DNA of 64,000 nucleotides, taken from positions 3,782,001 to 3,846,000 of the forward strand of contig NZ_JAZHSD010000001.1 of assembly GCF_036924745.1 (NCBI RefSeq). Direction: 5' to 3'. A program made the position numbers and the translations under genes. Each line of letters begins with the position of its first letter. Within the stretch, counting starts at the first letter, position 1. This DNA is from Bradyrhizobium sp. AZCC 1693. Its GTDB lineage: Bacteria; Pseudomonadota; Alphaproteobacteria; Rhizobiales; Xanthobacteraceae. The notes beneath the pieces were generated by a model. It worked only from the letters and a program-made list of their open reading frames with translations. It ran no database searches and was not told the origin of the DNA. Positions 1 to 64,000 of this stretch are shown piece by piece.

Positions 1-432
1 GTCAACTACATTCCATTTTCCGGAGGCGGTGAATCGCTGGCGGCCATTCTCGGCGGCAAGGTCACCGCAGGCATTTCGGGAATGAGCGAATACGAAGGAC
101 AGATCAAGTCCGGCAAATTGCGCGCGCTCGGCGTGACGTCGGAGAAGCGCATCGCCGGCAGCGACATTCCGACCTTCAAGGAACAGGGCATCGATCTTGT
201 ACTGGCCAACTGGCGCTCGGTGGTCGCGCCTCCCGGCATCACGCCGGAACAGCGCAAGACGCTGAGCGCCGCGGTGGAGAACATGGTCAAGTCGGACGCC
301 TGGAAGGACATCCTCAAGCAAAAGGGCTGGGATGACGCCTATCTCGGCGGCGACGCGTTCGCGGATTTCCTGAAAAAGGAAACCGCGCGCGTCACCGACG
401 TGCTGAAGTCGGTCGGCCTCGTCAAATCATGA
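1..432 (+). CDS. tctC: Tripartite tricarboxylate transporter substrate-binding protein (TctC/Bug family), 5' truncated by window
   Basis: The reading frame is open from the first base, so the window starts inside the gene and the signal peptide is missing. The visible part is the C-terminal half of a Bug-type periplasmic binding protein. It has the usual GGG-rich hinge near the start (FSGGGES), then a GxxSGMSE segment, the 'LRALGVTSEKR' strand and the 'VAPPGITPEQ' loop that recur in the family. Such proteins capture carboxylates in the periplasm and deliver them to a TctAB membrane pair. The stop overlaps the start of the next gene by 4 bp (ATGA), so the three genes form one operon. The substrate cannot be told from sequence; citrate or another carboxylate is typical for the family. 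Confidence 0.88.
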   Translation, partial: VNYIPFSGGGESLAAILGGKVTAGISGMSEYEGQIKSGKLRALGVTSEKRIAGSDIPTFKEQGIDLVLANWRSVVAPPGITPEQRKTLSAAVENMVKSDAWKDILKQKGWDDAYLGGDAFADFLKKETARVTDVLKSVGLVKS

Positions 433-917
433 CGGATCTTCCGCAAGGCGGCCCGGCGTCGCGGCGCGTCGATCGCGCGGGCCTGGTCATTGCCGCGGCG
501 CTCGCAGCGCTTGCCGCGGTGCTGGTATGGGACTCGCGGCAACTGCCAACCACCACGATGTACGGCATGGGACCCGAGGTGATGCCGGTCGTCATCGCGA
601 TCGGGCTCGGTCTGCTTGCGATCGGCAATCTGATCGACGCGCTGCGTGGCAATCTGCCGGCGCGCGAGAGCGCCGATCCCAGAGCGGTGTGGCTCATTCT
701 CGGCGGGCTTGCGCTTCTGATCGCCATCATCGGCCTTGGCGGCGGCTTCATCCTGGCGACGTCAGCGCTGTTCGTCACCACCTCGGCGGCATTCGGACGG
801 CGCGCCATTCTCGTTGACTCCGCCATCGCACTCGTGATGACCACCCTGATCTATCTCGCGTTCGATCGGCTGCTGACGTTGAGCCTTCCCACCGGGCCTC
901 TGGAAAGACTGCTGTAA
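429..917 (+). CDS. tctB: Tripartite tricarboxylate transporter small membrane subunit TctB
   Basis: A 162-residue hydrophobic protein with four likely membrane segments at about 19-36, 50-70, 88-122 and 128-146. This is the size and topology of TctB, the small and poorly conserved membrane subunit that partners TctA. The assignment rests mainly on position: it sits between the binding-protein gene and tctA, overlapping the first by 4 bp and the second by 1 bp. Little can be said about individual residues because the family has few invariant positions. Confidence 0.85.
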
Positions 918-2416
918 TGGAAACCTTCGCCGCGCTCGCGCATGGCATGGCTGTCGCCGTGCAGCCGATGAACCTGCTCTACGCGCTGATCGGCGTGTTC
1001 CTCGGCACTGCAGTCGGCGTGCTGCCCGGCATCGGTCCGGCGCTCACGGTCGCGTTGCTGTTGCCGGTTACCTACAAGCTCGATCCCGGCGGCTCGCTGA
1101 TCATGTTCGCCGGAATCTACTACGGCGGCATGTATGGCGGCTCGACCACGGCGATCCTCATCAACACGCCCGGCGAAAGCGCGTCGATGGCGACGGCGCT
1201 CGAAGGCAACAAGATGGCCAAGGCCGGCCGCGGCGGGCCGGCGCTGGCGACGTCCGCGATCGGTTCGTTCGTTGCGGGCACCATCGCCACCATCGGTCTC
1301 GCCTTTCTGGCGCCGTGGCTGGTCGATTTCGCGGTGCGCTTCGGGCCTGAAGATTATTTCGCGCTGATGTGCGTGGCGTTTGTCACGGTGTCCGCAACCT
1401 TCGGAGATTCGCCGATCCGCGGACTGACCAGCCTGTTTGTCGGGCTAACGCTCGGACTGATCGGCATCGACAAGCTCACCGGCCAGGCCCGGCTCGCTTT
1501 CGGCATCCCCGAACTGCTCGACGGCGTCGAGGTGACGACGCTTGCGGTCGGCCTGTTCGCCGTCGGCGAAGCGCTCTACGTCGCCTCGCGCCGCCATCAC
1601 GCCGAGGAGAAGATCGAGCCGGTGCGCGGGTCGCTGTGGATGACGAGGGAGGACTGGAAGCGGTCATGGAAGCCGTGGCTGCGCGGGACGATGTTCGGCT
1701 TTCCGATCGGTGCGCTGCCGGCCGGCGGCGCCGAAATTCCGACGTTCCTGTCCTACTCCACCGAGAAGCGGCTGACGAAACATCCGGAGGAATTCGGCAA
1801 GGGCGCGATCGAAGGCGTCGCGGGGCCGGAAGCCGCCAACAATGCTTCCGCCGCCGGTACGCTCGTGCCTCTGCTGACGCTGGGCCTGCCTACCTCGGCA
1901 ACGGCTGCGATGATGCTGGCGGGCTTTCAGCAATACGGCCTGAACCCGGGACCGCTGCTGTTTGCCGAGCGGCCCGATCTGGTATGGGGCCTGATCGCCA
2001 GCCTGTTCATCGCCAACGTGATGCTGCTGGTGCTCAACCTGCCGCTGGTAGGCCTGTGGGTGAAACTGCTCGCGATCCCGCAGCCGTGGCTCTACGCCGG
2101 CATTCTCGTGTTCGCGACCATGGGGACCATCGCTGCCAAACCGTCGGTCGTCGAACTGTCGATGCTGGCAGGTTTTGGCGTGCTGGGATTTTTGATGCGC
2201 CGGTTCGATTTTCCGATCGCGCCTGTCGTCGTCGGTCTCATCCTGGGCCCAATCGCCGAAAGCCAGCTGCGCCGGGCACTTGCGATCAGCCTCGGCGATC
2301 CAATCGTGCTCTTGCAAAGTCCAATGTCGGCCACGCTGCTCGGTATCGCGCTGATCGCACTGCTGGCGCCGTTCGTGCTGAAGGGACTTGGCCGGTTCAG
2401 GGCGAGCGAGGATTAG
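917..2416 (+). CDS. tctA: Tripartite tricarboxylate transporter large permease TctA
   Basis: A 499-residue polytopic inner-membrane protein of normal TctA length. The family signatures are clear: a glycine/proline-rich segment [17 protein letters not shown] near residue 34, then [20 protein letters not shown] near residue 66, and a second-half repeat around [15 protein letters not shown]. TctA is the transport channel of a secondary, ion-gradient-driven carboxylate uptake system. It is the last gene of the tctCBA operon; the next gene is on the opposite strand and convergent. I saw no strong terminator in the 160 bp that follow. Confidence 0.93.
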
Positions 2417-2576
2417 CGCGTGGACTCGTTAGCGCACAGCCAAATTCGGATTGAGGCGAGTTTGAATTGACTTCCGCTTTCGGCGTCACAGCGGACATGG
2501 CTGGACTTGCCGCTGGGTCGCCCCTGTAGCGAATGACCCAATGCGGACATAACGCGCTTCTCCATTTTACGTCAGC

Positions 2577-3500
2577 TCATGATGTCACAGCCGGCAAACC
2601 CGGATCGATCCCAGTCATGGCGACGGATACATCCCAGAGCCGCTGGGCGACCGCCGGATCCTGCGCCTCAGAGGATCGAGAAGCTTCCCCGGAGACTCCC
2701 CTGATCTCGCGGAAGCCGGTCGGCCCGTAATAGCCGCCGGGGGTCACTGGCCCGGTCGCAGCCTGCAGAGTGGGCCACGCGCCCATCGCGGCGGTGTTGA
2801 GAAACACTCTCGCGAGCGGCAGCAAGAGTTGGAGCGCTCCCATATAGCGTCCGAGGTCAGTCGCGGCAGCACCCGGATGACAGCCCAAGGCCGTCACCGG
2901 CGAGCCCGCAGCGCGGAGGCGGCGGTCCAGCTCAAAGAAAAACAGCGCATTGGCGAGCTTGCTCGCAGAATACCGCCCGAACCGGCTGTAGCTTTTCTCG
3001 GCGTTCAGATCGTCCCAATCGAGTTTTCCATTCCGATGGACGCTGCTGGAGGTCACCACGACCCTCGCCCCCTTCGTTTCCGCCAGCTTCGGCAGGAGCA
3101 GAGCCGTCAGCGCGAAGGTGCCAAGATGGTTGACGCCGAACTGGAGCTCAAATCCCTGCTTCGTGCGCATCAATGGTGGGGTCATTACGCCGGCATTGTT
3201 GACGAGGACATCGATGCGCGGCTCCTTTGCCGCCAGTTCGGCTGCGGTCCGAACGCTCGCAAGGTCGGCCTGGTCGAGTGGCAGGAATGCCAGGTCTGCC
3301 CTTGGGGTCGCTTGCCTGATCTGTGCCATGGCGATTTCCGCCTTCCCCTTGTCGCGACAGGCGAGCAAGACGCGCGCGCCACGCGCCGCCAAAACGCGGG
3401 AAGCCTCGAAGCCAAGGCCAGTGTTCGCTCCAGTGACGATGAAGCACTTGCCCCGCTGGTCAGGCACATTGGCTTCGGTGAATCCGCTTACTTTCGGCAT
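2577..3500 (-). CDS. Short-chain dehydrogenase/reductase (retinol-dehydrogenase-like)
   Basis: A 307-residue classical SDR oxidoreductase. It shows the nucleotide-binding TGANTGLG at residues 23-30, NNAG at 101-104, serines at 151-153 and the catalytic Y177-S-A-S-K181. The C-terminal extension and the motif order resemble the retinol dehydrogenase/WW-oxidoreductase-like branch, which usually uses NADP(H). The ATG start is supported by an AAAGGAACC ribosome-binding site. It lies downstream of a TetR gene on the same strand. A TetR-like palindrome sits just before its ribosome-binding site, which suggests control by that regulator. The true substrate is unknown. Confidence 0.9.
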   Translation of the reverse strand: MPKVSGFTEANVPDQRGKCFIVTGANTGLGFEASRVLAARGARVLLACRDKGKAEIAMAQIRQATPRADLAFLPLDQADLASVRTAAELAAKEPRIDVLVNNAGVMTPPLMRTKQGFELQFGVNHLGTFALTALLLPKLAETKGARVVVTSSSVHRNGKLDWDDLNAEKSYSRFGRYSASKLANALFFFELDRRLRAAGSPVTALGCHPGAAATDLGRYMGALQLLLPLARVFLNTAAMGAWPTLQAATGPVTPGGYYGPTGFREIRGVSGEASRSSEAQDPAVAQRLWDVSVAMTGIDPGLPAVTS

Positions 3501-3515
3501 GGTGGTTCCTTTCGA

Positions 3516-3535
3516 TTGAGTGAGTACACGCTCAT
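3516..3535. promoter_or_regulatory. Putative TetR operator upstream of the SDR gene
   Basis: The sequence TTGAGTGAGTACACGCTCAT is a degenerate copy of the perfect palindrome found before the TetR gene. The left half (TTGAGTGAGTA) is identical and the right half has three differences. It sits between the TetR stop and the SDR ribosome-binding site, where a bound repressor would block SDR expression. Inference from sequence similarity only. Confidence 0.6.
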
Positions 3536-3556
3536 TTTTTTAGCAAATTGAAGAGT

Positions 3557-4123
3557 TCATGCGGCCGTACCCTTCCAGAACAGGTCGAAGCCGGCCTGCC
3601 TGAGGTGTTTGGCGTCTTTTGGCTTCCCCGCGATGGCCTCGATCACGATGTCCGCCAGTCCCATCAGGACCGTGTCGATGTAGAAGGATGCACGTTTGGG
3701 GTCGACATGTCCGGCAAGGCTCTGCTCGACCATTTCCCGAGCCTCTTGAAACATGGCATCGCAGCTGCGCCGGCTCTTGGCGCTGACGCGGTCCGACACC
3801 TTGAGCTGGCGCAGCGCCTTGCGCTGCGTCGGGTTCGCCACGCCCCAGTCGATCAAGCGGTCCCAAATGTGCCGGACCCGTTCGCGCGGGCTGCCAGCCT
3901 GAGGAGAGGAAGCAAGCATCCCCGCGAGGCCCTTCTCGATCTCCACGAATAGCTGGTTCAGCAGATCGTCTTTCGTCCCGAAATAGGTAAACAGCGTGCC
4001 CTCCGCGACCCCGGCCGCCTTGGCGATGTTCGCGGTGGATGCGCCGGTGCCCATCTGCGCGACCAGCTCCGCAGCGGCCTCCAGGATTGCTTCACGTTTC
4101 TCTTCACTGAGCGGACGGGCCAT
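3557..4123 (-). CDS. TetR/AcrR family transcriptional regulator
   Basis: A 188-residue TetR-type repressor. The N-terminal helix-turn-helix covers about residues 12-55, with the typical pattern ANIAKAAGVAEGTLFTYFGTK, and an all-helical ligand-binding half follows. I chose the ATG giving MARPLSEEKREAIL. A longer frame from a GTG 33 bp upstream would start inside the perfect 20-bp palindrome at 4141-4160, which looks like this protein's own operator. The gene is followed on the same strand by the SDR, with another operator-like site between them. The pair is probably an autoregulated enzyme-regulator unit responding to an unknown small molecule. Confidence 0.9.
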   Translation of the reverse strand: MARPLSEEKREAILEAAAELVAQMGTGASTANIAKAAGVAEGTLFTYFGTKDDLLNQLFVEIEKGLAGMLASSPQAGSPRERVRHIWDRLIDWGVANPTQRKALRQLKVSDRVSAKSRRSCDAMFQEAREMVEQSLAGHVDPKRASFYIDTVLMGLADIVIEAIAGKPKDAKHLRQAGFDLFWKGTAA

Positions 4124-4140
4124 GCCATCAACATCTTTTA

Positions 4141-4160
4141 TTGAGTGAGTAGTCACTCAA
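4141..4160. promoter_or_regulatory. Perfect palindromic operator upstream of TetR gene
   Basis: TTGAGTGAGTAGTCACTCAA consists of two perfect 8-bp arms (TTGAGTGA / TCACTCAA) around GTAG. Its position 17 bp before the chosen TetR start and its degenerate copy before the SDR gene suggest autoregulation. No binding data; inference. Confidence 0.72.
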
Positions 4161-4470
4161 CTAATCTAAGCGGAGGCGACCTAAAGTCAAGGGGAGCCTA
4201 GCGGCGCCAAATCCGCCTTTCGCTCGGGATTTCCGCTACTGTGCAGGTTTTCGGATGCCGGCATGCCGAGACCATCTCCACGCTCGGACAGCCGGCGTCC
4301 GAAAAGCGCCAAGGCACGAAATCGCGGGAGGTGGGGCGCTGACGGTGCAGCGGGCGCTATGGGGATTTTGCGGCGGGCTCGGGCCTGAGAAGACTGGACC
4401 GGAGCGGTTGCGATGATCGGGCTTCTGCCACGCGTAGGGGTGTGCGTCGGTATGAACGAGCGATCTGCGC
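4161..4470. other. Intergenic, no supported gene
   Basis: No reading frame here has convincing protein features; the two short minus-strand frames look like random open frames in GC-rich DNA. The outer end of the IS91-like element should fall somewhere in this stretch, but I cannot place it because IS91 elements lack terminal inverted repeats. Confidence 0.5.
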
Positions 4471-4553
4471 GTCGCGCGACAAGATTGGTCGCGCGACTGC
4501 TGGTGAATCCAGCACAGCGATGCGAGCGTGGGCGCTGCCGGCTGAGAGCCGGC
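4471..4553. repeat. Cluster of three hairpins beside the IS91-like transposase 3' end
   Basis: Three consecutive foldback units occur in 83 bp. The first is two copies of the self-complementary GTCGCGCGAC separated by 7 nt (4471-4497). The second is TGCTGG/CCAGCA with a 5-nt loop (4498-4514). The third is GCCGGCT/AGCCGGC with a GAG loop (4537-4553). HUH transposases of the IS91 family act on single-stranded hairpin ends, and in IS91 the origin end lies downstream of the transposase. This is therefore a candidate origin end, by inference. Confidence 0.45.
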
Positions 4554-4598
4554 CAGAATGGCGCTTGTCACTGCGGTCGTTGATCGGCGGCGATGGTC

Positions 4599-5819
4599 TC
4601 ATGATGTGTCGATCCTGATCGGCGCCGGCGCCGGTGTGGGGCGGTGCTTCGGCTCGCAGCCGCGCTCAAAAGTCTCGATGACGATCATGCGGGCGCCGCA
4701 GCACGGGCATGGACGCGGCAGCACGCGGGGTTCGTTGATCGCGGCTTCGGGCGTCTCGGGTTCTTTAGGGCGCGCCGGCTGAGCGAGCAGCTGGCGCGCG
4801 TGCGCAATGTTTGCGGCTCGGGCGCCGTTGGCGAGCAGGCCATAGTGTCGGATGCGATGGAAGCCCTTCGGCAGCACGTGGATCAGGAAGCGCCGGATGA
4901 ACTCGTCGGTCGCCAGCGTCATCGCCTTGTAGCGGGCGGGCCCCTCGATCCGATAGTCCTTGTACTTGAAGGTGACACCGTTCTCGTCGGCGGACAGCAG
5001 CCGGCGATTGGAGATCGCGATGCGGTGGGTGTAGCGCGACAGATAGCGCAACACCTGCCTGGGCCCGGCGAACGGCTCTTTGGCGTAGACCACCCAATTG
5101 ATCTCGCGCAGTGGCGTCAGATAGGCAGCGAATGCAGCCTTATCGGCGAGCCGCGCATGCTCGCCGAAGAACTGCAGGCGGCCGGCGTGGTGAGCCGCGA
5201 CCAGCATCTCCAGAAACAGCCTGCGGAACAACGCCGAGAGAACCTGCACGGTCAAAAAATAGCGTGGTCGGCACGCGATCCACTTCGATCCGTCCGGCGA
5301 CAGGCCACCACCCGGCACGACCATGTGGACATGCGGGTGATGCGTCAGCGCGGAACCCCATGTGTGCAGCACCGACATGAAGCCGATGCGAGCGCCGAGA
5401 TGCTTGGGATCGGCCGCGATCGTGAGCGTGGTCTCCGCCGAGGCTTTGAACAGCAGGTCGTAGATCACCGCCTTGTTCTGATAGGCGATGTCGGCGATCT
5501 GCGCCGGCAGCGTGTACACCACATGAAAGTACGGCACCGGCAGGAGATCGGCCTCGCGCTCGGCCAGCCACTCGCGGGCCGCAGCGCCCTGGCACTTGGG
5601 GCAGTGCCGGTTGCGGCAGCTGTTGTAGGCGATGACGGTGTGGGCGCAGGTCTCGTTCTCGCAGCGCGCCACATGGCCGCCGAGCGCCGCCGTGCGGCAG
5701 CGCTCGATCGCACTCATGACTTTCAGCTGGCCGAGACTGACGTGGCCCGCATTGGCGCGCCGCCACGCCGCCCCGTGGTCGCGCAAGATATCCGCGACCT
5801 CCAGCGCTGGACGCGACAC
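4599..5819 (-). CDS. IS91 family transposase (Y2 HUH rolling-circle)
   Basis: A 406-residue transposase. The N-terminal zinc-ribbon-like region has cysteines in CENETC...CRNRHCPKC (residues 53-76). The metal-binding HUH motif is HPHVH at 161-165, and the catalytic tyrosine pair is Y259 and Y263 in RYLSRYTHR. A second cysteine pair (CPCC) lies near the C-terminus. These features and the length fit full-length IS91 transposases, so the enzyme looks intact. The start is a GTG that begins MSRPALEVADI, the usual N-terminus of the family, 12 bp after the recombinase stop. Both genes are probably one transcript. Confidence 0.95.
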   Translation of the reverse strand: MSRPALEVADILRDHGAAWRRANAGHVSLGQLKVMSAIERCRTAALGGHVARCENETCAHTVIAYNSCRNRHCPKCQGAAAREWLAEREADLLPVPYFHVVYTLPAQIADIAYQNKAVIYDLLFKASAETTLTIAADPKHLGARIGFMSVLHTWGSALTHHPHVHMVVPGGGLSPDGSKWIACRPRYFLTVQVLSALFRRLFLEMLVAAHHAGRLQFFGEHARLADKAAFAAYLTPLREINWVVYAKEPFAGPRQVLRYLSRYTHRIAISNRRLLSADENGVTFKYKDYRIEGPARYKAMTLATDEFIRRFLIHVLPKGFHRIRHYGLLANGARAANIAHARQLLAQPARPKEPETPEAAINEPRVLPRPCPCCGARMIVIETFERGCEPKHRPTPAPAPIRIDTS

Positions 5820-5831
5820 AGCTCCCGGCCG

Positions 5832-6752
5832 TTACGCCGGCGGCGGGTTCTTCCTGCTCTTCCTGGGTCTCTTGCGAGGCTGCGACAGCCGGTCGAGCGG
5901 GCTTTCGATCGCCGCGATCATGCCGGTGGCGACACGGGTATAGCGCGCCGTCGTGTCCAGTTTGTCGTGACCCAGCAGCGCCTGGATGAATCTGATATCG
6001 GTGCCGTCCTCCAGCAGGTGGGTCGCGAAGCTGTGGCGCAGCGCGTGCAGCGTCACGCCCTTCCTGATCCCGGCCGCATCGGCCGCCTCATGAAACAGGC
6101 GGTTGAGCTGGCGGGTGGTCATGGGCTTGCCGGCCCTGGTGCCGGGAAACAGCCAGCGTTCCGGCACGGGCGTTTGCGCATCGTGACGCGATGGGCGCGC
6201 CTTCCACCATTGCCGCAACAGATCGAGCGTCTTTGACGACAGCATGACATTACGGTCCTTGCGCCCCTTGGACTGCTCGATGCGAATGATCTTCTGCGCG
6301 CTGTCGATATGCTTGACCTTGAGCCGCACCACCTCGCCGGCGCGCAACCCGCAGCCATAGCCGAGGCTGAGCAGGAGGCGGGCCTTGAGGCTGCCGGCGA
6401 CGGCCAGCAGGCGCCGCGTCTCATCCTGGCTCATCACCAGCGGGATCTTCTGAGGCTCGCGGAGATGATAGATCTCGGCCGCAAGGTCCAATCGGCGCAG
6501 CGTCACGCGGAACAAGAACCGCAACCCGGTCATGATGCGGTTGCGGTTGCAGATGCTCGCGCCCGTCTCGGCCAGGTGCAGCTGGAAGCGGCGGATGTCC
6601 TCAAGTGTGGCCGTGTCGGGGGACTGCTTCACAAACGCCGCGAACCGCTTGCAACTGCTGATATGGCCTCTCTGCGTGCCCGCACAGAGCTTGCGCGCAT
6701 TCATGTCCTCGATCATGCGCTGGCGCAGCGGGCTGACAGCATCCGTACTCAT
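5832..6752 (-). CDS. Tyrosine recombinase/integrase associated with IS91 element
   Basis: A 306-residue phage-type integrase with the SAM-like N-terminal domain (about residues 8-95) and the catalytic domain (about 115-290). The visible active-site residues are the arginine in GCGLRAGEVVRL, HALRHSFATHLL, the late histidine in LLGHDKLDTT and the nucleophile in TARYTRV. The gene precedes the HUH transposase and is probably co-transcribed with it. Its role in IS91-type elements is not well established; resolution or targeting is possible. The ATG start has an AGGAG ribosome-binding site that overlaps the edge of an inverted repeat. Confidence 0.92.
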   Translation of the reverse strand: MSTDAVSPLRQRMIEDMNARKLCAGTQRGHISSCKRFAAFVKQSPDTATLEDIRRFQLHLAETGASICNRNRIMTGLRFLFRVTLRRLDLAAEIYHLREPQKIPLVMSQDETRRLLAVAGSLKARLLLSLGYGCGLRAGEVVRLKVKHIDSAQKIIRIEQSKGRKDRNVMLSSKTLDLLRQWWKARPSRHDAQTPVPERWLFPGTRAGKPMTTRQLNRLFHEAADAAGIRKGVTLHALRHSFATHLLEDGTDIRFIQALLGHDKLDTTARYTRVATGMIAAIESPLDRLSQPRKRPRKSRKNPPPA

Positions 6753-6760
6753 AGGAAACT

Positions 6761-6804
6761 CCTGTCTTGAATGAGGTTGACGACACCTCGATCTTCAAGA
6801 CAGG
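6761..6804. repeat. Inverted repeat at the recombinase 5' side of the IS91-like element
   Basis: Perfect 11-bp arms CCTGTCTTGAA and TTCAAGACAGG enclose a smaller GAGGT/ACCTC stem. The hairpin sits immediately before the recombinase start and touches its ribosome-binding site. It could be an element end or a translation-control structure; the sequence alone does not decide. Confidence 0.55.
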
Positions 6805-7131
6805 GCGACCCGCGCGCTATCGACGATCTTGACCCCGGCTACCGTGCTCGCGGTCGGGCTCCCCGCGCAGCGGGCTATCGCGCAGCGATTTAGTGCGTTG
6901 GCACTTAGCGTAGTTTCGCTGCGATGCGGAATGTGGTCGGCTATCGGCCGCATATCCGACATCGAGTAGCCATCAATCTCGATTTATGGGTACGCGCCCT
7001 GGTCCTTCCAGCCGGTCGATGGATGCCGTTTGAAGTCACGACCGGCACAATTCTTGCTCGAATCCAGTCTGCCCGAATGCATCCGCCTGCGGATCGCCTG
7101 TTTCCTGGGCATTTTTTGGATTTGAATCATT
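6805..7131. other. Intergenic, no supported gene
   Basis: About 330 bp between the IS91-like element and the metallophosphoesterase. A plus-strand frame entering the next gene in another phase has no protein features. Short palindromic patches occur near 6885-6915, but I cannot tie them to a function. Confidence 0.5.
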
Positions 7132-7959
7132 ATGCGCTGCCTTGTCGTTGCCGATTTGCATTATTCATTGCCGCAGTTCGACTGGCTGCTTGCGGCAGCT
7201 CCTCAATTCGACGTCGTCATTTTCGCCGGCGATGCGCTCGACATCGGATCATTCGTCGATTTCCGCGCGCAAATTCTGGTCGTGAAAAAATACCTGTCGC
7301 TGCTGTCAGGCATGACGCGGGTCATTTTCTGCTCGGGCAATCACGACCTCGACGAACGCAGCGCGGAAGGCGAGAAGATCGCGCGCTGGATCGGCGATAT
7401 CAGCGAGCTTGGCATCGCCTGCGACGGCGACAGCCTGACCGTGGGCGACGTCCGTTTCACGGTATGTCCGTGGTGGGACGGGCCACTGGTCAAGAGCCGC
7501 ATCGAAGCCCAGCTTCGCGACGCCGCGCTCGAGCGGGCGCAACACTGGATCTGGGTGCATCATGCGCCGCCGGCGAACTCGCCGACGAGCTGGGGCGGCA
7601 AGCGGTTCTTCGGCGACGTCGAACTGGTGCAATGGATCGCGCAGCATCAGCCGTCGATGGTGATCTCCGGCCATGTGCATCAGTCGCCCTTCATCCCCGA
7701 TGGCTCGTGGTTCGATCGGCTCGGCACCACCTGGGTCTTCAACAGCGGCCTGCAGCACGGCCGCCCGCCGGTCTATATCGTGCTCGACCTCGATGAGGGC
7801 ACGGCGTTCTGGCTGGCGGCCGGCGAAGCGCAATGCATCGACCTGCGCGCGCCTCTGCTGCGGCCGGCAGCGCCAATCGAGAACCCGCCGCCGTGGCTCA
7901 TATCCTTGGGTCGGATTGCCGATCCGAGCCTGGCGAGACCTGCGTCGGCGGCAGGTTGA
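7132..7959 (+). CDS. Calcineurin-like metallophosphoesterase
   Basis: A 275-residue protein with the complete metal-binding set of the calcineurin-like superfamily: D8-x-H10 (VADLH), GD near residue 34, GNHD near 69, a histidine in WVHHAPP near 144 and GHVH near 184. No signal peptide is visible, so it is probably cytosolic. The substrate may be a phosphodiester, nucleotide or protein phosphate; the family is too broad to say. The last 62 bp overlap the end of the convergent cNMP-binding gene. Confidence 0.88.
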   Translation: MRCLVVADLHYSLPQFDWLLAAAPQFDVVIFAGDALDIGSFVDFRAQILVVKKYLSLLSGMTRVIFCSGNHDLDERSAEGEKIARWIGDISELGIACDGDSLTVGDVRFTVCPWWDGPLVKSRIEAQLRDAALERAQHWIWVHHAPPANSPTSWGGKRFFGDVELVQWIAQHQPSMVISGHVHQSPFIPDGSWFDRLGTTWVFNSGLQHGRPPVYIVLDLDEGTAFWLAAGEAQCIDLRAPLLRPAAPIENPPPWLISLGRIADPSLARPASAAG

Positions 7960-8389
7960 TCATGCTCTGCAGGAGTTCGCCGACCATCGAGAGATGGTTA
8001 CCCTGGCCGGCATATTGATGCATCAGGTCGGCCAGATAGGTGTTGGCGACGTTGAGGCGTTGCGCCAGCAAGCGCGCGATCAACAGCGCCACCGCCGGCT
8101 GGTCGCGCAGGAACGCCGCGGCGTCGTCGAACTCGTAGACGACGGAATCGGCGGCGGCGCGCACGGTTGCCGTATGCGGTTGGTTGAGCAGTACCGACAT
8201 CTCGCCCAGCATCGCCCCCGGCTCGGTCAGAACGGCGACGACGCTATCGCCCTTGATGACCTCAAGTCGTCCTTCGAGCAGCACGAACAGGTGTCCGGTC
8301 TTGCTGCCCTCATGGAGCACGAGCGTGCCTGCTGGCACGGCTCGCTGAATTCCTCCGGTGCAATAATCCAGAACAGCCCGCATCAGCAT
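7898..8389 (-). CDS. Cyclic nucleotide-binding domain protein
   Basis: A 163-residue protein that is essentially one cNMP-binding beta-barrel (about residues 15-115), followed by a helical tail without a DNA-binding domain. The phosphate-binding cassette region reads LGEMSVLLNQPHTATVRAAAD. I set the start at the ATG giving MLMRAVLDY because ACAAGGAGATA precedes it directly. A much longer frame on this strand runs antisense to the dehydratase gene and is not real. It overlaps the metallophosphoesterase tail to tail. It could be a cAMP-responsive sensor or a degenerate Crp relative. Confidence 0.85.
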   Translation of the reverse strand: MLMRAVLDYCTGGIQRAVPAGTLVLHEGSKTGHLFVLLEGRLEVIKGDSVVAVLTEPGAMLGEMSVLLNQPHTATVRAAADSVVYEFDDAAAFLRDQPAVALLIARLLAQRLNVANTYLADLMHQYAGQGNHLSMVGELLQSMINLPPTQVSPGSDRQSDPRI

Positions 8390-8470
8390 TATCTCCTTGT
8401 CGGCCAAGACTAGGCGCTGATAATGCCGAGGTCGAACGGATAAGGTGCGTTCGCTGCTCAAAATGTCGGC

Positions 8471-9469
8471 ATGGCAAGTCCGGCATCCGCGCGCGCCATG
8501 GAGTGCCTTGCAATGGATGCGCCGGTGGATGCGGTAACTTCGGAAACGATCGCACAATGCGAGAGGCTCATTCGGCCTTTCATCCGGCAAACGCCGATCG
8601 CCGAGGTCGATGGCGCGGAGTTTGGCCTTCCCGGCCATACGCTGACGCTCAAGCTGGAGTTGCTTCAGCATTCCGGCTCGTTCAAGGCGCGCGGCGCTTT
8701 CGCCAATCTCTTGACCCGTGACGTACCGAAGGCCGGCGTGGTCGCGGCGTCGGGCGGCAACCATGGCGCGGCGGTCGCCTATGCCGCGATGAAGCTTGGC
8801 AAGCCGGCCAAGATTTTCGTTCCGAGCATCTCTTCGCCGGCGAAGCTGCAGCGCATCCGCGACTATGGCGCCGACCTTACGATCGAGGGCGACCGCTATG
8901 CCGATGCGCTCGCGGCCAGCGAGAGTTGGGCGCAGCAAACCGGCGCACTGCAAGTCCCGGCCTTCGATCAGAAGGAAACCATCATGGGACAGGGAACGCT
9001 CGGCCTTGAGCTCGCTGGTCAGGCGCCCGATATCGACACGCTGCTCGTATCGGTGGGCGGTGGCGGGCTGATCGCGGGGATCGCCGCCTGGTACGCCGGC
9101 CGTATCAAGGTGATCGGCGTCGAGCCGCTCGCGTCGCCGACGCTGACCAAGGCCCTTGAAGCCGGCGGTCCGATCGATGCGGAGGCCGGCGGTCTGGCGG
9201 CGGATTCGCTTGCGCCGCGGCGCGTCGGTGAACAGGTCTTTCCGATCGTGCAAAAATACGCGCGGCAGACCGTGCTGGTTTCCGACGCCGCGATCGCCGA
9301 GGCGCAGGCGACGCTTTGGCGTGCCCTGCGCATCGTGGCAGAACCGGGTGGCGCAGCCGCATTCGCGGCGATCCTGTCGGACGCCTACAGGCCCGCCGCG
9401 GGCGAGCGCGTGGCCGTCATCATCAGCGGCGGCAACACCGCCGCCGTCAATTTCGACCTCACCTATTGA
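8471..9469 (+). CDS. Threonine/serine dehydratase family PLP enzyme
   Basis: A 332-residue fold-type II PLP enzyme. The lysine that should hold PLP is K72 in HSGSFKARGAF, the phosphate loops are SGGNHG (94-99) and VGGGGL, and SGGN recurs near the C-terminus. No regulatory ACT domain follows, so it is closer to catabolic dehydratases, serine racemases or hydroxyaspartate dehydratases than to biosynthetic IlvA. An internal ATG at 8513 (MDAPVDAV) is an equally plausible start, because the first 14 residues look unlike the family. Confidence 0.88.
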   Translation: MASPASARAMECLAMDAPVDAVTSETIAQCERLIRPFIRQTPIAEVDGAEFGLPGHTLTLKLELLQHSGSFKARGAFANLLTRDVPKAGVVAASGGNHGAAVAYAAMKLGKPAKIFVPSISSPAKLQRIRDYGADLTIEGDRYADALAASESWAQQTGALQVPAFDQKETIMGQGTLGLELAGQAPDIDTLLVSVGGGGLIAGIAAWYAGRIKVIGVEPLASPTLTKALEAGGPIDAEAGGLAADSLAPRRVGEQVFPIVQKYARQTVLVSDAAIAEAQATLWRALRIVAEPGGAAAFAAILSDAYRPAAGERVAVIISGGNTAAVNFDLTY

Positions 9470-9540
9470 CCACAGTTGGTCACGCGCCTCGGGGCGATCT
9501 GCGACGCAGCCGCACGCGAGGCCACGGTAGCTCGCCGTAC

Positions 9541-9581
9541 TTTGGAATCGATCTAAATACTGGCACTGGAATCGCTCTAAA
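9541..9581. promoter_or_regulatory. Two iron-control-element-like (Irr box) motifs upstream of fbpA
   Basis: TTTGGAATCGATCTAAA (9541-9557) matches the rhizobial iron control element consensus TTTRGAAYNRTTCYAAA, as I remember it, at 16 of 17 positions. ACTGGAATCGCTCTAAA (9565-9581) matches at 14 of 17. The two are 24 bp apart centre to centre and lie about 90-130 bp before a ferric-iron binding-protein gene, the expected place for Irr control. In Bradyrhizobium, Irr acts through such elements. Direct binding here is inference. Confidence 0.75.
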
Positions 9582-9672
9582 TCGAGCCATTCGCGACATC
9601 CGGTCGCTGACGGCACGATAGCCGCTGCGCTACTGAGACCGGCATCTCCTCCACTTTTGCCGGGCAGCTTTC

Positions 9673-10698
9673 ATGATCAACTTTCGCGCTACCGCCGCAA
9701 CCGCCGCGTTGCTTTGTCTCACCGCGTTCGGAGCCTCGCCTGCGTCCGCCGACGGCGAGGTCAACGTCTACACCTATCGCGAAACCAAGCTGATCCAGCC
9801 GCTGTTCGATGCCTTCACCAAGGACACCGGCATCAAGGTCAACGTCGTCTCGGCGAGTTCGGGCCTCGAGCAGCGCATGAAGGCGGAAGGCGCCAACAGC
9901 CCCGCCGACGTGCTCTTGACGGTCGACATCGGCCGCATCGACGAGGCCGTGCAGGCCGGCGTCACCCAGCCGATCAAGTCGGTGGTGATCGATGAGATCG
10001 TGCCGGCGCAATATCGCGACCCGGACGGGCACTGGGCCGGCATTTCGATGCGCGCGCGCGTGATCTACGCCTCGAAGGACCGCGTCAAGCAGGACAAGAT
10101 CACCTACGAAGAGCTCGCCGACCCCAAATGGAAGGGCAAGATCTGCATCCGCTCCGGCCAGCACATCTACAATAACGGCCTGTTCGCGGCCTACACCGCC
10201 AAGTACGGCGAGGCCAAGGCCGAGGAATGGCTGCGCGGCGTGAAGGCCAACCTGGCGCAGAAGCCCTCGGGCGGCGACCGCGAAGCCGCGCGCGACGTCG
10301 CGGCCGGCAAGTGCGACATCGGCATCGGCAACACCTATTACTGGGCGCTGATGATGAACAACGATCCCGAGAAGAAGCCGTGGGCGGAAGCCACCAAGGT
10401 GATCCTGCCGACCTTCGAGGGCGGCGGCACCCACGTCAATCTCTCCGGCGTCCTGCTCGCCAAGCACGCGCCCAACAAGGCCAACGGCGTCAAGCTGATC
10501 GAATGGCTCGCCGGCGAGAAGGCGCAGCAGATCTACGCTGATTCCAACTACGAATACCCGGTTCGATCAGGCGTCGCCGTCAACCCGACGATTGCGGGCT
10601 ACGGCAAGCTCACAGCCGATCCGCTCCCGATCGCCAAGATCGCCGCCAACCGCAAGGCAGCCTCGACGCTGGTGGACAAGGTCGGGTTCGATAATTGA
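9673..10698 (+). CDS. fbpA: Fe(3+) ABC transporter periplasmic binding protein (FbpA/FutA type)
   Basis: A 341-residue secreted binding protein with a signal peptide (about residues 1-26, cleaved after ASPASA). The mature part begins EVNVYTYRE, and the later GNTYYWALM supplies the paired tyrosines that bind ferric iron in FbpA/FutA proteins. It delivers iron from the periplasm to the FbpB permease encoded next. Two iron-control-like motifs upstream support iron regulation. A GC-rich stem-loop follows the stop before fbpB. No ribosome-binding site stronger than GGGCAG is visible. Confidence 0.9.
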   Translation: MINFRATAATAALLCLTAFGASPASADGEVNVYTYRETKLIQPLFDAFTKDTGIKVNVVSASSGLEQRMKAEGANSPADVLLTVDIGRIDEAVQAGVTQPIKSVVIDEIVPAQYRDPDGHWAGISMRARVIYASKDRVKQDKITYEELADPKWKGKICIRSGQHIYNNGLFAAYTAKYGEAKAEEWLRGVKANLAQKPSGGDREAARDVAAGKCDIGIGNTYYWALMMNNDPEKKPWAEATKVILPTFEGGGTHVNLSGVLLAKHAPNKANGVKLIEWLAGEKAQQIYADSNYEYPVRSGVAVNPTIAGYGKLTADPLPIAKIAANRKAASTLVDKVGFDN

Positions 10699-10732
10699 TC
10701 GCACCAAGTCGCGACAGCATTTCCGCCAACAT

Positions 10733-10757
10733 GCCCTCTCCCTCCCCGGGAGAGGGC
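10733..10757. repeat. Stem-loop between fbpA and fbpB
   Basis: Perfect 10-bp arms GCCCTCTCCC / GGGAGAGGGC around TCCCC. No T-run follows, so it is not a classic terminator. In this place it could protect the fbpA message or lower fbpB expression relative to the binding protein, as REP-like hairpins do in other transport operons. Confidence 0.6.
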
Positions 10758-10801
10758 ATAATGCTGCTTGGGCTTCCGGCTTCATGCCGATGTGAACCGG
10801 C

Positions 10802-12448
10802 GTGACCCGGACCACGCGCTCGGGGCGGATCGCCGCAGCGATCGCGGTCGCGACCGCCATTCTTGTCGCAGCCCCTGTCATCTCCATCATCGCGCTGGCG
10901 ATGCAGCCGGCGCCTGATGTCTGGCAGCCGCTCATCGAATATGTGCTGCCGCGGAGCCTTCTCGACACCGCGCTCCTGCTCGGCGGCGTCGGCGCGCTGT
11001 CGCTTGCGATCGGCACCGGCGCGGCGTGGACGATCTCGCTGCATGAATTCCGTGGCCGGCAGATGCTGCTCTGGCTGGTGCCGCTGCCGCTCGCGATCCC
11101 GACCTATCTCGCGGCGTACGTCTATGTCGATCTGTTCGAGCCGCTCGGCCTGGTCCACCAGACGCTCGCACTCTGGTTGCCGCTGCAGAATGCCGTGCGC
11201 GTGCTTCCCAATTTGCGCTCGCTGCCCGGCGCCATCATCGTGATCGCGCTGGTGCTCTACCCCTACGTCTATCTTTCGGCGCGAACGATGTTCCAGTTCC
11301 AGAGCGCTGAATTCGCTGAAGCCGCGAAGACGCTTGGCGCCGGGCGCTGGACCACCTTCTGGCGCATCTCGTTGCCGATGGCACGTCCCGCGCTCGCGGT
11401 CGGCACAGCGCTGGTGTCGCTGGAAACGCTGAACGACATCGGCGCCAGCGAATATCTCGGCGTCCGCACCCTCACGGTGTCGGTGTTCACGACCTGGCTC
11501 AACCGCGGCAGCCTTGCCGGCGCCGCGCAGTTGTCCTGCTTCATGCTGGCGATCGTGGCCGGACTTATCGCAATTGAACGCTACGGACGGCGCAACGTCA
11601 CGACGGAATTCTCCGCCGAAAGCCCGCGGCTGACGCAGCGGACGACGCTTGCCGGCATCAAGGGCGGTTTGGCATTCGCGGCCTGCCTGCTGCCGGTGTG
11701 TCTGGGATTTCTGGTGCCGCTATTGTATCTCGCGCATCAGAGTTTCAAGCGCGGGCTGTTTGCGAACTTCGACATGGCGTTGTGGCGCGACGCCTTCAAC
11801 TCGATCGCGTTCGCGAGCCTCGCCACGCTGAGCGCGCTGCTGCTCGGCTTTGCGACCATTCTCGCCTGGCGCTGGCGGCCGAACAGGCTGCGCGTCGTCG
11901 CGATGAACATTGCGCAATTGGGTTACACGCTGCCCGGGCTGGTGCTGGCGCTCGGGCTGCTGGCGCCGGTGCTCGCCATCGACAACGCGCTGAACGCGCT
12001 CGCGGCAGCGCTCGGACGACCGCTGCCGGGACTGATCATGGTCGGCTCCGGCGCCGCCGTTGTCATCGCCTATGTGATCCGGTTTCTGGCGGTGCCGACC
12101 GGATTCATCAAGGCGGGGTTTGAGCGGATCCCGCACGATTACGACGACAGCGCGCGCGCCGTCGGCGCCGGCCAGACCACGACGATGCGGCTGATCCATC
12201 TGCCGCTGCTGCGCCCCGCCATGCTCGGCGCTGTTATCGTGGTGTTCGTCGATTGCCTGAAAGAGTTGCCGGCGACGCTGTTGCTGCGGCCGCTCAACGT
12301 CGACACGCTGGCGACCTCGATCTACCAATACGCCAGCCGCGGCAGTTTTGAGGAAGGCGCGCTCGCGGCGCTATTGATCGTCGCCGCCAGCATCGGCCCC
12401 GTGGCGTGGCTGACGCGGTTTTCAGACATCCCGAGCGGGCCGGCGTAG
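10802..12448 (+). CDS. fbpB: Fe(3+) ABC transporter permease (FbpB type, fused two-unit)
   Basis: A 548-residue inner-membrane protein made of two tandem permease units of about 250 residues each. Each carries an EAA-type coupling loop (EFAEAAKTLGAGRWTTFWRI near residue 170, and DYDDSARAVGAGQTTTMRLI near 446). This two-in-one layout is normal for FbpB. The GTG start lies about 100 bp after fbpA, beyond the stem-loop. No ATPase gene (fbpC) follows, so the energising subunit must be encoded elsewhere. Confidence 0.9.
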   Translation: MTRTTRSGRIAAAIAVATAILVAAPVISIIALAMQPAPDVWQPLIEYVLPRSLLDTALLLGGVGALSLAIGTGAAWTISLHEFRGRQMLLWLVPLPLAIPTYLAAYVYVDLFEPLGLVHQTLALWLPLQNAVRVLPNLRSLPGAIIVIALVLYPYVYLSARTMFQFQSAEFAEAAKTLGAGRWTTFWRISLPMARPALAVGTALVSLETLNDIGASEYLGVRTLTVSVFTTWLNRGSLAGAAQLSCFMLAIVAGLIAIERYGRRNVTTEFSAESPRLTQRTTLAGIKGGLAFAACLLPVCLGFLVPLLYLAHQSFKRGLFANFDMALWRDAFNSIAFASLATLSALLLGFATILAWRWRPNRLRVVAMNIAQLGYTLPGLVLALGLLAPVLAIDNALNALAAALGRPLPGLIMVGSGAAVVIAYVIRFLAVPTGFIKAGFERIPHDYDDSARAVGAGQTTTMRLIHLPLLRPAMLGAVIVVFVDCLKELPATLLLRPLNVDTLATSIYQYASRGSFEEGALAALLIVAASIGPVAWLTRFSDIPSGPA

Positions 12449-12471
12449 GTTGAGCAACAGATTGGATCTCC

Positions 12472-12599
12472 GTCGTCCCTGCGAACGCATGCGAACGCAG
12501 GGACCCGTAGCCACCGGCCGTTGTTGTTACGAAGGCAACTGACCCCAGCGCCAAAACGAGAGGCCGCGGAGTATGGGTCCCTGCGTTCGCAGGGACGAC
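12472..12599. repeat. Dispersed repeat with inverted GTCGTCCCTGCG ends, copy 1
   Basis: The unit begins GTCGTCCCTGCGAACGC and ends with the inverted form GCGTTCGCAGGGACGAC, with about 85 bp of unrelated DNA between. A second copy lies at 25680-25799. This copy has an extra 10 bp in its left arm (GCGAACGC repeated). I remember such units as common in Bradyrhizobium intergenic DNA. Long foldback potential, function unknown. Confidence 0.85.
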
Positions 12600-12632
12600 A
12601 AAGAGCGACAGCGACCTCTATGCCTCACGTTT

Positions 12633-13289
12633 CTAGATCGCGCGCACAAAGCGGCGGAAGCCCGGCGAACCGGTGATCGCTTCGAACGCGGAATCGCGTT
12701 TTTCTTCGGCAAAGGAAAAACCCGCTTTCGCATAGCATCGCTCCGCCGCCTCGTTGCCGATCAGGAACGAGATCGATGCCCGCTCGAATCCCGCTGTCCT
12801 GCCGGCAGCCAGCGCATGATCGATCAGCGCCTGCACCAGCCCGCGTCCGCGATATTCCGGCAGCGTGGCGACGTGCTCGATCAGCCAGTCGCCCTCGCCG
12901 CCCTGCACCCAGCAAATCCTAGTGTAGGCGCCACGCTGGAAGATCGCCGCCACGTCCGATGCGCCAAGCCCGATCTCGCCGGCAGCCGCTTCGATCGCCG
13001 CTTTCGCGGCAGCGCCGGTGCCGGAGGCAGGCATGGCGCACAGCGAGGCGGCCGGTTTGCCCTCGACTTCGGCGATGATGAATTGCGAGACGTGCCACCA
13101 CGACGGGTGTTGCGCGACAGCGATCCGTTCGACAAACGCCAGGCATTGCGGCTCGTCCCAGCCGAGCGCGATGTCGAACCAGCCGCGCGGCAACGGGCCG
13201 CGCTGCGAGGCCAGGATATTGCGGGCAATGAAGCTTGCGTCGCCGGTGCGAGCGGGACGGATCGCAGGCAGCGACCGCCCCGCCGCCAT
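12633..13289 (-). CDS. GNAT family N-acetyltransferase
   Basis: A 218-residue acetyltransferase. The acetyl-CoA-binding motif A appears as VATLPEYRGRGLVQALIDHAL (about residues 140-160), and the C-terminal part ends NEAAERCYAKAGF, both typical of GNAT enzymes. The start ATG overlaps the scoB stop (TGATG), so translation is probably coupled to scoB. An upstream extension of the frame runs antisense to no gene but through scoB in another phase, and is rejected. The acceptor is unknown. Its place in a ketone-body/CoA-transfer operon is a hint only. Confidence 0.85.
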   Translation of the reverse strand: MAAGRSLPAIRPARTGDASFIARNILASQRGPLPRGWFDIALGWDEPQCLAFVERIAVAQHPSWWHVSQFIIAEVEGKPAASLCAMPASGTGAAAKAAIEAAAGEIGLGASDVAAIFQRGAYTRICWVQGGEGDWLIEHVATLPEYRGRGLVQALIDHALAAGRTAGFERASISFLIGNEAAERCYAKAGFSFAEEKRDSAFEAITGSPGFRRFVRAI

Positions 13290-13939
13290 CACGCGTTCTT
13301 CAGCGCGACGCGGAACTCGGCTTCGGTCTTGGCCTTCACCTCGTCCAGCGTGACGCCGTCGGCGAGTTCGATCAGCGCCATGCCGTCCTTGCCGTGCTTG
13401 TCGATGGTGAAGACCGCGAGATCCGTCACCACCATGTCGACCACGCGCTCGCCGGTCAGCGGCAGATTGCACTTCTTCAGCAGCTTCGGGCCGTCCTTGG
13501 CGGAATGCTCCATCACCACGACGACGCGCTTGACGCCGGCGACGAGGTCCATCGCGCCGCCCATGCCCTTCACCATCTTGCCGGGGATCATCCAGTTGGC
13601 AAGGTCGCCGTTCTGCGCGACCTGCATCGCGCCGAGGATCGACAGATCGATATGGCCGCCGCGCACCATGCCGAAGGAATCGGCCGAGGAGAAATAGCTG
13701 GTGTCAGGCAGTTCGCTGACCGTCTGCTTGCCGGCGTTGATGAGGTCGGCGTCCACCTCGTCCTCATAAGGGAACGGACCCATGCCGAGCATGCCGTTCT
13801 CGCTCTGCAGGCTGACGTCGATGCCGTCAGGGATATAGTTCGAAACCAGCGTCGGAATGCCGATGCCGAGATTGACGTAATAGCCGTCGCGCAACTCTTT
13901 CGCAGCGCGCGCAGCCATCTGTTCACGGGTCCAGGCCAT
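13289..13939 (-). CDS. scoB: 3-oxoacid CoA-transferase subunit B
   Basis: A 216-residue beta subunit of a class I CoA transferase. The catalytic glutamate lies in LQSENGMLG (about residues 44-52), with GIGIPTLV before it and [14 protein letters not shown] later, all diagnostic. With ScoA it should move CoA from succinyl-CoA to acetoacetate or related 3-oxoacids, feeding ketone-body or PHB breakdown into acetyl-CoA. It abuts scoA (one shared base) and overlaps the acetyltransferase, so the three genes form one operon. Confidence 0.95.
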
Positions 13940-14676
13940 CAGACTTCACTCCCCGTTGCCGCCGCAGGCGCACTTGATGGGCGCGGGCGGGTGTTGCGGA
14001 ACTCGATGCGCTTCTTGGCCGTGCCCACTTCGATGATGCGTTTGACGAAAATGCCGGGCGTGTGGATGCAGTCCGGATCGAGTTCGCCGGCCGGAACCAG
14101 ATGTTCGACCTCGGCCACCGTGATCTTCGCCGCGGTCGCCATCATCGGGTTAAAGTTGCGCGCGGTCTTGCGGTAGATCAGGTTGCCGGCGGTGTCGCCC
14201 TTCCAGGCGTGGACGATGGCGAGGTCGGCGAACAGGCCGCGCTCCATGATGTATTTCTCGCCGTCGAATTCCTTCACTTCCTTGCCTTCGGCGATCAGCG
14301 TGCCGACGCCGGTCTTGGTGAAGAAGGCCGGGATACCGGCGCCGCCGGCGCGGATGCGCTCGGCCAGCGTGCCCTGCGGATTGAATTCGAGCTCCAGCTC
14401 GCCGGCGAGATATTGCTGCGCGAACAGCTTGTTCTCGCCGACATAGGACGAGATCATCTTTTTGATCTGCCGTGTCTCCAGCAGCCTGGAGAGGCCGATG
14501 CCGTCGACGCCCGCATTGTTGGAGACGACCGTCAAACCCTTGACGCCGGAATCGCGGATCGCGTCCGACAGGGTTTCGGCGATACCGCACAGACCAAAGC
14601 CGCCCGACATGATCATCATGCCGTCCTTGAGAACGCCATCGAGTGCCGATTTGGCGTCGGGGTAAACCTTTTTCAT
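13939..14676 (-). CDS. scoA: 3-oxoacid CoA-transferase subunit A
   Basis: A 245-residue alpha subunit. The CoA-binding glycine loop [12 protein letters not shown] sits at about residues 25-36, and the chain continues with the family pattern [21 protein letters not shown]. The length fits SCOT alpha subunits. It is the first gene of the scoA-scoB-GNAT operon. PHB-related metabolism also appears at 19-21 kb (depolymerase-type esterase), which fits a role in storage-polymer or ketone turnover, but the loci are not linked. Confidence 0.95.
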
Positions 14677-14943
14677 GGAGTATGACCTGATGGAGGGAAC
14701 GGCCGTAAGCCGGCATTATCCGGGATTATTAGGCGAATTCTTCGCGGTGCGTCAATGATGCGGGGATTATGCCGCCGAACCGCCCACCGGGCGCCACCTC
14801 GGCCTTGAAAGCGTCAAGAAAACCCTTCAGGTTGCGTGGGTTGGCACGGGCTTACCGACACGGCGCCTGCCCTAATCAACATAGACCCTTAATCAACAAG
14901 TCCCCGTAGCATCAACCCGAGTTCGGTTTAGCCAGATCCGGAT
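14677..14943. other. Intergenic between divergent scoA and AsmA genes
   Basis: The promoters of both neighbours should lie here. A direct repeat TAATCAAC occurs twice near 14873-14899. I see no recognisable operator or RNA. Confidence 0.4.
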
Positions 14944-16881
14944 ATGTCATTGACGATGGCCCAAGGAATGAAGCGCCTCGGGATGCCGGTTGCGGCGCTG
15001 TTCGGCGTGGCCGTGCTCGCCCTGATCGGAACCTCCTGGTTCCTCAACCGCGACGCGCTGCGGCAGGCGGTCGAGGCGCAGATTCGCGATGTCACCGGGC
15101 TCGATTTGGTCGTGTCAGGCGCGATCGACGTGTCGGTGTTCCCGGGCAGCTACGTCTCCTTCCACAATGTCGGGCTGAAGGGCGGCGGCACCACCGACCC
15201 CGCGCTGCAGGTCGATGTGCTGACCGCGAACCTGCGCCTGCTGCCACTGCTGCTGCGCCGCTTTGAAATCGCCGATGTCATGATGTTGCGGCCGCACATC
15301 CGCGTCATCAGGGAAGCGGGCGGCGAGAGCAACTGGACGCCGTTCGTCGAACGGATCGCGCGCACGATGAGGCCCGGCGCCGAAAACCAGGTGTCGTTTT
15401 CAGAAATCAGAATCCAGGACGGCGTGCTCAAATACGAGGACGCCACCAACCACGTGACCGAGCAACTCGGCGACATCGATCTGTCGCTGGCCTGGCCGTC
15501 GATCTCGCGCTCGTTCGCGGCGACCGGGCAATTCGACTGGCGCGGCGAACGCGTCGACGGCTCGATCTCGGCCAGCGACTTCGTCGCGATGCTGTCCGGC
15601 GACCGCTCGGGCCTGAAGGCGCGCATCGTCAGCGCGCCCTTGAAACTGGCCTTCGACGGCTCGGTCGCCAACCGCACCAGCCTGATGATGGAAGGCACGG
15701 TGACCGTCGACAGCCTGTCGCTGCGCAACGCGATGCGCTGGATGGGACAGCCGGTGCCCGGCAGCGGCGGGTTCGGCCGCTTCGCGCTGAAAGCCCGCGC
15801 CAATGTCGTCGGCGCCTCGGTTGCGCTGACCAACGTGAATGTCGAACTCGACGGCAATGTCGCCGAGGGCGTGATGACGGTGGCCAATAACGGCCGCCAG
15901 ACGCTGCAGGCGACGCTCGCCGCGGGCAATCTCGATTTCACGCCCTACATCTCCACCGTGCGCCTGCTGGCGAGCGGCGCGCGCGACTGGAACCGGCAAT
16001 TGTTCGACCTCACGTCGTTGTCCGCCACCGATCTCGACATGCGCCTGTCGGCGGCGCGGGTGACGGTCGGCCCGACCAGGCTCGGCCGGACGGCATTCGG
16101 CGCCAACCTGCGGGGCGGCGCGCTGGCGCTCTCGATCGGCGAAGCGCAGATGTATGGCGGCATCGCCAAGGGCTCGTTCGGGATCGCGCGTTCGGACGCG
16201 ATCGCCGACGTCAAGGCGCAATTCCAGTTCACCGATGTCGACCTGCAGGCCTGCGCCAGCGAATTGTTCGGCATCACCAAACTATCCGGCCGCGGCAATC
16301 TCGGGGTTTCGCTGACGGCCTCCGGCTCGAGCCCGTTCGGGCTCGCTTCCTCGCTCGACGGCACTGCGACGATGATCGGCCACGACGGCGCGATCGCGGG
16401 CTTCAATGTCGAACAACTGCTGAAGCGGCTGGAGCGCCGGCCGCTATCCGGCGGCGGCAATCTGCGCTCGGGTTCGACGCCCTACGACAATCTCACCGTC
16501 TCGGTGCGCTTCAACGACGGCATCGCCACCGTCGAGGACGTCCGCGTCGACGGACCGACGACGCGCCTGACGCTGTCAGGCACGGCTTCCGTGCCGACCC
16601 GCGAATACGACCTCAAGGGCGTCGCCAGCCTGACGCCGGCGGCGGCCGGCGGCGACAAGGGATTTGAACTGCCCTTCGTGGTGCAAGGTCCGTGGGACGA
16701 TCCTTTGGTATTTCCCGATCCCGAAAGCCTGATCCGCCGCTCGCCCGGCGCGGCGCCCTTGCTCGATGCAGTAAAGGACCGCAAGACGCGTGACGCGGTG
16801 CGCTCGGTGATCGAGCGGTTTACGGGCGGTGGGCAGAAACCTGCGGCGCCGGAGACGGCGGACGGGGCGAAGGCGAATTAG
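14944..16881 (+). CDS. AsmA family protein
   Basis: A 645-residue protein with one N-terminal membrane anchor (about residues 14-33) followed by a long beta-rich periplasmic region. The N-terminal pattern, anchor then DVTGLDLVVSGAIDVSVFPG, and the C-terminal AsmA_2-like region with FNVEQLLKRLERRPLSGGG place it in the AsmA family. These proteins resemble lipid-transfer bridges and affect outer-membrane assembly and phospholipid transport. A second possible start is the ATG 15 bp further in (MAQGMKRLG). It is monocistronic as far as visible. Confidence 0.88.
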   Translation: MSLTMAQGMKRLGMPVAALFGVAVLALIGTSWFLNRDALRQAVEAQIRDVTGLDLVVSGAIDVSVFPGSYVSFHNVGLKGGGTTDPALQVDVLTANLRLLPLLLRRFEIADVMMLRPHIRVIREAGGESNWTPFVERIARTMRPGAENQVSFSEIRIQDGVLKYEDATNHVTEQLGDIDLSLAWPSISRSFAATGQFDWRGERVDGSISASDFVAMLSGDRSGLKARIVSAPLKLAFDGSVANRTSLMMEGTVTVDSLSLRNAMRWMGQPVPGSGGFGRFALKARANVVGASVALTNVNVELDGNVAEGVMTVANNGRQTLQATLAAGNLDFTPYISTVRLLASGARDWNRQLFDLTSLSATDLDMRLSAARVTVGPTRLGRTAFGANLRGGALALSIGEAQMYGGIAKGSFGIARSDAIADVKAQFQFTDVDLQACASELFGITKLSGRGNLGVSLTASGSSPFGLASSLDGTATMIGHDGAIAGFNVEQLLKRLERRPLSGGGNLRSGSTPYDNLTVSVRFNDGIATVEDVRVDGPTTRLTLSGTASVPTREYDLKGVASLTPAAAGGDKGFELPFVVQGPWDDPLVFPDPESLIRRSPGAAPLLDAVKDRKTRDAVRSVIERFTGGGQKPAAPETADGAKAN

Positions 16882-16904
16882 CTTTCTGTCCCGGTAGAGA
16901 CAGC

Positions 16905-16980
16905 GTAGCCCGGATAAGCGACAGCGACATCCGGGATCTTATCACCGATCCCGCATATCGCCATGCTCATGCGGGCCTAC
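16905..16980. repeat. GTAGCCCGGAT-type dispersed repeat, copy 1
   Basis: Starts GTAGCCCGGATAAGCG and ends CTCATGCGGGCCTAC, so the ends are inverted. A related copy in the same orientation lies at 20789-20860 and shares the internal GATCCCGCATATCGC. The two copies frame the segment holding the TIR-like gene and the RHH-esterase pair. I remember this type as common between Bradyrhizobium genes. Confidence 0.8.
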
Positions 16981-17006
16981 TTGCTGTTTTATGAGAAGAA
17001 GTGGCC

Positions 17007-17777
17007 TCAGCTGCCTTCTTTTTCTTCATTGAGCTTGTCCTTCCCAAGTTCGGCAAGTCGTAGCTCCAGGGTATCAGATGAGTCAGGATGCGAGGCCGCA
17101 AAAAGTTTAGCTAGCGCAGACTTCGCTGCAACCGAGGTATCTTCCCAAGGTTTGGTTTTCGACGGCTGGGTTTTCGCAGAACGGTCAGACGCAACGATGA
17201 CATAAGCGGTCGACGGGTTGTTTTCGATCTTGTTCAAGCGTTCCTTAATGCCTGCCATCTCGTCCAAGAGTACTCGTTGAGAGTCGGTAGCCTGTTCTTG
17301 AAGATGCACCACTCCCCTTGCATGCGTGACCGGGTTATCAACCTTGTATCCATCTGCGAGTACTGCCTCCACTGCGCTCTTGAGCCGCGCAGTTGCATTC
17401 TTGAGGTCAATGGGGCGTTCAAGTGAAAACTCGATTGACCGATACGCGCTGATATCAAACGGTATCTTCTGTCCGACCTTGTGCATGTGGATGATTGGCT
17501 TCTGCGCCATGTGGCGAATGCCTATTTCATAGAACGCATTTGCGTTAAGCGTAGTGATGTCCGCGATGACTAAATCGTCATTGAGAAGATGCGTAATAAC
17601 CTGAGTGTCGATAAGGCCAGGCTGAGGGAGTTTGTCCGCCCGATATATAACAAACTCGTCTTCCAAAGCTGGCGTTATGATCCCTTCCAAAACCCACTCT
17701 GCGTGAGTGCGATCCGAACTGGTTTCGTCTCCGATTGGCCCAACGACAAAGCAATCTTTCTTTTTGCCTTCGGACAT
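17007..17777 (-). CDS. Nucleoside 2-deoxyribosyltransferase/TIR-like domain protein
   Basis: A 256-residue protein whose first 140 residues resemble the nucleoside deoxyribosyltransferase/TIR-like fold. CFVVGPIGDE lies at residues 9-18, and ADITTLNANAFYEIGIRH at 72-89 contains E84 at the position of the usual catalytic glutamate. KPIIHMH and IPFDI follow. The C-terminal 110 residues are helical and lysine/serine-rich, with no domain I recognise. Related proteins cleave nucleotides or NAD and some act in anti-phage defence, but here that is inference. The ATG has a strong GGGGAGG site. The gene is visibly AT-richer than its neighbours, a sign of transfer. Confidence 0.72.
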   Translation of the reverse strand: MSEGKKKDCFVVGPIGDETSSDRTHAEWVLEGIITPALEDEFVIYRADKLPQPGLIDTQVITHLLNDDLVIADITTLNANAFYEIGIRHMAQKPIIHMHKVGQKIPFDISAYRSIEFSLERPIDLKNATARLKSAVEAVLADGYKVDNPVTHARGVVHLQEQATDSQRVLLDEMAGIKERLNKIENNPSTAYVIVASDRSAKTQPSKTKPWEDTSVAAKSALAKLFAASHPDSSDTLELRLAELGKDKLNEEKEGS

Positions 17778-17902
17778 ACCAGCCTCCCCTGCTAAACCAC
17801 AACCTAGAAGAATTCATTCAGATCCTCAACACCTCGGACAATTAGATATTGCGGCCGTTCTCACAAACGTTCCTACTCCTCCGAGAAATCTAACCTTCCT
17901 GC
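17778..17902. other. Intergenic, AT-richer
   Basis: Short spacer between the TIR-like gene and the small-gene cluster, with low GC like the TIR-like gene. It probably carries the promoter for the TIR-like gene. I see no further feature. Confidence 0.4.
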
Positions 17903-18130
17903 TCACGGCACGTTATCGCTCCTGCCACCACCAACCCCATACGGCTTGTTGAGAAAGTAACTCCGGTTGCCCAGCGCCGCTTCGGCGTACTGGTCGATCG
18001 CAACGATGATCGCCTGCACATGCGCGTGGCACCAGCCTTCCCGCGTTGCCTGGATGCGAACCTCCGCCAGGGCTTTTATCCATGGCGGGTTATCCGCGTT
18101 GTGGTCGTACCATCTGAGCGGTGCTGACAT
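17903..18130 (-). CDS. Conserved small protein of unknown function (75 aa)
   Basis: A 75-residue protein beginning MSAPLRWYDHNADNPPW, with an aromatic N-terminus and a helical middle (WCHAHVQAIIVAIDQYAEAALG). I remember similar proteins from Bradyrhizobium annotations as hypothetical. An AGGGGCC site precedes the ATG, and the start overlaps the end of the upstream small gene, pointing to translational coupling. No domain or function is known to me. Confidence 0.7.
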   Translation of the reverse strand: MSAPLRWYDHNADNPPWIKALAEVRIQATREGWCHAHVQAIIVAIDQYAEAALGNRSYFLNKPYGVGGGRSDNVP

Positions 18131-18288
18131 CGCTGGCCCCTGTTGATGAAGTCTTCCAGCTCCGCCCGCTTGCGCGAGAGCAGGAGCTGAGCCCGCGCGT
18201 TGTCGAGGCCGGATTGATCGAGCCGGCGCGCAAGCTGGTCCAGTTCGCCAATCCGCCGGCGCAGGGCTTGAATCACCTCATCGCTCAC
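18076..18288 (-). CDS. Small helical protein of unknown function (70 aa)
   Basis: From a GTG that overlaps the stop of the gene before it, this frame gives 70 residues starting MSDEVIQALRRRIGELDQ. The first 50 residues form a likely coiled coil (RRRIGELDQLARRL, then RAQLLLSRKRAELEDFI). The last 20 are irregular and overlap the next gene. The same frame stays open upstream, so a frameshifted fusion with the preceding gene is an alternative. Nothing in it indicates a function. Confidence 0.5.
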   Translation of the reverse strand: MSDEVIQALRRRIGELDQLARRLDQSGLDNARAQLLLSRKRAELEDFINRGQRCQHRSDGTTTTRITRHG

Positions 18289-18688
18289 GGCGGCCTCGAG
18301 CCTTTTCCATTCCGATGGAATCGGAACGGGGCTCTGGATTTTTGATTGGACGCGTTTGCTTGACGCGAACCGGTCCCCACCGCGGATCAGGTCCGCGGCT
18401 GGCTTTCGCCGGAAAACGCGCTGGCGCCCCGCTCGCGGATTTTCTGCCGGCCGCGCGGACATCCAGCTTCAGCCGCTCGTCGACATTGAGCAGCCGCTCT
18501 TCGCCGCCGAGCCGGTTCCGCTCGCCGATCAGGCCGAGCATGACGACCCGCATGGACATCAGGTGAACCGCGGCCTCCGAGCAGTCCTCATCCCGGTTGA
18601 CCCGTTTGCGGATATTATCCTCCGAGCTCAGCATCTCCGCCCGCAAGAACCTGATTTTTCTGCGAATTTCGTTCAATTTGTTGTCCAT
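18278..18688 (-). CDS. Small coiled-coil protein of unknown function (136 aa)
   Basis: The first 85 residues look real: a charged helical region MDNKLNEIRRKIRFLRAEM, then DCSEAAVHLMSMRVVMLGLI and a GGEERLLNVDERLKL segment. Similar proteins of about 90-110 residues occur in Bradyrhizobium, as I remember. The remaining 50 residues are basic and of low complexity, as if the frame had shifted from its original end. It is the first of three overlapping small genes. Function unknown. Confidence 0.6.
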   Translation of the reverse strand: MDNKLNEIRRKIRFLRAEMLSSEDNIRKRVNRDEDCSEAAVHLMSMRVVMLGLIGERNRLGGEERLLNVDERLKLDVRAAGRKSASGAPARFPAKASRGPDPRWGPVRVKQTRPIKNPEPRSDSIGMEKARGRRER

Positions 18689-18784
18689 GGGCCACCTCGT
18701 CAGGGTTGAACCCTATAAGAACAAATAAAGAACAAATTTCAAGTTAAGAGTCGGCTCCCAAGCAAAGATTCTTTGGAGCCCCCG

Positions 18785-18964
18785 ATGACCCGCCTCCCCG
18801 ACCAGGTCGATGCGCCGATGACGCCGTGCCAACTGGCGACGCTCCGCACCCTCAGCGCCGAGGCGTATCAGCCGAAACTGTTCGAGAAGGATTTGACGGC
18901 AAGGGAAGCCGAGCGGCGGATCGCGGCGCTGAAGGCGGAGATCGAGTTGGCGAATTCGTTTTGA
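18785..18964 (+). CDS. DUF3072 domain protein
   Basis: A 59-residue protein. The segment MTPCQLATLRTLSAEAYQP followed by LTAREAERRIAALK is the DUF3072 signature, a small helix-loop-helix domain of unknown function. I placed the start at the ATG preceded by TTGGAG rather than at the TTG 12 bp upstream. It is divergent from the small-gene cluster and lies before the RHH regulator on the same strand. Confidence 0.8.
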   Translation: MTRLPDQVDAPMTPCQLATLRTLSAEAYQPKLFEKDLTAREAERRIAALKAEIELANSF

Positions 18965-19021
18965 ACGGTCGGTTGTTGCTTCAACAAGGCAAGCAAGCCC
19001 TTGAAAGCATATCGGGGACAT

Positions 19022-19051
19022 CCATATACCATCCATGCAGATGGTATATGG
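19022..19051. promoter_or_regulatory. Perfect 12+12 bp inverted repeat before the RHH regulator
   Basis: Arms CCATATACCATC and GATGGTATATGG flank a 6-nt centre, CATGCA. The right arm runs into the GGAGG ribosome-binding site of the RHH gene, so a bound protein, or an RNA hairpin, would block translation or transcription. Ribbon-helix-helix regulators commonly bind such symmetric sites and regulate themselves. The site also explains why an in-frame ATG at 19048 inside the repeat is less likely as the start. Confidence 0.75.
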
Positions 19052-19062
19052 AGGATGCAACT

Positions 19063-19482
19063 ATGGAAACTAATGTCCGGGAACTTCGGTCCAAGCCGCC
19101 TGAAACAGAGAAAATCACGATCAATCTGGGTTATGTGGACCTTGGTCACGTCGATCTAATGGTTCAGGAAGGGTTCTACTCGAACCGTACCGATTTCATC
19201 CGCACGGCGATCCGGAACCAACTCGAACGTCATGCCGACGTCGTCAAGCAGTCAACGGCCCGCAAAAGTCTGGACCTCGGACTGCGAAACTACAGCCGCG
19301 AGGATCTCGAAGCCGTGCGGCGAGCCGGTGAGATGCTGCACATCAATGTTCTGGGCCTTGCCAGCATCGCCCAAGACGTCACGCCTGAGCTTGCTCGCGC
19401 CACCATTGCCTCAGTCTCCGTGCTGGGCGCATTGCATGCCAGTCCGGCGGTGAAGGCCGCCCTCGCCGACAGGACACGGTGA
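19063..19482 (+). CDS. CopG/ribbon-helix-helix transcriptional regulator
   Basis: A 139-residue protein starting METNVRELRSKPPE. The RHH fold is visible at about residues 17-55: beta strand KITINLGYVDLGHVDLMV, then helices around GFYSNRTDFIRTAIRNQLE. The C-terminal half is helical and of unknown role. The ATG is preceded by GGAGG at ideal spacing. A perfect inverted repeat overlaps this leader and is the likely binding site. The stop overlaps the GTG of the esterase gene, so the regulator and enzyme are translated together. Confidence 0.85.
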   Translation: METNVRELRSKPPETEKITINLGYVDLGHVDLMVQEGFYSNRTDFIRTAIRNQLERHADVVKQSTARKSLDLGLRNYSREDLEAVRRAGEMLHINVLGLASIAQDVTPELARATIASVSVLGALHASPAVKAALADRTR

Positions 19483-20684
19483 AGGCGATGCTGAACCAAA
19501 ACATAATTCGGGAGGCGACACGCCTCACGCGCGCAGGCCAACTCGTTGAGGCCACCGCGCTCCTTCAGCGCATGCTTCGCGGCGAGAGTGCAGACGCGCC
19601 ATCGCGTACCGGCGGTCGCATCGCTCTTGCAGGACGCGAACCGCTAATCATTGACGCGAAGGCCAATGTTATTGAGGAGACGGATAGTCATCCGCAATCA
19701 ACGCCAACCACCTCCGCACCATCGCGCATGCTCGGGGCGTTGCTGGATCGCAAGAAGGCGCGCTCTGAAATCGGACTGCGAGGTGTGATGAAGCGCGCCC
19801 CGCTCTCCACACCGGACATCGTGCCGGAGGGCGCCCGTTTCATTGAAAGGACGTACAACAGTCCCGCGGGAAGCCGTGCCTACAGGCTCTTCATCCCGAG
19901 CCGCTATCAAGAGCGACCGCTTCCCTTGGTCGTCATGCTTCACGGCTGTACTCAGTCGCCGGATGATTTCGCCGCCGGCACGAGGATGAACTTTCTCGCG
20001 GAGGAACAAAATTGCTTCGTGGTCTATCCTGCTCAGCCCAGCCAGGCAAACCAGGCGAAATGCTGGAACTGGTTTCGCACAGCCGACCAGCAGCGAGGCA
20101 GAGGTGAACCCTCGCTTATCGCGGGCATCACGCGCCAAATCATGGATGACTATTTGGTTGATCGAAAGCGCATTTACGTTGGCGGGCTGTCGGCCGGAGC
20201 GGCCGCCGCTTCTATCATGGGAGCAACATACAACGATCTGTACGCGGCAATCGGTATACATTCTGGCCTTGCGTGCGGGGTTGCCACGGACCTTCCCTCT
20301 GCGCTTGTCGCGATGCGACAAGGCGGGTCCGATCCCAAGGCAGCCTTAGGTGACCGGCCACCTGTCCCAACCATTGTTTTCCACGGCGACCGCGACACGA
20401 CCGTGCATCCAAACAACGGCGATCAAATTCTTGAGCAGTCTTTGGGAACGACGAGCACACAAAAGAAGGTGCATCGCGGGCAAGTACCCGGAGGGCATGC
20501 CTATACAAGAACGATCCTGAGCGACGCGAGTGGGCGCGGAATATTGGAGCACTGGAATATCCACGGAGCCGGGCACGCATGGTCCGGAGGCAGCCCTGCG
20601 GGCTCCTACACTGATCCGCGAGGACCGGACGCAACGAAAGAAATGCTTCGTTTTTTCCTCGAGCATTCGCTCCCAGAGGAGTAA
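19479..20684 (+). CDS. PHB depolymerase family esterase
   Basis: A 401-residue alpha/beta hydrolase of the esterase_phb type. HGCTQSPDDFA follows the first strand (about 155-165), the nucleophile is S238 in GGLSAG, and the catalytic histidine is likely in GAGHAWSGG near the C-terminus. The first 110 residues form a helical N-terminal extension without a signal peptide, so an intracellular enzyme is expected. The start is either the GTG that overlaps the RHH stop or the ATG 9 bp later (MLNQNIIREATRL). Substrate could be short-chain PHB or another ester. Confidence 0.88.
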   Translation: MKAMLNQNIIREATRLTRAGQLVEATALLQRMLRGESADAPSRTGGRIALAGREPLIIDAKANVIEETDSHPQSTPTTSAPSRMLGALLDRKKARSEIGLRGVMKRAPLSTPDIVPEGARFIERTYNSPAGSRAYRLFIPSRYQERPLPLVVMLHGCTQSPDDFAAGTRMNFLAEEQNCFVVYPAQPSQANQAKCWNWFRTADQQRGRGEPSLIAGITRQIMDDYLVDRKRIYVGGLSAGAAAASIMGATYNDLYAAIGIHSGLACGVATDLPSALVAMRQGGSDPKAALGDRPPVPTIVFHGDRDTTVHPNNGDQILEQSLGTTSTQKKVHRGQVPGGHAYTRTILSDASGRGILEHWNIHGAGHAWSGGSPAGSYTDPRGPDATKEMLRFFLEHSLPEE

Positions 20685-20788
20685 GGCCGCCTCAGTCGGC
20701 GGCCGATCTCGCGATGTCGCCTGTTGAGCACTGAGACAACATCGCCCGGCCGCCAAATGTCCGCGTTGCGCCGGAAGCAGCAAGCACA

Positions 20789-20860
20789 AGCCCGGATGAG
20801 CGTAGCAACATCTGGGACCTTATCTTTGATCCCGCATATCGCTGCGCTCATGCGGGCTAC
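20789..20860. repeat. GTAGCCCGGAT-type dispersed repeat, copy 2
   Basis: Runs from AGCCCGGATGAGCGTAG to CTCATGCGGGCTAC and shares GATCCCGCATATCGC with copy 1 at 16905-16980 in the same orientation. It lies just after the esterase gene. It may serve as a transcript end structure, but no T-run follows. Confidence 0.8.
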
Positions 20861-21004
20861 GCTTGCTGCGTTTTCGAGGCCAGGCCCGCCGCGCCAAAAA
20901 ACTAATTTCCTCAACCAAATCAATCCGATTTGCGACGTCCAGTCCCCTCCCCCAAAAATATTCCCCTTCCTGTTTCCCCCAAATCACCCCCATAACTCCC
21001 GCAC

Positions 21005-21345
21005 CTCATCCCCTCTACGAGGGGCGTATCGCGATCGTCACGAAACGTTGGGATGGGGTGCGGTGGACGCGGCAGCGTTGGGCGCGCAGGCATGTTCGCA
21101 GGGCGGTTATCCGTGAGCGATCGACAGCGTGTAGACGAACGGCGCTTGAACGCCTCCGCCAGAACTTCGGCCGGCCGCACAAGCCGGTCGAATGGTTTGG
21201 TGAAGGAAGCTGCGTACGGCAAAAGCGTGTGGTCCTGGCACCCGTGGCTGGTGTCAAATCGGCGGAGATTTTCGCAAACCCAACCGGGTTCGCAAAATCG
21301 TCAATTCGCCGGCGATGGAGGCAAGAGGAATTCGTCTCCAGGGAG
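21005..21345. repeat. Left part of a dispersed structured intergenic element
   Basis: No gene is visible. The sequence (CGATCGTCACGAA..., GTGTGGTCCTGGCACCC..., ...CGTCTCCAGGGAG) resembles a long intergenic element that I remember as frequent in Bradyrhizobium and Rhodopseudomonas genomes. It stops abruptly where the IS110 begins and resumes at 22641 on the other side with AGCGCGCCATAAGCC. Identification is from memory, not search. Confidence 0.55.
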
Positions 21346-21452
21346 CAACTGTGTTTTTACACGTAGACCTGTGATCGGCCGGGCTCAAGGCTGGCGCTAC
21401 GCGCCACCGCCTCCGGCGGCTGACGGCCTTGACCCCGTCCGCTCACCGGTCG

Positions 21453-22451
21453 TTAGGCTGGGCATGCGCTCGGCGGAAGCCGAGCGGGGTCGCTCGGTTT
21501 GTAACGGTTGGCGTCCCATTTTTGGCGTCGCGCGATCATGGTGTTGAGGATGACGATGAGCTTGCGCATACAGGCGGTGAGCGCAACCTTCGGCTCCTTT
21601 CCCTTGGCGATCAGGCGATCATAGAACGCCTTGAGCACGGGGTTGTGCTGGGTCGCAGCTCCCATGCAAGGCATGTAGAAGAGGTTGCGGGCCTTGCGGC
21701 GCCCGCCCTTGATGTGGCGGTTGCCCCGCCGTTGGCCGCTATCGTCATCGTAAGGTGCTACCCCCAGCAAGGCCGCGGCGATATTGTCGTTCACCTGGCC
21801 CAGTTCCGGCATCGTCGCGATCAGTCCGGCGGACGTGATCTTACCAAGTCCCGGCACGCTCTCGATGATCTCGGCGAGCTCGGCAAAATGCGCCGTCGCT
21901 TTGACCATGGCGGAGATCGCGGTCTCGAGCTTGGCGACTTCGACGGCAATCTTCTTCAAGAGCCGCGCCTGCATTTTCTGCACGACGTCCGGCACAGAAT
22001 GCTCGCCACTGTTTTTCAAGCTGGTCTGCAGATCGAGCAGTCCCTGGCGCGCATTGACGATCTTGACCAGCCTCTCGCGTGCCGCGTCGAAGGCCTGGCC
22101 CGGCGCGTCGGTGAAGGTCTCGGCGAACCAGGCGATCATCTCCGCATCGATCGGATCGTTCTTGGCGAGGCGTCCGGCCGAGCGGGCGAAGCTGCGCACC
22201 CGCTTCGGGTCAACGATCCGGACTTCGATGCGGGCCTCGCGCAGCGCCTTGGCCCAGTCCTGCTCATAACCGCCGGAAGCCTCCATGGCTGCCTTGCCGA
22301 CCTTGTGTTTGCGAAGCCAGCGGATCAATGCGTGCCGCCCCTCTGCGGTGCTCGGGAACGTCTGCCGTTGAGACAGCGAGCGAATGCATGCATCCACCTT
22401 GTCCTTGGCCACATCAACACCGACGACAACGACCTCATTTTGTGCCATCAT
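21453..22451 (-). CDS. IS110 family transposase
   Basis: A 332-residue DEDD recombinase. The N-terminal RuvC-like domain starts VVVVGVDVAKDKVDA, with D13 as the first acidic residue, and NDPIDAEMIAWFAE carries later acidic residues. The C-terminal transposase_20 domain shows ESVPGLGKITSAGLIATMP, with the region of the nucleophilic serine, then GNRHIKGGRRKARNLFYM. The start is the double ATG (MMAQNEVV) preceded by GGAAGGGAG. A longer upstream frame passes through the element's leader and is rejected. The protein looks complete. Confidence 0.93.
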   Translation of the reverse strand: MMAQNEVVVVGVDVAKDKVDACIRSLSQRQTFPSTAEGRHALIRWLRKHKVGKAAMEASGGYEQDWAKALREARIEVRIVDPKRVRSFARSAGRLAKNDPIDAEMIAWFAETFTDAPGQAFDAARERLVKIVNARQGLLDLQTSLKNSGEHSVPDVVQKMQARLLKKIAVEVAKLETAISAMVKATAHFAELAEIIESVPGLGKITSAGLIATMPELGQVNDNIAAALLGVAPYDDDSGQRRGNRHIKGGRRKARNLFYMPCMGAATQHNPVLKAFYDRLIAKGKEPKVALTACMRKLIVILNTMIARRQKWDANRYKPSDPARLPPSACPA

Positions 22452-22640
22452 CCACTCCCTTCCTTGCTCGGTTCGGGCTCGCAGCCCATGCAACTGTTCG
22501 GGTTGAGGAAGACACCGGATCTGTCCCTCGCTCCCCGACAGGCTCTCAAGGCCTTTGAGCGCGAACGGGCTCAGATCCAGCGACGGGCGGTTGGTCTGAG
22601 CCGCCCGTTCGCATATTCTGGCAGATTTTGCGGACACAAG
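22452..22640 (-). ncRNA. Candidate bridge RNA region in the IS110 leader
   Basis: IS110-group elements encode a bridge RNA in the long non-coding end upstream of the transposase; this element's long end is 189 nt, on the correct side. It contains a strong foldback at 22561-22612: GCGAACGGGC-TCAGA pairs with TCTGAG-CC-GCCCGTTCGC, leaving a 3-nt bulge. Which loops would pair with target and donor is not resolved by eye. This is a placement by analogy, not a recognised sequence. Confidence 0.45.
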
Positions 22641-22950
22641 AGCGCGCCATAAGCCGTCAAACCATTGCGCAGGGAAGGCCGGATGCTCTCCGCTGGACCT
22701 GTATGCTCGTGTGCGCACTTCCTGTGCACATTGCACACGAGACCGCGGGTGCAGCGCGCACCCGGTCTTCCCTGCGCTCTCCTTGGGCGAGAGCTTCGGT
22801 CAAGCCTCGGGCGATCAGCGCCGCGAGATCGTGAACGCATGTTCGGTCGTCATCGTCCGCCTTGTGCGCAATTACGCACTGGGGCGGACGATCCAGTATT
22901 CCAGAGGCAGCAGTGATTGAGCCGACAGGCGGCGGCATACTGGATGCCCC
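22641..22950. repeat. Right part of the dispersed structured intergenic element
   Basis: Continues the element interrupted by the IS110 and contains no gene. A compact foldback occupies 22667-22777. The element ends in ...CATACTGGATGCCCC, where the IS30 element begins; the rest of its terminal hairpin reappears at 24002. Confidence 0.55.
22667..22777. repeat. Three-stem foldback within the dispersed element
   Basis: An outer stem of 16 bp (GCGCAGGGAAGGCCGG at 22667-22682 with CCGGTCTTCCCTGCGC at 22762-22777, one wobble or mismatch) encloses two hairpins. These are TCGTGTGC/GCACACGA (22707-22740) and GGGTGC/GCACCC (22747-22763, the last 2 nt shared with the outer stem). Such a layout suggests a structured RNA or cruciform. 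Function unknown. Confidence 0.6.
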
Positions 22951-22995
22951 TTGGGCTCACGACACAAGTGCAACACCTGCTAGGGTGTTGTGGCG

Positions 22996-23994
22996 ATGGG
23001 ACAATGTTATGGCCAGCTCAGCCTTGAAGAGCGCGTTGAGATTTACCGCCTGCATGCAGGCGGTAAATCTCAAAACGAAATTGCGTCTGCGCTCGACCGG
23101 GCGCCATCGACGATCAGCCGGGAGCTGCGGCGCAATTCCCGGCCTACCAAGGTCTGGGCCGGGGGCTACGAGCCTGTCCGGGCTCAGCAATTGGCCGAGC
23201 GTCGGCGACGGTGGGATGGCCGCTTCAAGCTGGCGCGCCAGCCGGACCTGCGAAACCGCGTGGGCAAACGCCTTGCGATGGGACATTCCCCAGAGCAGAT
23301 CGCTGGCCGGCTGGCGCTGGAACATGGTCGCGTCATCATCAGCCATGAGTCAATCTATCGTTTCATCTATCATCGTGCCGCTCAGAAGGATTGCTGGCAC
23401 CGCCTGCTGCCGCGCCGCAAACGAAGACGAGGGCACCGTCCAGGACGCAGCCCCGCCAGCCTCATCAAACAACGGCGCTCGATCACCGAACGCCCCGCCG
23501 AGGTCGAAGGCCGCGGGACACCGGGCCATTGGGAAGCCGACTTCATGCTGTTCGCCCGATGTGGCCAAGGGTTGCTTGTTCTCCACGAACGGCAAACCCG
23601 CTTCAACATGGTTCACCGACCACTCGATCGAAAAGCTGTCCGCACCGCTCGGACCATCGGCCGTCAACTCGGCAAACTTCCCCAAGCAATGCGCAAAACC
23701 GTCAGCTTCGACAACGGGAACGAATTCGCCGAGCATCACAGGCTTCACCAAACCCTCGGCGTCCAGACCTTCTTCTGCGATCCCCATAGTCCCTGGCAAA
23801 AAGGCGGCGTGGAAAACTCCATCAGGCGCTTACGACGCCTGCTGCCCCGCAAAACTGACCTCAAACTCATCACGGCAGCCGACCTCAAGCGGCACGTTCA
23901 GCGCCTCAACGATACCCCACGCAAATGCCTGGACTTCAAGACGCCCGCCGAGGCATTCTCCGCACTCAAATCAATCGTTGCACTTCAAACGTGA
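22996..23994 (+). CDS. IS30 family transposase
   Basis: A 332-residue DDE transposase. The N-terminal helix-turn-helix reads QLSLEERVEIYRLHAGGKSQ and continues through IASALDRAPSTISRELRRN. The catalytic residues are in HWEADFM, FDNGNEF and GGVENSIRR, the standard IS30 DDE set. The ATG giving MGQCYGQLSLEER matches the usual IS30 N-terminus better than the GTG 6 bp upstream. The gene appears intact. A 38-bp perfect palindrome lies within its early coding sequence. Confidence 0.93.
   Translation: MGQCYGQLSLEERVEIYRLHAGGKSQNEIASALDRAPSTISRELRRNSRPTKVWAGGYEPVRAQQLAERRRRWDGRFKLARQPDLRNRVGKRLAMGHSPEQIAGRLALEHGRVIISHESIYRFIYHRAAQKDCWHRLLPRRKRRRGHRPGRSPASLIKQRRSITERPAEVEGRGTPGHWEADFMLFARCGQGLLVLHERQTRFNMVHRPLDRKAVRTARTIGRQLGKLPQAMRKTVSFDNGNEFAEHHRLHQTLGVQTFFCDPHSPWQKGGVENSIRRLRRLLPRKTDLKLITAADLKRHVQRLNDTPRKCLDFKTPAEAFSALKSIVALQT
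23036..23073. repeat. 38-bp perfect palindrome inside the IS30 transposase gene
   Basis: The half-site TTGAGATTTACCGCCTGCA (19 nt) is followed directly by its reverse complement, with no spacer. It encodes the residues EIYRLHAGGKSQ. As RNA it would form a very stable hairpin within the first 80 nt of the message. It is too long to be chance in coding DNA. Confidence 0.9.
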
Positions 23995-24075
23995 CTCCAT
24001 CCCCCGCCTGCGCGGGGCATGACGGTTTTGCGTGCCGCGACAATCCGGATCGCTTCCGGTATCCGGGGGGCACAA

Positions 24076-24105
24076 ATGATTGAACCAAAAATGATTGAAC
24101 CAAAA
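24076..24105. repeat. Tandem 15-bp duplication upstream of the sugar ABC operon
   Basis: ATGATTGAACCAAAA occurs twice head to tail. It is 150 bp before the binding-protein gene. It may be replication slippage or a doubled regulator site. A short palindrome AACCGGTT lies nearer the gene at 24219-24226. Confidence 0.7.
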
Positions 24106-24255
24106 CGCCGGAGCGTACCCGGAGTGGTTTGCCGCATTTGTGCCCGGAATGTCCCCCTACAGAAGTCTGCTATGCCCCATCTGGATCGCGCCGCGCGCAT
24201 GGGCTAAGTCCTTTATCCAACCGGTTAACAAGCCGGCGTTTTGAGGGAGAACAAC

Positions 24256-25641
24256 GTGATATCCAAGAAATTAGGTGGGCTTTCACTCGCGGTCGCTGCG
24301 GTCGGGCTGTTTTACGCCACTGCACCCGCGCTCGCCCAGCAAAAGACCATCACCGTCTGGTTCGGCAAGGGCTTTTACAAATCCGAGGACGACGCGCTTC
24401 TCGAAGCGATCAAGAAATTCGAGGCCAAGACCGGCATCAAGGTCGAGCTGTCGCAATACGCCATTCAGGACATGATCCCGAAGACGGTGGCGGCGCTGGA
24501 TTCCGGCACCGTGCCTGATGTCGCCTATTCCGACAGCTATGATGTGCAGGCGCAGGGCAAATGGGCGTTCGAGGGCAAGCTCGAGGACCTCGGCGACATC
24601 CTGACCCCGATGAAGTCGGCGTTCGCGCCGAACACGCTGGAAACCGCGCTGCTCTATAACGACGTCACCAAGAAGAAGGCCTATTACGGCTTTCCGCTGA
24701 AGCAGCAGAGCATGCACGTCCAGATCTGGCAGGACATGCTGGAACAGGCCGGCTTCAAGCAGAGCGACATCCCGACCAAGTGGGAAGATTACTGGTCGTT
24801 CTGGTGCAACAAGGTGCAGCCGGCGATCCGCAAGGCCACCGGCCAGCGCGTCTACGCCGTCGGCCAGCCGATGGGCGTGGAATCCACCGACTCGTTCCAG
24901 TCGTTCTACACCTTCATGGACGCCTACAACGTCAAGCTGGTCGACGACGACGGCAAGCTTCAGGTCGACGATCCCAAGGTGCGGGAAAACCTGATCAAGG
25001 CGATGAAGGATTACACCGATACCTACATCAAGGGATGCACGCCGCCTTCCTCCACCACCTGGAAGGATCCGGACAACAACGTCGCCTTCCACAACAAGAC
25101 GATCGTGATGACGCACAACTTCACGATCTCGATCGCGGCGAAATGGCTCGACGACGCCAACAACCCGGCGCTGACGCCGGAACAGCGCGCGCTCGGCAAG
25201 AAGAACTATGACGAGACCATCATCACCGCCTCGTTCCCGAACAAGCCGGACGGCACGCCGATCAAGTACCGCTCGGACGTCAAGACCGGCCTGATGTTCG
25301 CGGTCGCCAAGAACAAGGCCGAGGGCAAGGAGTTCATCAAGTTCCTGCTGCAGGAAGAGAACGTCCGGCCCTATATCGAGGGCGCGCTCGGCCGCTGGTT
25401 CCCGGTGACGACCGCCAGCCAGCAAAGCCCGTTCTGGCAGGCTGACCGGCATCGCAAGGCGGTGTACAACCAGTTCACCGGCGGCACCACGCCGTTCGAC
25501 TTCACCAAGAACTGGAAGTTCACGATTTTGAACAACGAGAACGTCTGGGCCAAGGCGATGAACCGCGTGGTGAGCGAAAAGGTGCCGGTCGACAAGGCCG
25601 TCGACGAACTGATCGCCCGCATCAAGCAGATCGCGGGTTAG
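24256..25641 (+). CDS. Sugar-type ABC transporter substrate-binding protein
   Basis: A 461-residue extracellular solute-binding protein family 1 member. The signal peptide covers about residues 1-28 (ends PALAQQK), and the mature chain begins ITVWFGKGFYKSED. The GTG start (VISKKLGG) is preceded by GAGGGAG at good spacing; a TTG 15 bp upstream is less likely. It heads a cluster with two permeases. The length and permease types fit uptake of sugars, polyols or similar; the substrate is not decidable. Strong amino-acid conservation with the binding proteins of Bradyrhizobium is my impression only. Confidence 0.87.
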   Translation: MISKKLGGLSLAVAAVGLFYATAPALAQQKTITVWFGKGFYKSEDDALLEAIKKFEAKTGIKVELSQYAIQDMIPKTVAALDSGTVPDVAYSDSYDVQAQGKWAFEGKLEDLGDILTPMKSAFAPNTLETALLYNDVTKKKAYYGFPLKQQSMHVQIWQDMLEQAGFKQSDIPTKWEDYWSFWCNKVQPAIRKATGQRVYAVGQPMGVESTDSFQSFYTFMDAYNVKLVDDDGKLQVDDPKVRENLIKAMKDYTDTYIKGCTPPSSTTWKDPDNNVAFHNKTIVMTHNFTISIAAKWLDDANNPALTPEQRALGKKNYDETIITASFPNKPDGTPIKYRSDVKTGLMFAVAKNKAEGKEFIKFLLQEENVRPYIEGALGRWFPVTTASQQSPFWQADRHRKAVYNQFTGGTTPFDFTKNWKFTILNNENVWAKAMNRVVSEKVPVDKAVDELIARIKQIAG

Positions 25642-25679
25642 GAATAAGCGATGCCGGCCGCCGCGATAGTATGGTCTCC

Positions 25680-25799
25680 GTCGTCCCTGCGAACGCAGGG
25701 ACCCATACGCTGCGGCGGTCGTTTTGAAAAATGCCGGTCGACGACCTTGCGCAACAACAACAGCCTGTGGTTATGGGTCCCTGCGTTCGCAGGGACGAC
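25680..25799. repeat. Dispersed repeat with inverted GTCGTCCCTGCG ends, copy 2
   Basis: Same family as 12472-12599: both ends carry GTCGTCCCTGCGAACGCAGG in inverted orientation. It lies between the binding protein and the first permease, inside what should be one operon. A stable foldback there could lower permease expression relative to the binding protein. Confidence 0.85.
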
Positions 25800-25839
25800 G
25801 GCGTAGCGACGGCCGGCATCTCGTTCTAAGAGTAAACCT

Positions 25840-26712
25840 ATGGCAATCACGCTTTCGGGCGATCACGCAATAGCAAGCCCGCCCCTCTCCGCCCGCCTGA
25901 CGACGCCGCAAGTCTGGGGCATCGTGCTGCTCGCCCCCTATATCCTCGTGTTCCTGGCCTTCGTGGTCTATCCGGTCGGCTACGGGCTCTGGCTGGCGCG
26001 GCAGCCGGCGAGCTATGTCGCGCTCTGGCACGACCCGATCTTCGCGCGCGCCGCGGTCAACACGCTGATCTTCCTCGTGATCGGCATCAATATAAAAATG
26101 CTGATCGCGCTGTTCCTGTCCGGCTTCTTCGCGCAGCAGCGCACCTGGATCAAATGGCTGTCGGTGCTGTTCATCCTGCCCTGGGCGGTGCCGTCGATCC
26201 CGACCATCCTCTCCGTGCGCTTCATGTTCAATCCGGAATGGGGCGTGATCAACCAGCTGATCTTCAGATTCACCGGCGAGGACGGCCCGAACTGGCTGAA
26301 CGATCCGGCGGTGGCGCTCAGCATGGCGATCGGCGTGCACATCTGGAAATCGCTGCCGTTCTGGACGCTGATCCTGATGACCGGGCGGCTCGCGATCTCG
26401 CATGACCTGTATGAGGCCGCCGAGGTCGACGGCGCGAGCTGGTCGCAGAAATTCCGCTACATCACCTGGCCGTCGATGCAGACGCTCTACATCACCTGCA
26501 CGCTGCTCTCGATGATCTGGACGCTCGGCGACTTCAACAGCGTCTACCTGCTCACCGGCGGCGGCCCCGCCGACCTCACCCATGTGCTGGCTACCCTTGG
26601 CATCCGCTATCTCCGGCTCGACCAGCTCTCGCTTGCGATGGCGTCGATCGTCTGCGCGCTGCCGTTCGTGCTGCCGCTGGTCTATTTTATGATGAAACGG
26701 TTGTCGCGATGA
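25840..26712 (+). CDS. Sugar-type ABC transporter permease 1 (MalF-like)
   Basis: A 290-residue inner-membrane permease with about six membrane segments. The coupling loop is LYEAAEVDGASWSQKFRYI near residue 190, the EAA motif of CUT1 sugar permeases. It overlaps the next permease by 4 bp (ATGA), so the two are translated together. It is separated from the binding-protein gene by the inverted repeat unit. Confidence 0.9.
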   Translation: MAITLSGDHAIASPPLSARLTTPQVWGIVLLAPYILVFLAFVVYPVGYGLWLARQPASYVALWHDPIFARAAVNTLIFLVIGINIKMLIALFLSGFFAQQRTWIKWLSVLFILPWAVPSIPTILSVRFMFNPEWGVINQLIFRFTGEDGPNWLNDPAVALSMAIGVHIWKSLPFWTLILMTGRLAISHDLYEAAEVDGASWSQKFRYITWPSMQTLYITCTLLSMIWTLGDFNSVYLLTGGGPADLTHVLATLGIRYLRLDQLSLAMASIVCALPFVLPLVYFMMKRLSR

Positions 26713-27560
26713 AGCTGCCAACACTCCGCGAAGTCGGCACCGAAACGAAGCTGCTGCTGATCGGCATTCCCGTGTTCATCTGGACCATGGTGCCGATCTA
26801 CCACATGTTCCTGTTCGCGATCTCGCCGAAGGAAGATGCGTTCTCGGGCAAGCTGTGGCCCACGCATCCGACGCTGAACAATTTCAGCATCGTGTTCCAC
26901 CAGCAGCATTACTTCCTGCGCGATTTCTGGATCCAGTTCTTCAATTCGGTCGTGATCGCGCTGTCGGCGGGCGCGCTGACCTTGATGATCGCGACCGCGG
27001 CCGCGTTCTCGATCTCGCGGCTGCGCGTTCCCGGCGGGCGCTGGGTGATGAACCTCGCGCTGTTCACCTATTTCATCCCGGCGGCGTTCCTCGCCGTGCC
27101 GATGTACCGGACCATGGGCAATTACGGCCTCCTCAACAATCACTGGTCGCTGATTCTCGCGATGGTGACGATTGCGTCTCCTTACGCGATCTGGGTGCTG
27201 AAGCAGGCCTCCGACAAGCTGCCGGTCGAGCTGGATGAAGCCGCCACCATGGACGGCGCGACGACGCTGCAATTGTTCCGCCTGGTCTATGTACCCTTGA
27301 TGATGCCCTCGCTGGTCGCGATCGGCACCTATGCGATCCTGCTCGCCTGGAACGAATATCTCTACGCCTTCCTGCTGCTCTCCAAGGACACCGAGATCAC
27401 GCTCCCCGTTGCGCTCGGCAACTTCCTGGCCGCGGACGACTCGCCGTGGGAATTGCTGATGACCACCGGCTTCATTTACGCGCTGCCGCCGGCCGCGATC
27501 TACTACGCATTCAAGCGCTACATGGTGGGAGGATTGACCGCAGGCGCCGTGAAGTCGTGA
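26709..27560 (+). CDS. Sugar-type ABC transporter permease 2 (MalG-like)
   Basis: A 283-residue permease with about six membrane segments and the EAA loop ELDEAATMDGATTLQLFRLV near residue 178, typical of the MalG-type partner. It ends the plus-strand cluster. No ATPase gene follows; the next gene is convergent. CUT1 systems can borrow a shared ATPase such as MsmX or UgpC in other bacteria, so the system may still work. Confidence 0.9.
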   Translation: MKLPTLREVGTETKLLLIGIPVFIWTMVPIYHMFLFAISPKEDAFSGKLWPTHPTLNNFSIVFHQQHYFLRDFWIQFFNSVVIALSAGALTLMIATAAAFSISRLRVPGGRWVMNLALFTYFIPAAFLAVPMYRTMGNYGLLNNHWSLILAMVTIASPYAIWVLKQASDKLPVELDEAATMDGATTLQLFRLVYVPLMMPSLVAIGTYAILLAWNEYLYAFLLLSKDTEITLPVALGNFLAADDSPWELLMTTGFIYALPPAAIYYAFKRYMVGGLTAGAVKS

Positions 27561-27566
27561 GGCGGC

Positions 27567-27968
27567 TTATGGCTTGACGTTGAGGCGGAAGCTAAACCGC
27601 TTGACGATTGACGCGTCGCCTTCGAAATGACGCCAGTATTTCAGCGCGACCTCGCCGCTGCCGGCCTGCTTGGCCCTGAAGTCGAACGAGACCTGGCCGG
27701 CGGAGCCCATGGGACCGCGGGAAGGATGCGCCTCCGATCCGGCTTCCTCCACGACGTCCCGATCGAGACGATCAATCGCCCAGCGGTAGCCGGTGGTCGC
27801 GTTTTCCGGCAGCGTAAGGCGAACGCTCTCGCCGACGCGCAAATCTACCGTCCGCTCGTTGTCCGCCTCGGTCAGTGACTGCATGACATGGACCTTCCCG
27901 GTCTCGGCGGCGACCGCACCGCTGTCGTGCAATGAAAGGATCGCACCCAACAGCGCGGCAACGCGCAT
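27567..27968 (-). CDS. Chagasin/I42-family cysteine peptidase inhibitor
   Basis: A 133-residue protein with a signal peptide (about residues 1-22, MRVAALLGAILSL...) and an Ig-like beta domain. The diagnostic loop NATTGYRW occurs at 56-63, and the third loop region reads GEVALKYWRHFEG; these insert into papain-type active sites in the family. An in-frame TTG 27 bp upstream could also be the start. The gene lies directly downstream of a papain-like protease gene on the same strand, so the pair probably forms an enzyme-inhibitor unit. Confidence 0.85.
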   Translation of the reverse strand: MRVAALLGAILSLHDSGAVAAETGKVHVMQSLTEADNERTVDLRVGESVRLTLPENATTGYRWAIDRLDRDVVEEAGSEAHPSRGPMGSAGQVSFDFRAKQAGSGEVALKYWRHFEGDASIVKRFSFRLNVKP

Positions 27969-28016
27969 CAGCTCAGCAAGGTTCCATCCGCTCAAGGGGC
28001 CGTCAAGCTCCCTGCC

Positions 28017-28847
28017 TCAGAGCGTCACGCCGTAACTCTCGTTGAAGAATCCGGCATTGATATAGGCCTCGCTGGCATAGGCAAAGCCCTTGTCGCCCCA
28101 AGCCGTACCCCAACTGTTGCGGATGATGAAGCGGCGGTCGGCGGTATATCCGACGCAGCAGACGCAATGGCCGCCGCGAACCGTCGCCGGCATGAAGGTG
28201 TCGAGCTTGCCCTGGGTCGCGGTCGCGTTGTCCCAGGTATGGTCGACATTGAGCGCCACCAGGATCGGCCCATGGCTCGCCAGCCAGGAACGCCAGCTCG
28301 CGAAATTGCGCTGCATGTTGACGTAGGAGACGATCTTCCGCGTCGCCGCCGCGGCGTAGAATACGTTCTCGTCGTCCAGATACATGTTGGTCTTGATATG
28401 GAAGGGCAGCACCGCCTCCGGCACCGCGCCGTATCTGCGCAGGATGTCCAGCGCGGCCTTCAGGCTGGTGCCGGCGCCTTCGATCATCGTTTCCGGCCTG
28501 GAGGTGAATTCGTCGGTCTCCTTCGACGCCATCCAGGTAAACCGCGGCGACAGTTTCGCGTTCTGGGCGAGCCTGCCCGCCTTGACGAAATGATAGCGGG
28601 CAACGCCGTCAGTCGAACCCCAGCCGACGCAGGAGCCGGTCGATTCCTGATTGCCGATATCCCACCAGGGCTGTCGAAGATCGACGCTGGCGGGCGCCGC
28701 CAGCGGGGCGGCCACCGCTCCGGCGGCGATGACGTCGGACGGCGCCCAGTCGGTTTCGGTATTGCGCGAGGGCACCACATTGCAAATGCGATGCGTCTCC
28801 GGCCTTGTGGAGGATGACTTGTCGAGGACCTTCTTGGACTTGGCCAT
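28017..28847 (-). CDS. Papain-like (C1 family) cysteine protease
   Basis: A 276-residue peptidase. The active-site set is complete: Q67 and C73 in NQESTGSCVGWG, H227 in RGGHCVCC and N244 in IIRNSWGTAWGDKGF. There is no signal peptide and no long inhibitory propeptide; about 55 residues of low-order sequence precede VDLRQPWWDIGNQ. I chose the ATG giving MAKSKKVLD, which has AGGAG at good spacing, over an upstream ATG (MSTGEFI). It is followed after 48 bp by a chagasin-like inhibitor gene. The substrate is unknown. Confidence 0.9.
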   Translation of the reverse strand: MAKSKKVLDKSSSTRPETHRICNVVPSRNTETDWAPSDVIAAGAVAAPLAAPASVDLRQPWWDIGNQESTGSCVGWGSTDGVARYHFVKAGRLAQNAKLSPRFTWMASKETDEFTSRPETMIEGAGTSLKAALDILRRYGAVPEAVLPFHIKTNMYLDDENVFYAAAATRKIVSYVNMQRNFASWRSWLASHGPILVALNVDHTWDNATATQGKLDTFMPATVRGGHCVCCVGYTADRRFIIRNSWGTAWGDKGFAYASEAYINAGFFNESYGVTL

Positions 28848-28993
28848 AATGAATTCTCCTGTTGACATGATGAACCACGCGAAAACCGCGTGAGGCCGAC
28901 AAGAATTTTCGAAACGACTTCCAAATCAGAACGCCATCATTTCTGCGTTGCAACGAAAGCAAAGGAGTATGAACTGGCGCACGTTTAGATAGA

Positions 28994-29011
28994 AAATCGT
29001 CCGCACGATTT
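28994..29011 (-). terminator. Possible terminator after potGHI
   Basis: Arms AAATCGT/ACGATTT with a 4-nt loop, followed on the minus strand by a short T-run. It lies about 50 bp past the potI stop. A modest hairpin, so a weak call. Confidence 0.4.
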
Positions 29012-29062
29012 CGTGATGGCGCGCAGTCCGGGCATCGGAGCTTTGCGAAAGTGGCCGGCGGC

Positions 29063-29878
29063 TTACAGCGGCGCCGCGCTCTCGCCCTGCGAACTCGACA
29101 GTTTCGAGGCCAGCGAAGCGATCACGATCACCACCGCGATCAGCGCGATCACCATGGTGCAGATCGCATTGATCTCGGGCTTCACTCCCAAGCGCACCTC
29201 GGAATAGATCCGGATCGGCAGCGTCGCCGAGCCCGGACCGGTGGTGAAACTCGCGATCACGACATCGTCGAGCGAGAGCGTGAAGGCGAGCATCCATCCG
29301 GCGGCAATCGCCGGAATGATCAGCGGCAAGGTCACCGAGAGAAAGGCATGCACCGCATCGCAGCCGAGATCCATCGCCGCCTCTTCCAGGCTGCGGTCGA
29401 TCGAGGCGAGGCGCGACTGCACCACCACGGTGACGAAGCATATGGTCAGCGTGGTGTGGGCGATCGTCACCGTCCAGAAGCCGCGCTCGGCGTTCAGCGC
29501 CACGAACAGCAGCAGCAGAGAAAGCCCCGAGATCACCTCCGGCATTACCAGCGGCGCATAGAGCATCCCGGAAAACAGCGACCGGCCCCTGAAGCGCTCG
29601 CCGCGGACCAGCCCCACGGCTGCCAGCGTGCCGAGCAGCGTTGCGATCGTGGCGGAAACCGCAGCGACACGAAGGCTCATCCATGCCGCATCCAGCATCG
29701 CGCGGTCGTTGAAGAATTCGTAATACCAGCGCAGCGACCAGCCGCCCCACACCGTGACCAGCCGCGAGGCGTTGAAGGAATAGATGATCAGGATCACGAT
29801 CGGCAGGTACAGAAACGCCATCCCGAGCGCGAGCGCGGTGATGTTGAACGGCGACATCTTGCCGACCTTGCGGGCCAT
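29063..29878 (-). CDS. potI: Polyamine-type ABC transporter permease PotI/PotC-like
   Basis: A 271-residue inner-membrane permease with about six membrane segments. The coupling loop is RSLEEAAMDLGCDAVHAFLS near residue 155, with the EAA motif. The start ATG overlaps the potH stop (TGATG). It is the third gene of potG-potH-potI. A longer frame reading into potH in another phase is rejected. Polyamine (putrescine) specificity is inferred from the overall family and gene order. Confidence 0.87.
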   Translation of the reverse strand: MARKVGKMSPFNITALALGMAFLYLPIVILIIYSFNASRLVTVWGGWSLRWYYEFFNDRAMLDAAWMSLRVAAVSATIATLLGTLAAVGLVRGERFRGRSLFSGMLYAPLVMPEVISGLSLLLLFVALNAERGFWTVTIAHTTLTICFVTVVVQSRLASIDRSLEEAAMDLGCDAVHAFLSVTLPLIIPAIAAGWMLAFTLSLDDVVIASFTTGPGSATLPIRIYSEVRLGVKPEINAICTMVIALIAVVIVIASLASKLSSSQGESAAPL

Positions 29879-30792
29879 CAATTTGCCCCTTCGAGTTGAC
29901 GGCGTTGCAGCCGGTCGTAGAGCAACAATGGCGGCACCAGCAGCACCAGCAACGCGACCGCAGCGGCGGCGGCGACCGGCCAGTCCTTGTTGGTGAAGAA
30001 TTCCAGCCACAGCGTCTGGCCAATCATCATCGACCCGGAGCCGGCGAGCAGATCGGGGATCACGAACTCGCCGACGATCGGGATGAAGCACAACAGCGCA
30101 CCGGCGCCGACCCCCGGCAAGGACAGCGGAAACGTCACCAGCCAGAACGCTCTCCCCGGCGACGCGCCGAGGTCGCTTGCGGCTTCCAGCAGCGAGGGAT
30201 CCATCTTGGCCAGCGTCGCATAGAGCGGCAGGATCATGAACGGCAGGTAGGAATAGACGATGCCGATATACATCGCGGTGTCGGTCGAGAGCCACACCAC
30301 CGGCGTCGAGACCAGATGCAACGCGAGCAGAACTTTATTCAGCAGGCCGTCATGCTGCAAAATATTGATCCAGGCGTAGATGCGGATCAGGAACGAGGTC
30401 CAGAACGGAATGATTACCAGCATCATCGCAATCGCCTGCCAGCGTTGCGGCAGCCGCGCCATGCCATAGGCGATGGGGTAGCCGATCAGCAGCAGGATCA
30501 ATGTCGAGGTCACCGCGACGACGAGGCTGCGCAAATAAGAGCTGATGTAGAGGCTGTCCGAGACCAGCAGCCTGAAATTATCCAGCGAGAGCTGCGCGAA
30601 CGCCGCCTGGATCGCCGCCCACCCTTCCGTGAAATCGAACACCGGCACGTATGGCGGCTGCGCGATCGCGGTCTGCGACAGGCTGATCTTCAGCACGAAG
30701 CCGAACGGCACCAGGAAGAACAGCACCATCCACAAATATGGTGCGATGGCGGCATAGCGCGCCGGCTGCGCGAAGATGCGGCGTCCGCTCAT
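29878..30792 (-). CDS. potH: Polyamine-type ABC transporter permease PotH/PotB-like
   Basis: A 304-residue permease. The ATG giving MSGRRIFAQP overlaps the potG stop by 4 bp (ATGA), so I prefer it to the start 18 bp upstream. The EAA loop reads SLLEAASDLGASPGRAFWLV near residue 190. The longer N-terminal cytoplasmic stretch and order after potG are typical for PotH. With PotI it should form the transmembrane channel. Confidence 0.88.
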   Translation of the reverse strand: MSGRRIFAQPARYAAIAPYLWMVLFFLVPFGFVLKISLSQTAIAQPPYVPVFDFTEGWAAIQAAFAQLSLDNFRLLVSDSLYISSYLRSLVVAVTSTLILLLIGYPIAYGMARLPQRWQAIAMMLVIIPFWTSFLIRIYAWINILQHDGLLNKVLLALHLVSTPVVWLSTDTAMYIGIVYSYLPFMILPLYATLAKMDPSLLEAASDLGASPGRAFWLVTFPLSLPGVGAGALLCFIPIVGEFVIPDLLAGSGSMMIGQTLWLEFFTNKDWPVAAAAAVALLVLLVPPLLLYDRLQRRQLEGAN

Positions 30793-31982
30793 CGCTCCAG
30801 CACCACGCAATCATCGGGCGTGAACCACGCCACCACGCGCTGACCCACGCTATAGGTATCCCTGTCGAGCCGCACGGTATTGGCCATCGACGAGCGCACC
30901 ACCGCGCCGGAATCGAGATTGAGCTTGTAGACGGTCGAGCCGCCGAGATAGCCGACATCGGTGACGGCGCCGTCGAGCCGGTTGATCGCCTGCGAATTGA
31001 CCGCGTCCGACGCCGGGCCGCGGCGCGACAATTTTACCTTCTCGGGGCGGATCGCGACCGTGACGGCGGTCTTGGTGATCGGCTGGCGCGGCTCCGCGAC
31101 CACGATGGCGCCGCCATCCCGGGTCGCAACCGTCAGGCGATGATGCTCATGCGAGGTGACTTCGCCCTCGAACAGGTTGACGTCGCCGACGAACTCGGCG
31201 ACCCAGCGCGAAGCCGGCGCCTCATAAAGGTCGCGCGGGGTCGCCACCTGCTCCAGCCGTCCGGCGTCCATCACGCCGATTCTGTTGGCCATCGTCATCG
31301 CCTCTTCCTGGTCGTGGGTGACGATGATGAAGGTCATGCCGAGCCGGCGCTGCAGCTCCATCAATTCCAGTTGCGTGCTTTCGCGCAGCTTCTTGTCGAG
31401 CGCCGCCAGGGGTTCGTCGAGCAGCAGAACCTTGGGCCGCCGCGCCAGCGAGCGCGCCAGCGCCACGCGCTGCTTCTGGCCGCCGGAAAGCTGATCGGGC
31501 TTGCGCTTTTCCATGCCATCAAGCTTGACCAGCGCCACCATCTCGGCCACGCGAGTGTCGATGGCGGCGCGCGACATGCCAGCGCGCTTCAGCCCGAACG
31601 CGATATTGTCCCGCACGTTGAGATGCGGAAACAGCGCGTAGTTCTGGAACATCATGTTGACCGGCCGTTCATGCGGCAGGACCGGCGCGATGTCGCGGCC
31701 GTCAAGCAGGATGCGGCCCTCGTCCGGCGGCTCGAAGCCGGCAAGCATTCTGAGCAGCGTGGTCTTGCCGCAGCCGCTCGGACCCAATAGCGCAAAGAAC
31801 TCGCCCGCCCGGATGTCGAGCGAGAGCCGGTCCACCGCAAGGAAACTGCCGAAATTCCTGGAGACTCCCTCGATCCGGAGCAACGGCAAGTCGCCGGCCG
31901 CATCGGTCGGCGGTGTGGGCCCCGCCGGCGTCGCAGGCACATCGGTTTTCGGTGCGTCGATTTCCGGCGATTCCTCGGTCAT
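30789..31982 (-). CDS. potG: Polyamine-type ABC transporter ATPase PotG/PotA-like
   Basis: A 397-residue ATPase. The N-terminal 33 residues are a proline/acid-rich tail. Then come Walker A GPSGCGKTT near residue 68, the signature LSGGQKQRVALARSLA, Walker B VLLLDEPLAALD and the switch histidine in IIVTHDQEEAM. The C-terminal third is a TOBE-type domain (VAIRPEKVKLSRR). I set the start at the ATG giving MTEESPEIDA. It is the first gene of the operon. No polyamine-binding-protein gene (potF) adjoins it. Confidence 0.92.
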   Translation of the reverse strand: MTEESPEIDAPKTDVPATPAGPTPPTDAAGDLPLLRIEGVSRNFGSFLAVDRLSLDIRAGEFFALLGPSGCGKTTLLRMLAGFEPPDEGRILLDGRDIAPVLPHERPVNMMFQNYALFPHLNVRDNIAFGLKRAGMSRAAIDTRVAEMVALVKLDGMEKRKPDQLSGGQKQRVALARSLARRPKVLLLDEPLAALDKKLRESTQLELMELQRRLGMTFIIVTHDQEEAMTMANRIGVMDAGRLEQVATPRDLYEAPASRWVAEFVGDVNLFEGEVTSHEHHRLTVATRDGGAIVVAEPRQPITKTAVTVAIRPEKVKLSRRGPASDAVNSQAINRLDGAVTDVGYLGGSTVYKLNLDSGAVVRSSMANTVRLDRDTYSVGQRVVAWFTPDDCVVLER

Positions 31983-32154
31983 GCCACCTGCCAGCCCCCG
32001 TCGTGGCCGCACGCTAGCGGCGGATCGGCTTCCGCTCAACGCCTCGCAACGCGTGAGCCACAATATTATGGATGCCGCCGCTCCCCGCTCTGGTAAGGTT
32101 CGAAGCCGCCAGAAAACCCGCCTTTGCGCGCGGTAAGAAAGTTCGGGGAGGAAC

Positions 32155-32658
32155 ATGATGATCGTTCGCAATCTGCCGGCCATCACGGCGATCTCTTGCC
32201 TGCTCGCCGGCCCGGCCGCCGCCCAGGACGCGCTCGTGACCTACAAGTCGCTGAGCCCTGAACTGGCGCAGGATCTGGCCAAAGCAACACTGGCGGATTG
32301 CCGAAAGCGCGGCTTTCAGGTGACGGTCGCCGTCGTCGACCGCTTCGGCGTCACGCAGGTTCTGCTGCGCGACCGATTCGCCGGCCCCCACACGGTGTCG
32401 ACCGCTTCGGGCAAGGCATGGACCGCGGCCAGTTTTCGCACCAGCACGACCGAACTCAACGCCATCAGCCAGCCCGGCACGATGCAGGCCGGAATTCGCC
32501 AACTGCCCGGCGCGGTCATCGTCGGTGGCGGAGTGACGGTTGAAGCGGCAGGCTCGCTGCTCGGCGCCGTCGGCGTGTCCGGAGCTCCCGGCGGCGACGC
32601 GGACGAGGCCTGCGCCAAGGCGGGCATCGACGCCGTACGCGACAAGCTCGATTTCTAA
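32155..32658 (+). CDS. GlcG/HbpS family heme-binding-like protein, secreted
   Basis: A 167-residue protein with a signal peptide (about 1-23, ending GPAAAQD) and a GlcG/HbpS (DUF336) domain. LTYKSLSPELA-type helices, VTVAVVDRFGVTQVLLRD and GAVIVGGGVTVEA with GAVGVSGAPGGDADEACAKAG are the family hallmarks. Family members bind heme or small molecules; the exact role here is unknown. A GGGAGG ribosome-binding site precedes the ATG. It is divergent from potG. Confidence 0.88.
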   Translation: MMIVRNLPAITAISCLLAGPAAAQDALVTYKSLSPELAQDLAKATLADCRKRGFQVTVAVVDRFGVTQVLLRDRFAGPHTVSTASGKAWTAASFRTSTTELNAISQPGTMQAGIRQLPGAVIVGGGVTVEAAGSLLGAVGVSGAPGGDADEACAKAGIDAVRDKLDF

Positions 32659-32689
32659 ACGACGCCATCGCGCCCCAACGACAACAACA

Positions 32690-34000
32690 ATGAACCGCGA
32701 CAGATATGACCTCCTGCTGACCACCGCCTCGGACCGCGCTGCGGCGCATTACCGCGACGGCGTCGACTGCATGCTGTCGGCGTGGCATGGCGCCGAGGAC
32801 GCCTTCGACAAGGCGATTGCGGAAGATCCGGGCTTTGCGCTGGCGCATATCGGGCGCGCCCGCCTCCATCAGCTCAACATGGAAGGCGGCAAGGCGCGCG
32901 CCATGGCGGCGCAGGCCCGGGAGCTCGCCGCCGGCGCGAGCCAGCGCGAAAAAAGCCATGTCGAGATCATGGCCGCCGTGATCGAGAGCAAGCCGAAAGT
33001 CGCCGTGACCGGCGCGGAGGCGCATCTGGACGAATATCCGCGCGACGCGCAGGTGCTGTCGATGCTGCTCGGCGCGTTCGGCCTCTACGCCTTCTCGGGC
33101 CGTCCCGACCACGATGCCGCCAAGCTCGCGATCTGCGAACGCCACGCGCACCATTATGGCGAGGACTGGTGGTTTGTCAGTTACCTCGGCTGGTCGCACA
33201 CCGAGGCGGGTAATCTCTCCACCGGCCGGACACTTTCCGAGCACGCAATGGCGCTGCGTGCGGAAAACGCCAACGCCGCGCATGGCCTCTCGCATGCGAT
33301 GTTCGAGCAAGGCGACATGGCGGTGGGCCGCAAATTTCTCGCGCAATGGATGCCCTCGCATGATCGCAAGAGCTTCCTGCATGGGCATCTTGCCTGGCAC
33401 GTCGCGCTGACCAACCTCGACGAAGGCGACCTGGATGGTGCGCTTGCGGTCTACGAACAGCATATCAAGCCGGCAGGCCGTCCCTATCCGCCGCTGAACA
33501 TCTTTACCGACGGCGCCTCGCTGCTGTGGCGGTTGTCGCTGGCCGGCCAAACGGGGCTGGAGCCGCATTGGCGGGAGATTGCGGCCTATGGCGAGAAATA
33601 TTTTCCACAAGCCGGAGCGCACTTCGCCGACATGCATTTTGCACTGGCCGCAGCAATGACAGGCGGTGATGCGCTGGACACGCGACTGGCCCAACTCGAG
33701 GCGCGCGCGGCCGACGGCAAGCTGGCGCCGGGCGGCAGCGCGATCGAGCTCTGTCGCGGCATCCGCGCGTTTGCGGCAGGTGACAATGACGGCGCGGTAC
33801 GCCTGCTCGAGCCTGCGATTTCCGAACTGACGCGGATCGGCGGCAGCCACGCCCAGCGCCAGCTTTGGGAAGACACGCTGATCGTCGCCTATATGCGCGC
33901 CGGTCACGGCGACAAGGCCGCCCGGCGCATCTCGGCACGGCTCGACCGCAGGCCTTCGGCGCGCGACGAGGCCTGGTCGCGGCAGGCGCAGCGAAACTGA
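32690..34000 (+). CDS. TPR repeat protein
   Basis: A 436-residue, almost entirely helical protein without signal peptide or membrane segments. TPR-like repeats are visible, for example GAEDAFDKAIAEDPGFALAHIGRARLHQ near residue 30. Histidine pairs such as HAHHYGEDWWF, and the overall length, resemble the TPR proteins of the 38-like family in rhizobia. I set the ATG at MNRDRYDLLL; the open frame extends 150 bp upstream into the previous gene, but without protein features. Probably an interaction scaffold. Confidence 0.75.
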   Translation: MNRDRYDLLLTTASDRAAAHYRDGVDCMLSAWHGAEDAFDKAIAEDPGFALAHIGRARLHQLNMEGGKARAMAAQARELAAGASQREKSHVEIMAAVIESKPKVAVTGAEAHLDEYPRDAQVLSMLLGAFGLYAFSGRPDHDAAKLAICERHAHHYGEDWWFVSYLGWSHTEAGNLSTGRTLSEHAMALRAENANAAHGLSHAMFEQGDMAVGRKFLAQWMPSHDRKSFLHGHLAWHVALTNLDEGDLDGALAVYEQHIKPAGRPYPPLNIFTDGASLLWRLSLAGQTGLEPHWREIAAYGEKYFPQAGAHFADMHFALAAAMTGGDALDTRLAQLEARAADGKLAPGGSAIELCRGIRAFAAGDNDGAVRLLEPAISELTRIGGSHAQRQLWEDTLIVAYMRAGHGDKAARRISARLDRRPSARDEAWSRQAQRN

Positions 34001-34014
34001 AGTCGTCCGTGGGA

Positions 34015-35031
34015 TCAGCTACGACGCTCGACGGCAAACACCTCGATCGCGGCCGCCCGGCCACGCAAGCGCGCCTCCCCCAGCGGTTCGACCGCGAAAG
34101 CCGGCTTGAGCTTCATATGGCGCAACAGGTCGGAAGACACCAGCAAATTCCGGCCGACCTCCTTGCAGTGCTCCTGCAGCCGCGCCGTCACGTTCACGGT
34201 ATCGCCGAAATAGGCAAGCTGGCGGCGCGAGCTGCCGCACTCGCTGATCACCATGTGACCGGCATGCAGGCCAGCCCGGAAGTTCGGCACCATGCCGAAC
34301 TCCTGACGGTAAGACTCCGCTCGTTCCGCGATGATGTCGGCAATCGTGAAGAAGCAGTCGATGCAGCGTCCGCCCGCGATCCTGTCGTCGAGCGGCCACG
34401 TCACGATGACCTCATCGCCGACATAGGCGTGAACCTCGCCACCGTGCGCGACGATTGCGCCGTCGATGTCGAAGAAGAACCGGGTGAGCAGGCCCTGCAC
34501 GCGCAATTCTCCCATCGCCTCGGCGAGCGAGGTCGAGCCTGCAAGGTCAAGGAACATCAACACGCGCGCTTCCCGCACCGGGCTTCGGTAGCGCCCGAGC
34601 GCTATATTGAACAGCACACGGCTGCCGATCAGCCGTGTCAATTCGAAGGCTGACAGGACGAGCAGGGATGCAAAGAAGCTAAACGCAACGACAATGGGCA
34701 ACTGTTCGATCAGCCACTTCGTCTCGATCCATTCCCAGTACAGCGTCATCTGCAAGACCAGCGCCGCGCTCGCAACGACGATGGCCATGGTCGCGGAGCG
34801 CACCGCCAGATCCGCCAGCAGCGGCCATTTGCTGATCCAATCACTTCGTCGCGACGTGAAGTAGAGATGAACGCCCCAGCAGGCCAGCGTTATGCCCATC
34901 CCGTGCAAGCTGCTCCGGAGATAATACGGCAGCGTCCTCTCGATCGGATCATCAATGAAATAGCGATAGACTATTCCCCCGAGCAGACCGAGAATCGCAA
35001 AGAAAACAGTTGGCCTGATCGCGCGCCGCAT
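34015..35031 (-). CDS. Membrane-anchored class III adenylate/guanylate cyclase
   Basis: A 338-residue protein with four to five membrane segments in the first 140 residues and a C-terminal catalytic domain (about 160-335). The domain begins [16 protein letters not shown], where D is the first metal ligand, continues with [17 protein letters not shown] for the second metal aspartate, and has [13 protein letters not shown] with the transition-state asparagine region. It should make cAMP (or cGMP) at the membrane. The start is the ATG giving [10 protein letters not shown]. The glpD stop is 12 bp upstream, so it is co-transcribed with glpD. Confidence 0.85.
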
Positions 35032-35042
35032 GTCCGATCCAT

Positions 35043-36512
35043 TCACACCGATGCCGCCATAAAGGTTGCCAGCGCCTCGCGATCGGCCGGCTGCATGGTG
35101 AGGCCGAGCTTGGTGCGCCGCCACAGGATGTCGTCCGGAAAACGCGCCCATTCCTTACTCATGAGATAGCGTACTTCGGCGCCCGTCAATTCCAGCCCAA
35201 AGGCTGGGCCAAGGTCGCCGCGCGCCTTGGCGTCGCCGAGGATAACCTTGGCATTCGAGCCATAGGCGGCGACCAGACGCCGCGCTTGATCCTCGCCGAG
35301 AAACCGCCAGCGGTCGCGTATTTCGTCGACTTCGTTATCGAAACTGTCCCACGCAAAATCGCCGCCGGGCAGCGGCGCCTTCGCGGTCCAGCGCGACGAC
35401 ATCGGATAGAACGGCGTCAGCTTCGATACCGCCCGCTCCGCGCGCAGCCGCGAGGTCGTAACGTCGCCGCCGAAAACCGTGACCAATGGCGCCTTGCCGC
35501 GCCCATGATCGAGCGTTATCGCTCCGTCGCGCTGATGCCGCCCGCTAGATGGAGCCGGCACCGTGTTGGCCCCGGAAAGCGTGCGCACCACGTCAACCGT
35601 CTCGATCCGCTCGCGGAAATAGCGGTTCGCCGCATCGCAGAGATAGGCGACGTCGCCAGCCGCCATCGCGACGATGGCGGGATCGCCCTTGAAGGCATGG
35701 CTGGCGGTGCCGATCAGGGTAAAATCGCGCTCATAGGGGCTTGCGAAAATCAGCCGTCCGTCGCTGTTCTGGAACACATAGACGTTGTCGCTGTCGAACA
35801 GGCGGCGGACGACGATCTGGTCCATCTGTACGGCGGCCACCTTCGGCGGCGGCACGCGCAACACCGTCTCGGCGACGGACGGCGTCCACGCACCGGTGGC
35901 GTTGGCGACCGCCCGTGCCGTGACGATCTGGCGAAAGCCGCGATCGATCGTCACCAGCCGCCATTCCTTGCCACGTTCGGCCCGGGTGCAGCGTGCGCCG
36001 GTGCGGATCACCGCGCCGCGCGCCGCGGCATCGACGGCGGTGAGAACCACCAGCCGGGAATCGTCCACGACGCAGTCGGAATACTCAAAGGCGGTACCGA
36101 ACGGCCGTTTCAGCGCGTTGCCGACGGGATGATGGGTGACGTCGACGGTCGCCGAGGCCGGCAGACCGTTGCGCGAGGCCAGCCGGTCATACAACAGGAG
36201 CCATGAGCGCAACTGCCAGACGGGACGTTCGTCCGAATGGGCTGGAATCGCAAACCGCATCGGGCGCACCAGATGCGGCGCAATCCTGAGCCAGACGTCG
36301 CGCTCGACAAGCGCCGAACGGACGCGAAGGAAATGCCGGCGCTCCAGCCCGGCGAGATCGCCATGGATCAGCCGCGGCGAGGCCGAGGAGGCGCCCGCGC
36401 CGAGATCGCCCTGCTCCAGCAGGATCACGCGCAAGCCGCGTCCGGCGGCGTCGCGCGCGATGCTGACGCCGTTCAATCCGCCGCCAATGATCGCGAGATC
36501 GTAGTCCGCCAT
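35043..36512 (-). CDS. glpD: FAD-dependent glycerol-3-phosphate dehydrogenase
   Basis: A 489-residue flavoenzyme. The dinucleotide-binding motif is [19 protein letters not shown] (residues 8-26), then [14 protein letters not shown] typical of GlpD, and the C-terminal domain contains [13 protein letters not shown]. It oxidises glycerol 3-phosphate to dihydroxyacetone phosphate at the inner membrane and feeds electrons to quinone. The length fits GlpD (about 500). It stands without other glp genes nearby and is followed by a cyclase gene. Confidence 0.92.
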
Positions 36513-36552
36513 ACGCCAAGGCTACTGGTGAGAATCTGATCTCACTACACTA

Positions 36553-36597
36553 GGGCATGATGGCCAAAAGTGGATGTCGTTCCCTGAAATCAGGCGC
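36553..36597. repeat. Degenerate GAGCATGATC-type repeat
   Basis: GGGCATGATGGCCAAAAGTGG followed by a decayed inverted partner (GAAATCAGGCGC) looks like an eroded copy of the element at 41110-41168. It overlaps the stop codon of the PAS-GGDEF-EAL gene. Weak similarity. Confidence 0.4.
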
Positions 36598-39295
36598 TGG
36601 CGAGTTTGCGCGCGGCTTCGACGTTGTTTGCGGCGCTGCGGCCAACCAGCGCGTCGTAGTGCCCGATCGGCTGGGGCTTGCCGAGGAAATAGCCCTGCAC
36701 CGCGTCGCAGCCCTCGTCCGCGAGGAAGCTGAGCTGTTCCTGGGTCTCCACGCCTTCGGCAACGATCGACATTTCGAGGCCGTGACCGAGATCGATGACG
36801 GCGCGGACGATCGCCGCCGACTGCGGGTTGCGGCCGAGATTCATGACGAAGGCGCGGTCGATCTTGATCTTGTCGAACGGGAACGCCTGCAGATAGCTCA
36901 GCGAGGAATAGCCGGAACCGAAATCGTCCATCGAGATGCGGACGCCGAGCGCCTTCAGCCGCCGCAGCAGCGCAAGGCCGCGGTCGAAATCCTCGATCAG
37001 CACGCCTTCGGTGATTTCAAGCTCGAGCCGGTCGGGCGCCAGCCCCGTTTCGAGCAGGATCGAATGCACCAGGCTGACCACGTCGCCGTGCATGAACTGC
37101 GCCGGCGACAGGTTGACGGCGATCTGCATAGGTACCGGCCAGGAGGCGGCCTCCCGGCAGGCTTCGCGCAAGATCCAGACGCCCATTTCGACGATCAGGC
37201 CGCTTTCTTCCGCCAATGGGATGAACTCGCCCGGCGACACGAAGCCGCGCACCGGATGCATCCAGCGCGCCAGCGCCTCAAAGCCGATGATCTTGCTGGC
37301 TGCGACCGTTGCGCCCGACGCGGCCTGCGGCTGATAGTGCAACGACAATTCGCCGTTCCTGATCGCCATCGAGAGATCCTGATGCAGCACGCGGCGATCA
37401 CGGATCTGCTGGTCCATCTCCGGCTCGAAGATGCTGATCGAGCCGCGCGACTTCTGTTTGGCGCGGAACAGCGCCGCGCCGGAATTGGCAAGCAGCGAGG
37501 CGGCATCGGAACCGTTGTGCGGAAATACCGAGATGCCGGTGGTGACGCCGGTGCGCACCGACTTGCCATCGATCACGAATTCGTCCGACAGCGTTTGCGC
37601 GAGTTTTTCGGCGAGCGCCTTGCCCGCCTCCGGCTGCTTGCCGTCGATGATCAGGCCGAACTCGTCGCCCGACAGCCGGGCCACCACGCCGCCACGGGCG
37701 CAGGCCTGGATGCGGCCCGCAACCTCGATCAGGAGCTTGTCGCCCATGGCGTGGCCGAACACGTCGTTGATTTCCTTCAGGCCGTCGAGGTCGACGCACA
37801 GCACGGCAAATTCCTCGTCGGTGCCGGCGCAGGCCTCGATCATCTGCGCCAGCGCCTGCAGGAAGGCGGCGCGGTTCGGCAGGTCGGTCAGGCCGTCATG
37901 ATAGGCCATGTGGGCCATCCGCGATTCGGTCTGGCGGCGGTCGGTGACGTCCTCGTGGGTCTTGATCAGATATTGCGGCTCGCCGGCCTCGTCGAGAACA
38001 GTCATGCGGCGGGTCAGGAACAGCCGCAGCCCGTCCTTGGTCGAGATCGGATGCTCTTCGGTGAGCAGGCTGCGTTTCTTGATCGCGGCCTCGTCGCGCG
38101 CGATGATCAATTTGGCTTCGCGCGGATTGAAGATGTCGGCGGCGGTCAGGCCGGTGGCGTCCTCGCGGCGGCGGTTGAGAATGGTCTCGGCGCTGCGGTT
38201 GGCGAGCAGATACCGCCCGTCGCTGACGCGCTCCACGATCAGCGACACCGGGATGTTGTCGACCACCAGTTCGAGGAATTTCTTGGTGTTTTCGAGTTCG
38301 CGCGACAGCGACCGCCGATCGGTGACGTCGTCGAACAGCGCGATCAGGAATTCAGGCTTGTTGTTCTCGTTGCGCGCGACCACGCGATTGGAGGACAGAA
38401 CGCGCTCGTCGTCGCCCCGTTCGACGGAATATTCACTGCGGTGATAGCCTTCCGGCGCCGTTAACGCCGCCTGGTCCGCCGTCTCGATGCTCTTCGCGGT
38501 TTCGGGCCGGAAGATTTCGTCGGCGCGCTTGCCGATGATGTGGTCGCGGGAGAAGCGCGAGAATCGCTCGAACGCGCGATTGGCGAAGATATAGCGGCCG
38601 TCGTCGATGTTCTTGGCGGCGACGCAGACCGGAACGTTGTCGAGCACCGATTCCAGAAATTTGGTGGTCGATGCCAGTTTGCGCGACAGCTGGCGCTGCT
38701 CCGTGCAATCCTCGTGCGTTCCGATCGTCCCGCCATTGGGCAGGTTGAAGATCTTCGAAAGCACCGATCGCCCGCCCGGCAGTTCGGTGACGACGCCTTC
38801 CGGGCGGCGGGCAAGCTTGCTGAACTCCTCGACGGTGAGATTGAGCAGGCCCCGTCCGCGGCGCAGTTCGAGCAGTTCGCGGCCGGTCATGGAGCTCGAA
38901 ATCTCGGCGCGGCTGAGCCCGTACATTTCGAGAAAGCGGTCGTTGCAGAAGACCACGCGGTTTTGCGCGTTGGTCATCATCACGCCCTGGTTGAGCGTAT
39001 TGAGCGCCGAGCTGATGAATGCGCTGCGCTGCAATTGGGCGCTCTTGGCCCCGCGCAACGCCGTCAGTGCCCAGATCCCGATCGCAACCAGGAAGGAAAC
39101 GACGGCGATGCCCCCGAGCAGGAGCTCCCACACCAGATTGGGATCCAATTCGCCGATATAGCTCGCCGGGGCAAAGCCCGCGGAAGGCGCGGCAGCCCAC
39201 GCAAGTCCGCACGGCGCCGCAAGGGCGAGCAGACAGACGAGGGCCTGCGCCGGAATCGAATTCTTCCGTCCTGCCTGCCGGTTCCTGTCAGCCAT
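36590..39295 (-). CDS. PAS-GGDEF-EAL signalling protein (c-di-GMP turnover)
   Basis: A 901-residue protein: an N-terminal signal/anchor (about 14-35), a second membrane segment (about 52-76), three PAS-like domains (about 95-460), GGDEF (about 470-625) and EAL (about 645-890). The cyclase motif reads SGDEF rather than GGDEF (RLSGDEFGLII), so cyclase activity may be weak or absent. The phosphodiesterase residues look intact: FEALARW, MDDFGSGYSS and EGVET. So c-di-GMP breakdown is the better guess. It stands alone on the minus strand. Confidence 0.92.
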   Translation of the reverse strand: MADRNRQAGRKNSIPAQALVCLLALAAPCGLAWAAAPSAGFAPASYIGELDPNLVWELLLGGIAVVSFLVAIGIWALTALRGAKSAQLQRSAFISSALNTLNQGVMMTNAQNRVVFCNDRFLEMYGLSRAEISSSMTGRELLELRRGRGLLNLTVEEFSKLARRPEGVVTELPGGRSVLSKIFNLPNGGTIGTHEDCTEQRQLSRKLASTTKFLESVLDNVPVCVAAKNIDDGRYIFANRAFERFSRFSRDHIIGKRADEIFRPETAKSIETADQAALTAPEGYHRSEYSVERGDDERVLSSNRVVARNENNKPEFLIALFDDVTDRRSLSRELENTKKFLELVVDNIPVSLIVERVSDGRYLLANRSAETILNRRREDATGLTAADIFNPREAKLIIARDEAAIKKRSLLTEEHPISTKDGLRLFLTRRMTVLDEAGEPQYLIKTHEDVTDRRQTESRMAHMAYHDGLTDLPNRAAFLQALAQMIEACAGTDEEFAVLCVDLDGLKEINDVFGHAMGDKLLIEVAGRIQACARGGVVARLSGDEFGLIIDGKQPEAGKALAEKLAQTLSDEFVIDGKSVRTGVTTGISVFPHNGSDAASLLANSGAALFRAKQKSRGSISIFEPEMDQQIRDRRVLHQDLSMAIRNGELSLHYQPQAASGATVAASKIIGFEALARWMHPVRGFVSPGEFIPLAEESGLIVEMGVWILREACREAASWPVPMQIAVNLSPAQFMHGDVVSLVHSILLETGLAPDRLELEITEGVLIEDFDRGLALLRRLKALGVRISMDDFGSGYSSLSYLQAFPFDKIKIDRAFVMNLGRNPQSAAIVRAVIDLGHGLEMSIVAEGVETQEQLSFLADEGCDAVQGYFLGKPQPIGHYDALVGRSAANNVEAARKLASA

Positions 39296-39553
39296 TACCC
39301 ACCCGAGGTTTGCGGGCGGAGTGTCTGGCTTGACGGGTTTGGATCGGGTAAATGACTACCCCTGCAATTCTAAAATGCGACCCAAATTACGGCAATTGGC
39401 CTGACATGATTAATGCTTCACTAACGGGACTGCGTTCGAGGCGTATTTCGAGCCGAACCAACGGGTTGTTTGACTGCTCCGGCGGACGAAACGACGATTG
39501 CCGAGCGTGGCAAGCGCCGATCTCCACGCCGGACTCTCAGGTCCGAAGCTGAC

Positions 39554-40657
39554 ATGGACAAAGTCGATTGCGTCATCGTCGGAGCGGGGGTGGTCGGGCT
39601 TGCGATCGCGCGACGGCTGGCCCAGGCGGGCCGCGAAGTAATCGTGCTCGAGGCCACTGAGGGCATTGGCACCATCACCTCCTCCCGCAACAGCGAGGTG
39701 ATCCACGCCGGCATCTATTACCGCGCCGGCAGCCTGATGGCGCAGATGTGCGTGAGCGGCAAGCGTGCGCTTTACCAGTATTGCCGCGACCACGGCATTC
39801 CCCATCGCAATTGCGGCAAGTTGATCGTGGCGACGACACCAGGCGAAACCGAAAAACTGCAGTCGATCCGGGCGCATGCCGAAGCCAATGGCGTCGACGA
39901 TCTGCAGTTGCTGACGGGCGAGGCGGCACGGGCGCTGGAGCCGGCGTTGAACTGCGATGCGGCCCTGCTCTCGCCGTCCACCGGCATCATCGACAGCCAC
40001 GCCTACATGCTGGCGCTGCGGGGCGATGCGGAGGAAGCGGGCGCAGCTTACGCATTCCATACGCCACTGTTGCACGCCCGGGCCGCCGCCGGCCGGATCG
40101 AAATCGAAGCCGGCGGCGAAGCGCCGATGACGCTTGCATGCAACCTGCTCGTCAACGCGGCGGGGTTGGGCGCTCCCGCATTGGCGCGCAGCATCGAAGG
40201 CATGCCGATCGGGCTGATTCCCTGCGCCTATCTGGCCAAGGGCAATTATTTCAGCTGCAGCGCGCGGGCCCCATTTTCACACCTGATCTATCCGGTGCCG
40301 GAGCCCGGCGGGTTGGGCGTGCACCTGACGCTCGACATGGCGGGACAGGCCCGTTTCGGCCCCGACGTGGAATGGGTCGAGAGCATCGACTATGCGGTGG
40401 ATCCGGCCCGTGCCGAACGATTCTATCCGGCGATCCGGCGCTACTGGCCGACGCTGCCAGACGGCGCGCTGATGCCGAGCTATTCCGGAATCCGGCCGAA
40501 GATCGTGCCGCCGGCCGTCGCTACCCAGGATTTTCTGATTCAGGGCCCAGCCGATCACGGCGTCGCCGGACTGATCAATCTGTTCGGTATCGAATCGCCA
40601 GGACTGACGTCATCGCTCGCGATCGCCGATCATGTCGGCGCGCTGGCGGCGAAATAA
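39554..40657 (+). CDS. FAD-dependent oxidoreductase, L-2-hydroxyglutarate oxidase-like
   Basis: A 367-residue flavoprotein of the DAO family. The FAD motif GAGVVG lies at residues 10-15, followed by [15 protein letters not shown], the segment typical of LhgO-like enzymes, and a C-terminal GIRPKIV plus the second FAD contact in [15 protein letters not shown] chose the ATG giving [10 protein letters not shown]; the upstream part of the frame has no family similarity. It probably oxidises a 2-hydroxyacid. Confidence 0.9.
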
Positions 40658-40734
40658 CAAGCCGCGCGCGGACGAATGAGCGCATCGGCGCCCATCCGGT
40701 CGCGGAGGGAATTTTCGATACTTTGCTGGACTGA

Positions 40735-40920
40735 TTAGTGGAGAGTTTCTTCGGCGGTCTGCTTCAACCGCTCGATCTCATCCTTGACCATCAACTTGCG
40801 GCGCTTCAACTCGACAATTTGCAGGTCGTCTGTGGAAAGGTGCACGAGCGCTTCGTGCAATTCATTCTCGAGGATCTTGTGTTTACGTTCAAGTTCAACA
40901 AGATGCGCCTGTAGTGCCAT
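40735..40920 (-). CDS. YdcH/DUF465 family small protein
   Basis: A 61-residue all-helical protein beginning MALQAHLVELERKHKILE. The heptad pattern and the ELKRRKLMVKDEIERL segment are the DUF465 signature, a two-helix coiled coil of unknown function. A GAGGAG ribosome-binding site supports the start. Another member of the family lies on the opposite strand at 41266-41472. Confidence 0.9.
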   Translation of the reverse strand: MALQAHLVELERKHKILENELHEALVHLSTDDLQIVELKRRKLMVKDEIERLKQTAEETLH

Positions 40921-41265
40921 ACGAAATCTCCTCGGTGGGTGAACCCAGATTCGATCCGGACGCGGGAGTGTACACCAGACCGCGAATCTGTCGATGGGTA
41001 TCCAGAATCGCGCCTGTCATATTTTCGGATTTATCTGTAACCAATCGTGAGTATGGGAACCCGATCAGCTTGCGGACCGGCCTCGCAGGGACGATATTCA
41101 CTGCCAGCCTTGAGCATGATCATGATCCGGAAAAGTGGGTGCCGATTTTCCGGGAAGATCAGGCTCAAATCAAACAGATAGAGCGGGATGACAATTCGAA
41201 GAAAAGTCATCACGCTATAGGATAATCCGTTCACAACCTCATCGCGCTTTCAGCTAACGTACACC
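40921..41265. other. Intergenic between two divergent DUF465 genes
   Basis: No gene visible. It holds the foldback element at 41110-41168 described separately. Otherwise I see nothing. Confidence 0.5.
41110..41168. repeat. GAGCATGATC-type dispersed foldback repeat
   Basis: TTGAGCATGATC at the left pairs with GATCAGGCTCAA at the right (one mismatch), and an inner CCGGAAAA/TTTTCCGG stem lies within. I remember this repeat as very common in Rhizobiales intergenic DNA. It lies in the spacer between divergent DUF465 genes. Confidence 0.8.
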
Positions 41266-41472
41266 ATGACCGACGATGATGAGCGCGAGCTTGAAAACGA
41301 GCTCGCCCGGCTGCAGCAGGAGCATCGTGATCTCGATGCGGCGATCGACGCGCTGCATCAGTCGCCGGCGCCGGACTTGCTTCGGCTGCAGCGGCTGAAG
41401 AAACGCAAACTGCAATTGCGCGACCGCATCGCCTTCATCGAAGACCAGATCACGCCCGATATCATCGCCTGA
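41266..41472 (+). CDS. YdcH/DUF465 family small protein
   Basis: A 68-residue coiled-coil protein: MTDDDERELENELARLQ, then DLLRLQRLKKRKLQLRDRI. It shares the helix-turn-helix hairpin and basic RLKKRKL core with its divergent neighbour. Function unknown. No strong ribosome-binding site; the ATG follows CTAACGTACACC. Confidence 0.87.
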   Translation: MTDDDERELENELARLQQEHRDLDAAIDALHQSPAPDLLRLQRLKKRKLQLRDRIAFIEDQITPDIIA

Positions 41473-41680
41473 TTGTTGCGCTTGCCTGGCTCGGCCATCG
41501 GCTCGCGAAAGCGTCCGTTTTCCGGCAGATCTTTTCCCCGACATCCACACAGCCCGGCCTCGCGAAGAATCTTGCCGGGCGGCCGACCGAAAAACCGGTT
41601 TCCGGTTGGCGGATGCGACTTGACTCTTCTAGAACAAAAAGAGAACATGCCGTCTTGCCGCCAGCCTCGGGAGTCCCGCC

Positions 41681-41893
41681 ATGTCCGTCACCTCGCCCCT
41701 GCCCGACAACAACCGCTACGAGCAGGCCTGCGACCAGGCCATCGCGATGTGCGACGGCAATCTCCGCTCGACCATCAAGGCGCTGATCATGGCGAACGAG
41801 TATCTGGAAACCGAACTGGAGGAATTGCAGGCGGCAATCGCCGCCGGCTGTGTGCCGGCGCGAACCTCCCATGCGGAGAGCGACGCTGCCTGA
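41681..41893 (+). CDS. Conserved hypothetical protein (70 aa)
   Basis: A 70-residue acidic helical protein. The central part CDQAIAMCDGNLRSTIKALIMANEYLETELEELQAAI looks like a short three-helix domain. I recognise it as a conserved rhizobial family without a function. A GGGAG site lies 9 bp before the ATG. It is 23 bp before the next small gene on the same strand. Confidence 0.75.
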   Translation: MSVTSPLPDNNRYEQACDQAIAMCDGNLRSTIKALIMANEYLETELEELQAAIAAGCVPARTSHAESDAA

Positions 41894-41916
41894 TCCATCA
41901 AACCCGGAGCGAACCA

Positions 41917-42168
41917 ATGGCCGATGTCACTTATTACGTCGCAATGCCATTCCTGCAGGACGATAGCGGCTCGCCGATGGCGGGAGCCGCGGAAGAATGC
42001 CAGAGCCCGACGACGGCGTTACGGCGCGCCGAGATGATGTCGCGAATGGCCGGCAGCATCGGCGCCGTCGCCTTCAGCCGCAGCGGCGATCCGATGATCG
42101 GCGAATTCGGCGACGCGAAATTGCTGCGCAAGTTCGGCAATGTGCCGGATGATCTCAGCGGGCTGTAG
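41917..42168 (+). CDS. Conserved hypothetical protein (83 aa)
   Basis: An 83-residue protein beginning MADVTYYVAMPFLQ. The CGGAG site before the ATG, and the AVAFSRSGDPMIGEFGDAKLLRKFG C-terminus, suggest a real gene of a conserved rhizobial family with no known function. It is probably co-transcribed with the 70-residue gene before it. Confidence 0.75.
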   Translation: MADVTYYVAMPFLQDDSGSPMAGAAEECQSPTTALRRAEMMSRMAGSIGAVAFSRSGDPMIGEFGDAKLLRKFGNVPDDLSGL

Positions 42169-42280
42169 GCATCGTCGGGATTCGTAAGGTGGGCAAAGCG
42201 CAAACGTGCCCACCATCATGCTCGCCAGAGAGACGTTGGGCACGGCGTAAGAACGCCTTTGCCCACAGATCTCCAGCTCT

Positions 42281-42964
42281 TCACGACGCCTCGTGCCGCC
42301 GCAGCGCCTTGCGCACATACATGGCGCTGTCAGCCGCTTCCAGCGCGCGGCCGGCTTCGGAATGGGTATCGAGAACGGAGACGCCCGCGGAGGCGCCTGC
42401 GGTAATGGTGCGGCCGTCGAAGTCGAAGATGAGGCGATCGATCGCTTCCTCCAGCGCGGCCGCCTTGGCCCTGGCATCGGTCTCGCTGAGATTCCACAAC
42501 AGCAGCGCGAACTCGTCGCCGCCGAGCCGGCCGACCACGTCGGAAGCGCGCACCTGCGCGAGCAACGTCGTGACGATGGCCTTGAGCACCTGGTCGCCTG
42601 CGGCGTGTCCGAAGGCGTCGTTGATCGGCTTCAAGCGATCGACGTCGAGCACGACCAGGGCGCCGCCGGCGCGATAGCGCTTGATGTAGGCAATCGCACG
42701 ATTGAGTTCGCGCTCGAAGCCACGCCGGTTCGGAATACCCAGCAGGAAGTCGGTATCGGCAGAGGCCTGAAGTTCCTCGATCTGCGCCTGCGTCCGGGCC
42801 AGTTGCGCCTTCAGCCGGCGAATCGTCGTCTTGGTGCCGTTGGACACCGCCGGCGGCCGGGATCCCGGCGCGGAAGACCGCCGCGGCGCGCTTTTTCGCC
42901 CGGAAGCCTCGCTTTTGGGGCGTTTTCCGGCCCTGGAGGCGGTCGCCCTGGTTTTCTTGCTCAT
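42281..42964 (-). CDS. GGDEF-domain diguanylate cyclase
   Basis: A 227-residue cytosolic protein. The first 45 residues are basic and disordered, a coiled coil spans about 47-68, and the GGDEF domain covers about 69-220. The active site LGGDEF is intact, and an RASD I-site lies five residues before it, so the enzyme should be active and product-inhibited. An AGGGAAGG site precedes the ATG. There is no membrane anchor or sensor domain. Confidence 0.93.
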   Translation of the reverse strand: MSKKTRATASRAGKRPKSEASGRKSAPRRSSAPGSRPPAVSNGTKTTIRRLKAQLARTQAQIEELQASADTDFLLGIPNRRGFERELNRAIAYIKRYRAGGALVVLDVDRLKPINDAFGHAAGDQVLKAIVTTLLAQVRASDVVGRLGGDEFALLLWNLSETDARAKAAALEEAIDRLIFDFDGRTITAGASAGVSVLDTHSEAGRALEAADSAMYVRKALRRHEAS

Positions 42965-43115
42965 GGCCTTCCCTGTGCAGGCTTGCTTATGAAGGCTTGC
43001 CGGGATTCACCAAGACAGGATAGTCCATTCCTGATCCCTTGCCACGCCTTGGATGAGCCCCGGGCCGACCCTATAATCGGCCTATGTTTCTGGATTCCCG
43101 AACAGAATTGACGAG

Positions 43116-43604
43116 ATGACCGCACCCATCGCCATCATCATGGGCAGCCAGTCCGACTGGGAGACCATGCGCCACGCCGCCGAAACGCTGACGGCGCTCG
43201 GGATCGACTGCGAAAAGCGCATCGTCTCGGCCCACCGGACCCCGGACCGGTTGTTCGCCTTTGCCAAGGGCGCCAAGGCCCAGGGCTTCAAGGTCATCAT
43301 CGCCGGCGCCGGTGGCGCTGCTCATCTGCCCGGCATGGCGGCGGCGCTGACGGAACTTCCCGTGTTCGGCGTTCCCGTCGAATCCAAGGCGCTGTCGGGG
43401 GTCGATTCGCTGTACTCGATCGTGCAGATGCCGGCCGGCGTTCCCGTCGGCACGCTGGCGATCGGCAAGGCCGGCGCCATCAATGCCGCGCTGCTGGCAG
43501 CTGCCGTGCTGGCGCTGAACGACGCCGCACTGGCAACGCGATTGGCGGCCTGGCGCAAGCAGCAGACCGACGCCGTCAAGGAGCGTCCGGAGGGATCAGC
43601 GTGA
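43116..43604 (+). CDS. purE: N5-carboxyaminoimidazole ribonucleotide mutase PurE
   Basis: A 162-residue PurE. The nucleotide-binding start [12 protein letters not shown] (residues 7-18) and the later [10 protein letters not shown] with [11 protein letters not shown] are diagnostic. It converts N5-CAIR to CAIR in purine biosynthesis. It overlaps purK by 4 bp (GTGA), the usual coupled pair. Confidence 0.97.
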
Positions 43605-44704
43605 CGGCTTCAGGCAGGGTGAAGCTGAAGCCGGGCGACACCATCGGAATTCTCGGCGGCGGACAATTGGGCCGGATGCTTGCCATGGCCGCGGCGCGCC
43701 TTGGCCTCAAATGCCAGGTGTTTTCGCCGGACCCGGACTCGCCCGCCTTCGACGTGGTGCTGAACGCGACCTGCGCCGAATATGCCGACGTCGAGGCGCT
43801 CGAGCTGTTCGCCAACGATGTCGACGTCATCACCTATGAATTCGAGAACGTGCCAGCCGCCACCGCCATGGTGCTGGCCGCGCGCCGTCCCGTATTGCCC
43901 GCGCAGGAGATCCTGGAGACCACGCAGGACCGGCTGATCGAAAAGGACTTCATCAAGCGGCTCGGCATCGGCACCGCCGACTATGCCGACGTGTCGTCGG
44001 TGGAAACCCTGCAGAGCGCCATCGCGCGCATCGGCCTTCCCGCCGTGATCAAGACCCGCCGCTTCGGCTATGACGGCAAGGGCCAGGCGATCATCCGCGA
44101 GGGCGACGACCCCGCTCAAGTCTGGGAAGACCTCGGCACCAAATCCGCGATCCTCGAAGCCTTCATTCCGTTCGAGCGCGAGATTTCCGTGATCGCCGCG
44201 CGCTCGGCGGACGGTGAAGTCGAATGTTACGATGTCACCGAAAACGAGCACCGCGATCACATCCTGAAATTCTCCCGCGTGCCCGCCGCGATATCAGATG
44301 TGCTGGCCGCAGACGCGCGTGCCGTCGCCGAGAAGATCGCCAACGCCCTGGACTATGTCGGCGTGCTCGCGGTCGAGTTGTTCGTCGTTGCCGAAAACGG
44401 CGGACCGCATGTACTGGTCAACGAGATTGCGCCGCGGGTGCATAATTCCGGGCACTGGACGCTGGACGGCGCCTCGATCTCCCAGTTCGAGCAGCACATC
44501 AGGGCGATCGCCGGCTGGCCGCTCGGCAAGCCGGTTCGTCACGGCGAGGTCACCATGACCAACCTGATCGGCGACGATATCCTCGATTACGAGCAATGGC
44601 TGACTAGACCGGGCGCCACGGTTCACCTCTACGGCAAGGGCGCGCCGCGGCCTGGCCGCAAAATGGGCCATGTCACCGAAGTGGCCCAGGTCTTCAAGAA
44701 ATAG
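43601..44704 (+). CDS. purK: N5-carboxyaminoimidazole ribonucleotide synthase PurK
   Basis: A 367-residue ATP-grasp enzyme. It opens with the fold entry [20 protein letters not shown] (about 13-32). ATP-grasp elements include [14 protein letters not shown] and the C-terminal [14 protein letters not shown], typical of PurK. It makes N5-CAIR from AIR, bicarbonate and ATP, the substrate of PurE. The GTG start overlaps the purE stop. The downstream gene is convergent. Confidence 0.97.
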
Positions 44705-44729
44705 CGCGCCCGCCGGGCGTGTTTGCAGA

Positions 44730-45452
44730 TCAGGCCGTCTTCAAGCCTTCCACCACGCCGGCTGGCTCCTCGCTGAGCCAGCGATAGATCACGCCGCCGA
44801 GCGCACCGCCGATCAGCGGCGCGACCCAGAACAGCCAGAGCTGCGCCAGCGCCCAGCCGCCGACGAACAGCGCGGGCCCGGTGCTCCGCGCGGGATTCAC
44901 CGACGTGTTGGTGACGGGAATGCTGACGAGATGAATCATCACCAGCGCCAGGCCGATGGCGAGCGGCGCAAAGCCCGCGGGCGCCTTGCCGTGGGTGGCG
45001 CCCATGATGATGAACAGGAACATCATGGTCATCACCACCTCGGTGATGAAACAGACCATCATGTTGTACTGCCCGGGCGAATGCGCGTCATAGCCATTGG
45101 AGGCAAAGCCCTTGGCGAGATCGAAGCCGGGCGCGCCGCTTGCGATCACATAGAGCAACGCCGCGGCCGCGATAGCCCCGATCACCTGCGCGATCACGTA
45201 AGGAACGATCTGCTGCGCCGGAAACCGTCCGCCGGCCGCGAGGCCGATCGTGACGGCGGGATTGAGATGGCAGCCCGAGATGTGGCCGATGGCATAGGCC
45301 ATGGTGACGACGCTCAGACCGAACGCCAGGGATACGCCGACCAGGCCAATTCCGACCTGTGGGAAGCCGGCGGCGATGACCGCGCTGCCGCATCCCGCAA
45401 AAGTGAGCCAAAACGTGCCGATCGCTTCAGCGGTATATTTTTTGGTGTTCAT
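44730..45452 (-). CDS. aqpZ: Aquaporin Z
   Basis: A 240-residue MIP channel with six membrane helices and both pore NPA motifs, HLNPAVT and SVNPARS. The histidine and arginine next to the motifs fit a water-selective filter (AqpZ) rather than a glycerol facilitator. The ATG ([10 protein letters not shown]) is preceded by GGGAGGCG, so it is preferred to the ATG 15 bp upstream. Confidence 0.93.
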
Positions 45453-45703
45453 ACTCGCCTCCCGCATGTTTAGGTTGCAGGATGCTAGGGAGCGTCCGTG
45501 AAGGGCTCGTTATTTGAAGAAACCGGGGTACGCCGGCCGAATCCGCCGATATTAGTGGGTTTCCTGGGCCGGAAACTGCCTTCCCAGGTGGACAATAGCG
45601 GTTTTGTCTGCTACATGCCCGCGCTCAGGGTTGAGGGCCAGGCCTTTTGCCGGCCCTTCACTTTACCAGAATTCCTATCCGATCAATTGAAAGAGGATGC
45701 CGC

Positions 45704-46009
45704 GTGCAGGTTCTCGTCCGCGATAACAATGTCGATCAAGCCCTCAAGGCGCTGAAGAAGAAGATGCAGCGCGAGGGTATCTTCCGCGAGATGAAGCTCC
45801 GCGGGCACTACGAAAAGCCCTCCGAGAAGAAGGCCCGTGAAAAGGCCGAAGCCGTGCGCCGCGCGCGCAAGCTGGCCCGCAAGAAGCTGCAGCGCGAAGG
45901 CCTGCTGCCGATGAAGCCGAAGCCAGTGTTCGGCGCAGGTCCCGGTGGCGACCGTGGTGGCGCTGGCGGCCGTGGCGGCCCGGGCGCAGGTCCGCGCGGA
46001 CCGCGCTGA
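45704..46009 (+). CDS. rpsU: Ribosomal protein bS21 with C-terminal Gly-rich tail
   Basis: A 101-residue bS21 starting [18 protein letters not shown] from a GTG, with AAGAGG before it. The core (about 1-70) is the usual helical, arginine-rich protein of the 30S subunit. The last 30 residues add a glycine/arginine tail ([12 protein letters not shown]) not found in the E. coli protein but familiar in rhizobia. A strong terminator follows. Confidence 0.95.
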
Positions 46010-46031
46010 GCATCCACAGAAATTTGAATTG

Positions 46032-46060
46032 AAAAACGCGGGCTTCTGGCCCGCGTTTTT
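46032..46060 (+). terminator. Rho-independent terminator after rpsU
   Basis: Arms AAAAACGCGGGC / GCCCGCGTTTTT around TTCTG, followed by further T residues. It lies 22 bp past the rpsU stop. Confidence 0.95.
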
Positions 46061-46198
46061 TTGTTTTCGCCATCGCAGATCCCGCAGGATCGAATAAGCG
46101 GCGCTGGGCGCGCATGGCGCAATCGATCGCTCGAATCTCCTTCGCCGGCCGTTGCGGCCATTTTTGACGTATGCATTTTGCAGTCCGTCGGGTTACCT

Positions 46199-46870
46199 AT
46201 GCCGTATTCGAACGCGAGAGTATTCCGCTGCATGGCCGGTAACGATTGCAATGCCTTCCCCCGCGCCTCACGCTTCACGGCCGTACCTGTCGCGCTGCTC
46301 GCAATCGCGCTCCCGCTCAGCGGCTGTTCGTTCGACCTGGGATCATGGGGGGCGGACAAGGAGAAGCCGCAGGCCGCCGAGCAGAAACCGACCGGCACGA
46401 TCAGCGGACAAAGCGTCAGCGACGCACAGGGCTACGCTGCGCGCGGCCAGGCGCTTGCCAAATCCGGCAAGACCGAAGAAGCGCTGGCGGAATTCGACCG
46501 CGCGCTCGTACTCGATCCCTACAACGTCCCGGCCCTGTACGGCCGCGGCCTGATCTATCAGGCCGACAAGCAGCATGAGCAGGCGATCGCGGATTTCACC
46601 GCGGCCAATGGCCTGACGCCGCAACGGGTCGAGCCGCTGCTGGCGCGTGCAACCAGCTACCTCGCCATCGACAAGGCAAAGGAAGCCGCTTCCGATCTCG
46701 ACGAGGCGGTGCAGGCCGATCCCAACAGTGCGCAAGCCTGGTCGGCTCGCGGCGTCACCTATGAACGTCTGGGCGACAAGTCCAAGGCGTTTACCTCCTA
46801 CGGCCGTGCGCTCGCGCTCCGCCCCAAGGACGAAGCCGCGCGAAGCGGCCTCGCGCGCACCGGCGGCTAG
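46199..46870 (+). CDS. TPR-containing lipoprotein
   Basis: A 223-residue exported protein. The N-terminal signal ends in a lipobox, LPLSGC, so it should be lipid-anchored. Three TPR units follow at about residues 75-215 (AKSGKTEEALAEFDRALVLDP, AITADFTAANGLTP-like, and SKAFTSYGRALALRP). An ATG at 46232 (MAGNDC...) is an equally good start and gives a shorter signal. It resembles TPR lipoproteins of assembly or secretion systems; partner unknown. Confidence 0.8.
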   Translation: MPYSNARVFRCMAGNDCNAFPRASRFTAVPVALLAIALPLSGCSFDLGSWGADKEKPQAAEQKPTGTISGQSVSDAQGYAARGQALAKSGKTEEALAEFDRALVLDPYNVPALYGRGLIYQADKQHEQAIADFTAANGLTPQRVEPLLARATSYLAIDKAKEAASDLDEAVQADPNSAQAWSARGVTYERLGDKSKAFTSYGRALALRPKDEAARSGLARTGG

Positions 46871-46987
46871 AGCCTTCCCAGCCTTGATGGAATCGGAGTC
46901 TGACCGGAGCTTTGCCTGAGGCGCTTTCTTAGCGCCACGCGAAAGCCCCCCGGATCAAGGCCAAGGGCATGGTTCGCACGAAGACGA

Positions 46988-48250
46988 CTATTTCGGCAGC
47001 ACCGCGTGGAAGAGCGACTTGGCGGTCGACAACGCGTCCTCGGCAGCCGCCGTGGCGCGCTCGCGCACGGAAGGTTCGGCCATTTCGGCACGCAGATCGA
47101 GCGGGCGCGAGACCGGAATATCGGCGGGCGGGGTTGGCCGGTTCGGGTTGCTGGCCTCGGCATAAGGCGGCCGCGCCTGCGACGAAGCCTGACCATAGGG
47201 TTCGCCTGCCGGCTGACCCGACACCATGATCGGCGGCGGCAGCGGACGAAGCGCAGGCGCATTCACGGCGGCAGGCGCATTCGCGACCACGGGCGCATTC
47301 GCGACCACGGGCGCATTCGCGACCACGGGCGCATTCGCGACCACGGGCGCATTCGCGACCACGGGCGCATTCGCGACCACGGGCGCGTTCGCGACCACGG
47401 GCGCGTTCGCGACCACGGGCGCATTCGCAACCCTCGGCGCCTCGGGAGCACGGACCGTCGTCTCGGCGGCGCGCGGAGTAGCTTCACCGTTGACGCGCAG
47501 GCGCTCGATCGCGGCGCGCGCCAGATCGTTGGCGTCGCGCCGTTCTTCCGGCGCAACCGCTGTCTCGACCGGGGCGGCCGGCGCAGCAGCCGCCGCAACC
47601 GGAGCCGCCGAGGGATTCACGGCTATGGGCGACGGCAGCACGACCCTGATCTTTTCCTTTTCGCGCGGCGCCGCTGCATGGCGGCGCTGGTCGGCCGCCT
47701 CGGCCGGGCTTTCCGCCGATTTGACGTCGGACTTGGCATCCGAGGATTTGGTATCGGAGGACTTGGTATCGGAGGACTTGGTATCGGAGGATTTGGCATC
47801 AGCAGACTTGGCATCAGCAGACTTGGCATCAGCAGACTTGGCATCAGCGGACTTGGCATCAGCGGACTTGGCATCAGCGGACTTGGTATCGGGTTTGGCG
47901 TCAGCCTTCGCTTCGGTTTTCTCCTGAGCCTTTTCGACCACCGCTGGCCGTTCGGTAGCGGTCTTCTCCATGATGGATTTCTCGGAGATTCCCCTCGCCT
48001 TGACGCCGGCGGCCGGGAGATTGCTGACACCGGCAGTGGTGTCGGCCGACTTGGTGTCCGTCGCCGACTTGGCATCGGATTTGGCTTCAGCCTTGCCTTC
48101 CCCCTTGGGGCTGGCAGCCGACACCGCAGCGGCAGGCGCGTCCGCGCTGGGCTTGGTCACGATGTAGTGGTTGACGATGTACGCCCCGATGACGGTCGCA
48201 GCCACCGAGGGAAAGATGTCGACGGCGAATTTCTTCAGGTAATTCAGCAT
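46988..48250 (-). CDS. Membrane-anchored Ala/Pro/Lys-rich tandem-repeat protein
   Basis: A 420-residue protein starting MLNYLKKFAVDIFPS, with one membrane segment at about 10-30 (VAATVIGAYIVNHYIV). The rest is low-complexity and probably disordered. It has a lysine/aspartate/alanine-rich block of ten five-residue repeats (SADAK/SSDTK types) and then nine VANAPV-type repeats. Both are encoded by tandem DNA repeats of 15 and 18 bp. The C-terminus (LRAEMAEPSVRERA...) is amphipathic. A GGGGAG site supports the start. It may be a cell-envelope linker; function unknown. Confidence 0.78.
   Translation of the reverse strand: MLNYLKKFAVDIFPSVAATVIGAYIVNHYIVTKPSADAPAAAVSAASPKGEGKAEAKSDAKSATDTKSADTTAGVSNLPAAGVKARGISEKSIMEKTATERPAVVEKAQEKTEAKADAKPDTKSADAKSADAKSADAKSADAKSADAKSADAKSSDTKSSDTKSSDTKSSDAKSDVKSAESPAEAADQRRHAAAPREKEKIRVVLPSPIAVNPSAAPVAAAAAPAAPVETAVAPEERRDANDLARAAIERLRVNGEATPRAAETTVRAPEAPRVANAPVVANAPVVANAPVVANAPVVANAPVVANAPVVANAPVVANAPVVANAPAAVNAPALRPLPPPIMVSGQPAGEPYGQASSQARPPYAEASNPNRPTPPADIPVSRPLDLRAEMAEPSVRERATAAAEDALSTAKSLFHAVLPK
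47277..47438. repeat. 18-bp coding tandem repeat (VANAPV units)
   Basis: Eight near-identical copies of GCATTCGCGACCACGGGC, two of them with one substitution, and a ninth degenerate copy. They encode VANAPV-type repeats on the minus strand. The near identity suggests recent expansion by slippage. Confidence 0.93.
47735..47884. repeat. 15-bp coding tandem repeat (SADAK units)
   Basis: Ten 15-bp units of the type GGCATCAGCAGACTT or GGTATCGGAGGACTT. They encode SADAK, SSDTK and SSDAK on the minus strand. Two sub-types occur in blocks, as expected from successive expansions. Confidence 0.9.
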
Positions 48251-48435
48251 TCCGGCCACTCCCCGCGGTCCTTCAATTGCCGGAACTTTGAGGCACATTG
48301 AGGGATCAACTGCGACGGATCAGAGGCAATTCAGCAGTTCCCGTGCAGGCCGGGCGACGCCGGCTTGGATCGGGCTGGAAAATCGGGTTTCGTTTCCGGG
48401 AGGTTAATGCCCCGCCCCCCGCTCGGCACCCCGGG

Positions 48436-48741
48436 CTACGGTTCCACGGCGGACGGTCCGGGCTTCAGTTCGACCTCCAGAAACACGATCTCGGCTGCCG
48501 TCTCGTTGAGCACGTCGTGCTGGACGCCGGCTTTCCGGAAATAGGATTTGCCGGCCCCGAGCTGCGCCTTGGTGCGTTCGCCGTTCGGCGCGACGATGGT
48601 CATCTCGCCCGAGGTCACCGGCACGATCACGTAGTCCATCTCGTGGGTGTGATGGCCGGTAGCGCTGCCCGGCGCCAGCCGCCACTCGGTGACCCGGACT
48701 TCGGTTGTATCGACCTGAACGTCGGATTTGGCGGCAAGCAT
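48436..48741 (-). CDS. Cupin domain protein
   Basis: A 101-residue single-domain cupin. The first metal-site motif appears as GHHTHEMDYVIVPVTSGEM, with H-x-H and E, and the second as FRKAGVQHDVLNET. It lies 14 bp after the Ca2+/H+ antiporter gene on the same strand; its GGAG site overlaps the antiporter stop. The substrate is unknown. Confidence 0.87.
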   Translation of the reverse strand: MLAAKSDVQVDTTEVRVTEWRLAPGSATGHHTHEMDYVIVPVTSGEMTIVAPNGERTKAQLGAGKSYFRKAGVQHDVLNETAAEIVFLEVELKPGPSAVEP

Positions 48742-48755
48742 TCATTCTTCTCCGG

Positions 48756-49853
48756 TTACGGCACGAACACCATAAACACGAACACGGCAAACACCACCAT
48801 GTGCACCAGCCCGAACAGGATGTTGGTGCGGCCGGTGCCGAAGGTGAGCATGCTCAGGACGAACGTGAGCAGCAGCAGTACCATGCCCTGACCGTTGAGC
48901 CCGAGCACGAGTTCCTTGTCGAGCGCGTAGGTCGCCACGCCGACCGCGGGAATAGTCAGCCCGATGGTTGCCAGCGACGATCCGAGCGCGAGATTTATGC
49001 TCTTCTGCAGATCGTTGTTGCGCGCGGCTGCAATGGCGGTGACCCCCTCCGGGAGCAGGATGAGGAGCGCGACCAGCACGCCGGCGAACGCCGGTGGGGC
49101 GCCGATCATCGCGGTCACGACATCGACTACGAGCGAAAATTTCTTTGCCAGAAGCACCACGGCAAGCAGGGAGATAAGCAGCAGCGCGATGCTGAGCGCC
49201 AGCATCCGGTTCGACAGGGATGAGGTTTCGCTGGCAGCACCGGCGCCTCCCTTGATGAAATAATCACTATGCCGGATCGTCTGGGTATAAAGGAACACGC
49301 CGTAGAGCATGAGCGTGACCAGGTCCACAAAGCCAAGCTGCGCCGCCGAATAAATCGGGCCCGGCGCCGTCAGCGTGTAATTGGGCATGATCAGAGTAAT
49401 GGTCGCCAGCACGAACAGCACGCTGAGATAAAGGTTGGCGCCGGAAACCTGGAAATCCTGCTCGCGGTAGCGCAAGCCGCCAATGAAGATGCAGAGGCCG
49501 ACAAGGCCGTTGCACACGATCATCACCACCGCAAAAACGGTATCGCGCGCCAACGCCGGCTGCGGCTTGTCGCCGAGCATGATGGTGGCGATCAGCGCGA
49601 CTTCGATGATGGTGACCGCAAGCGTCAACAGCAGCGTGCCGTAGGGCTCGCCGATTCTCTCGGCAATCACCTCGGCATGATGCACGGCTGCGAACACGGT
49701 GCCGAACAGGATCGCCAGCAGCGTGGCCGCGAACAAGAACCCGCCAACTGACGGCGTAAAGGAGAGCCCAAGGCCGGTGGCCGCGGCAAACAGCAGCATT
49801 GCCAGCGCCGGGAATATCCAGGCCGATTTCGGCATTGGTCCGTGCACGCTCAT
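48756..49853 (-). CDS. chaA: Ca2+/H+ (Na+/H+) antiporter, ChaA-like
   Basis: A 365-residue polytopic membrane protein of the cation exchanger family. Two alpha-repeat motifs are visible: HHAEVIAERIGEPYGTLLL followed by IEVALIATIM, and ILLPEGVTAIAAARNNDLQ. The glutamates in these repeats form the ion path. It likely exports calcium or other cations against protons. I chose the ATG giving MSVHGPMPKS (GGGGAG site). The cupin gene follows. Confidence 0.88.
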   Translation of the reverse strand: MSVHGPMPKSAWIFPALAMLLFAAATGLGLSFTPSVGGFLFAATLLAILFGTVFAAVHHAEVIAERIGEPYGTLLLTLAVTIIEVALIATIMLGDKPQPALARDTVFAVVMIVCNGLVGLCIFIGGLRYREQDFQVSGANLYLSVLFVLATITLIMPNYTLTAPGPIYSAAQLGFVDLVTLMLYGVFLYTQTIRHSDYFIKGGAGAASETSSLSNRMLALSIALLLISLLAVVLLAKKFSLVVDVVTAMIGAPPAFAGVLVALLILLPEGVTAIAAARNNDLQKSINLALGSSLATIGLTIPAVGVATYALDKELVLGLNGQGMVLLLLTFVLSMLTFGTGRTNILFGLVHMVVFAVFVFMVFVP

Positions 49854-49908
49854 GCGGCCAACTCCCCGGTGGGTCATGGACACAAGATGCGTCCATGACG
49901 GGCAGCCA

Positions 49909-50715
49909 TCACCCCTTCGCAAGGTTGATGAAATTTCGCGCGATTTCAATCGCGCCGAAATTGTCCAGATCGTTGTGACCGCCGCGGGCAAGGCGGACAA
50001 ACCGTTTCGGCTCGTTCGCCAGCGCAAACAGCCGTTCGCCAAAGGCAACGGGTATCGTGGGATCGAGCGCGCCATGCATCACGAGCAGCGGAACCTTGAC
50101 GCGTGCGATGCGTGTGTCGGAACGGAACTGATCCCGCATCATTAGCCGCACCGGCGCGAACCAGAACGCCGACGCCGCGACATCCGCGATCGAGGTATAG
50201 GCGCTTTCCAGCACCAGCTTCCCGATCCGCTGATCTGCCGCAAGCGCCACCGCAACGCCGGTGCCGAGCGAAAAGCCCCAGACGACGATGTCGTCCGCGC
50301 GATAGCGTGCGATCGTGAAGGCATAGGCTGCCGCTGCGTCCTGCAGCAATCCGTGCTCGCTCGGTCGCCCAGTCGAGCCCGCATAGCCGCGATAGGACAA
50401 TGCGATGATCCCGGTCCCGTCGGCGATGATGCTGCGAAAGCGACCGAAGAAGCCGGCGAGATAATCGCCATTGCCATGGAAATAGAGGACGACCGGACGG
50501 CCCGATCTGGCCGGAACGTGCCAGACGATGACCTTCTCGCCATCAGCCGTAGTCAGGATATGCTCTTCGGCATCCGGAAAGCCCGCCGCTTGTGGCGCCG
50601 TGCGCGCACTCGTCGGGACCGGAAACAGAACGCCGCGCTGCGCGAAGAACAGCGCGATAAGTCCGCAGACATAACCGACTGAGACGACGATCAGCAGCCA
50701 TTTCAGTACGGTCAT
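49909..50715 (-). CDS. Alpha/beta hydrolase with N-terminal membrane anchor
   Basis: A 268-residue hydrolase of the BEM46/ABHD13-like group. One N-terminal membrane segment (about 4-25) is followed by the catalytic domain: HGNGD (oxyanion), nucleophile serine in GFSLGTG, aspartate in HGALDPTIP and histidine in RGGHNDLDNFG. Intact triad. It is likely an inner-membrane anchored esterase or peptidase. It lies between the antiporter and pntB on the same strand. Confidence 0.87.
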   Translation of the reverse strand: MTVLKWLLIVVSVGYVCGLIALFFAQRGVLFPVPTSARTAPQAAGFPDAEEHILTTADGEKVIVWHVPARSGRPVVLYFHGNGDYLAGFFGRFRSIIADGTGIIALSYRGYAGSTGRPSEHGLLQDAAAAYAFTIARYRADDIVVWGFSLGTGVAVALAADQRIGKLVLESAYTSIADVAASAFWFAPVRLMMRDQFRSDTRIARVKVPLLVMHGALDPTIPVAFGERLFALANEPKRFVRLARGGHNDLDNFGAIEIARNFINLAKG

Positions 50716-50733
50716 GAATTTCCTGCGAGCGCT

Positions 50734-52131
50734 TTACATCCCCTTGACGATGTTCTCGGTGACCTTCTTGGCGTCACCGAGCAGCATCATGGTGTTGTCG
50801 CGGTAAAACAGTGGATTATCGATTCCGGCATAGCCCGAGGCCAGCGAGCGCTTGATGAACATCACGGTGCCGGCCTTCCAGACCTGCAGCACCGGCATGC
50901 CGTAGATCGGCGAGGTCTTGTCTTCTTCCGCGGCCGGGTTGGTGACGTCATTGGCGCCAATCACGAAGGCGATGTCGGCCTGCGCAAATTCGGAATTGAT
51001 GTCCTCGAGCTCGAAGACCTCGTCATAGGGCACGTTGGCTTCCGCCAGCAGCACGTTCATGTGACCGGGCATGCGCCCCGCAACCGGGTGGATGGCGTAC
51101 TTCACCTCGACGCCTTCCTTCTTCAGCAGGTCGCCCATTTCGCGCAGCGCATGCTGGGCCTGCGCCACCGCCATGCCGTAGCCCGGTACGATGATCACCT
51201 TCTGCGCGTTCTTCATGATGAAGGCCGCGTCGTCGGCCGAGCCCAGCTTGGCAGGCTTCTGCTCGCCGCCGCCACCGCCGGCCGCGGCGGTCTCGCCGCC
51301 GAAGCCGCCGAGGATGACCGAGATGAAGGAACGGTTCATCGCGTGGCACATGATGTAGGACAGGATCGCGCCCGAGGAGCCGACCAGCGCGCCGGTGACG
51401 ATCAGCGCGGAATTGCCGAGCGTGAAGCCGATGCCGGCGGCGGCCCAGCCGGAATAGGAGTTCAGCATCGAGATCACGACCGGCATGTCGGCGCCGCCGA
51501 TCGGGATGATCATGAGCACGCCGAGCACCAGCGCGATGATGGTGATCAGCCAGAAGTCGAGCGCGCTGCCGGACCGGACCAGGCCGAAAATGAAGAACAC
51601 CAGCGCAAGCGCGAGCGCGATGTTGATGATGTGGCGGCCGGGCAGGATGATCGGCGCGCCGCTCATCCGCGCGGAAAGCTTCAGGAACGCGATCACCGAG
51701 CCGGTGAAGGTCAGCGCGCCGATGGCGACGCCGAGCGACATCTCGACCAGGCTGGAGGCGTGAATGGCGCCGGGCTTGCCGATATCGAAGGCTTCGGGCG
51801 CATAGAAGGCGCCGGCGGCGACCAGCACCGCGGCCATGCCGACCAGCGAGTGGAAGGCCGCGACCAGTTCCGGCATCGAGGTCATCGGCACGCGGCGCGC
51901 GATGACGGCGCCAATGCTGCCGCCGATGGCGATGCCGAGGATAACCAGCACCCAAGCGACACCGTCCGCCGGCGGATGACTGGCAAGCGTGGTCCCGACC
52001 GCGATCGCCATGCCGATCATGCCGAACAGATTGCCCTGGCGGGACGATGCCGGGCTCGACAGCCCGCGCAGCGACAGGATGAACAGCACACCTGCCACGA
52101 GATACAGAATTGCAGCCAGATTGGCGTTCAT
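50734..52131 (-). CDS. pntB: NAD(P) transhydrogenase subunit beta
   Basis: A 465-residue PntB: nine or so membrane helices in the first 270 residues, then the NADP-binding domain with IVPGYGMAVAQAQHALREM. The family motif GANDVTNPAA is present. Together with the two alpha parts it couples proton flow to NADPH formation. It is the third pnt gene on the minus strand, 42 bp after pntA2. Confidence 0.96.
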   Translation of the reverse strand: MNANLAAILYLVAGVLFILSLRGLSSPASSRQGNLFGMIGMAIAVGTTLASHPPADGVAWVLVILGIAIGGSIGAVIARRVPMTSMPELVAAFHSLVGMAAVLVAAGAFYAPEAFDIGKPGAIHASSLVEMSLGVAIGALTFTGSVIAFLKLSARMSGAPIILPGRHIINIALALALVFFIFGLVRSGSALDFWLITIIALVLGVLMIIPIGGADMPVVISMLNSYSGWAAAGIGFTLGNSALIVTGALVGSSGAILSYIMCHAMNRSFISVILGGFGGETAAAGGGGGEQKPAKLGSADDAAFIMKNAQKVIIVPGYGMAVAQAQHALREMGDLLKKEGVEVKYAIHPVAGRMPGHMNVLLAEANVPYDEVFELEDINSEFAQADIAFVIGANDVTNPAAEEDKTSPIYGMPVLQVWKAGTVMFIKRSLASGYAGIDNPLFYRDNTMMLLGDAKKVTENIVKGM

Positions 52132-52173
52132 CTCAGGTCCCCTTTGTCTTCGTCACCCCGAGGTGCACGCCGC

Positions 52174-52491
52174 TCACTTGGCTTTCTTCTTGTACATCGC
52201 CAGCATGCGCTGGGTGACAAGGAAGCCGCCGAAGATGTTCACACAGGCGAAGATCAGCGCGATGAAGCCGAAGCCGCGCGCCCAACCGCTGCCGCTTGAG
52301 ATCATGGGGACGCCGACCGCGAGCAGCGCGCCGACCACGATGACCGAGGAGATCGCGTTGGTCACCGACATCAGCGGCGTATGCAACGCCGGCGTCACCG
52401 ACCACACCACGAAATAGCCGACGAAAACCGCGAGGACGAAAATCGACAACCGGAATACGAAGGGATCGACGGCTTGAGCGACATGCTCCAT
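52174..52491 (-). CDS. pntA2: NAD(P) transhydrogenase subunit alpha part 2
   Basis: A 105-residue membrane protein with three helices. It begins [18 protein letters not shown] with an AAGGAGAG site. The [20 protein letters not shown] segment is typical of the split transhydrogenase alpha C-terminal part. It sits between pntA1 and pntB, as in other alphaproteobacteria. Confidence 0.95.
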
Positions 52492-52502
52492 GGCTTCTCT
52501 CC

Positions 52503-53630
52503 TTAAGCTTTCGGCTGGAAGTTCGGGTGGATGACGGCGCCGTCTTTGGTCAGCGCGGTGGCTTTCACCAGTTCGTCGTCCCAATTGACCGCGAGCGCCT
52601 TGTTCGGCTTGTCGACCATGGTCTCGATGAAGTTGAATAGATTGCGGGCATAAAGGCTGGAGGCCGACTGCGCGACGCGGCCGGCGACGTTGGTGTAGCC
52701 GACGATCTTGATGCCATCGAGGTCGACGACTGCGCCAGGCTTGGCGCCCTCGACATTGCCGCCGCGCTCGACGGCGAGGTCGACCAGCACCGAACCCGGC
52801 TTCATCGATTTGACCATCTCGGCGCTGACGAGCATTGGCGCCGGCCGGCCCGGGATCAGGGCCGTGGTGATGACGATATCCTGCTTCTTGACGTGCTCGG
52901 CGGTGAGCGTGGCCTGCTTGGCCTGGTACTCTTTCGACATTTCCTTGGCGTAGCCGCCGGCGGTCTGCGCGTTCTTGAATTCCTCGTCCTCGACCGCGAG
53001 GAACTTTGCGCCGAGCGACTCGACCTGCTCTTTGGTCGCCGGGCGCACGTCGGTCGCGGTAACCACGGCGCCGAGTCGGCGCGCGGTCGCGATCGCCTGC
53101 AGGCCAGCCACGCCGACGCCCATCACGAACACTTTCGCCGCCGGAACGGTCCCGGCCGCGGTCATCATCATCGGGAAGGCGCGGCCAAAGGATTCGGCCG
53201 CCTCGATCACCGCGCGATAGCCGGCGAGGTTGGCCTGCGAGGACAGCACGTCCATCACCTGCGCGCGCGTAATACGCGGCATCAATTCCATCGCAAACGC
53301 CGCGACACCGGCGTCCGCGATCGACTTCAGCGCCGCTTCGTTGCCGTAGGGGTCCATGATCGCGATGACCAGGGCGCCGCGCTTGTATTGCGAAAGTTCG
53401 GAGGCTTCCGGCCGTTTCACCTTGATGATGATGTCGGCGTCCTTCAGCGCGTCCGCGCTGACGGTGGCGCCGACGGCGGTGAATTCGGAATCCGGCAGGC
53501 CCGACTTGATGCCCGCACCCGGCTCGATCGCGACTTCGGCGCCGAGGGCCTTGAATTTCTTCACGGTATCAGGGGAAGCGGCAACCCGCGGTTCGGACGG
53601 ATCGATTTCCTTGGCAACGGCAATCTTCAT
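52503..53630 (-). CDS. pntA1: NAD(P) transhydrogenase subunit alpha part 1
   Basis: A 375-residue soluble NAD-binding subunit. The N-terminal [17 protein letters not shown] is followed by the NAD-binding [18 protein letters not shown] and the mobile loop region [23 protein letters not shown] precedes the ATG; the 10 residues in front of it in the open frame are rejected. It heads the pntA1-pntA2-pntB operon. Confidence 0.96.
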
Positions 53631-53762
53631 GGAGCCTCCCGGCGCGGCAGGCGCGCGCAAGCAAACTAGCGTCTTTTTCGCTTAGTTGGATACCGGTTTC
53701 GCAACCGGCATGCGTGCAATTTTCTGGCCACCGCCGGGGTGGCGGTGCAGGCAGCGATTACG

Positions 53763-53915
53763 TCAGGTCAGGAAGTAGCCCATCAGGGCGACAATGATCA
53801 CCACGGCGGCCGTGCCGTATTTGACCAGCATGATGAACCCTTCATAGGTCTGCTCATGGGCCACATAGTCGTTGCCGTCAGCGGTCGTGTAGGCCACTTC
53901 GTTATGGTCTGCCAT
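53763..53915 (-). CDS. aa3-type cytochrome c oxidase subunit IV (50 aa)
   Basis: A 50-residue protein that is easy to miss. It begins MADHNEVAYTTADGNDY, and EQTYEGFIMLVKYG leads into one membrane helix (TAAVVIIVALMGYFLT). This is the small bacterial aa3 oxidase subunit IV family. A likely site lies just before the ATG (GGGGATACCG). It lies upstream of pntA1 on the same strand, an arrangement common in rhizobia, as I remember. Confidence 0.85.
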   Translation of the reverse strand: MADHNEVAYTTADGNDYVAHEQTYEGFIMLVKYGTAAVVIIVALMGYFLT

Positions 53916-53998
53916 CGGTATCCCCAGTCAAAATCCGCGTTTCTCGCGTGCAATTACCGCAAAGCGCTTGGCAGGGCAACGGCCCCTCGCCTATCGGG

Positions 53999-54385
53999 TC
54001 ATTCGGAAGGCCAATTGTCCCGGATCCAGCGGGTCAGGCTTTCCTCGCTGACCTCGCCTGCGGCGAGGGAGAGGATGATGGCCGTGGCATGCGCCGGGTC
54101 GGGCGCAAAGGGTATGTCGTTGCTGCGCAGGAAAACCATCATGGCGTGGAACGCGATACGCTTGTTGCCATCCACAAACGCGTGGTTGCGGGCCAGACCG
54201 AAGGCATAGGCTGCGGCGAGCGCAGCCATATCCGTCTTTCCATAATTCCATCGGTTAGCTGACCGCAAAACCGCCAACTCGAGAAGGCCACGATGCTGAA
54301 TGCCTTCCGGTCCGCCGAATATCGCCAGTTGCTCGGCATGCATGTCGATGACTTCATCGACATCGAGCCAAATTGGCTCACTCAT
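53999..54385 (-). CDS. doc: Doc/Fic-family toxin (death-on-curing)
   Basis: A 128-residue Fic-fold protein of the Doc type. The active site reads HAFVDGNKRIAF (residues 68-79), matching HxFx(D/E)GNKR. Doc toxins kinase-phosphorylate EF-Tu and stop translation in known cases. The gene overlaps the AbrB-like antitoxin by 4 bp (ATGA), the usual order antitoxin then toxin. Confidence 0.92.
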   Translation of the reverse strand: MSEPIWLDVDEVIDMHAEQLAIFGGPEGIQHRGLLELAVLRSANRWNYGKTDMAALAAAYAFGLARNHAFVDGNKRIAFHAMMVFLRSNDIPFAPDPAHATAIILSLAAGEVSEESLTRWIRDNWPSE

Positions 54386-54663
54386 TTTGCAAGCGCGGCA
54401 AACGTATCGCGATATTCGTGCATGACTTGGCGCGCGATTTCCATGGTCCGCGCGTGCTTGGGATTGAATGGCGAGAGCCGCAGGCTGCCATCCGGTTGCT
54501 CGACCGGATAGAACTTGTCCCCTTCCTTGAGGTTGAGCCGGGCAAGAAGCTCTTTCGGCAGGATCACACCAACCGAATTGCCAATCTTTCGAATTTGAAG
54601 GGCAGTGTCCTCAAGCTTGTATTCGCGAGAGGCCTCTTCCATGCCGCGAGGGGCTTTGTTCAT
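54382..54663 (-). CDS. AbrB/MazE-family antitoxin
   Basis: A 93-residue protein with a swapped-hairpin AbrB DNA-binding domain (LQIRKIGNSVGVILPKELL, about 23-41, then LKEGDKFYPV) and a C-terminal tail that should bind the toxin. I chose the ATG giving MNKAPRG because GGAG precedes it and because the longer frame would begin inside the palindromic operator at 54676-54694. It is the first gene of the pair with doc. Confidence 0.88.
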   Translation of the reverse strand: MNKAPRGMEEASREYKLEDTALQIRKIGNSVGVILPKELLARLNLKEGDKFYPVEQPDGSLRLSPFNPKHARTMEIARQVMHEYRDTFAALAK

Positions 54664-54675
54664 GGCACCGGCTCC

Positions 54676-54694
54676 GTTATACAAAATGTATAAC
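54676..54694. promoter_or_regulatory. Operator of the AbrB-Doc toxin-antitoxin operon
   Basis: GTTATACAAAATGTATAAC has perfect 8-bp arms around AAA. A further half-site TGTATTAC lies at 54720-54727. It directly precedes the ribosome-binding site of the antitoxin, where such systems regulate themselves. Inference from position and symmetry. Confidence 0.75.
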
Positions 54695-54743
54695 ACGCCT
54701 CTTCGGCCCGTTCAACAAATGTATTACACCGCCCCTGACCTTA

Positions 54744-55457
54744 TCAGCCCCCCTGTTTCGCCCGCCTGATCCCCTCCAGCAGCATCTCCAGCCCCGTCTC
54801 AAACGTCGCCTGAAAGTACGCCGGCTGAAAGTACGGCGCCGCCGCCGCGAGGTGCTTGAAGTCCGCGCCGATCGTCTCGTCGGACACCGGCTCTGCCGCC
54901 GACGGTCCCTTGGCGTAGCCGGCGGTTTCATCCAGCGCCGCGCCGGTCAGATAATAGCCGATCTCGCGGAAATACCGCGCGGCGTCGCCGTCGGAAAAGC
55001 CCGCCTCGCGCAGGATGCCGATGACGCCATCAATGAAGGCGACGCCAGCGCGGGTGTTGAGGCGGTGCACTGCAAAGAACGGAAAGAATTTCGGGTGCTT
55101 CAGCGCCATCGCGCGGAAGCTGTGCGCGGTTCGGCGCAGGCGTTCGGGCCAATCTCCCTCGCCCGCCGCTGCCACGCGCGCCTCGGCCAGCATCAGATCG
55201 ACCAGCGCGTCCATCAGATGCGCCTTGTTCGGGAAGTGGTGATAGATGCTCATGGCCTCGCAGCCGAGTTCTTCGCCGAGCCGGCGCGTGCTGAGCGCCG
55301 GCAGCCCTTCGCGATCGACCAGGGCCAGCGCCGCCGCCGCGATCCGTTCCCGCGACAGTCCCGCCCCCGGCCTCCCTTGTTCCCTGCCCCGCCGCGCACC
55401 GGCGGGACGCTTCGGCCTTGTGCCGGGGGGCAGTTTTGGAAGCGCCTTGGGTTTCAT
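54744..55457 (-). CDS. TetR family regulator with TetR_C-type domain
   Basis: A 237-residue regulator. A basic, proline-rich N-terminus (about 35 residues) precedes the HTH domain, ERIAAAALALVDREGLPAL followed by STRRLGEELGCEAMSIYHHFPNK (about 38-82), and a C-terminal ligand domain of the tetracycline-repressor type. The start is the ATG giving MKPKALPKLP; a TTG 12 bp upstream is less likely. It is divergent from a sterol-desaturase-family gene, with two CTTACA-type sites between. Confidence 0.88.
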   Translation of the reverse strand: MKPKALPKLPPGTRPKRPAGARRGREQGRPGAGLSRERIAAAALALVDREGLPALSTRRLGEELGCEAMSIYHHFPNKAHLMDALVDLMLAEARVAAAGEGDWPERLRRTAHSFRAMALKHPKFFPFFAVHRLNTRAGVAFIDGVIGILREAGFSDGDAARYFREIGYYLTGAALDETAGYAKGPSAAEPVSDETIGADFKHLAAAAPYFQPAYFQATFETGLEMLLEGIRRAKQGG

Positions 55458-55494
55458 CTTCGTGATCAAGCCGTGGCCCTCGAATCTCTTGTCA

Positions 55495-55542
55495 CCTTAC
55501 ACTGGAAGGCTGTATGAGAAAAATAGACTTACACTGTAAGGC
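55495..55542. promoter_or_regulatory. Two CTTACACTGTAAG-type operator sites
   Basis: CTTACACTGTAAG at 55528-55540 is a perfect 6+1+6 palindrome, and CTTACACTGGAAG at 55496-55508 is a copy with one change; they are 32 bp apart. They lie in the spacer between the divergent TetR and desaturase-family genes, overlapping the likely promoters of both. Probable binding sites of that TetR protein. Confidence 0.72.
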
Positions 55543-55554
55543 AGGAGAGATTTC

Positions 55555-56337
55555 ATGTCGGCCATCGATATTTTCGGCCTGTTGGTGCCGGTGACCTATT
55601 TGGCCATGCTCGGGATCGAGGCGCTGTTTCCGGCGCGACAATTTCCGCCGATCCCCTATTGGCGCTTGAAAGGTTTTTGCTTCCTGACGGTGCAGGGCGT
55701 GCTCGCGACGCTGACGCCGCTGGTGATCCCCGAGCACTGGCTGGCGGCCCACCGCCTGATCAACCTGGAAGGACTCGGGGTGATCGGCGGCGCCGCGCTG
55801 GGTTACGCCGTGGTGTCGCTGGCGAGCTACGCCTGGCATCGCAGCGCCCACACGTTTGCGCCGATGTGGCGGCTATTCCACCAGATCCACCACAGCCCGC
55901 AGCGGGTCGACATGTCTGGCGCCGCGCTGTTCCATCCGCTGGAGACGGTGGCGTTTCTCCTGATCGGCGCGCTGGTGACGACGCTGGTGATCGGGCTCGA
56001 TCCGGTCGCCGCCGCGCTCACCGGCTACATCGCCGCCTTCTACGGATACTTCCAGCACATGAACATCCGCACGCCGCGATGGCTCGGCTTCATCATCCAG
56101 CGGCCGGAAGCCCATTGCATCCATCACCAGCGCGACGTGCACGCCTACAATTACGGCGACCTGCCGGTCTGGGACATGCTGTTCGGCACCTTCCGCAATC
56201 CGGTGGGTTTCGAAGGCGCAGTGGGATTCGACCAGCCCGCCACCAATCGCCTCGGCGCGATGCTGGGTTTTGTCGACGTCAACGAACCTGCTGCCGGACC
56301 TGGCACGCTTGGACGTAATATCGGCCGCGGCAATTAA
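55555..56337 (+). CDS. Sterol desaturase/fatty-acid hydroxylase superfamily protein
   Basis: A 260-residue membrane enzyme with about four membrane helices and the histidine clusters that hold the di-iron centre: HRSAH near 98, HQIHHSPQ near 111 and HCIHHQRDVH near 186. A CAGGAGAG site precedes the ATG. It is divergent from a TetR gene whose putative operators lie in its promoter region. The substrate (fatty acid, carotenoid or sterol-like) is unknown. Confidence 0.9.
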   Translation: MSAIDIFGLLVPVTYLAMLGIEALFPARQFPPIPYWRLKGFCFLTVQGVLATLTPLVIPEHWLAAHRLINLEGLGVIGGAALGYAVVSLASYAWHRSAHTFAPMWRLFHQIHHSPQRVDMSGAALFHPLETVAFLLIGALVTTLVIGLDPVAAALTGYIAAFYGYFQHMNIRTPRWLGFIIQRPEAHCIHHQRDVHAYNYGDLPVWDMLFGTFRNPVGFEGAVGFDQPATNRLGAMLGFVDVNEPAAGPGTLGRNIGRGN

Positions 56338-56341
56338 CGCC

Positions 56342-56930
56342 CTATCCGACCACGAAGTCGAAACGCCCGGCCAGCCAGCCCGCGTTCTTGGCCGTGCGCA
56401 CCAGCAATTCCTTGCGAAACAGGCTGTCGGAGCGGTTTTTTGACTCGCCGGGGAAATAGAGCTGGGTGGTCAGCACGCTGCCGTCACGCGGCTGCACCTT
56501 CACATGGATATGGCGCGTACGGCCGGGATAAATGCCGGGCACGATGCTGCGCAATCGATAACGTCCTTCCGCATCGGAGAACTGGTGGGCCGCGCAGGCG
56601 GAAACCGGAATTGTCGTAGCGGCCCTTGTCGTCGGCCTGCCAGAAATCCAGCAAGGCGCCGGCGAGCGGTTTGCAGGCGCGAGTGAGCACGAAGCCGACC
56701 AGCTCGATCGGCTGCCCTGCCATGCCCTCTTCGAACAGCTCGGTTCGCTCAGGCGACGACGGCTTGAAATACGGACCTTCGGTTTGCGGCACTGTGGCGT
56801 CGTCGCCGTCGTGGCATGCGGGCGTCGGGGCAAGCGGGGCCTGAGCCACGCTGCCATCGACCATGAACAGCGAACCGGCGGCGAAGACTCCCGCTCCAAG
56901 TACAACGCGCCGCGTCGGGGTGTCGATCAT
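56342..56930 (-). pseudogene. Intradiol ring-cleavage dioxygenase, frameshifted
   Basis: The N-terminal part reads MIDTPTRRVVLGAGVF (a Tat-like signal) through EGPYFKPSSPERTELFEEG to RYDNSGFRLRG, then loses the family pattern. The pattern resumes in another frame with HQFSDAEGRYRLRSI, then PGRTRHIHVKVQ and ends normally. One extra G in the run at 56587-56589 (GGTGGGCC instead of GGTGGCC on the plus strand) explains the shift; without it the frame is continuous. Iron ligands (Y in GPYF, YPGRT, H-x-H) are otherwise present. Pseudogene or sequencing error. Confidence 0.85.
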
Positions 56931-57038
56931 GGGCACTCCCCTCCTGTCGTCACCGTCATCATGGCGGGCGACGGCGGCTGAAATTGTGTCCGCGCCCATC
57001 ACAAATCCGTTTCGTGGCCGCGGGGCGCCGGCGCCCCG

Positions 57039-58901
57039 TCAGCCCATCTCTTCCAATTCGTCGATCATGCCGGCAATCACCGACAACCCGCCGTCCCAGA
57101 ATTTGGGATCCTTGGCATCCAGCCCGAACGGCTTGAGCAGTTCGGAATAGTGCTTGGTGCCACCGGCTGCGAGCATGGCGAGATAGCGCTCGGCAAAACC
57201 CTCCGAGGCATTCTCGTAGACCGCATAGAGCGAATTCACCAGGCAATCGCCAAACGCGTAGGCGTAAACGTAGAACGGCGAATGGATGAAGTGCGGAATG
57301 TACATCCAGAAATTTTCGTATCCGGGACGGATGTCGATGGCCGGCCCGAGGCTTTCGCCCTGCACGCTGAGCCAGATTTCGCCGATCCGCGCGGCAGTCA
57401 ATTCGCCGTTCTTGCGCTCGGTGTGCACGGCGCGCTCGAACGAATAGAACGCGATCTGCCGCACCACGGTGTTGATCATGTCCTCGACCTTGCCGGCGAG
57501 CAGCGCCTGGCGCTGCTTGGCGTTCCTGGTCTGCGACAATAGCCGCTTGAAGGTCAGCATTTCACCGAACACGCTGGCCGTCTCGGCGAGCGTCAGCGGC
57601 GTCGGCGCCATCAGCGCACCATTTTTGGCCGCCAGCACCTGGTGCACGCCATGGCCGAGCTCATGCGCGAGCGTCATCACGTCGCGCGGCTTGCCCTGGT
57701 AGTTCATCAGCACGTAAGGGTGCGCCGACGGCGTGGTCGGGTGCGAGAACGCGCCCGGCGCCTTGCCTGGCCGCACCGGCGCATCGATCCAGCGATCGGT
57801 GAAGAAGCGTTCCGCAATCGCCGCCATCTCGGCGGAGAAACCGCGATACGCCGTCAGCACCATCTTCTGCGCCTCGGGCCAGGCGATGGTGCCGGTGGCC
57901 GCAAACGGCAGCGGCGCATTGCGGTCCCAATGCGCGAGCTTCTTCTTTTTGAACCAGCCGGCCTTCAGATTGTAATAGCGATGCGAGAGCCGCGGATAGG
58001 CCGCACGAACCGAACCGACCAGGGCATCGACGACCTCGCGCTCGACGCGGTTGTTCAGGTGGCGCGAATCCGCGACATCCTGAAAGCCACGCCAACGGTC
58101 GGAAATTTCCTTGTCCTTGGCGAGCGTGTTGGTGATGAGCGCGAAGGTCCGCTCATTGTCCTTGAAGGTCTTGGCCAGCGCTTGCCCTGCGGCCTTGCGC
58201 TTTTCCGGCGCGCGGTCCTGCAGCAGATTGAGCGTCGGCTCGATCGCGAGTTCCTTGGCCCCGACCTTGAAGCGCAGGCCGGAGATGGTCTGGTCGAACA
58301 GCCGGTTCCAGGCGGCATAGCCGCTCTGGGATTTTTCGTGAAACAACTGCTCGACGCGATCTTCGAGCTGGTACGGCTTGTCCTTGCGCAGATCCTCGAT
58401 CCACGGCCGGTAATGGGCCAAGTCCTGGGTCTGCATCGCACGCTCGATCACGGCGTCGTCGATGCGGTTGAGCTCAAGCCCGAAGAACAGCAAATGTACC
58501 GAGGCCGCCGTCAGCCGCTCGGAGACGTCGCCATAGAACTTGGAAATCGCCGGATCGACGCTGTCGCCGGCATGAACGAGGCCGGCATAGGAGCCGAGCC
58601 GGCCGGCGAGATCGTCGATCGCCTCGTAGCGCCTGACGGCCTCGGCAAGCCAGCTTCCGCCGTCGTCGCGGGCAACGTTTTCCGCGAGCTTGCCCTTGTA
58701 ATCCGTTTCGAACGCTGTGCAGTCGGCATCCATCTTCTGCAGATCGCGCGCGATTTCAGACGCGCCGATACCGGAATAAAGATCGGCGAGGTTCCATTCC
58801 GGCAGCTTGCCGGTTTTGGATTTGGCGGTGGCCGCCTTGCTGCCCGTGGCTGATTTGCGGGACGTCTTGCCGGCTCGGGAGGTCGCAGATTTCACGCTCA
58901 T
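57039..58901 (-). CDS. pepF: M3 family oligoendopeptidase F
   Basis: A 620-residue zinc peptidase. The metal-binding HELGH is in TLAHELGHGVHQVLAA near residue 415, and the family's second glutamate lies in TLAETASVFGEML. The N-terminal 35 residues are basic and disordered; then comes WNLADLYSGIGASE, the usual start of the family domain. It degrades oligopeptides in the cytoplasm. Its length is slightly above the usual 600 because of the basic tail. Confidence 0.93.
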   Translation of the reverse strand: MSVKSATSRAGKTSRKSATGSKAATAKSKTGKLPEWNLADLYSGIGASEIARDLQKMDADCTAFETDYKGKLAENVARDDGGSWLAEAVRRYEAIDDLAGRLGSYAGLVHAGDSVDPAISKFYGDVSERLTAASVHLLFFGLELNRIDDAVIERAMQTQDLAHYRPWIEDLRKDKPYQLEDRVEQLFHEKSQSGYAAWNRLFDQTISGLRFKVGAKELAIEPTLNLLQDRAPEKRKAAGQALAKTFKDNERTFALITNTLAKDKEISDRWRGFQDVADSRHLNNRVEREVVDALVGSVRAAYPRLSHRYYNLKAGWFKKKKLAHWDRNAPLPFAATGTIAWPEAQKMVLTAYRGFSAEMAAIAERFFTDRWIDAPVRPGKAPGAFSHPTTPSAHPYVLMNYQGKPRDVMTLAHELGHGVHQVLAAKNGALMAPTPLTLAETASVFGEMLTFKRLLSQTRNAKQRQALLAGKVEDMINTVVRQIAFYSFERAVHTERKNGELTAARIGEIWLSVQGESLGPAIDIRPGYENFWMYIPHFIHSPFYVYAYAFGDCLVNSLYAVYENASEGFAERYLAMLAAGGTKHYSELLKPFGLDAKDPKFWDGGLSVIAGMIDELEEMG

Positions 58902-58944
58902 GACACTTTCAAAATTGGGAGGTGATCAGGAAATGGCTTGGAGA

Positions 58945-59388
58945 TCAGGCGAAAGCCGCAAGCTGCGGTACGAACTGGACGAACAGCTCTTCGCCCTCGA
59001 CCAGCAGCGACTCGACCTTTTCGTGGATCGAACTGCGGACAGCACACCACAACGTGATCGCACGTACCATCAGCCACGACGTCGACGGGACCGCGGCCTT
59101 CGCATGCAGCGCCACGAGCTCGAGATTCCGATGCTCGAACAGCAGCCGGCCCGAGCCGTCTTCCAGGATGTAACGTCCGTCGATCCGCGACACGCACAAC
59201 TCGCAGGCCTGTTCCGGCTGCGGACCCAGCAGATAGAACTGGACGTCGCCCTTCTCCGTCATGCCGGTTTCCCATTCGCGTCCGGTCCCCGGCGCCATCG
59301 CTGCGCCGAGCGCCGCGACAAGGGTGTTGAGTTCCTTTTCGCTCCATTCGCCGCTGTCTTGTTTGCGCTCGAACGCAACCACGCTCAT
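58945..59388 (-). CDS. Conserved hypothetical protein (147 aa), partner of XRE regulator
   Basis: A 147-residue protein beginning MSVVAFERKQDSGEWSEKEL. The segment QFYLLGPQPEQACELCVSRIDGRYILEDG recurs in a rhizobial family that I remember only as hypothetical. The start overlaps the stop of the XRE gene by 4 bp (ATGA), so the two are translated together. No domain identified. Confidence 0.75.
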   Translation of the reverse strand: MSVVAFERKQDSGEWSEKELNTLVAALGAAMAPGTGREWETGMTEKGDVQFYLLGPQPEQACELCVSRIDGRYILEDGSGRLLFEHRNLELVALHAKAAVPSTSWLMVRAITLWCAVRSSIHEKVESLLVEGEELFVQFVPQLAAFA

Positions 59389-59717
59389 TTGCTTTCCGCT
59401 CCGAACAGCAACCGGTACATTTCCGGCTCGTAGTACATTAACAGATGCCTGGCGAAGGCGGCCTGTTCAAGGCCCAACTCCCGGGCCCACGCGCCCATAA
59501 TTTCGGTTGGAACACGGCTGAACCCGTTCTCGACCTGCGAGATGAACGTGTAATATTTCAAGCCGAGGCGCGCCGCGAGATCGGCCTGCGACAATTGGGC
59601 ATCCGCCCTTCGCTGCTTCAGCCAATCCCCAGCCAGTTTGCGCAATTGTTTGGCGTCCGGCGCGGCCTTGGCCGGCGGCCGTTCAGTGAAAACATCTTGA
59701 TGTTTTACTCGTTTCAT
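59385..59717 (-). CDS. XRE family HTH regulator
   Basis: A 110-residue protein with a lambda-type HTH at about residues 33-80 (LSQADLAARLGLKYYTFISQ, then VENGFSRVPTEIMGAWARELGL). The first 25 residues are a basic linker. No ribosome-binding site is visible before the ATG, so it may be leaderless. It is the first gene of a two-gene unit and divergent from a small membrane-protein gene. Confidence 0.85.
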   Translation of the reverse strand: MKRVKHQDVFTERPPAKAAPDAKQLRKLAGDWLKQRRADAQLSQADLAARLGLKYYTFISQVENGFSRVPTEIMGAWARELGLEQAAFARHLLMYYEPEMYRLLFGAESK

Positions 59718-59796
59718 GATTACTAAACTAGCTAAATTGAATTGCTGGATAGGTCATGATCCCTACCACAATTCCAGCTCGCGAATAAGAAATCCG

Positions 59797-60138
59797 ATGG
59801 CCTTCCTGGACCGCAGTCACATTGTCCTAACGAGCGACCGAGCCATCGGGGCGCGGGGCAAAGAGCTGTTCGCGGGCATCCTGCTGGTGGCACTGATCGC
59901 GACGCTGGGAATCCGGAACGTGGTGCCGACAGACGCGCTGGCGCCCGCTGTTGTCACCCTTCTGTTTGCGGTCGGCGCCGTGGCGGCCGCCTTCGCCCTG
60001 GTCTGCCGGCGCGATCGATTCCGCATCGCCTGGCTCGACCTTGCCGGCAGCCTCACTTTCATCGGTGTCGTCCTGTCCGTTTTGATCGAGCCCGATCAAC
60101 TCATCAGGCTGTGCGGCGTTTCGGATCAATCTGAATAA
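59797..60138 (+). CDS. Small membrane protein of unknown function (113 aa)
   Basis: A 113-residue protein with three predicted membrane segments (about 25-42, 50-70, 80-98) and short polar ends. The chosen ATG gives MAFLDRSHIVLTS. It sits between the divergent XRE gene and the terC-like gene. Nothing in it points to a function. Confidence 0.7.
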   Translation: MAFLDRSHIVLTSDRAIGARGKELFAGILLVALIATLGIRNVVPTDALAPAVVTLLFAVGAVAAAFALVCRRDRFRIAWLDLAGSLTFIGVVLSVLIEPDQLIRLCGVSDQSE

Positions 60139-60203
60139 GGAATCCTCTTCGGCGCAGTTTGACTGCGTCTTCGACTGTGTGCGTCCAAGCCCGGGCCCCT
60201 CTG

Positions 60204-60221
60204 GCAGTTCGAACGAACTGC
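60204..60221. repeat. Hairpin upstream of the TerC-like gene
   Basis: GCAGTTCG/CGAACTGC arms with a two-base AA loop, ending one base before an in-frame ATG at 60223. It would mask initiation there, which supports the later ATG at 60256. A metal-responsive leader is conceivable, but I see no recognised riboswitch. Confidence 0.5.
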
Positions 60222-60255
60222 GATGTCGGATTGGACCTTGAACGGAGTGGCCCGC

Positions 60256-60918
60256 ATGCTGGAATTATTCTCCTCGCAATCCCTCACAGCCCTTTTTCAG
60301 GTCGTGATGATCGACCTGGTGCTCGCCGGCGATAACGCGATCGTTATCGGCCTTGCCGCCGCGGGCCTTCCCGAAGAGCAGCGCAAAAAGGCGATATTGG
60401 TCGGCATCCTCGCCGCCACGGCGCTCCGCATCGGCTTTGCCAGCATCACGGTCCAACTGCTGCAGATCATAGGACTGCTGCTTGCCGGCGGCATTCTGCT
60501 GCTTTGGGTATGCTGGAAGATGTGGCGCGAACTGCAGGCGTCGCACACACAACATCAGGCGAAGTTTCAGAATCTGTCGGCCGCGAGGACCATGGATGCC
60601 GCCGGCACCGCCGGTCATCAGAAGACCCGTCATCAGAAGACGCTTGGCCAGGCCGTATGGCAGATCACGATCGCTGACGTCTCGATGTCGCTGGACAATG
60701 TGCTGGCGGTCGCGGGTGCCGCGCGTGAGCACCCGGTCATCCTGATATTCGGTCTTGGATTATCCATTGCGCTGATGGGCTTCGCCGCCAGCTTCATTGC
60801 GCGGCTTTTGGAAAAGCACCGCTGGATCGCCTATGTCGGCCTCCTGATCATCCTCTATGTGGCATTCGACATGTGCTACCGCGGCGCACTGGAGGTGTGG
60901 CGGGACGTCAATGTTTAG
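60256..60918 (+). CDS. TerC family membrane protein (YjbE-like)
   Basis: A 220-residue protein with about seven membrane helices. The acidic motifs of TerC proteins are present: DLVLAGDNAIVIG (residues 20-32, D20 and D26) and SLDNVLAVAG in the second repeat. Related YjbE/YkoY proteins export manganese or other metals. I prefer the ATG with GGAG at 60244 to the one 33 bp upstream. A histidine-rich cytoplasmic loop (HTQHQAKF...GHQKTRHQK) may bind metal. Confidence 0.87.
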   Translation: MLELFSSQSLTALFQVVMIDLVLAGDNAIVIGLAAAGLPEEQRKKAILVGILAATALRIGFASITVQLLQIIGLLLAGGILLLWVCWKMWRELQASHTQHQAKFQNLSAARTMDAAGTAGHQKTRHQKTLGQAVWQITIADVSMSLDNVLAVAGAAREHPVILIFGLGLSIALMGFAASFIARLLEKHRWIAYVGLLIILYVAFDMCYRGALEVWRDVNV

Positions 60919-60933
60919 CCGAGATCCCAACGT

Positions 60934-60948
60934 TTAAGAGAACGTTAA
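60934..60948. promoter_or_regulatory. CtrA box TTAA-N7-TTAA
   Basis: TTAAGAGAACGTTAA is an exact TTAA-N7-TTAA, the core of the CtrA binding site known from Caulobacter and other alphaproteobacteria. It lies about 60 bp before the response-regulator gene, where CtrA usually binds. One such 8-bp match by chance is possible. Confidence 0.65.
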
Positions 60949-61005
60949 TCGGCATCGGCGAAATTGCCCCGATTCGATACAATTCAGTAGCGTGCGGGGA
61001 AAACC

Positions 61006-62496
61006 ATGGCTGCCACCATTTTGATTGCCGACGACGACGCCGTGCAGCGCCGTTTGGTTGAAAACATGGTGCAGAAATGCGGTTACGAGCCCCTCGTCGT
61101 CGATAGCGGCGATGCAGCCGTGGCCCTGCTGACCGCGCCGGATGCGCAGCCGATCGATGCGGTGGTGCTCGACCTCGTGATGCCCGGCCTCGACGGCCTC
61201 GGCGTGCTTTCAAAAATGCGTGAAGCAGGCCTGAGCATCCCCGTCATCGTGCAGACCGCCCATGGCGGCATCGACAATGTGGTTTCGGCGATGCGCGCCG
61301 GCGCGCAGGATTTCGTGGTCAAGCCGGCGAGCTTCGAACGGTTGCAGGTGTCGCTGCGCAACGCGCTCAACACCTCGGCGCTCAAGGGCGAACTGCAGCG
61401 CATCCGCCATAGCCGCGAGGGCCGGCTGACCTTTGCCGACGTCATCACCCGCAGCGAAACCATGGCGGCCGTGCTGCGCACCGCGCAGAAGGCGGCGAGC
61501 TCGAGCATTCCGGTGCTGGTCGAGGGCGAGTCCGGCGTCGGCAAGGAATTGTTCGCCCGCGCCATCCACGGTTCCAGCGAACGCAAGTCAAAACCCTTCG
61601 TCGCAGTCAATTGCGGCGCTATCCCCGACAATCTCGTGGAATCGATCCTGTTCGGTCACGAGAAGGGCGCCTTCACCGGCGCCACCGAACGCCACATGGG
61701 CAAGTTCGTCGAAGCTTCCGGCGGCACGCTGTTTCTCGACGAGGTCGGCGAGTTGCCGCTGGCGGCGCAGGTAAAGCTCTTGCGCGCGCTGCAGGAAGGC
61801 ACTGTCGAGGCGGTCGGCGGCCGCAAGCCGGTGAAGGTCGACGTCCGCATCATTTCCGCGACCAACCGCAAACTGCTCGACCTCGTGAAGGGCGGCGCGT
61901 TCCGCGAGGACCTGTTCTACCGGCTGCACGTGCTGCCGTTGACGATCCCGCCGCTACGCATGCGGCGCGAAGACATCCCGCATCTGCTCCGGCATTTCCT
62001 GGCGCGCTTTGCCGCCGAGGAAAACCGCACCATCACCGGCATCAGCGGAGAGGCCGTGGCCCATCTCGCGCAGCTCGACTGGCCCGGTAACATCCGCCAG
62101 CTCGAGAACACGGTCTATCGCGCCGTCGTCATGAGCGAGACCGACCTGCTTGGGCTGTCTGATTTCCCGCAAATCCTCGGCCATGCCGCAACCGATGGCC
62201 AGCTCGCGCACAGCGAACCGCTGGTCGTTGCGCCGTCAACGGCGCCCGCGATGGTTTCGGGTAGTGATATACCGATTGCTCCGCTCGCCAATGCCGGCAG
62301 CCTTGCGATGCTGACCGCCACCGGCGAGGTGCGGCCGCTCGAAGACATGGAAAACGAGATCATCCGTTTTGCGATCTCGCATTATCGCGGTCAGATGTCG
62401 GAAGTCGCGCGGCGGCTCAAGATCGGCCGCTCCACGCTCTACCGCAAGCTCGACGAGGCTGCCGCGAACGACCCGGCCGAAGGGGACGCGGACTGA
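61006..62496 (+). CDS. Sigma-54-dependent response regulator, NtrC family (TacA-like)
   Basis: A 496-residue regulator: receiver domain (about 1-125, acidic D9-D11, phosphoacceptor D56 in VVLDLVMPG, K106), AAA+ domain with Walker A GESGVGKE (174-181), the sigma-54 contact GAFTGA (221-226), Walker B LFLDEVGEL, and a Fis-type HTH at the C-terminus (MSEVARRLKIGRSTLYRKLD). A linker of about 70 residues precedes the HTH. A CtrA box upstream fits a cell-cycle regulator such as Caulobacter TacA. That orthology is inference. Confidence 0.88.
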   Translation: MAATILIADDDAVQRRLVENMVQKCGYEPLVVDSGDAAVALLTAPDAQPIDAVVLDLVMPGLDGLGVLSKMREAGLSIPVIVQTAHGGIDNVVSAMRAGAQDFVVKPASFERLQVSLRNALNTSALKGELQRIRHSREGRLTFADVITRSETMAAVLRTAQKAASSSIPVLVEGESGVGKELFARAIHGSSERKSKPFVAVNCGAIPDNLVESILFGHEKGAFTGATERHMGKFVEASGGTLFLDEVGELPLAAQVKLLRALQEGTVEAVGGRKPVKVDVRIISATNRKLLDLVKGGAFREDLFYRLHVLPLTIPPLRMRREDIPHLLRHFLARFAAEENRTITGISGEAVAHLAQLDWPGNIRQLENTVYRAVVMSETDLLGLSDFPQILGHAATDGQLAHSEPLVVAPSTAPAMVSGSDIPIAPLANAGSLAMLTATGEVRPLEDMENEIIRFAISHYRGQMSEVARRLKIGRSTLYRKLDEAAANDPAEGDAD

Positions 62497-62860
62497 GCGG
62501 ACGCGGCGGGCGATTATGGCGCCCGCATGGCAAAGATCGTGGCAAACCAACGACATCGGTGGTTCGGAAGCTTTTGAACCGTGGCTTGGCGGTGACAGAC
62601 AAAAGGCGGGGAGCGTGGCAAAACCATCCAACCCGAATGCAAACGGGTAGTTTGAGGTCAGTTTGTCGTGAGTTGTCCCGCATGGCGCTGGCTGCATGAG
62701 AGGGGCATATGTATCGTCTGCTGTATCGTCTGCGTTTGAACCGTGGCGTGCAGGCGTACGACTGAGAAACCGATCGAGCCGGCGCTTCCCGCGCAAGCCG
62801 TGACGAGCAATACCTAACGACTGTTCCATGCCGGGGCAGTTCGCCCAAGGGGGTGTGACG
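62497..62860. other. Intergenic, no supported gene
   Basis: About 360 bp with two small tandem copies of TGTATCGTCTGC (62710-62733) and a repeated TTTGAACCGTGGC (62573 and 62735). No gene. It should contain the promoter of the next gene. Confidence 0.45.
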
Positions 62861-64000
62861 ATGCGTGACTGTTCGACGAATCGTGCAGGATTTGACCGCG
62901 TGCTGATGGCCGTCGCGGCAACCTTCCTCACGGTGTCCGCGACCTCTGCACTGGCGGCCCAGTCGACCACGCCGCGCGCCAGCGCTGCCGAGCTCGCGAT
63001 CGACGCAGCAGTCCCCCGCCCCGAACCGGCGAACGTTCCGCCTCCCACCGTCGGCGACTTCAAGATGGACACCACCGCCACGGTGCCTGACGCAGCAAAG
63101 GCGGTCGCGAAACCGAACGAGCCCGATGCGACCGCAAAGGCAGCCGAGCCCAAAACCGACGCCAAGCCGGCAGAGACCGTCACCGCACCTGCGGCTAACG
63201 ATGCTGCAACCGCCACGCCTCCGGCTGCGACAGCCACCGCGCCCGCCGCCGAACCCGCCAAGGAGCCGGTGAAGGTGAGCACCGTCGCCCCGGCCGACCA
63301 GCCGGTCGCCGACCGCCTGCGCGACATGATCGGCGCCAAATCGCTGCGCTATTTCGACCGCAAGAACGAGCGCGCTGCCGTCGAGAAGTTCTACTCGGCG
63401 CGCGACTATGCGCCGCAATGGACGCAAGCCGGCAAATTGACCGATAGCGGCAAGGGCGTGATCGCCCGTTTGAAGGATGCCGCCTCCGAGGGCCTCAACG
63501 CGGCCGACTATCCGGTGCCGGATTTTGCCGCCGCCGCTTCGCCGGACCAGCTTGCCGAAGCCGAACTGAAACTGACCGCGAGCATGCTCGACTATGCACG
63601 ACAGGCCCAGAGCGGCCGGATGCACTGGTCGCAGGTTTCCGCCGACATCCAATATCCCGAACACCCGACCGATCCGGCGGAAGTGCTCGCCAATATCTCG
63701 ACTGCCAAGGACGCTTCGGCGGCGCTCGACGGCTACAACCCGCCACACAAGCTCTACAAGGAGCTGAAAGCCAAGCTCGCCGAGCTGCGCGGCCAGGGCG
63801 ACGGACCGATGATCCACATCGCCGAGGGTCCGGCGCTGGCTTACAAGGCTGCGACCAAGAAGCTGGGTGAGGTCGCGCCGGAAGATCCGCGTGTGCCGCA
63901 ACTGCGCGCCAAGCTCGGCATCGCCGACCATCCCGACAGCACGCATTACGACGCCAAGGTCGCATCCGCCGTGCGCAAATTCCAGGAGGGCGTCGATCTG
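62861..64000 (+). CDS. L,D-transpeptidase family protein (YcbB-like), 3' truncated by window
   Basis: The frame starts at an ATG after AAGGGGGTG and stays open to the window end (380 codons seen). A signal peptide (about 1-33, ending SALAA) is followed by an alanine/proline-rich linker of about 110 residues. A scaffold domain comes next, beginning RYFDRKNERAAVEKFYSARDY, with WTQAGKLTDSGKGVIARLKDA. The last residues (DAKVASAVRKFQEG) begin a peptidoglycan-binding-like domain. The catalytic YkuD domain must lie beyond the window. It would crosslink peptidoglycan in the periplasm. Confidence 0.83.
   Translation, partial: MRDCSTNRAGFDRVLMAVAATFLTVSATSALAAQSTTPRASAAELAIDAAVPRPEPANVPPPTVGDFKMDTTATVPDAAKAVAKPNEPDATAKAAEPKTDAKPAETVTAPAANDAATATPPAATATAPAAEPAKEPVKVSTVAPADQPVADRLRDMIGAKSLRYFDRKNERAAVEKFYSARDYAPQWTQAGKLTDSGKGVIARLKDAASEGLNAADYPVPDFAAAASPDQLAEAELKLTASMLDYARQAQSGRMHWSQVSADIQYPEHPTDPAEVLANISTAKDASAALDGYNPPHKLYKELKAKLAELRGQGDGPMIHIAEGPALAYKAATKKLGEVAPEDPRVPQLRAKLGIADHPDSTHYDAKVASAVRKFQEGVDL

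Follow-up and report, generated by a model that had tools for sequence, protein, structure and literature searches.

Two sequences resembling the iron-control element (ICE) lie upstream of fbpA and fbpB, the ferric-iron transport genes of a 64-kb stretch of Bradyrhizobium DNA (the window, by which we mean the whole stretch analysed); the features of the locus are collected in Table 1. FbpA matches solved structures with E-values of 3.6e-114 (1y9u) and 7.5e-100 (1q35, an FbpA), and the closest relatives of fbpA among the best 80 of 543 are found in Bradyrhizobium strains, with 97% protein identity. For fbpB, none of the NCBIfam matches listed (25 of 31) reached its curated cut-off. A serine/threonine dehydratase gene ends at 9469, upstream of fbpA. 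No ABC ATPase gene lies directly beside fbpAB (9673-12448), and the next gene after fbpB, on the minus strand at 12633-13472, encodes a GNAT acetyltransferase. Elsewhere in the window, an IS91-type transposase adjoins a tyrosine recombinase (4599-6752, minus strand).

Table 1. Features of the fbpA locus, with positions in the window
Feature	Position	Strand	Description
Distal ICE (ICE1)	9541..9557	+	TTTGGAATCGATCTAAA; 12/14 consensus positions; 22.8 bits, rank 1 in the window
Inter-ICE spacer	9558..9564	.	variable in both length and sequence
Proximal ICE (ICE2)	9565..9581	+	ACTGGAATCGCTCTAAA; 10/14 consensus positions; 16.0 bits, rank 2 in the window
Conserved palindrome	9593..9607	+	GCGACATCCGGTCGC, GCGACAT-N3-GTCGC; RegR-box-like; between ICE2 and GCTAC
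Presumed -10 element	9629..9634	+	GCTACT; start site inferred near 9641
fbpA	9673..10698	+	341 aa; periplasmic ferric-iron-binding protein; SBP_bac families
fbpB	10802..12448	+	548 aa; GTG start; two-domain permease, two BPD_transp_1 stretches

We take the ICE consensus to be TTTAGAA-N3-TTCTAAA, with 14 specified positions. In the window the two ICEs stand at a pitch of 24 bp from start to start and are 94% identical to each other over 16 nt. The original prediction credited one of them with 16 of 17 consensus positions, a figure that holds only if R is accepted at position 4 and the N positions are counted; with R at position 4, ICE1 agrees at 13 and ICE2 at 11 of the 14 specified positions (one and three mismatches). 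When the window was scanned with the consensus, allowing up to three mismatches, four matches were found against 1.37 expected (sd 1.30), and 7 of 100 shuffled windows also reached four; with so many matches arising by chance, ICE2 alone is unremarkable by consensus. When a weight matrix was derived from ICE promoters elsewhere in this genome and in the genus, with fbpA excluded, the two sites had the scores in Table 1 and the third-best site of the window 12.05 bits; the training sites had themselves been picked by consensus. A smaller matrix of five sites returned the same order (21.9, 16.0 and, for the next site, 13.8 bits). Among 4 million Markov positions none attained the ICE1 score and about one per million the ICE2 score, so that 0.064 sites of the latter score are expected by chance per 64 kb. 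Since matrices made without fbpA place the pair first and second, the match to the ICE motif exceeds chance, and these ranks, together with the homology of FbpA, bear out the prediction of two ICE-like sequences 24 bp apart upstream of fbpA.

Three Fur-family proteins are encoded in the genome. One of them is identified as Irr by the curated IrrA model (217.5 bits, cut-off 150; locus L103) and contains GCPWHD, which we take to be the haem motif of Irr. ICE matches in this genome precede the genes for bacterioferritin (bfr), MbfA, aconitase (acnA), LeuC and two TonB receptors. Across the genome, with near-palindromic sites counted once per strand, the consensus matched 38 times and the control 24 times, an enrichment modest enough that single matches mean little without conservation. 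The fbpA sites are like the B. japonicum ICE (Irr box) in sequence, in the presence of Irr and in their iron-gene context, and differ from it in forming two copies, at a conserved pitch of 22-24 bp, ahead of a conserved palindrome. In B. japonicum, bfr, mbfA, acnA and leuC are reported to be Irr-repressed, and Irr binds the bfr and mbfA promoters with high affinity (PMC4902296). Whether Irr activates or represses depends, according to a review, on the position of the ICE (PMC7762939). Two Irr probes for a single promoter are likewise described for Brucella rirA, a different gene, for which the available passages give no spacing or phasing (PMC10374146).

The strongest evidence for the tandem ICE is its conservation across relatives. 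The promoter set comprised 81 sequences, that of the window and those of the best 80 of 543 confirmed relatives. Of these, 46 Bradyrhizobium-type promoters were aligned for footprinting, and the relatives from Afipia, Rhodopseudomonas, Tardiphaga and elsewhere were excluded, as were L061, L097 and L092; L061 and L097 are Bradyrhizobium by title and fall outside the main clade in the fbpA tree. Both ICEs are present in 44 of the 46. The identity figures that follow were calculated from these 44, after removal of L036 and L037, which have no distal ICE, and so describe promoters having a distal ICE. TCTAA is invariant in both ICEs in all 44 promoters, as are GAA in the distal and GAAT in the proximal copy. 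Mean pairwise identity is 0.33 in the spacer versus 0.29 upstream of ICE1, and mean identity is 0.87 in the palindrome and 0.92 for GCGCTACT. With TCTAA fixed in both copies and the spacer at about the level of the flank, the sequences argue strongly that the tandem, in each of its two ICEs, is under selection. The doubling is conserved across relatives and so very likely functional.

Over the whole set of 81 promoters (best 80 of 543 plus the window), 46 were scored as doubled, 33 as single and 2 as having no ICE. The pitch in the 44 loci of the 81 scored for two sites is 22 bp (4 loci), 23 bp (25), 24 bp (14) or 16 bp (1). A single ICE is present in every locus from Afipia (10), Rhodopseudomonas (10) and Tardiphaga (6); by its place before the palindrome it is the counterpart of ICE2. 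On a quick fbpA-gene tree the doubled state requires 4 changes, against a mean of 26.3 when shuffled, and marks the main Bradyrhizobium clade except for L036 and L037, whose lack of the distal ICE indicates that it is not essential. Two sites also occur on the deeper branches L092 and L097, the latter with the 16-bp pitch, so a single origin of the doubling cannot be claimed. The proximal ICE probably came first, the distal one being added, and then conserved, in the main Bradyrhizobium clade. A literature search covering titles, abstract openings and some passages, which is weak evidence on this point, found no description of a tandem ICE before fbpA.

GANTC, the CcrM methylation site, falls within the proximal ICE (9568-9576 and equivalent positions) in 66 of 78 promoters and within the distal ICE in 24 of 45; cell-cycle methylation of GANTC might influence the binding of Irr to the ICEs.

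A conserved GCTAC, presumed to belong to the -10 element, starts 48 bp past the end of ICE2. GNTA begins 21 nt after the palindrome in 66, and 20-22 nt after it in 74, of the 78 promoters in which the rule recognizes a box (3 of 81 have none). A scan of the locus with the sigma-70 consensus found no promoter. A sigma-54 promoter was considered and rejected: TGGCAC-N5-TCGC in the window overlaps ICE2, but its TGGC part lies in the non-conserved spacer (identity 0.33), and no conserved GG-N10-GC was found in the aligned promoters. Given a start near 9641, the centre of the palindrome would fall at about -41, and those of the proximal and distal ICE at about -67 and -91, respectively.

For the RegR box we take GNGRCRTTNNGNCGC as the consensus. 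The palindrome of the window agrees with it at 10 of 11 positions, and a best match of at least 10/11 was obtained in 71 of the 81 promoters (best 80 of 543 plus the window) against 1 of 81 reversed controls; 8 of the 10 Rhodopseudomonas palindromes match it completely. The palindrome is absent from its expected place in L092 and L101, and in L029 and L080 the best-scored palindrome lies far off, though by eye a similar one is in the expected place. TCTAA and the palindrome are separated by either 2 nt, in 11 loci (L073 and the ten from Rhodopseudomonas), or 11-13 nt, in 65 loci; no intermediate value occurs, and 5 of the 81 promoters were left unscored. The classes differ by about one helical turn: the ICE has moved and yet kept the same face of the helix. 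The genome encodes RegS (592.9 bits, cut-off 350), and the adjoining open reading frame is RegR-type, with a response-regulator start and an RTLQR motif, presumably that of RegR.

We give RegR about an even chance of being the protein that binds the palindrome, and consider it equally probable that Irr acts through the ICEs while the palindrome binds some other regulator, for example a factor specific to iron uptake. Genome-wide, the RegR consensus is not enriched (43 matches against 64 in the control); of 30 loci taken from the 43, 6 have the match outside predicted genes, including one that precedes an HlyD-type efflux adaptor. GCGACAT-N3-GNCGC gave 30 matches against 15 in the control, of which 3 only, the fbpA copy included, are outside predicted genes, unlike what would be expected of the site of a global regulator. 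A search for ICE plus palindrome in 149 genomes of the family returned 22 matches against about 67 in a backwards control; 18 of the 22 precede fbpA (17 by tblastn and the window copy), the exceptions being L229, L240, L241 and L242. Against a regulator other than RegR stand the complete fit of the Rhodopseudomonas copies and the likeness of the palindrome to a fragment of bll3466, holding the putative box TGCGACATCGGCGGC, that is shifted by phosphorylated RegR of B. japonicum (PMC4064962). Of that box, GCGACATCG also occurs in 24 of the 46 Bradyrhizobium-type promoters and GCGACATC in 35, the window among them; GCGACATC is what the window has in common with the EMSA-positive fragment. The fbpA palindrome differs from the B. 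japonicum RegR box in lying about 21 nt before a presumed -10 element and in being paired with ICEs. RegR control of fbpA was not found in the literature passages covered. In Methylomonas, RegB/RegA, likewise a redox two-component system activating iron uptake, acts directly on the feo operon, as supported by ChIP at its promoter (PMC13274454); there, the transporter is ferrous, the organism a methanotroph, and the passages covered do not mention Irr.

The match to the RegR consensus before the efflux adaptor gene is that of L129 (154-1362, minus strand), the adaptor being of HlyD/CusB type. The title of a cited reference names an RND efflux system under RegR control in B. japonicum.

The original prediction also proposed a genome scan for other doubled ICEs, and this brought out a second promoter family. 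Of 117 Bradyrhizobium genomes, a sample of the genus, 27 contain a strict tandem pattern in which the ICE starts could be 17 to 46 bp apart, with two control matches; all 27 tandems precede fbpA, at a pitch of 23 or 24 bp. Strict patterns catch only part of the doubled sites, as a comparison with the 44 of 46 aligned promoters makes plain. In the genome of the window, the strict tandem and module patterns returned the fbpA site only, and no control match. A second pattern, of TTTAGAA-type units 3-12 bp apart (a first step of 19-28 bp, with the second step free), gave 25 matches in 24 of the 117 genomes and none in the control. One family of TonB receptors, with at least 63% identity, accounts for 24 of the 25, the remaining one being a 33% relative. 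When sites of at least 9 bits were counted with a matrix whose training set included neither the receptor nor fbpA, at least three sites were present in 24 of the 25 loci, L188 and L191 being the same promoter, and 21 of the 25 had three sites following one another at 21-24 bp. In L002 (G000:C1:461750-464766), four ICE-like sites at 0, +22, +44 and +60 occupy 1501-1577, before the gene of a TonB receptor akin to catecholate siderophore receptors. In L176 and L186 the third ICE stands at 35 bp, about one helical turn further.

Judged by these patterns, doubling is a recurring architecture and not a freak of the window, and both cases concern iron-uptake genes. The recurring pitch of 21-24 bp suggests cooperative Irr binding, as originally proposed. 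The accompanying assertion that ICEs are mostly single holds, at the matrix threshold used in this genome, for bfr, mbfA, acnA, leuC and the TonB receptor of L007, but not for the other TonB receptor promoter with its array of at least three sites. The single ICE of L007 at that threshold led us to reject arrays as a mark of all uptake genes.

From the sequence, its conservation and spacings, and the presence of Irr, RegS and RegR-type genes, we infer binding, the direction of control, the start site, cooperation and RegR as the binder, and we think it likely that Irr on the tandem ICE activates fbpAB at low iron together with a second regulator near -41, for which RegR is the best candidate. 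Under iron limitation Irr would be stable, and two Irr dimers would occupy the neighbouring ICEs, at about -91 and -67. ICE-bound Irr would then help RNA polymerase at a promoter without a recognizable -35 element, raising ferric-iron uptake; with plentiful iron, and hence haem, Irr would be lost and uptake would fall. The second DNA-binding regulator, most plausibly the redox response regulator RegR, would sit on the palindrome, whose centre at about -41 is where class II activators usually bind, with the ICE on a fixed face of the helix relative to it. This activator reading depends on the presumed start near 9641. The dual control that the original prediction drew from the doubling is thus plausible, although its best evidence is the palindrome, which the prediction did not mention, rather than the doubling itself.

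It is improbable that only the proximal ICE matters, the distal copy serving to raise the local Irr concentration or being a weak relic of duplication. Such a reading would fit the lone ICE of the 26 Afipia, Rhodopseudomonas and Tardiphaga loci and the two Bradyrhizobium loci without a distal ICE, but GAA and TCTAA of the distal copy do not vary across 44 promoters although the inner bases do, and the distal ICE is closer to consensus than the proximal one in 41 of the 44 and equal to it in 3. The proximal copies mostly share one departure from consensus, CTCTAA for TTCTAA. Somewhat less probable still is repression of fbpA by Irr through the tandem ICE, with the doubling tightening repression, as might be modelled on B. 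japonicum bfr and mbfA (PMC4902296): blocking iron import when iron is low makes little physiological sense, and the conserved GCTAC is not covered by the ICEs, which are well upstream of it; in S. meliloti mbfA, by contrast, the ICE that mediates repression overlaps the core promoter (PMC7540006). That the sites belong to a Fur/Mur-like or Zur-like protein is hardly credible despite the two further Fur-family proteins of the genome, as Mur and Zur boxes should have cores unlike the ICE and the motif is the same as at bfr, mbfA, acnA and leuC.

To our knowledge, gene activation by Irr, as opposed to repression, is poorly explained. Beyond activation of fbpAB by Irr and a second regulator, we regard as possible, if doubtful, a wider scheme in which some Irr-activated iron-uptake promoters of Bradyrhizobium are phased arrays where two or more Irr dimers at a pitch of 21-24 bp act as a graded switch, single ICEs serve repression, and at fbpA the array is coupled, along a single face of the helix, to a redox regulator at -41. 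If this were true, full opening of ferric uptake would require both a shortage of iron and a respiratory redox state that demands it. A pitch that recurs at two unrelated uptake promoters, together with a fixed helical face, would offer a concrete and cheap system for the study of Irr activation. Nodule symbiosis requires much iron at low oxygen, and if the palindrome is a RegR site, ferric-iron import in these nodule bacteria would be tied to oxygen and redox state.
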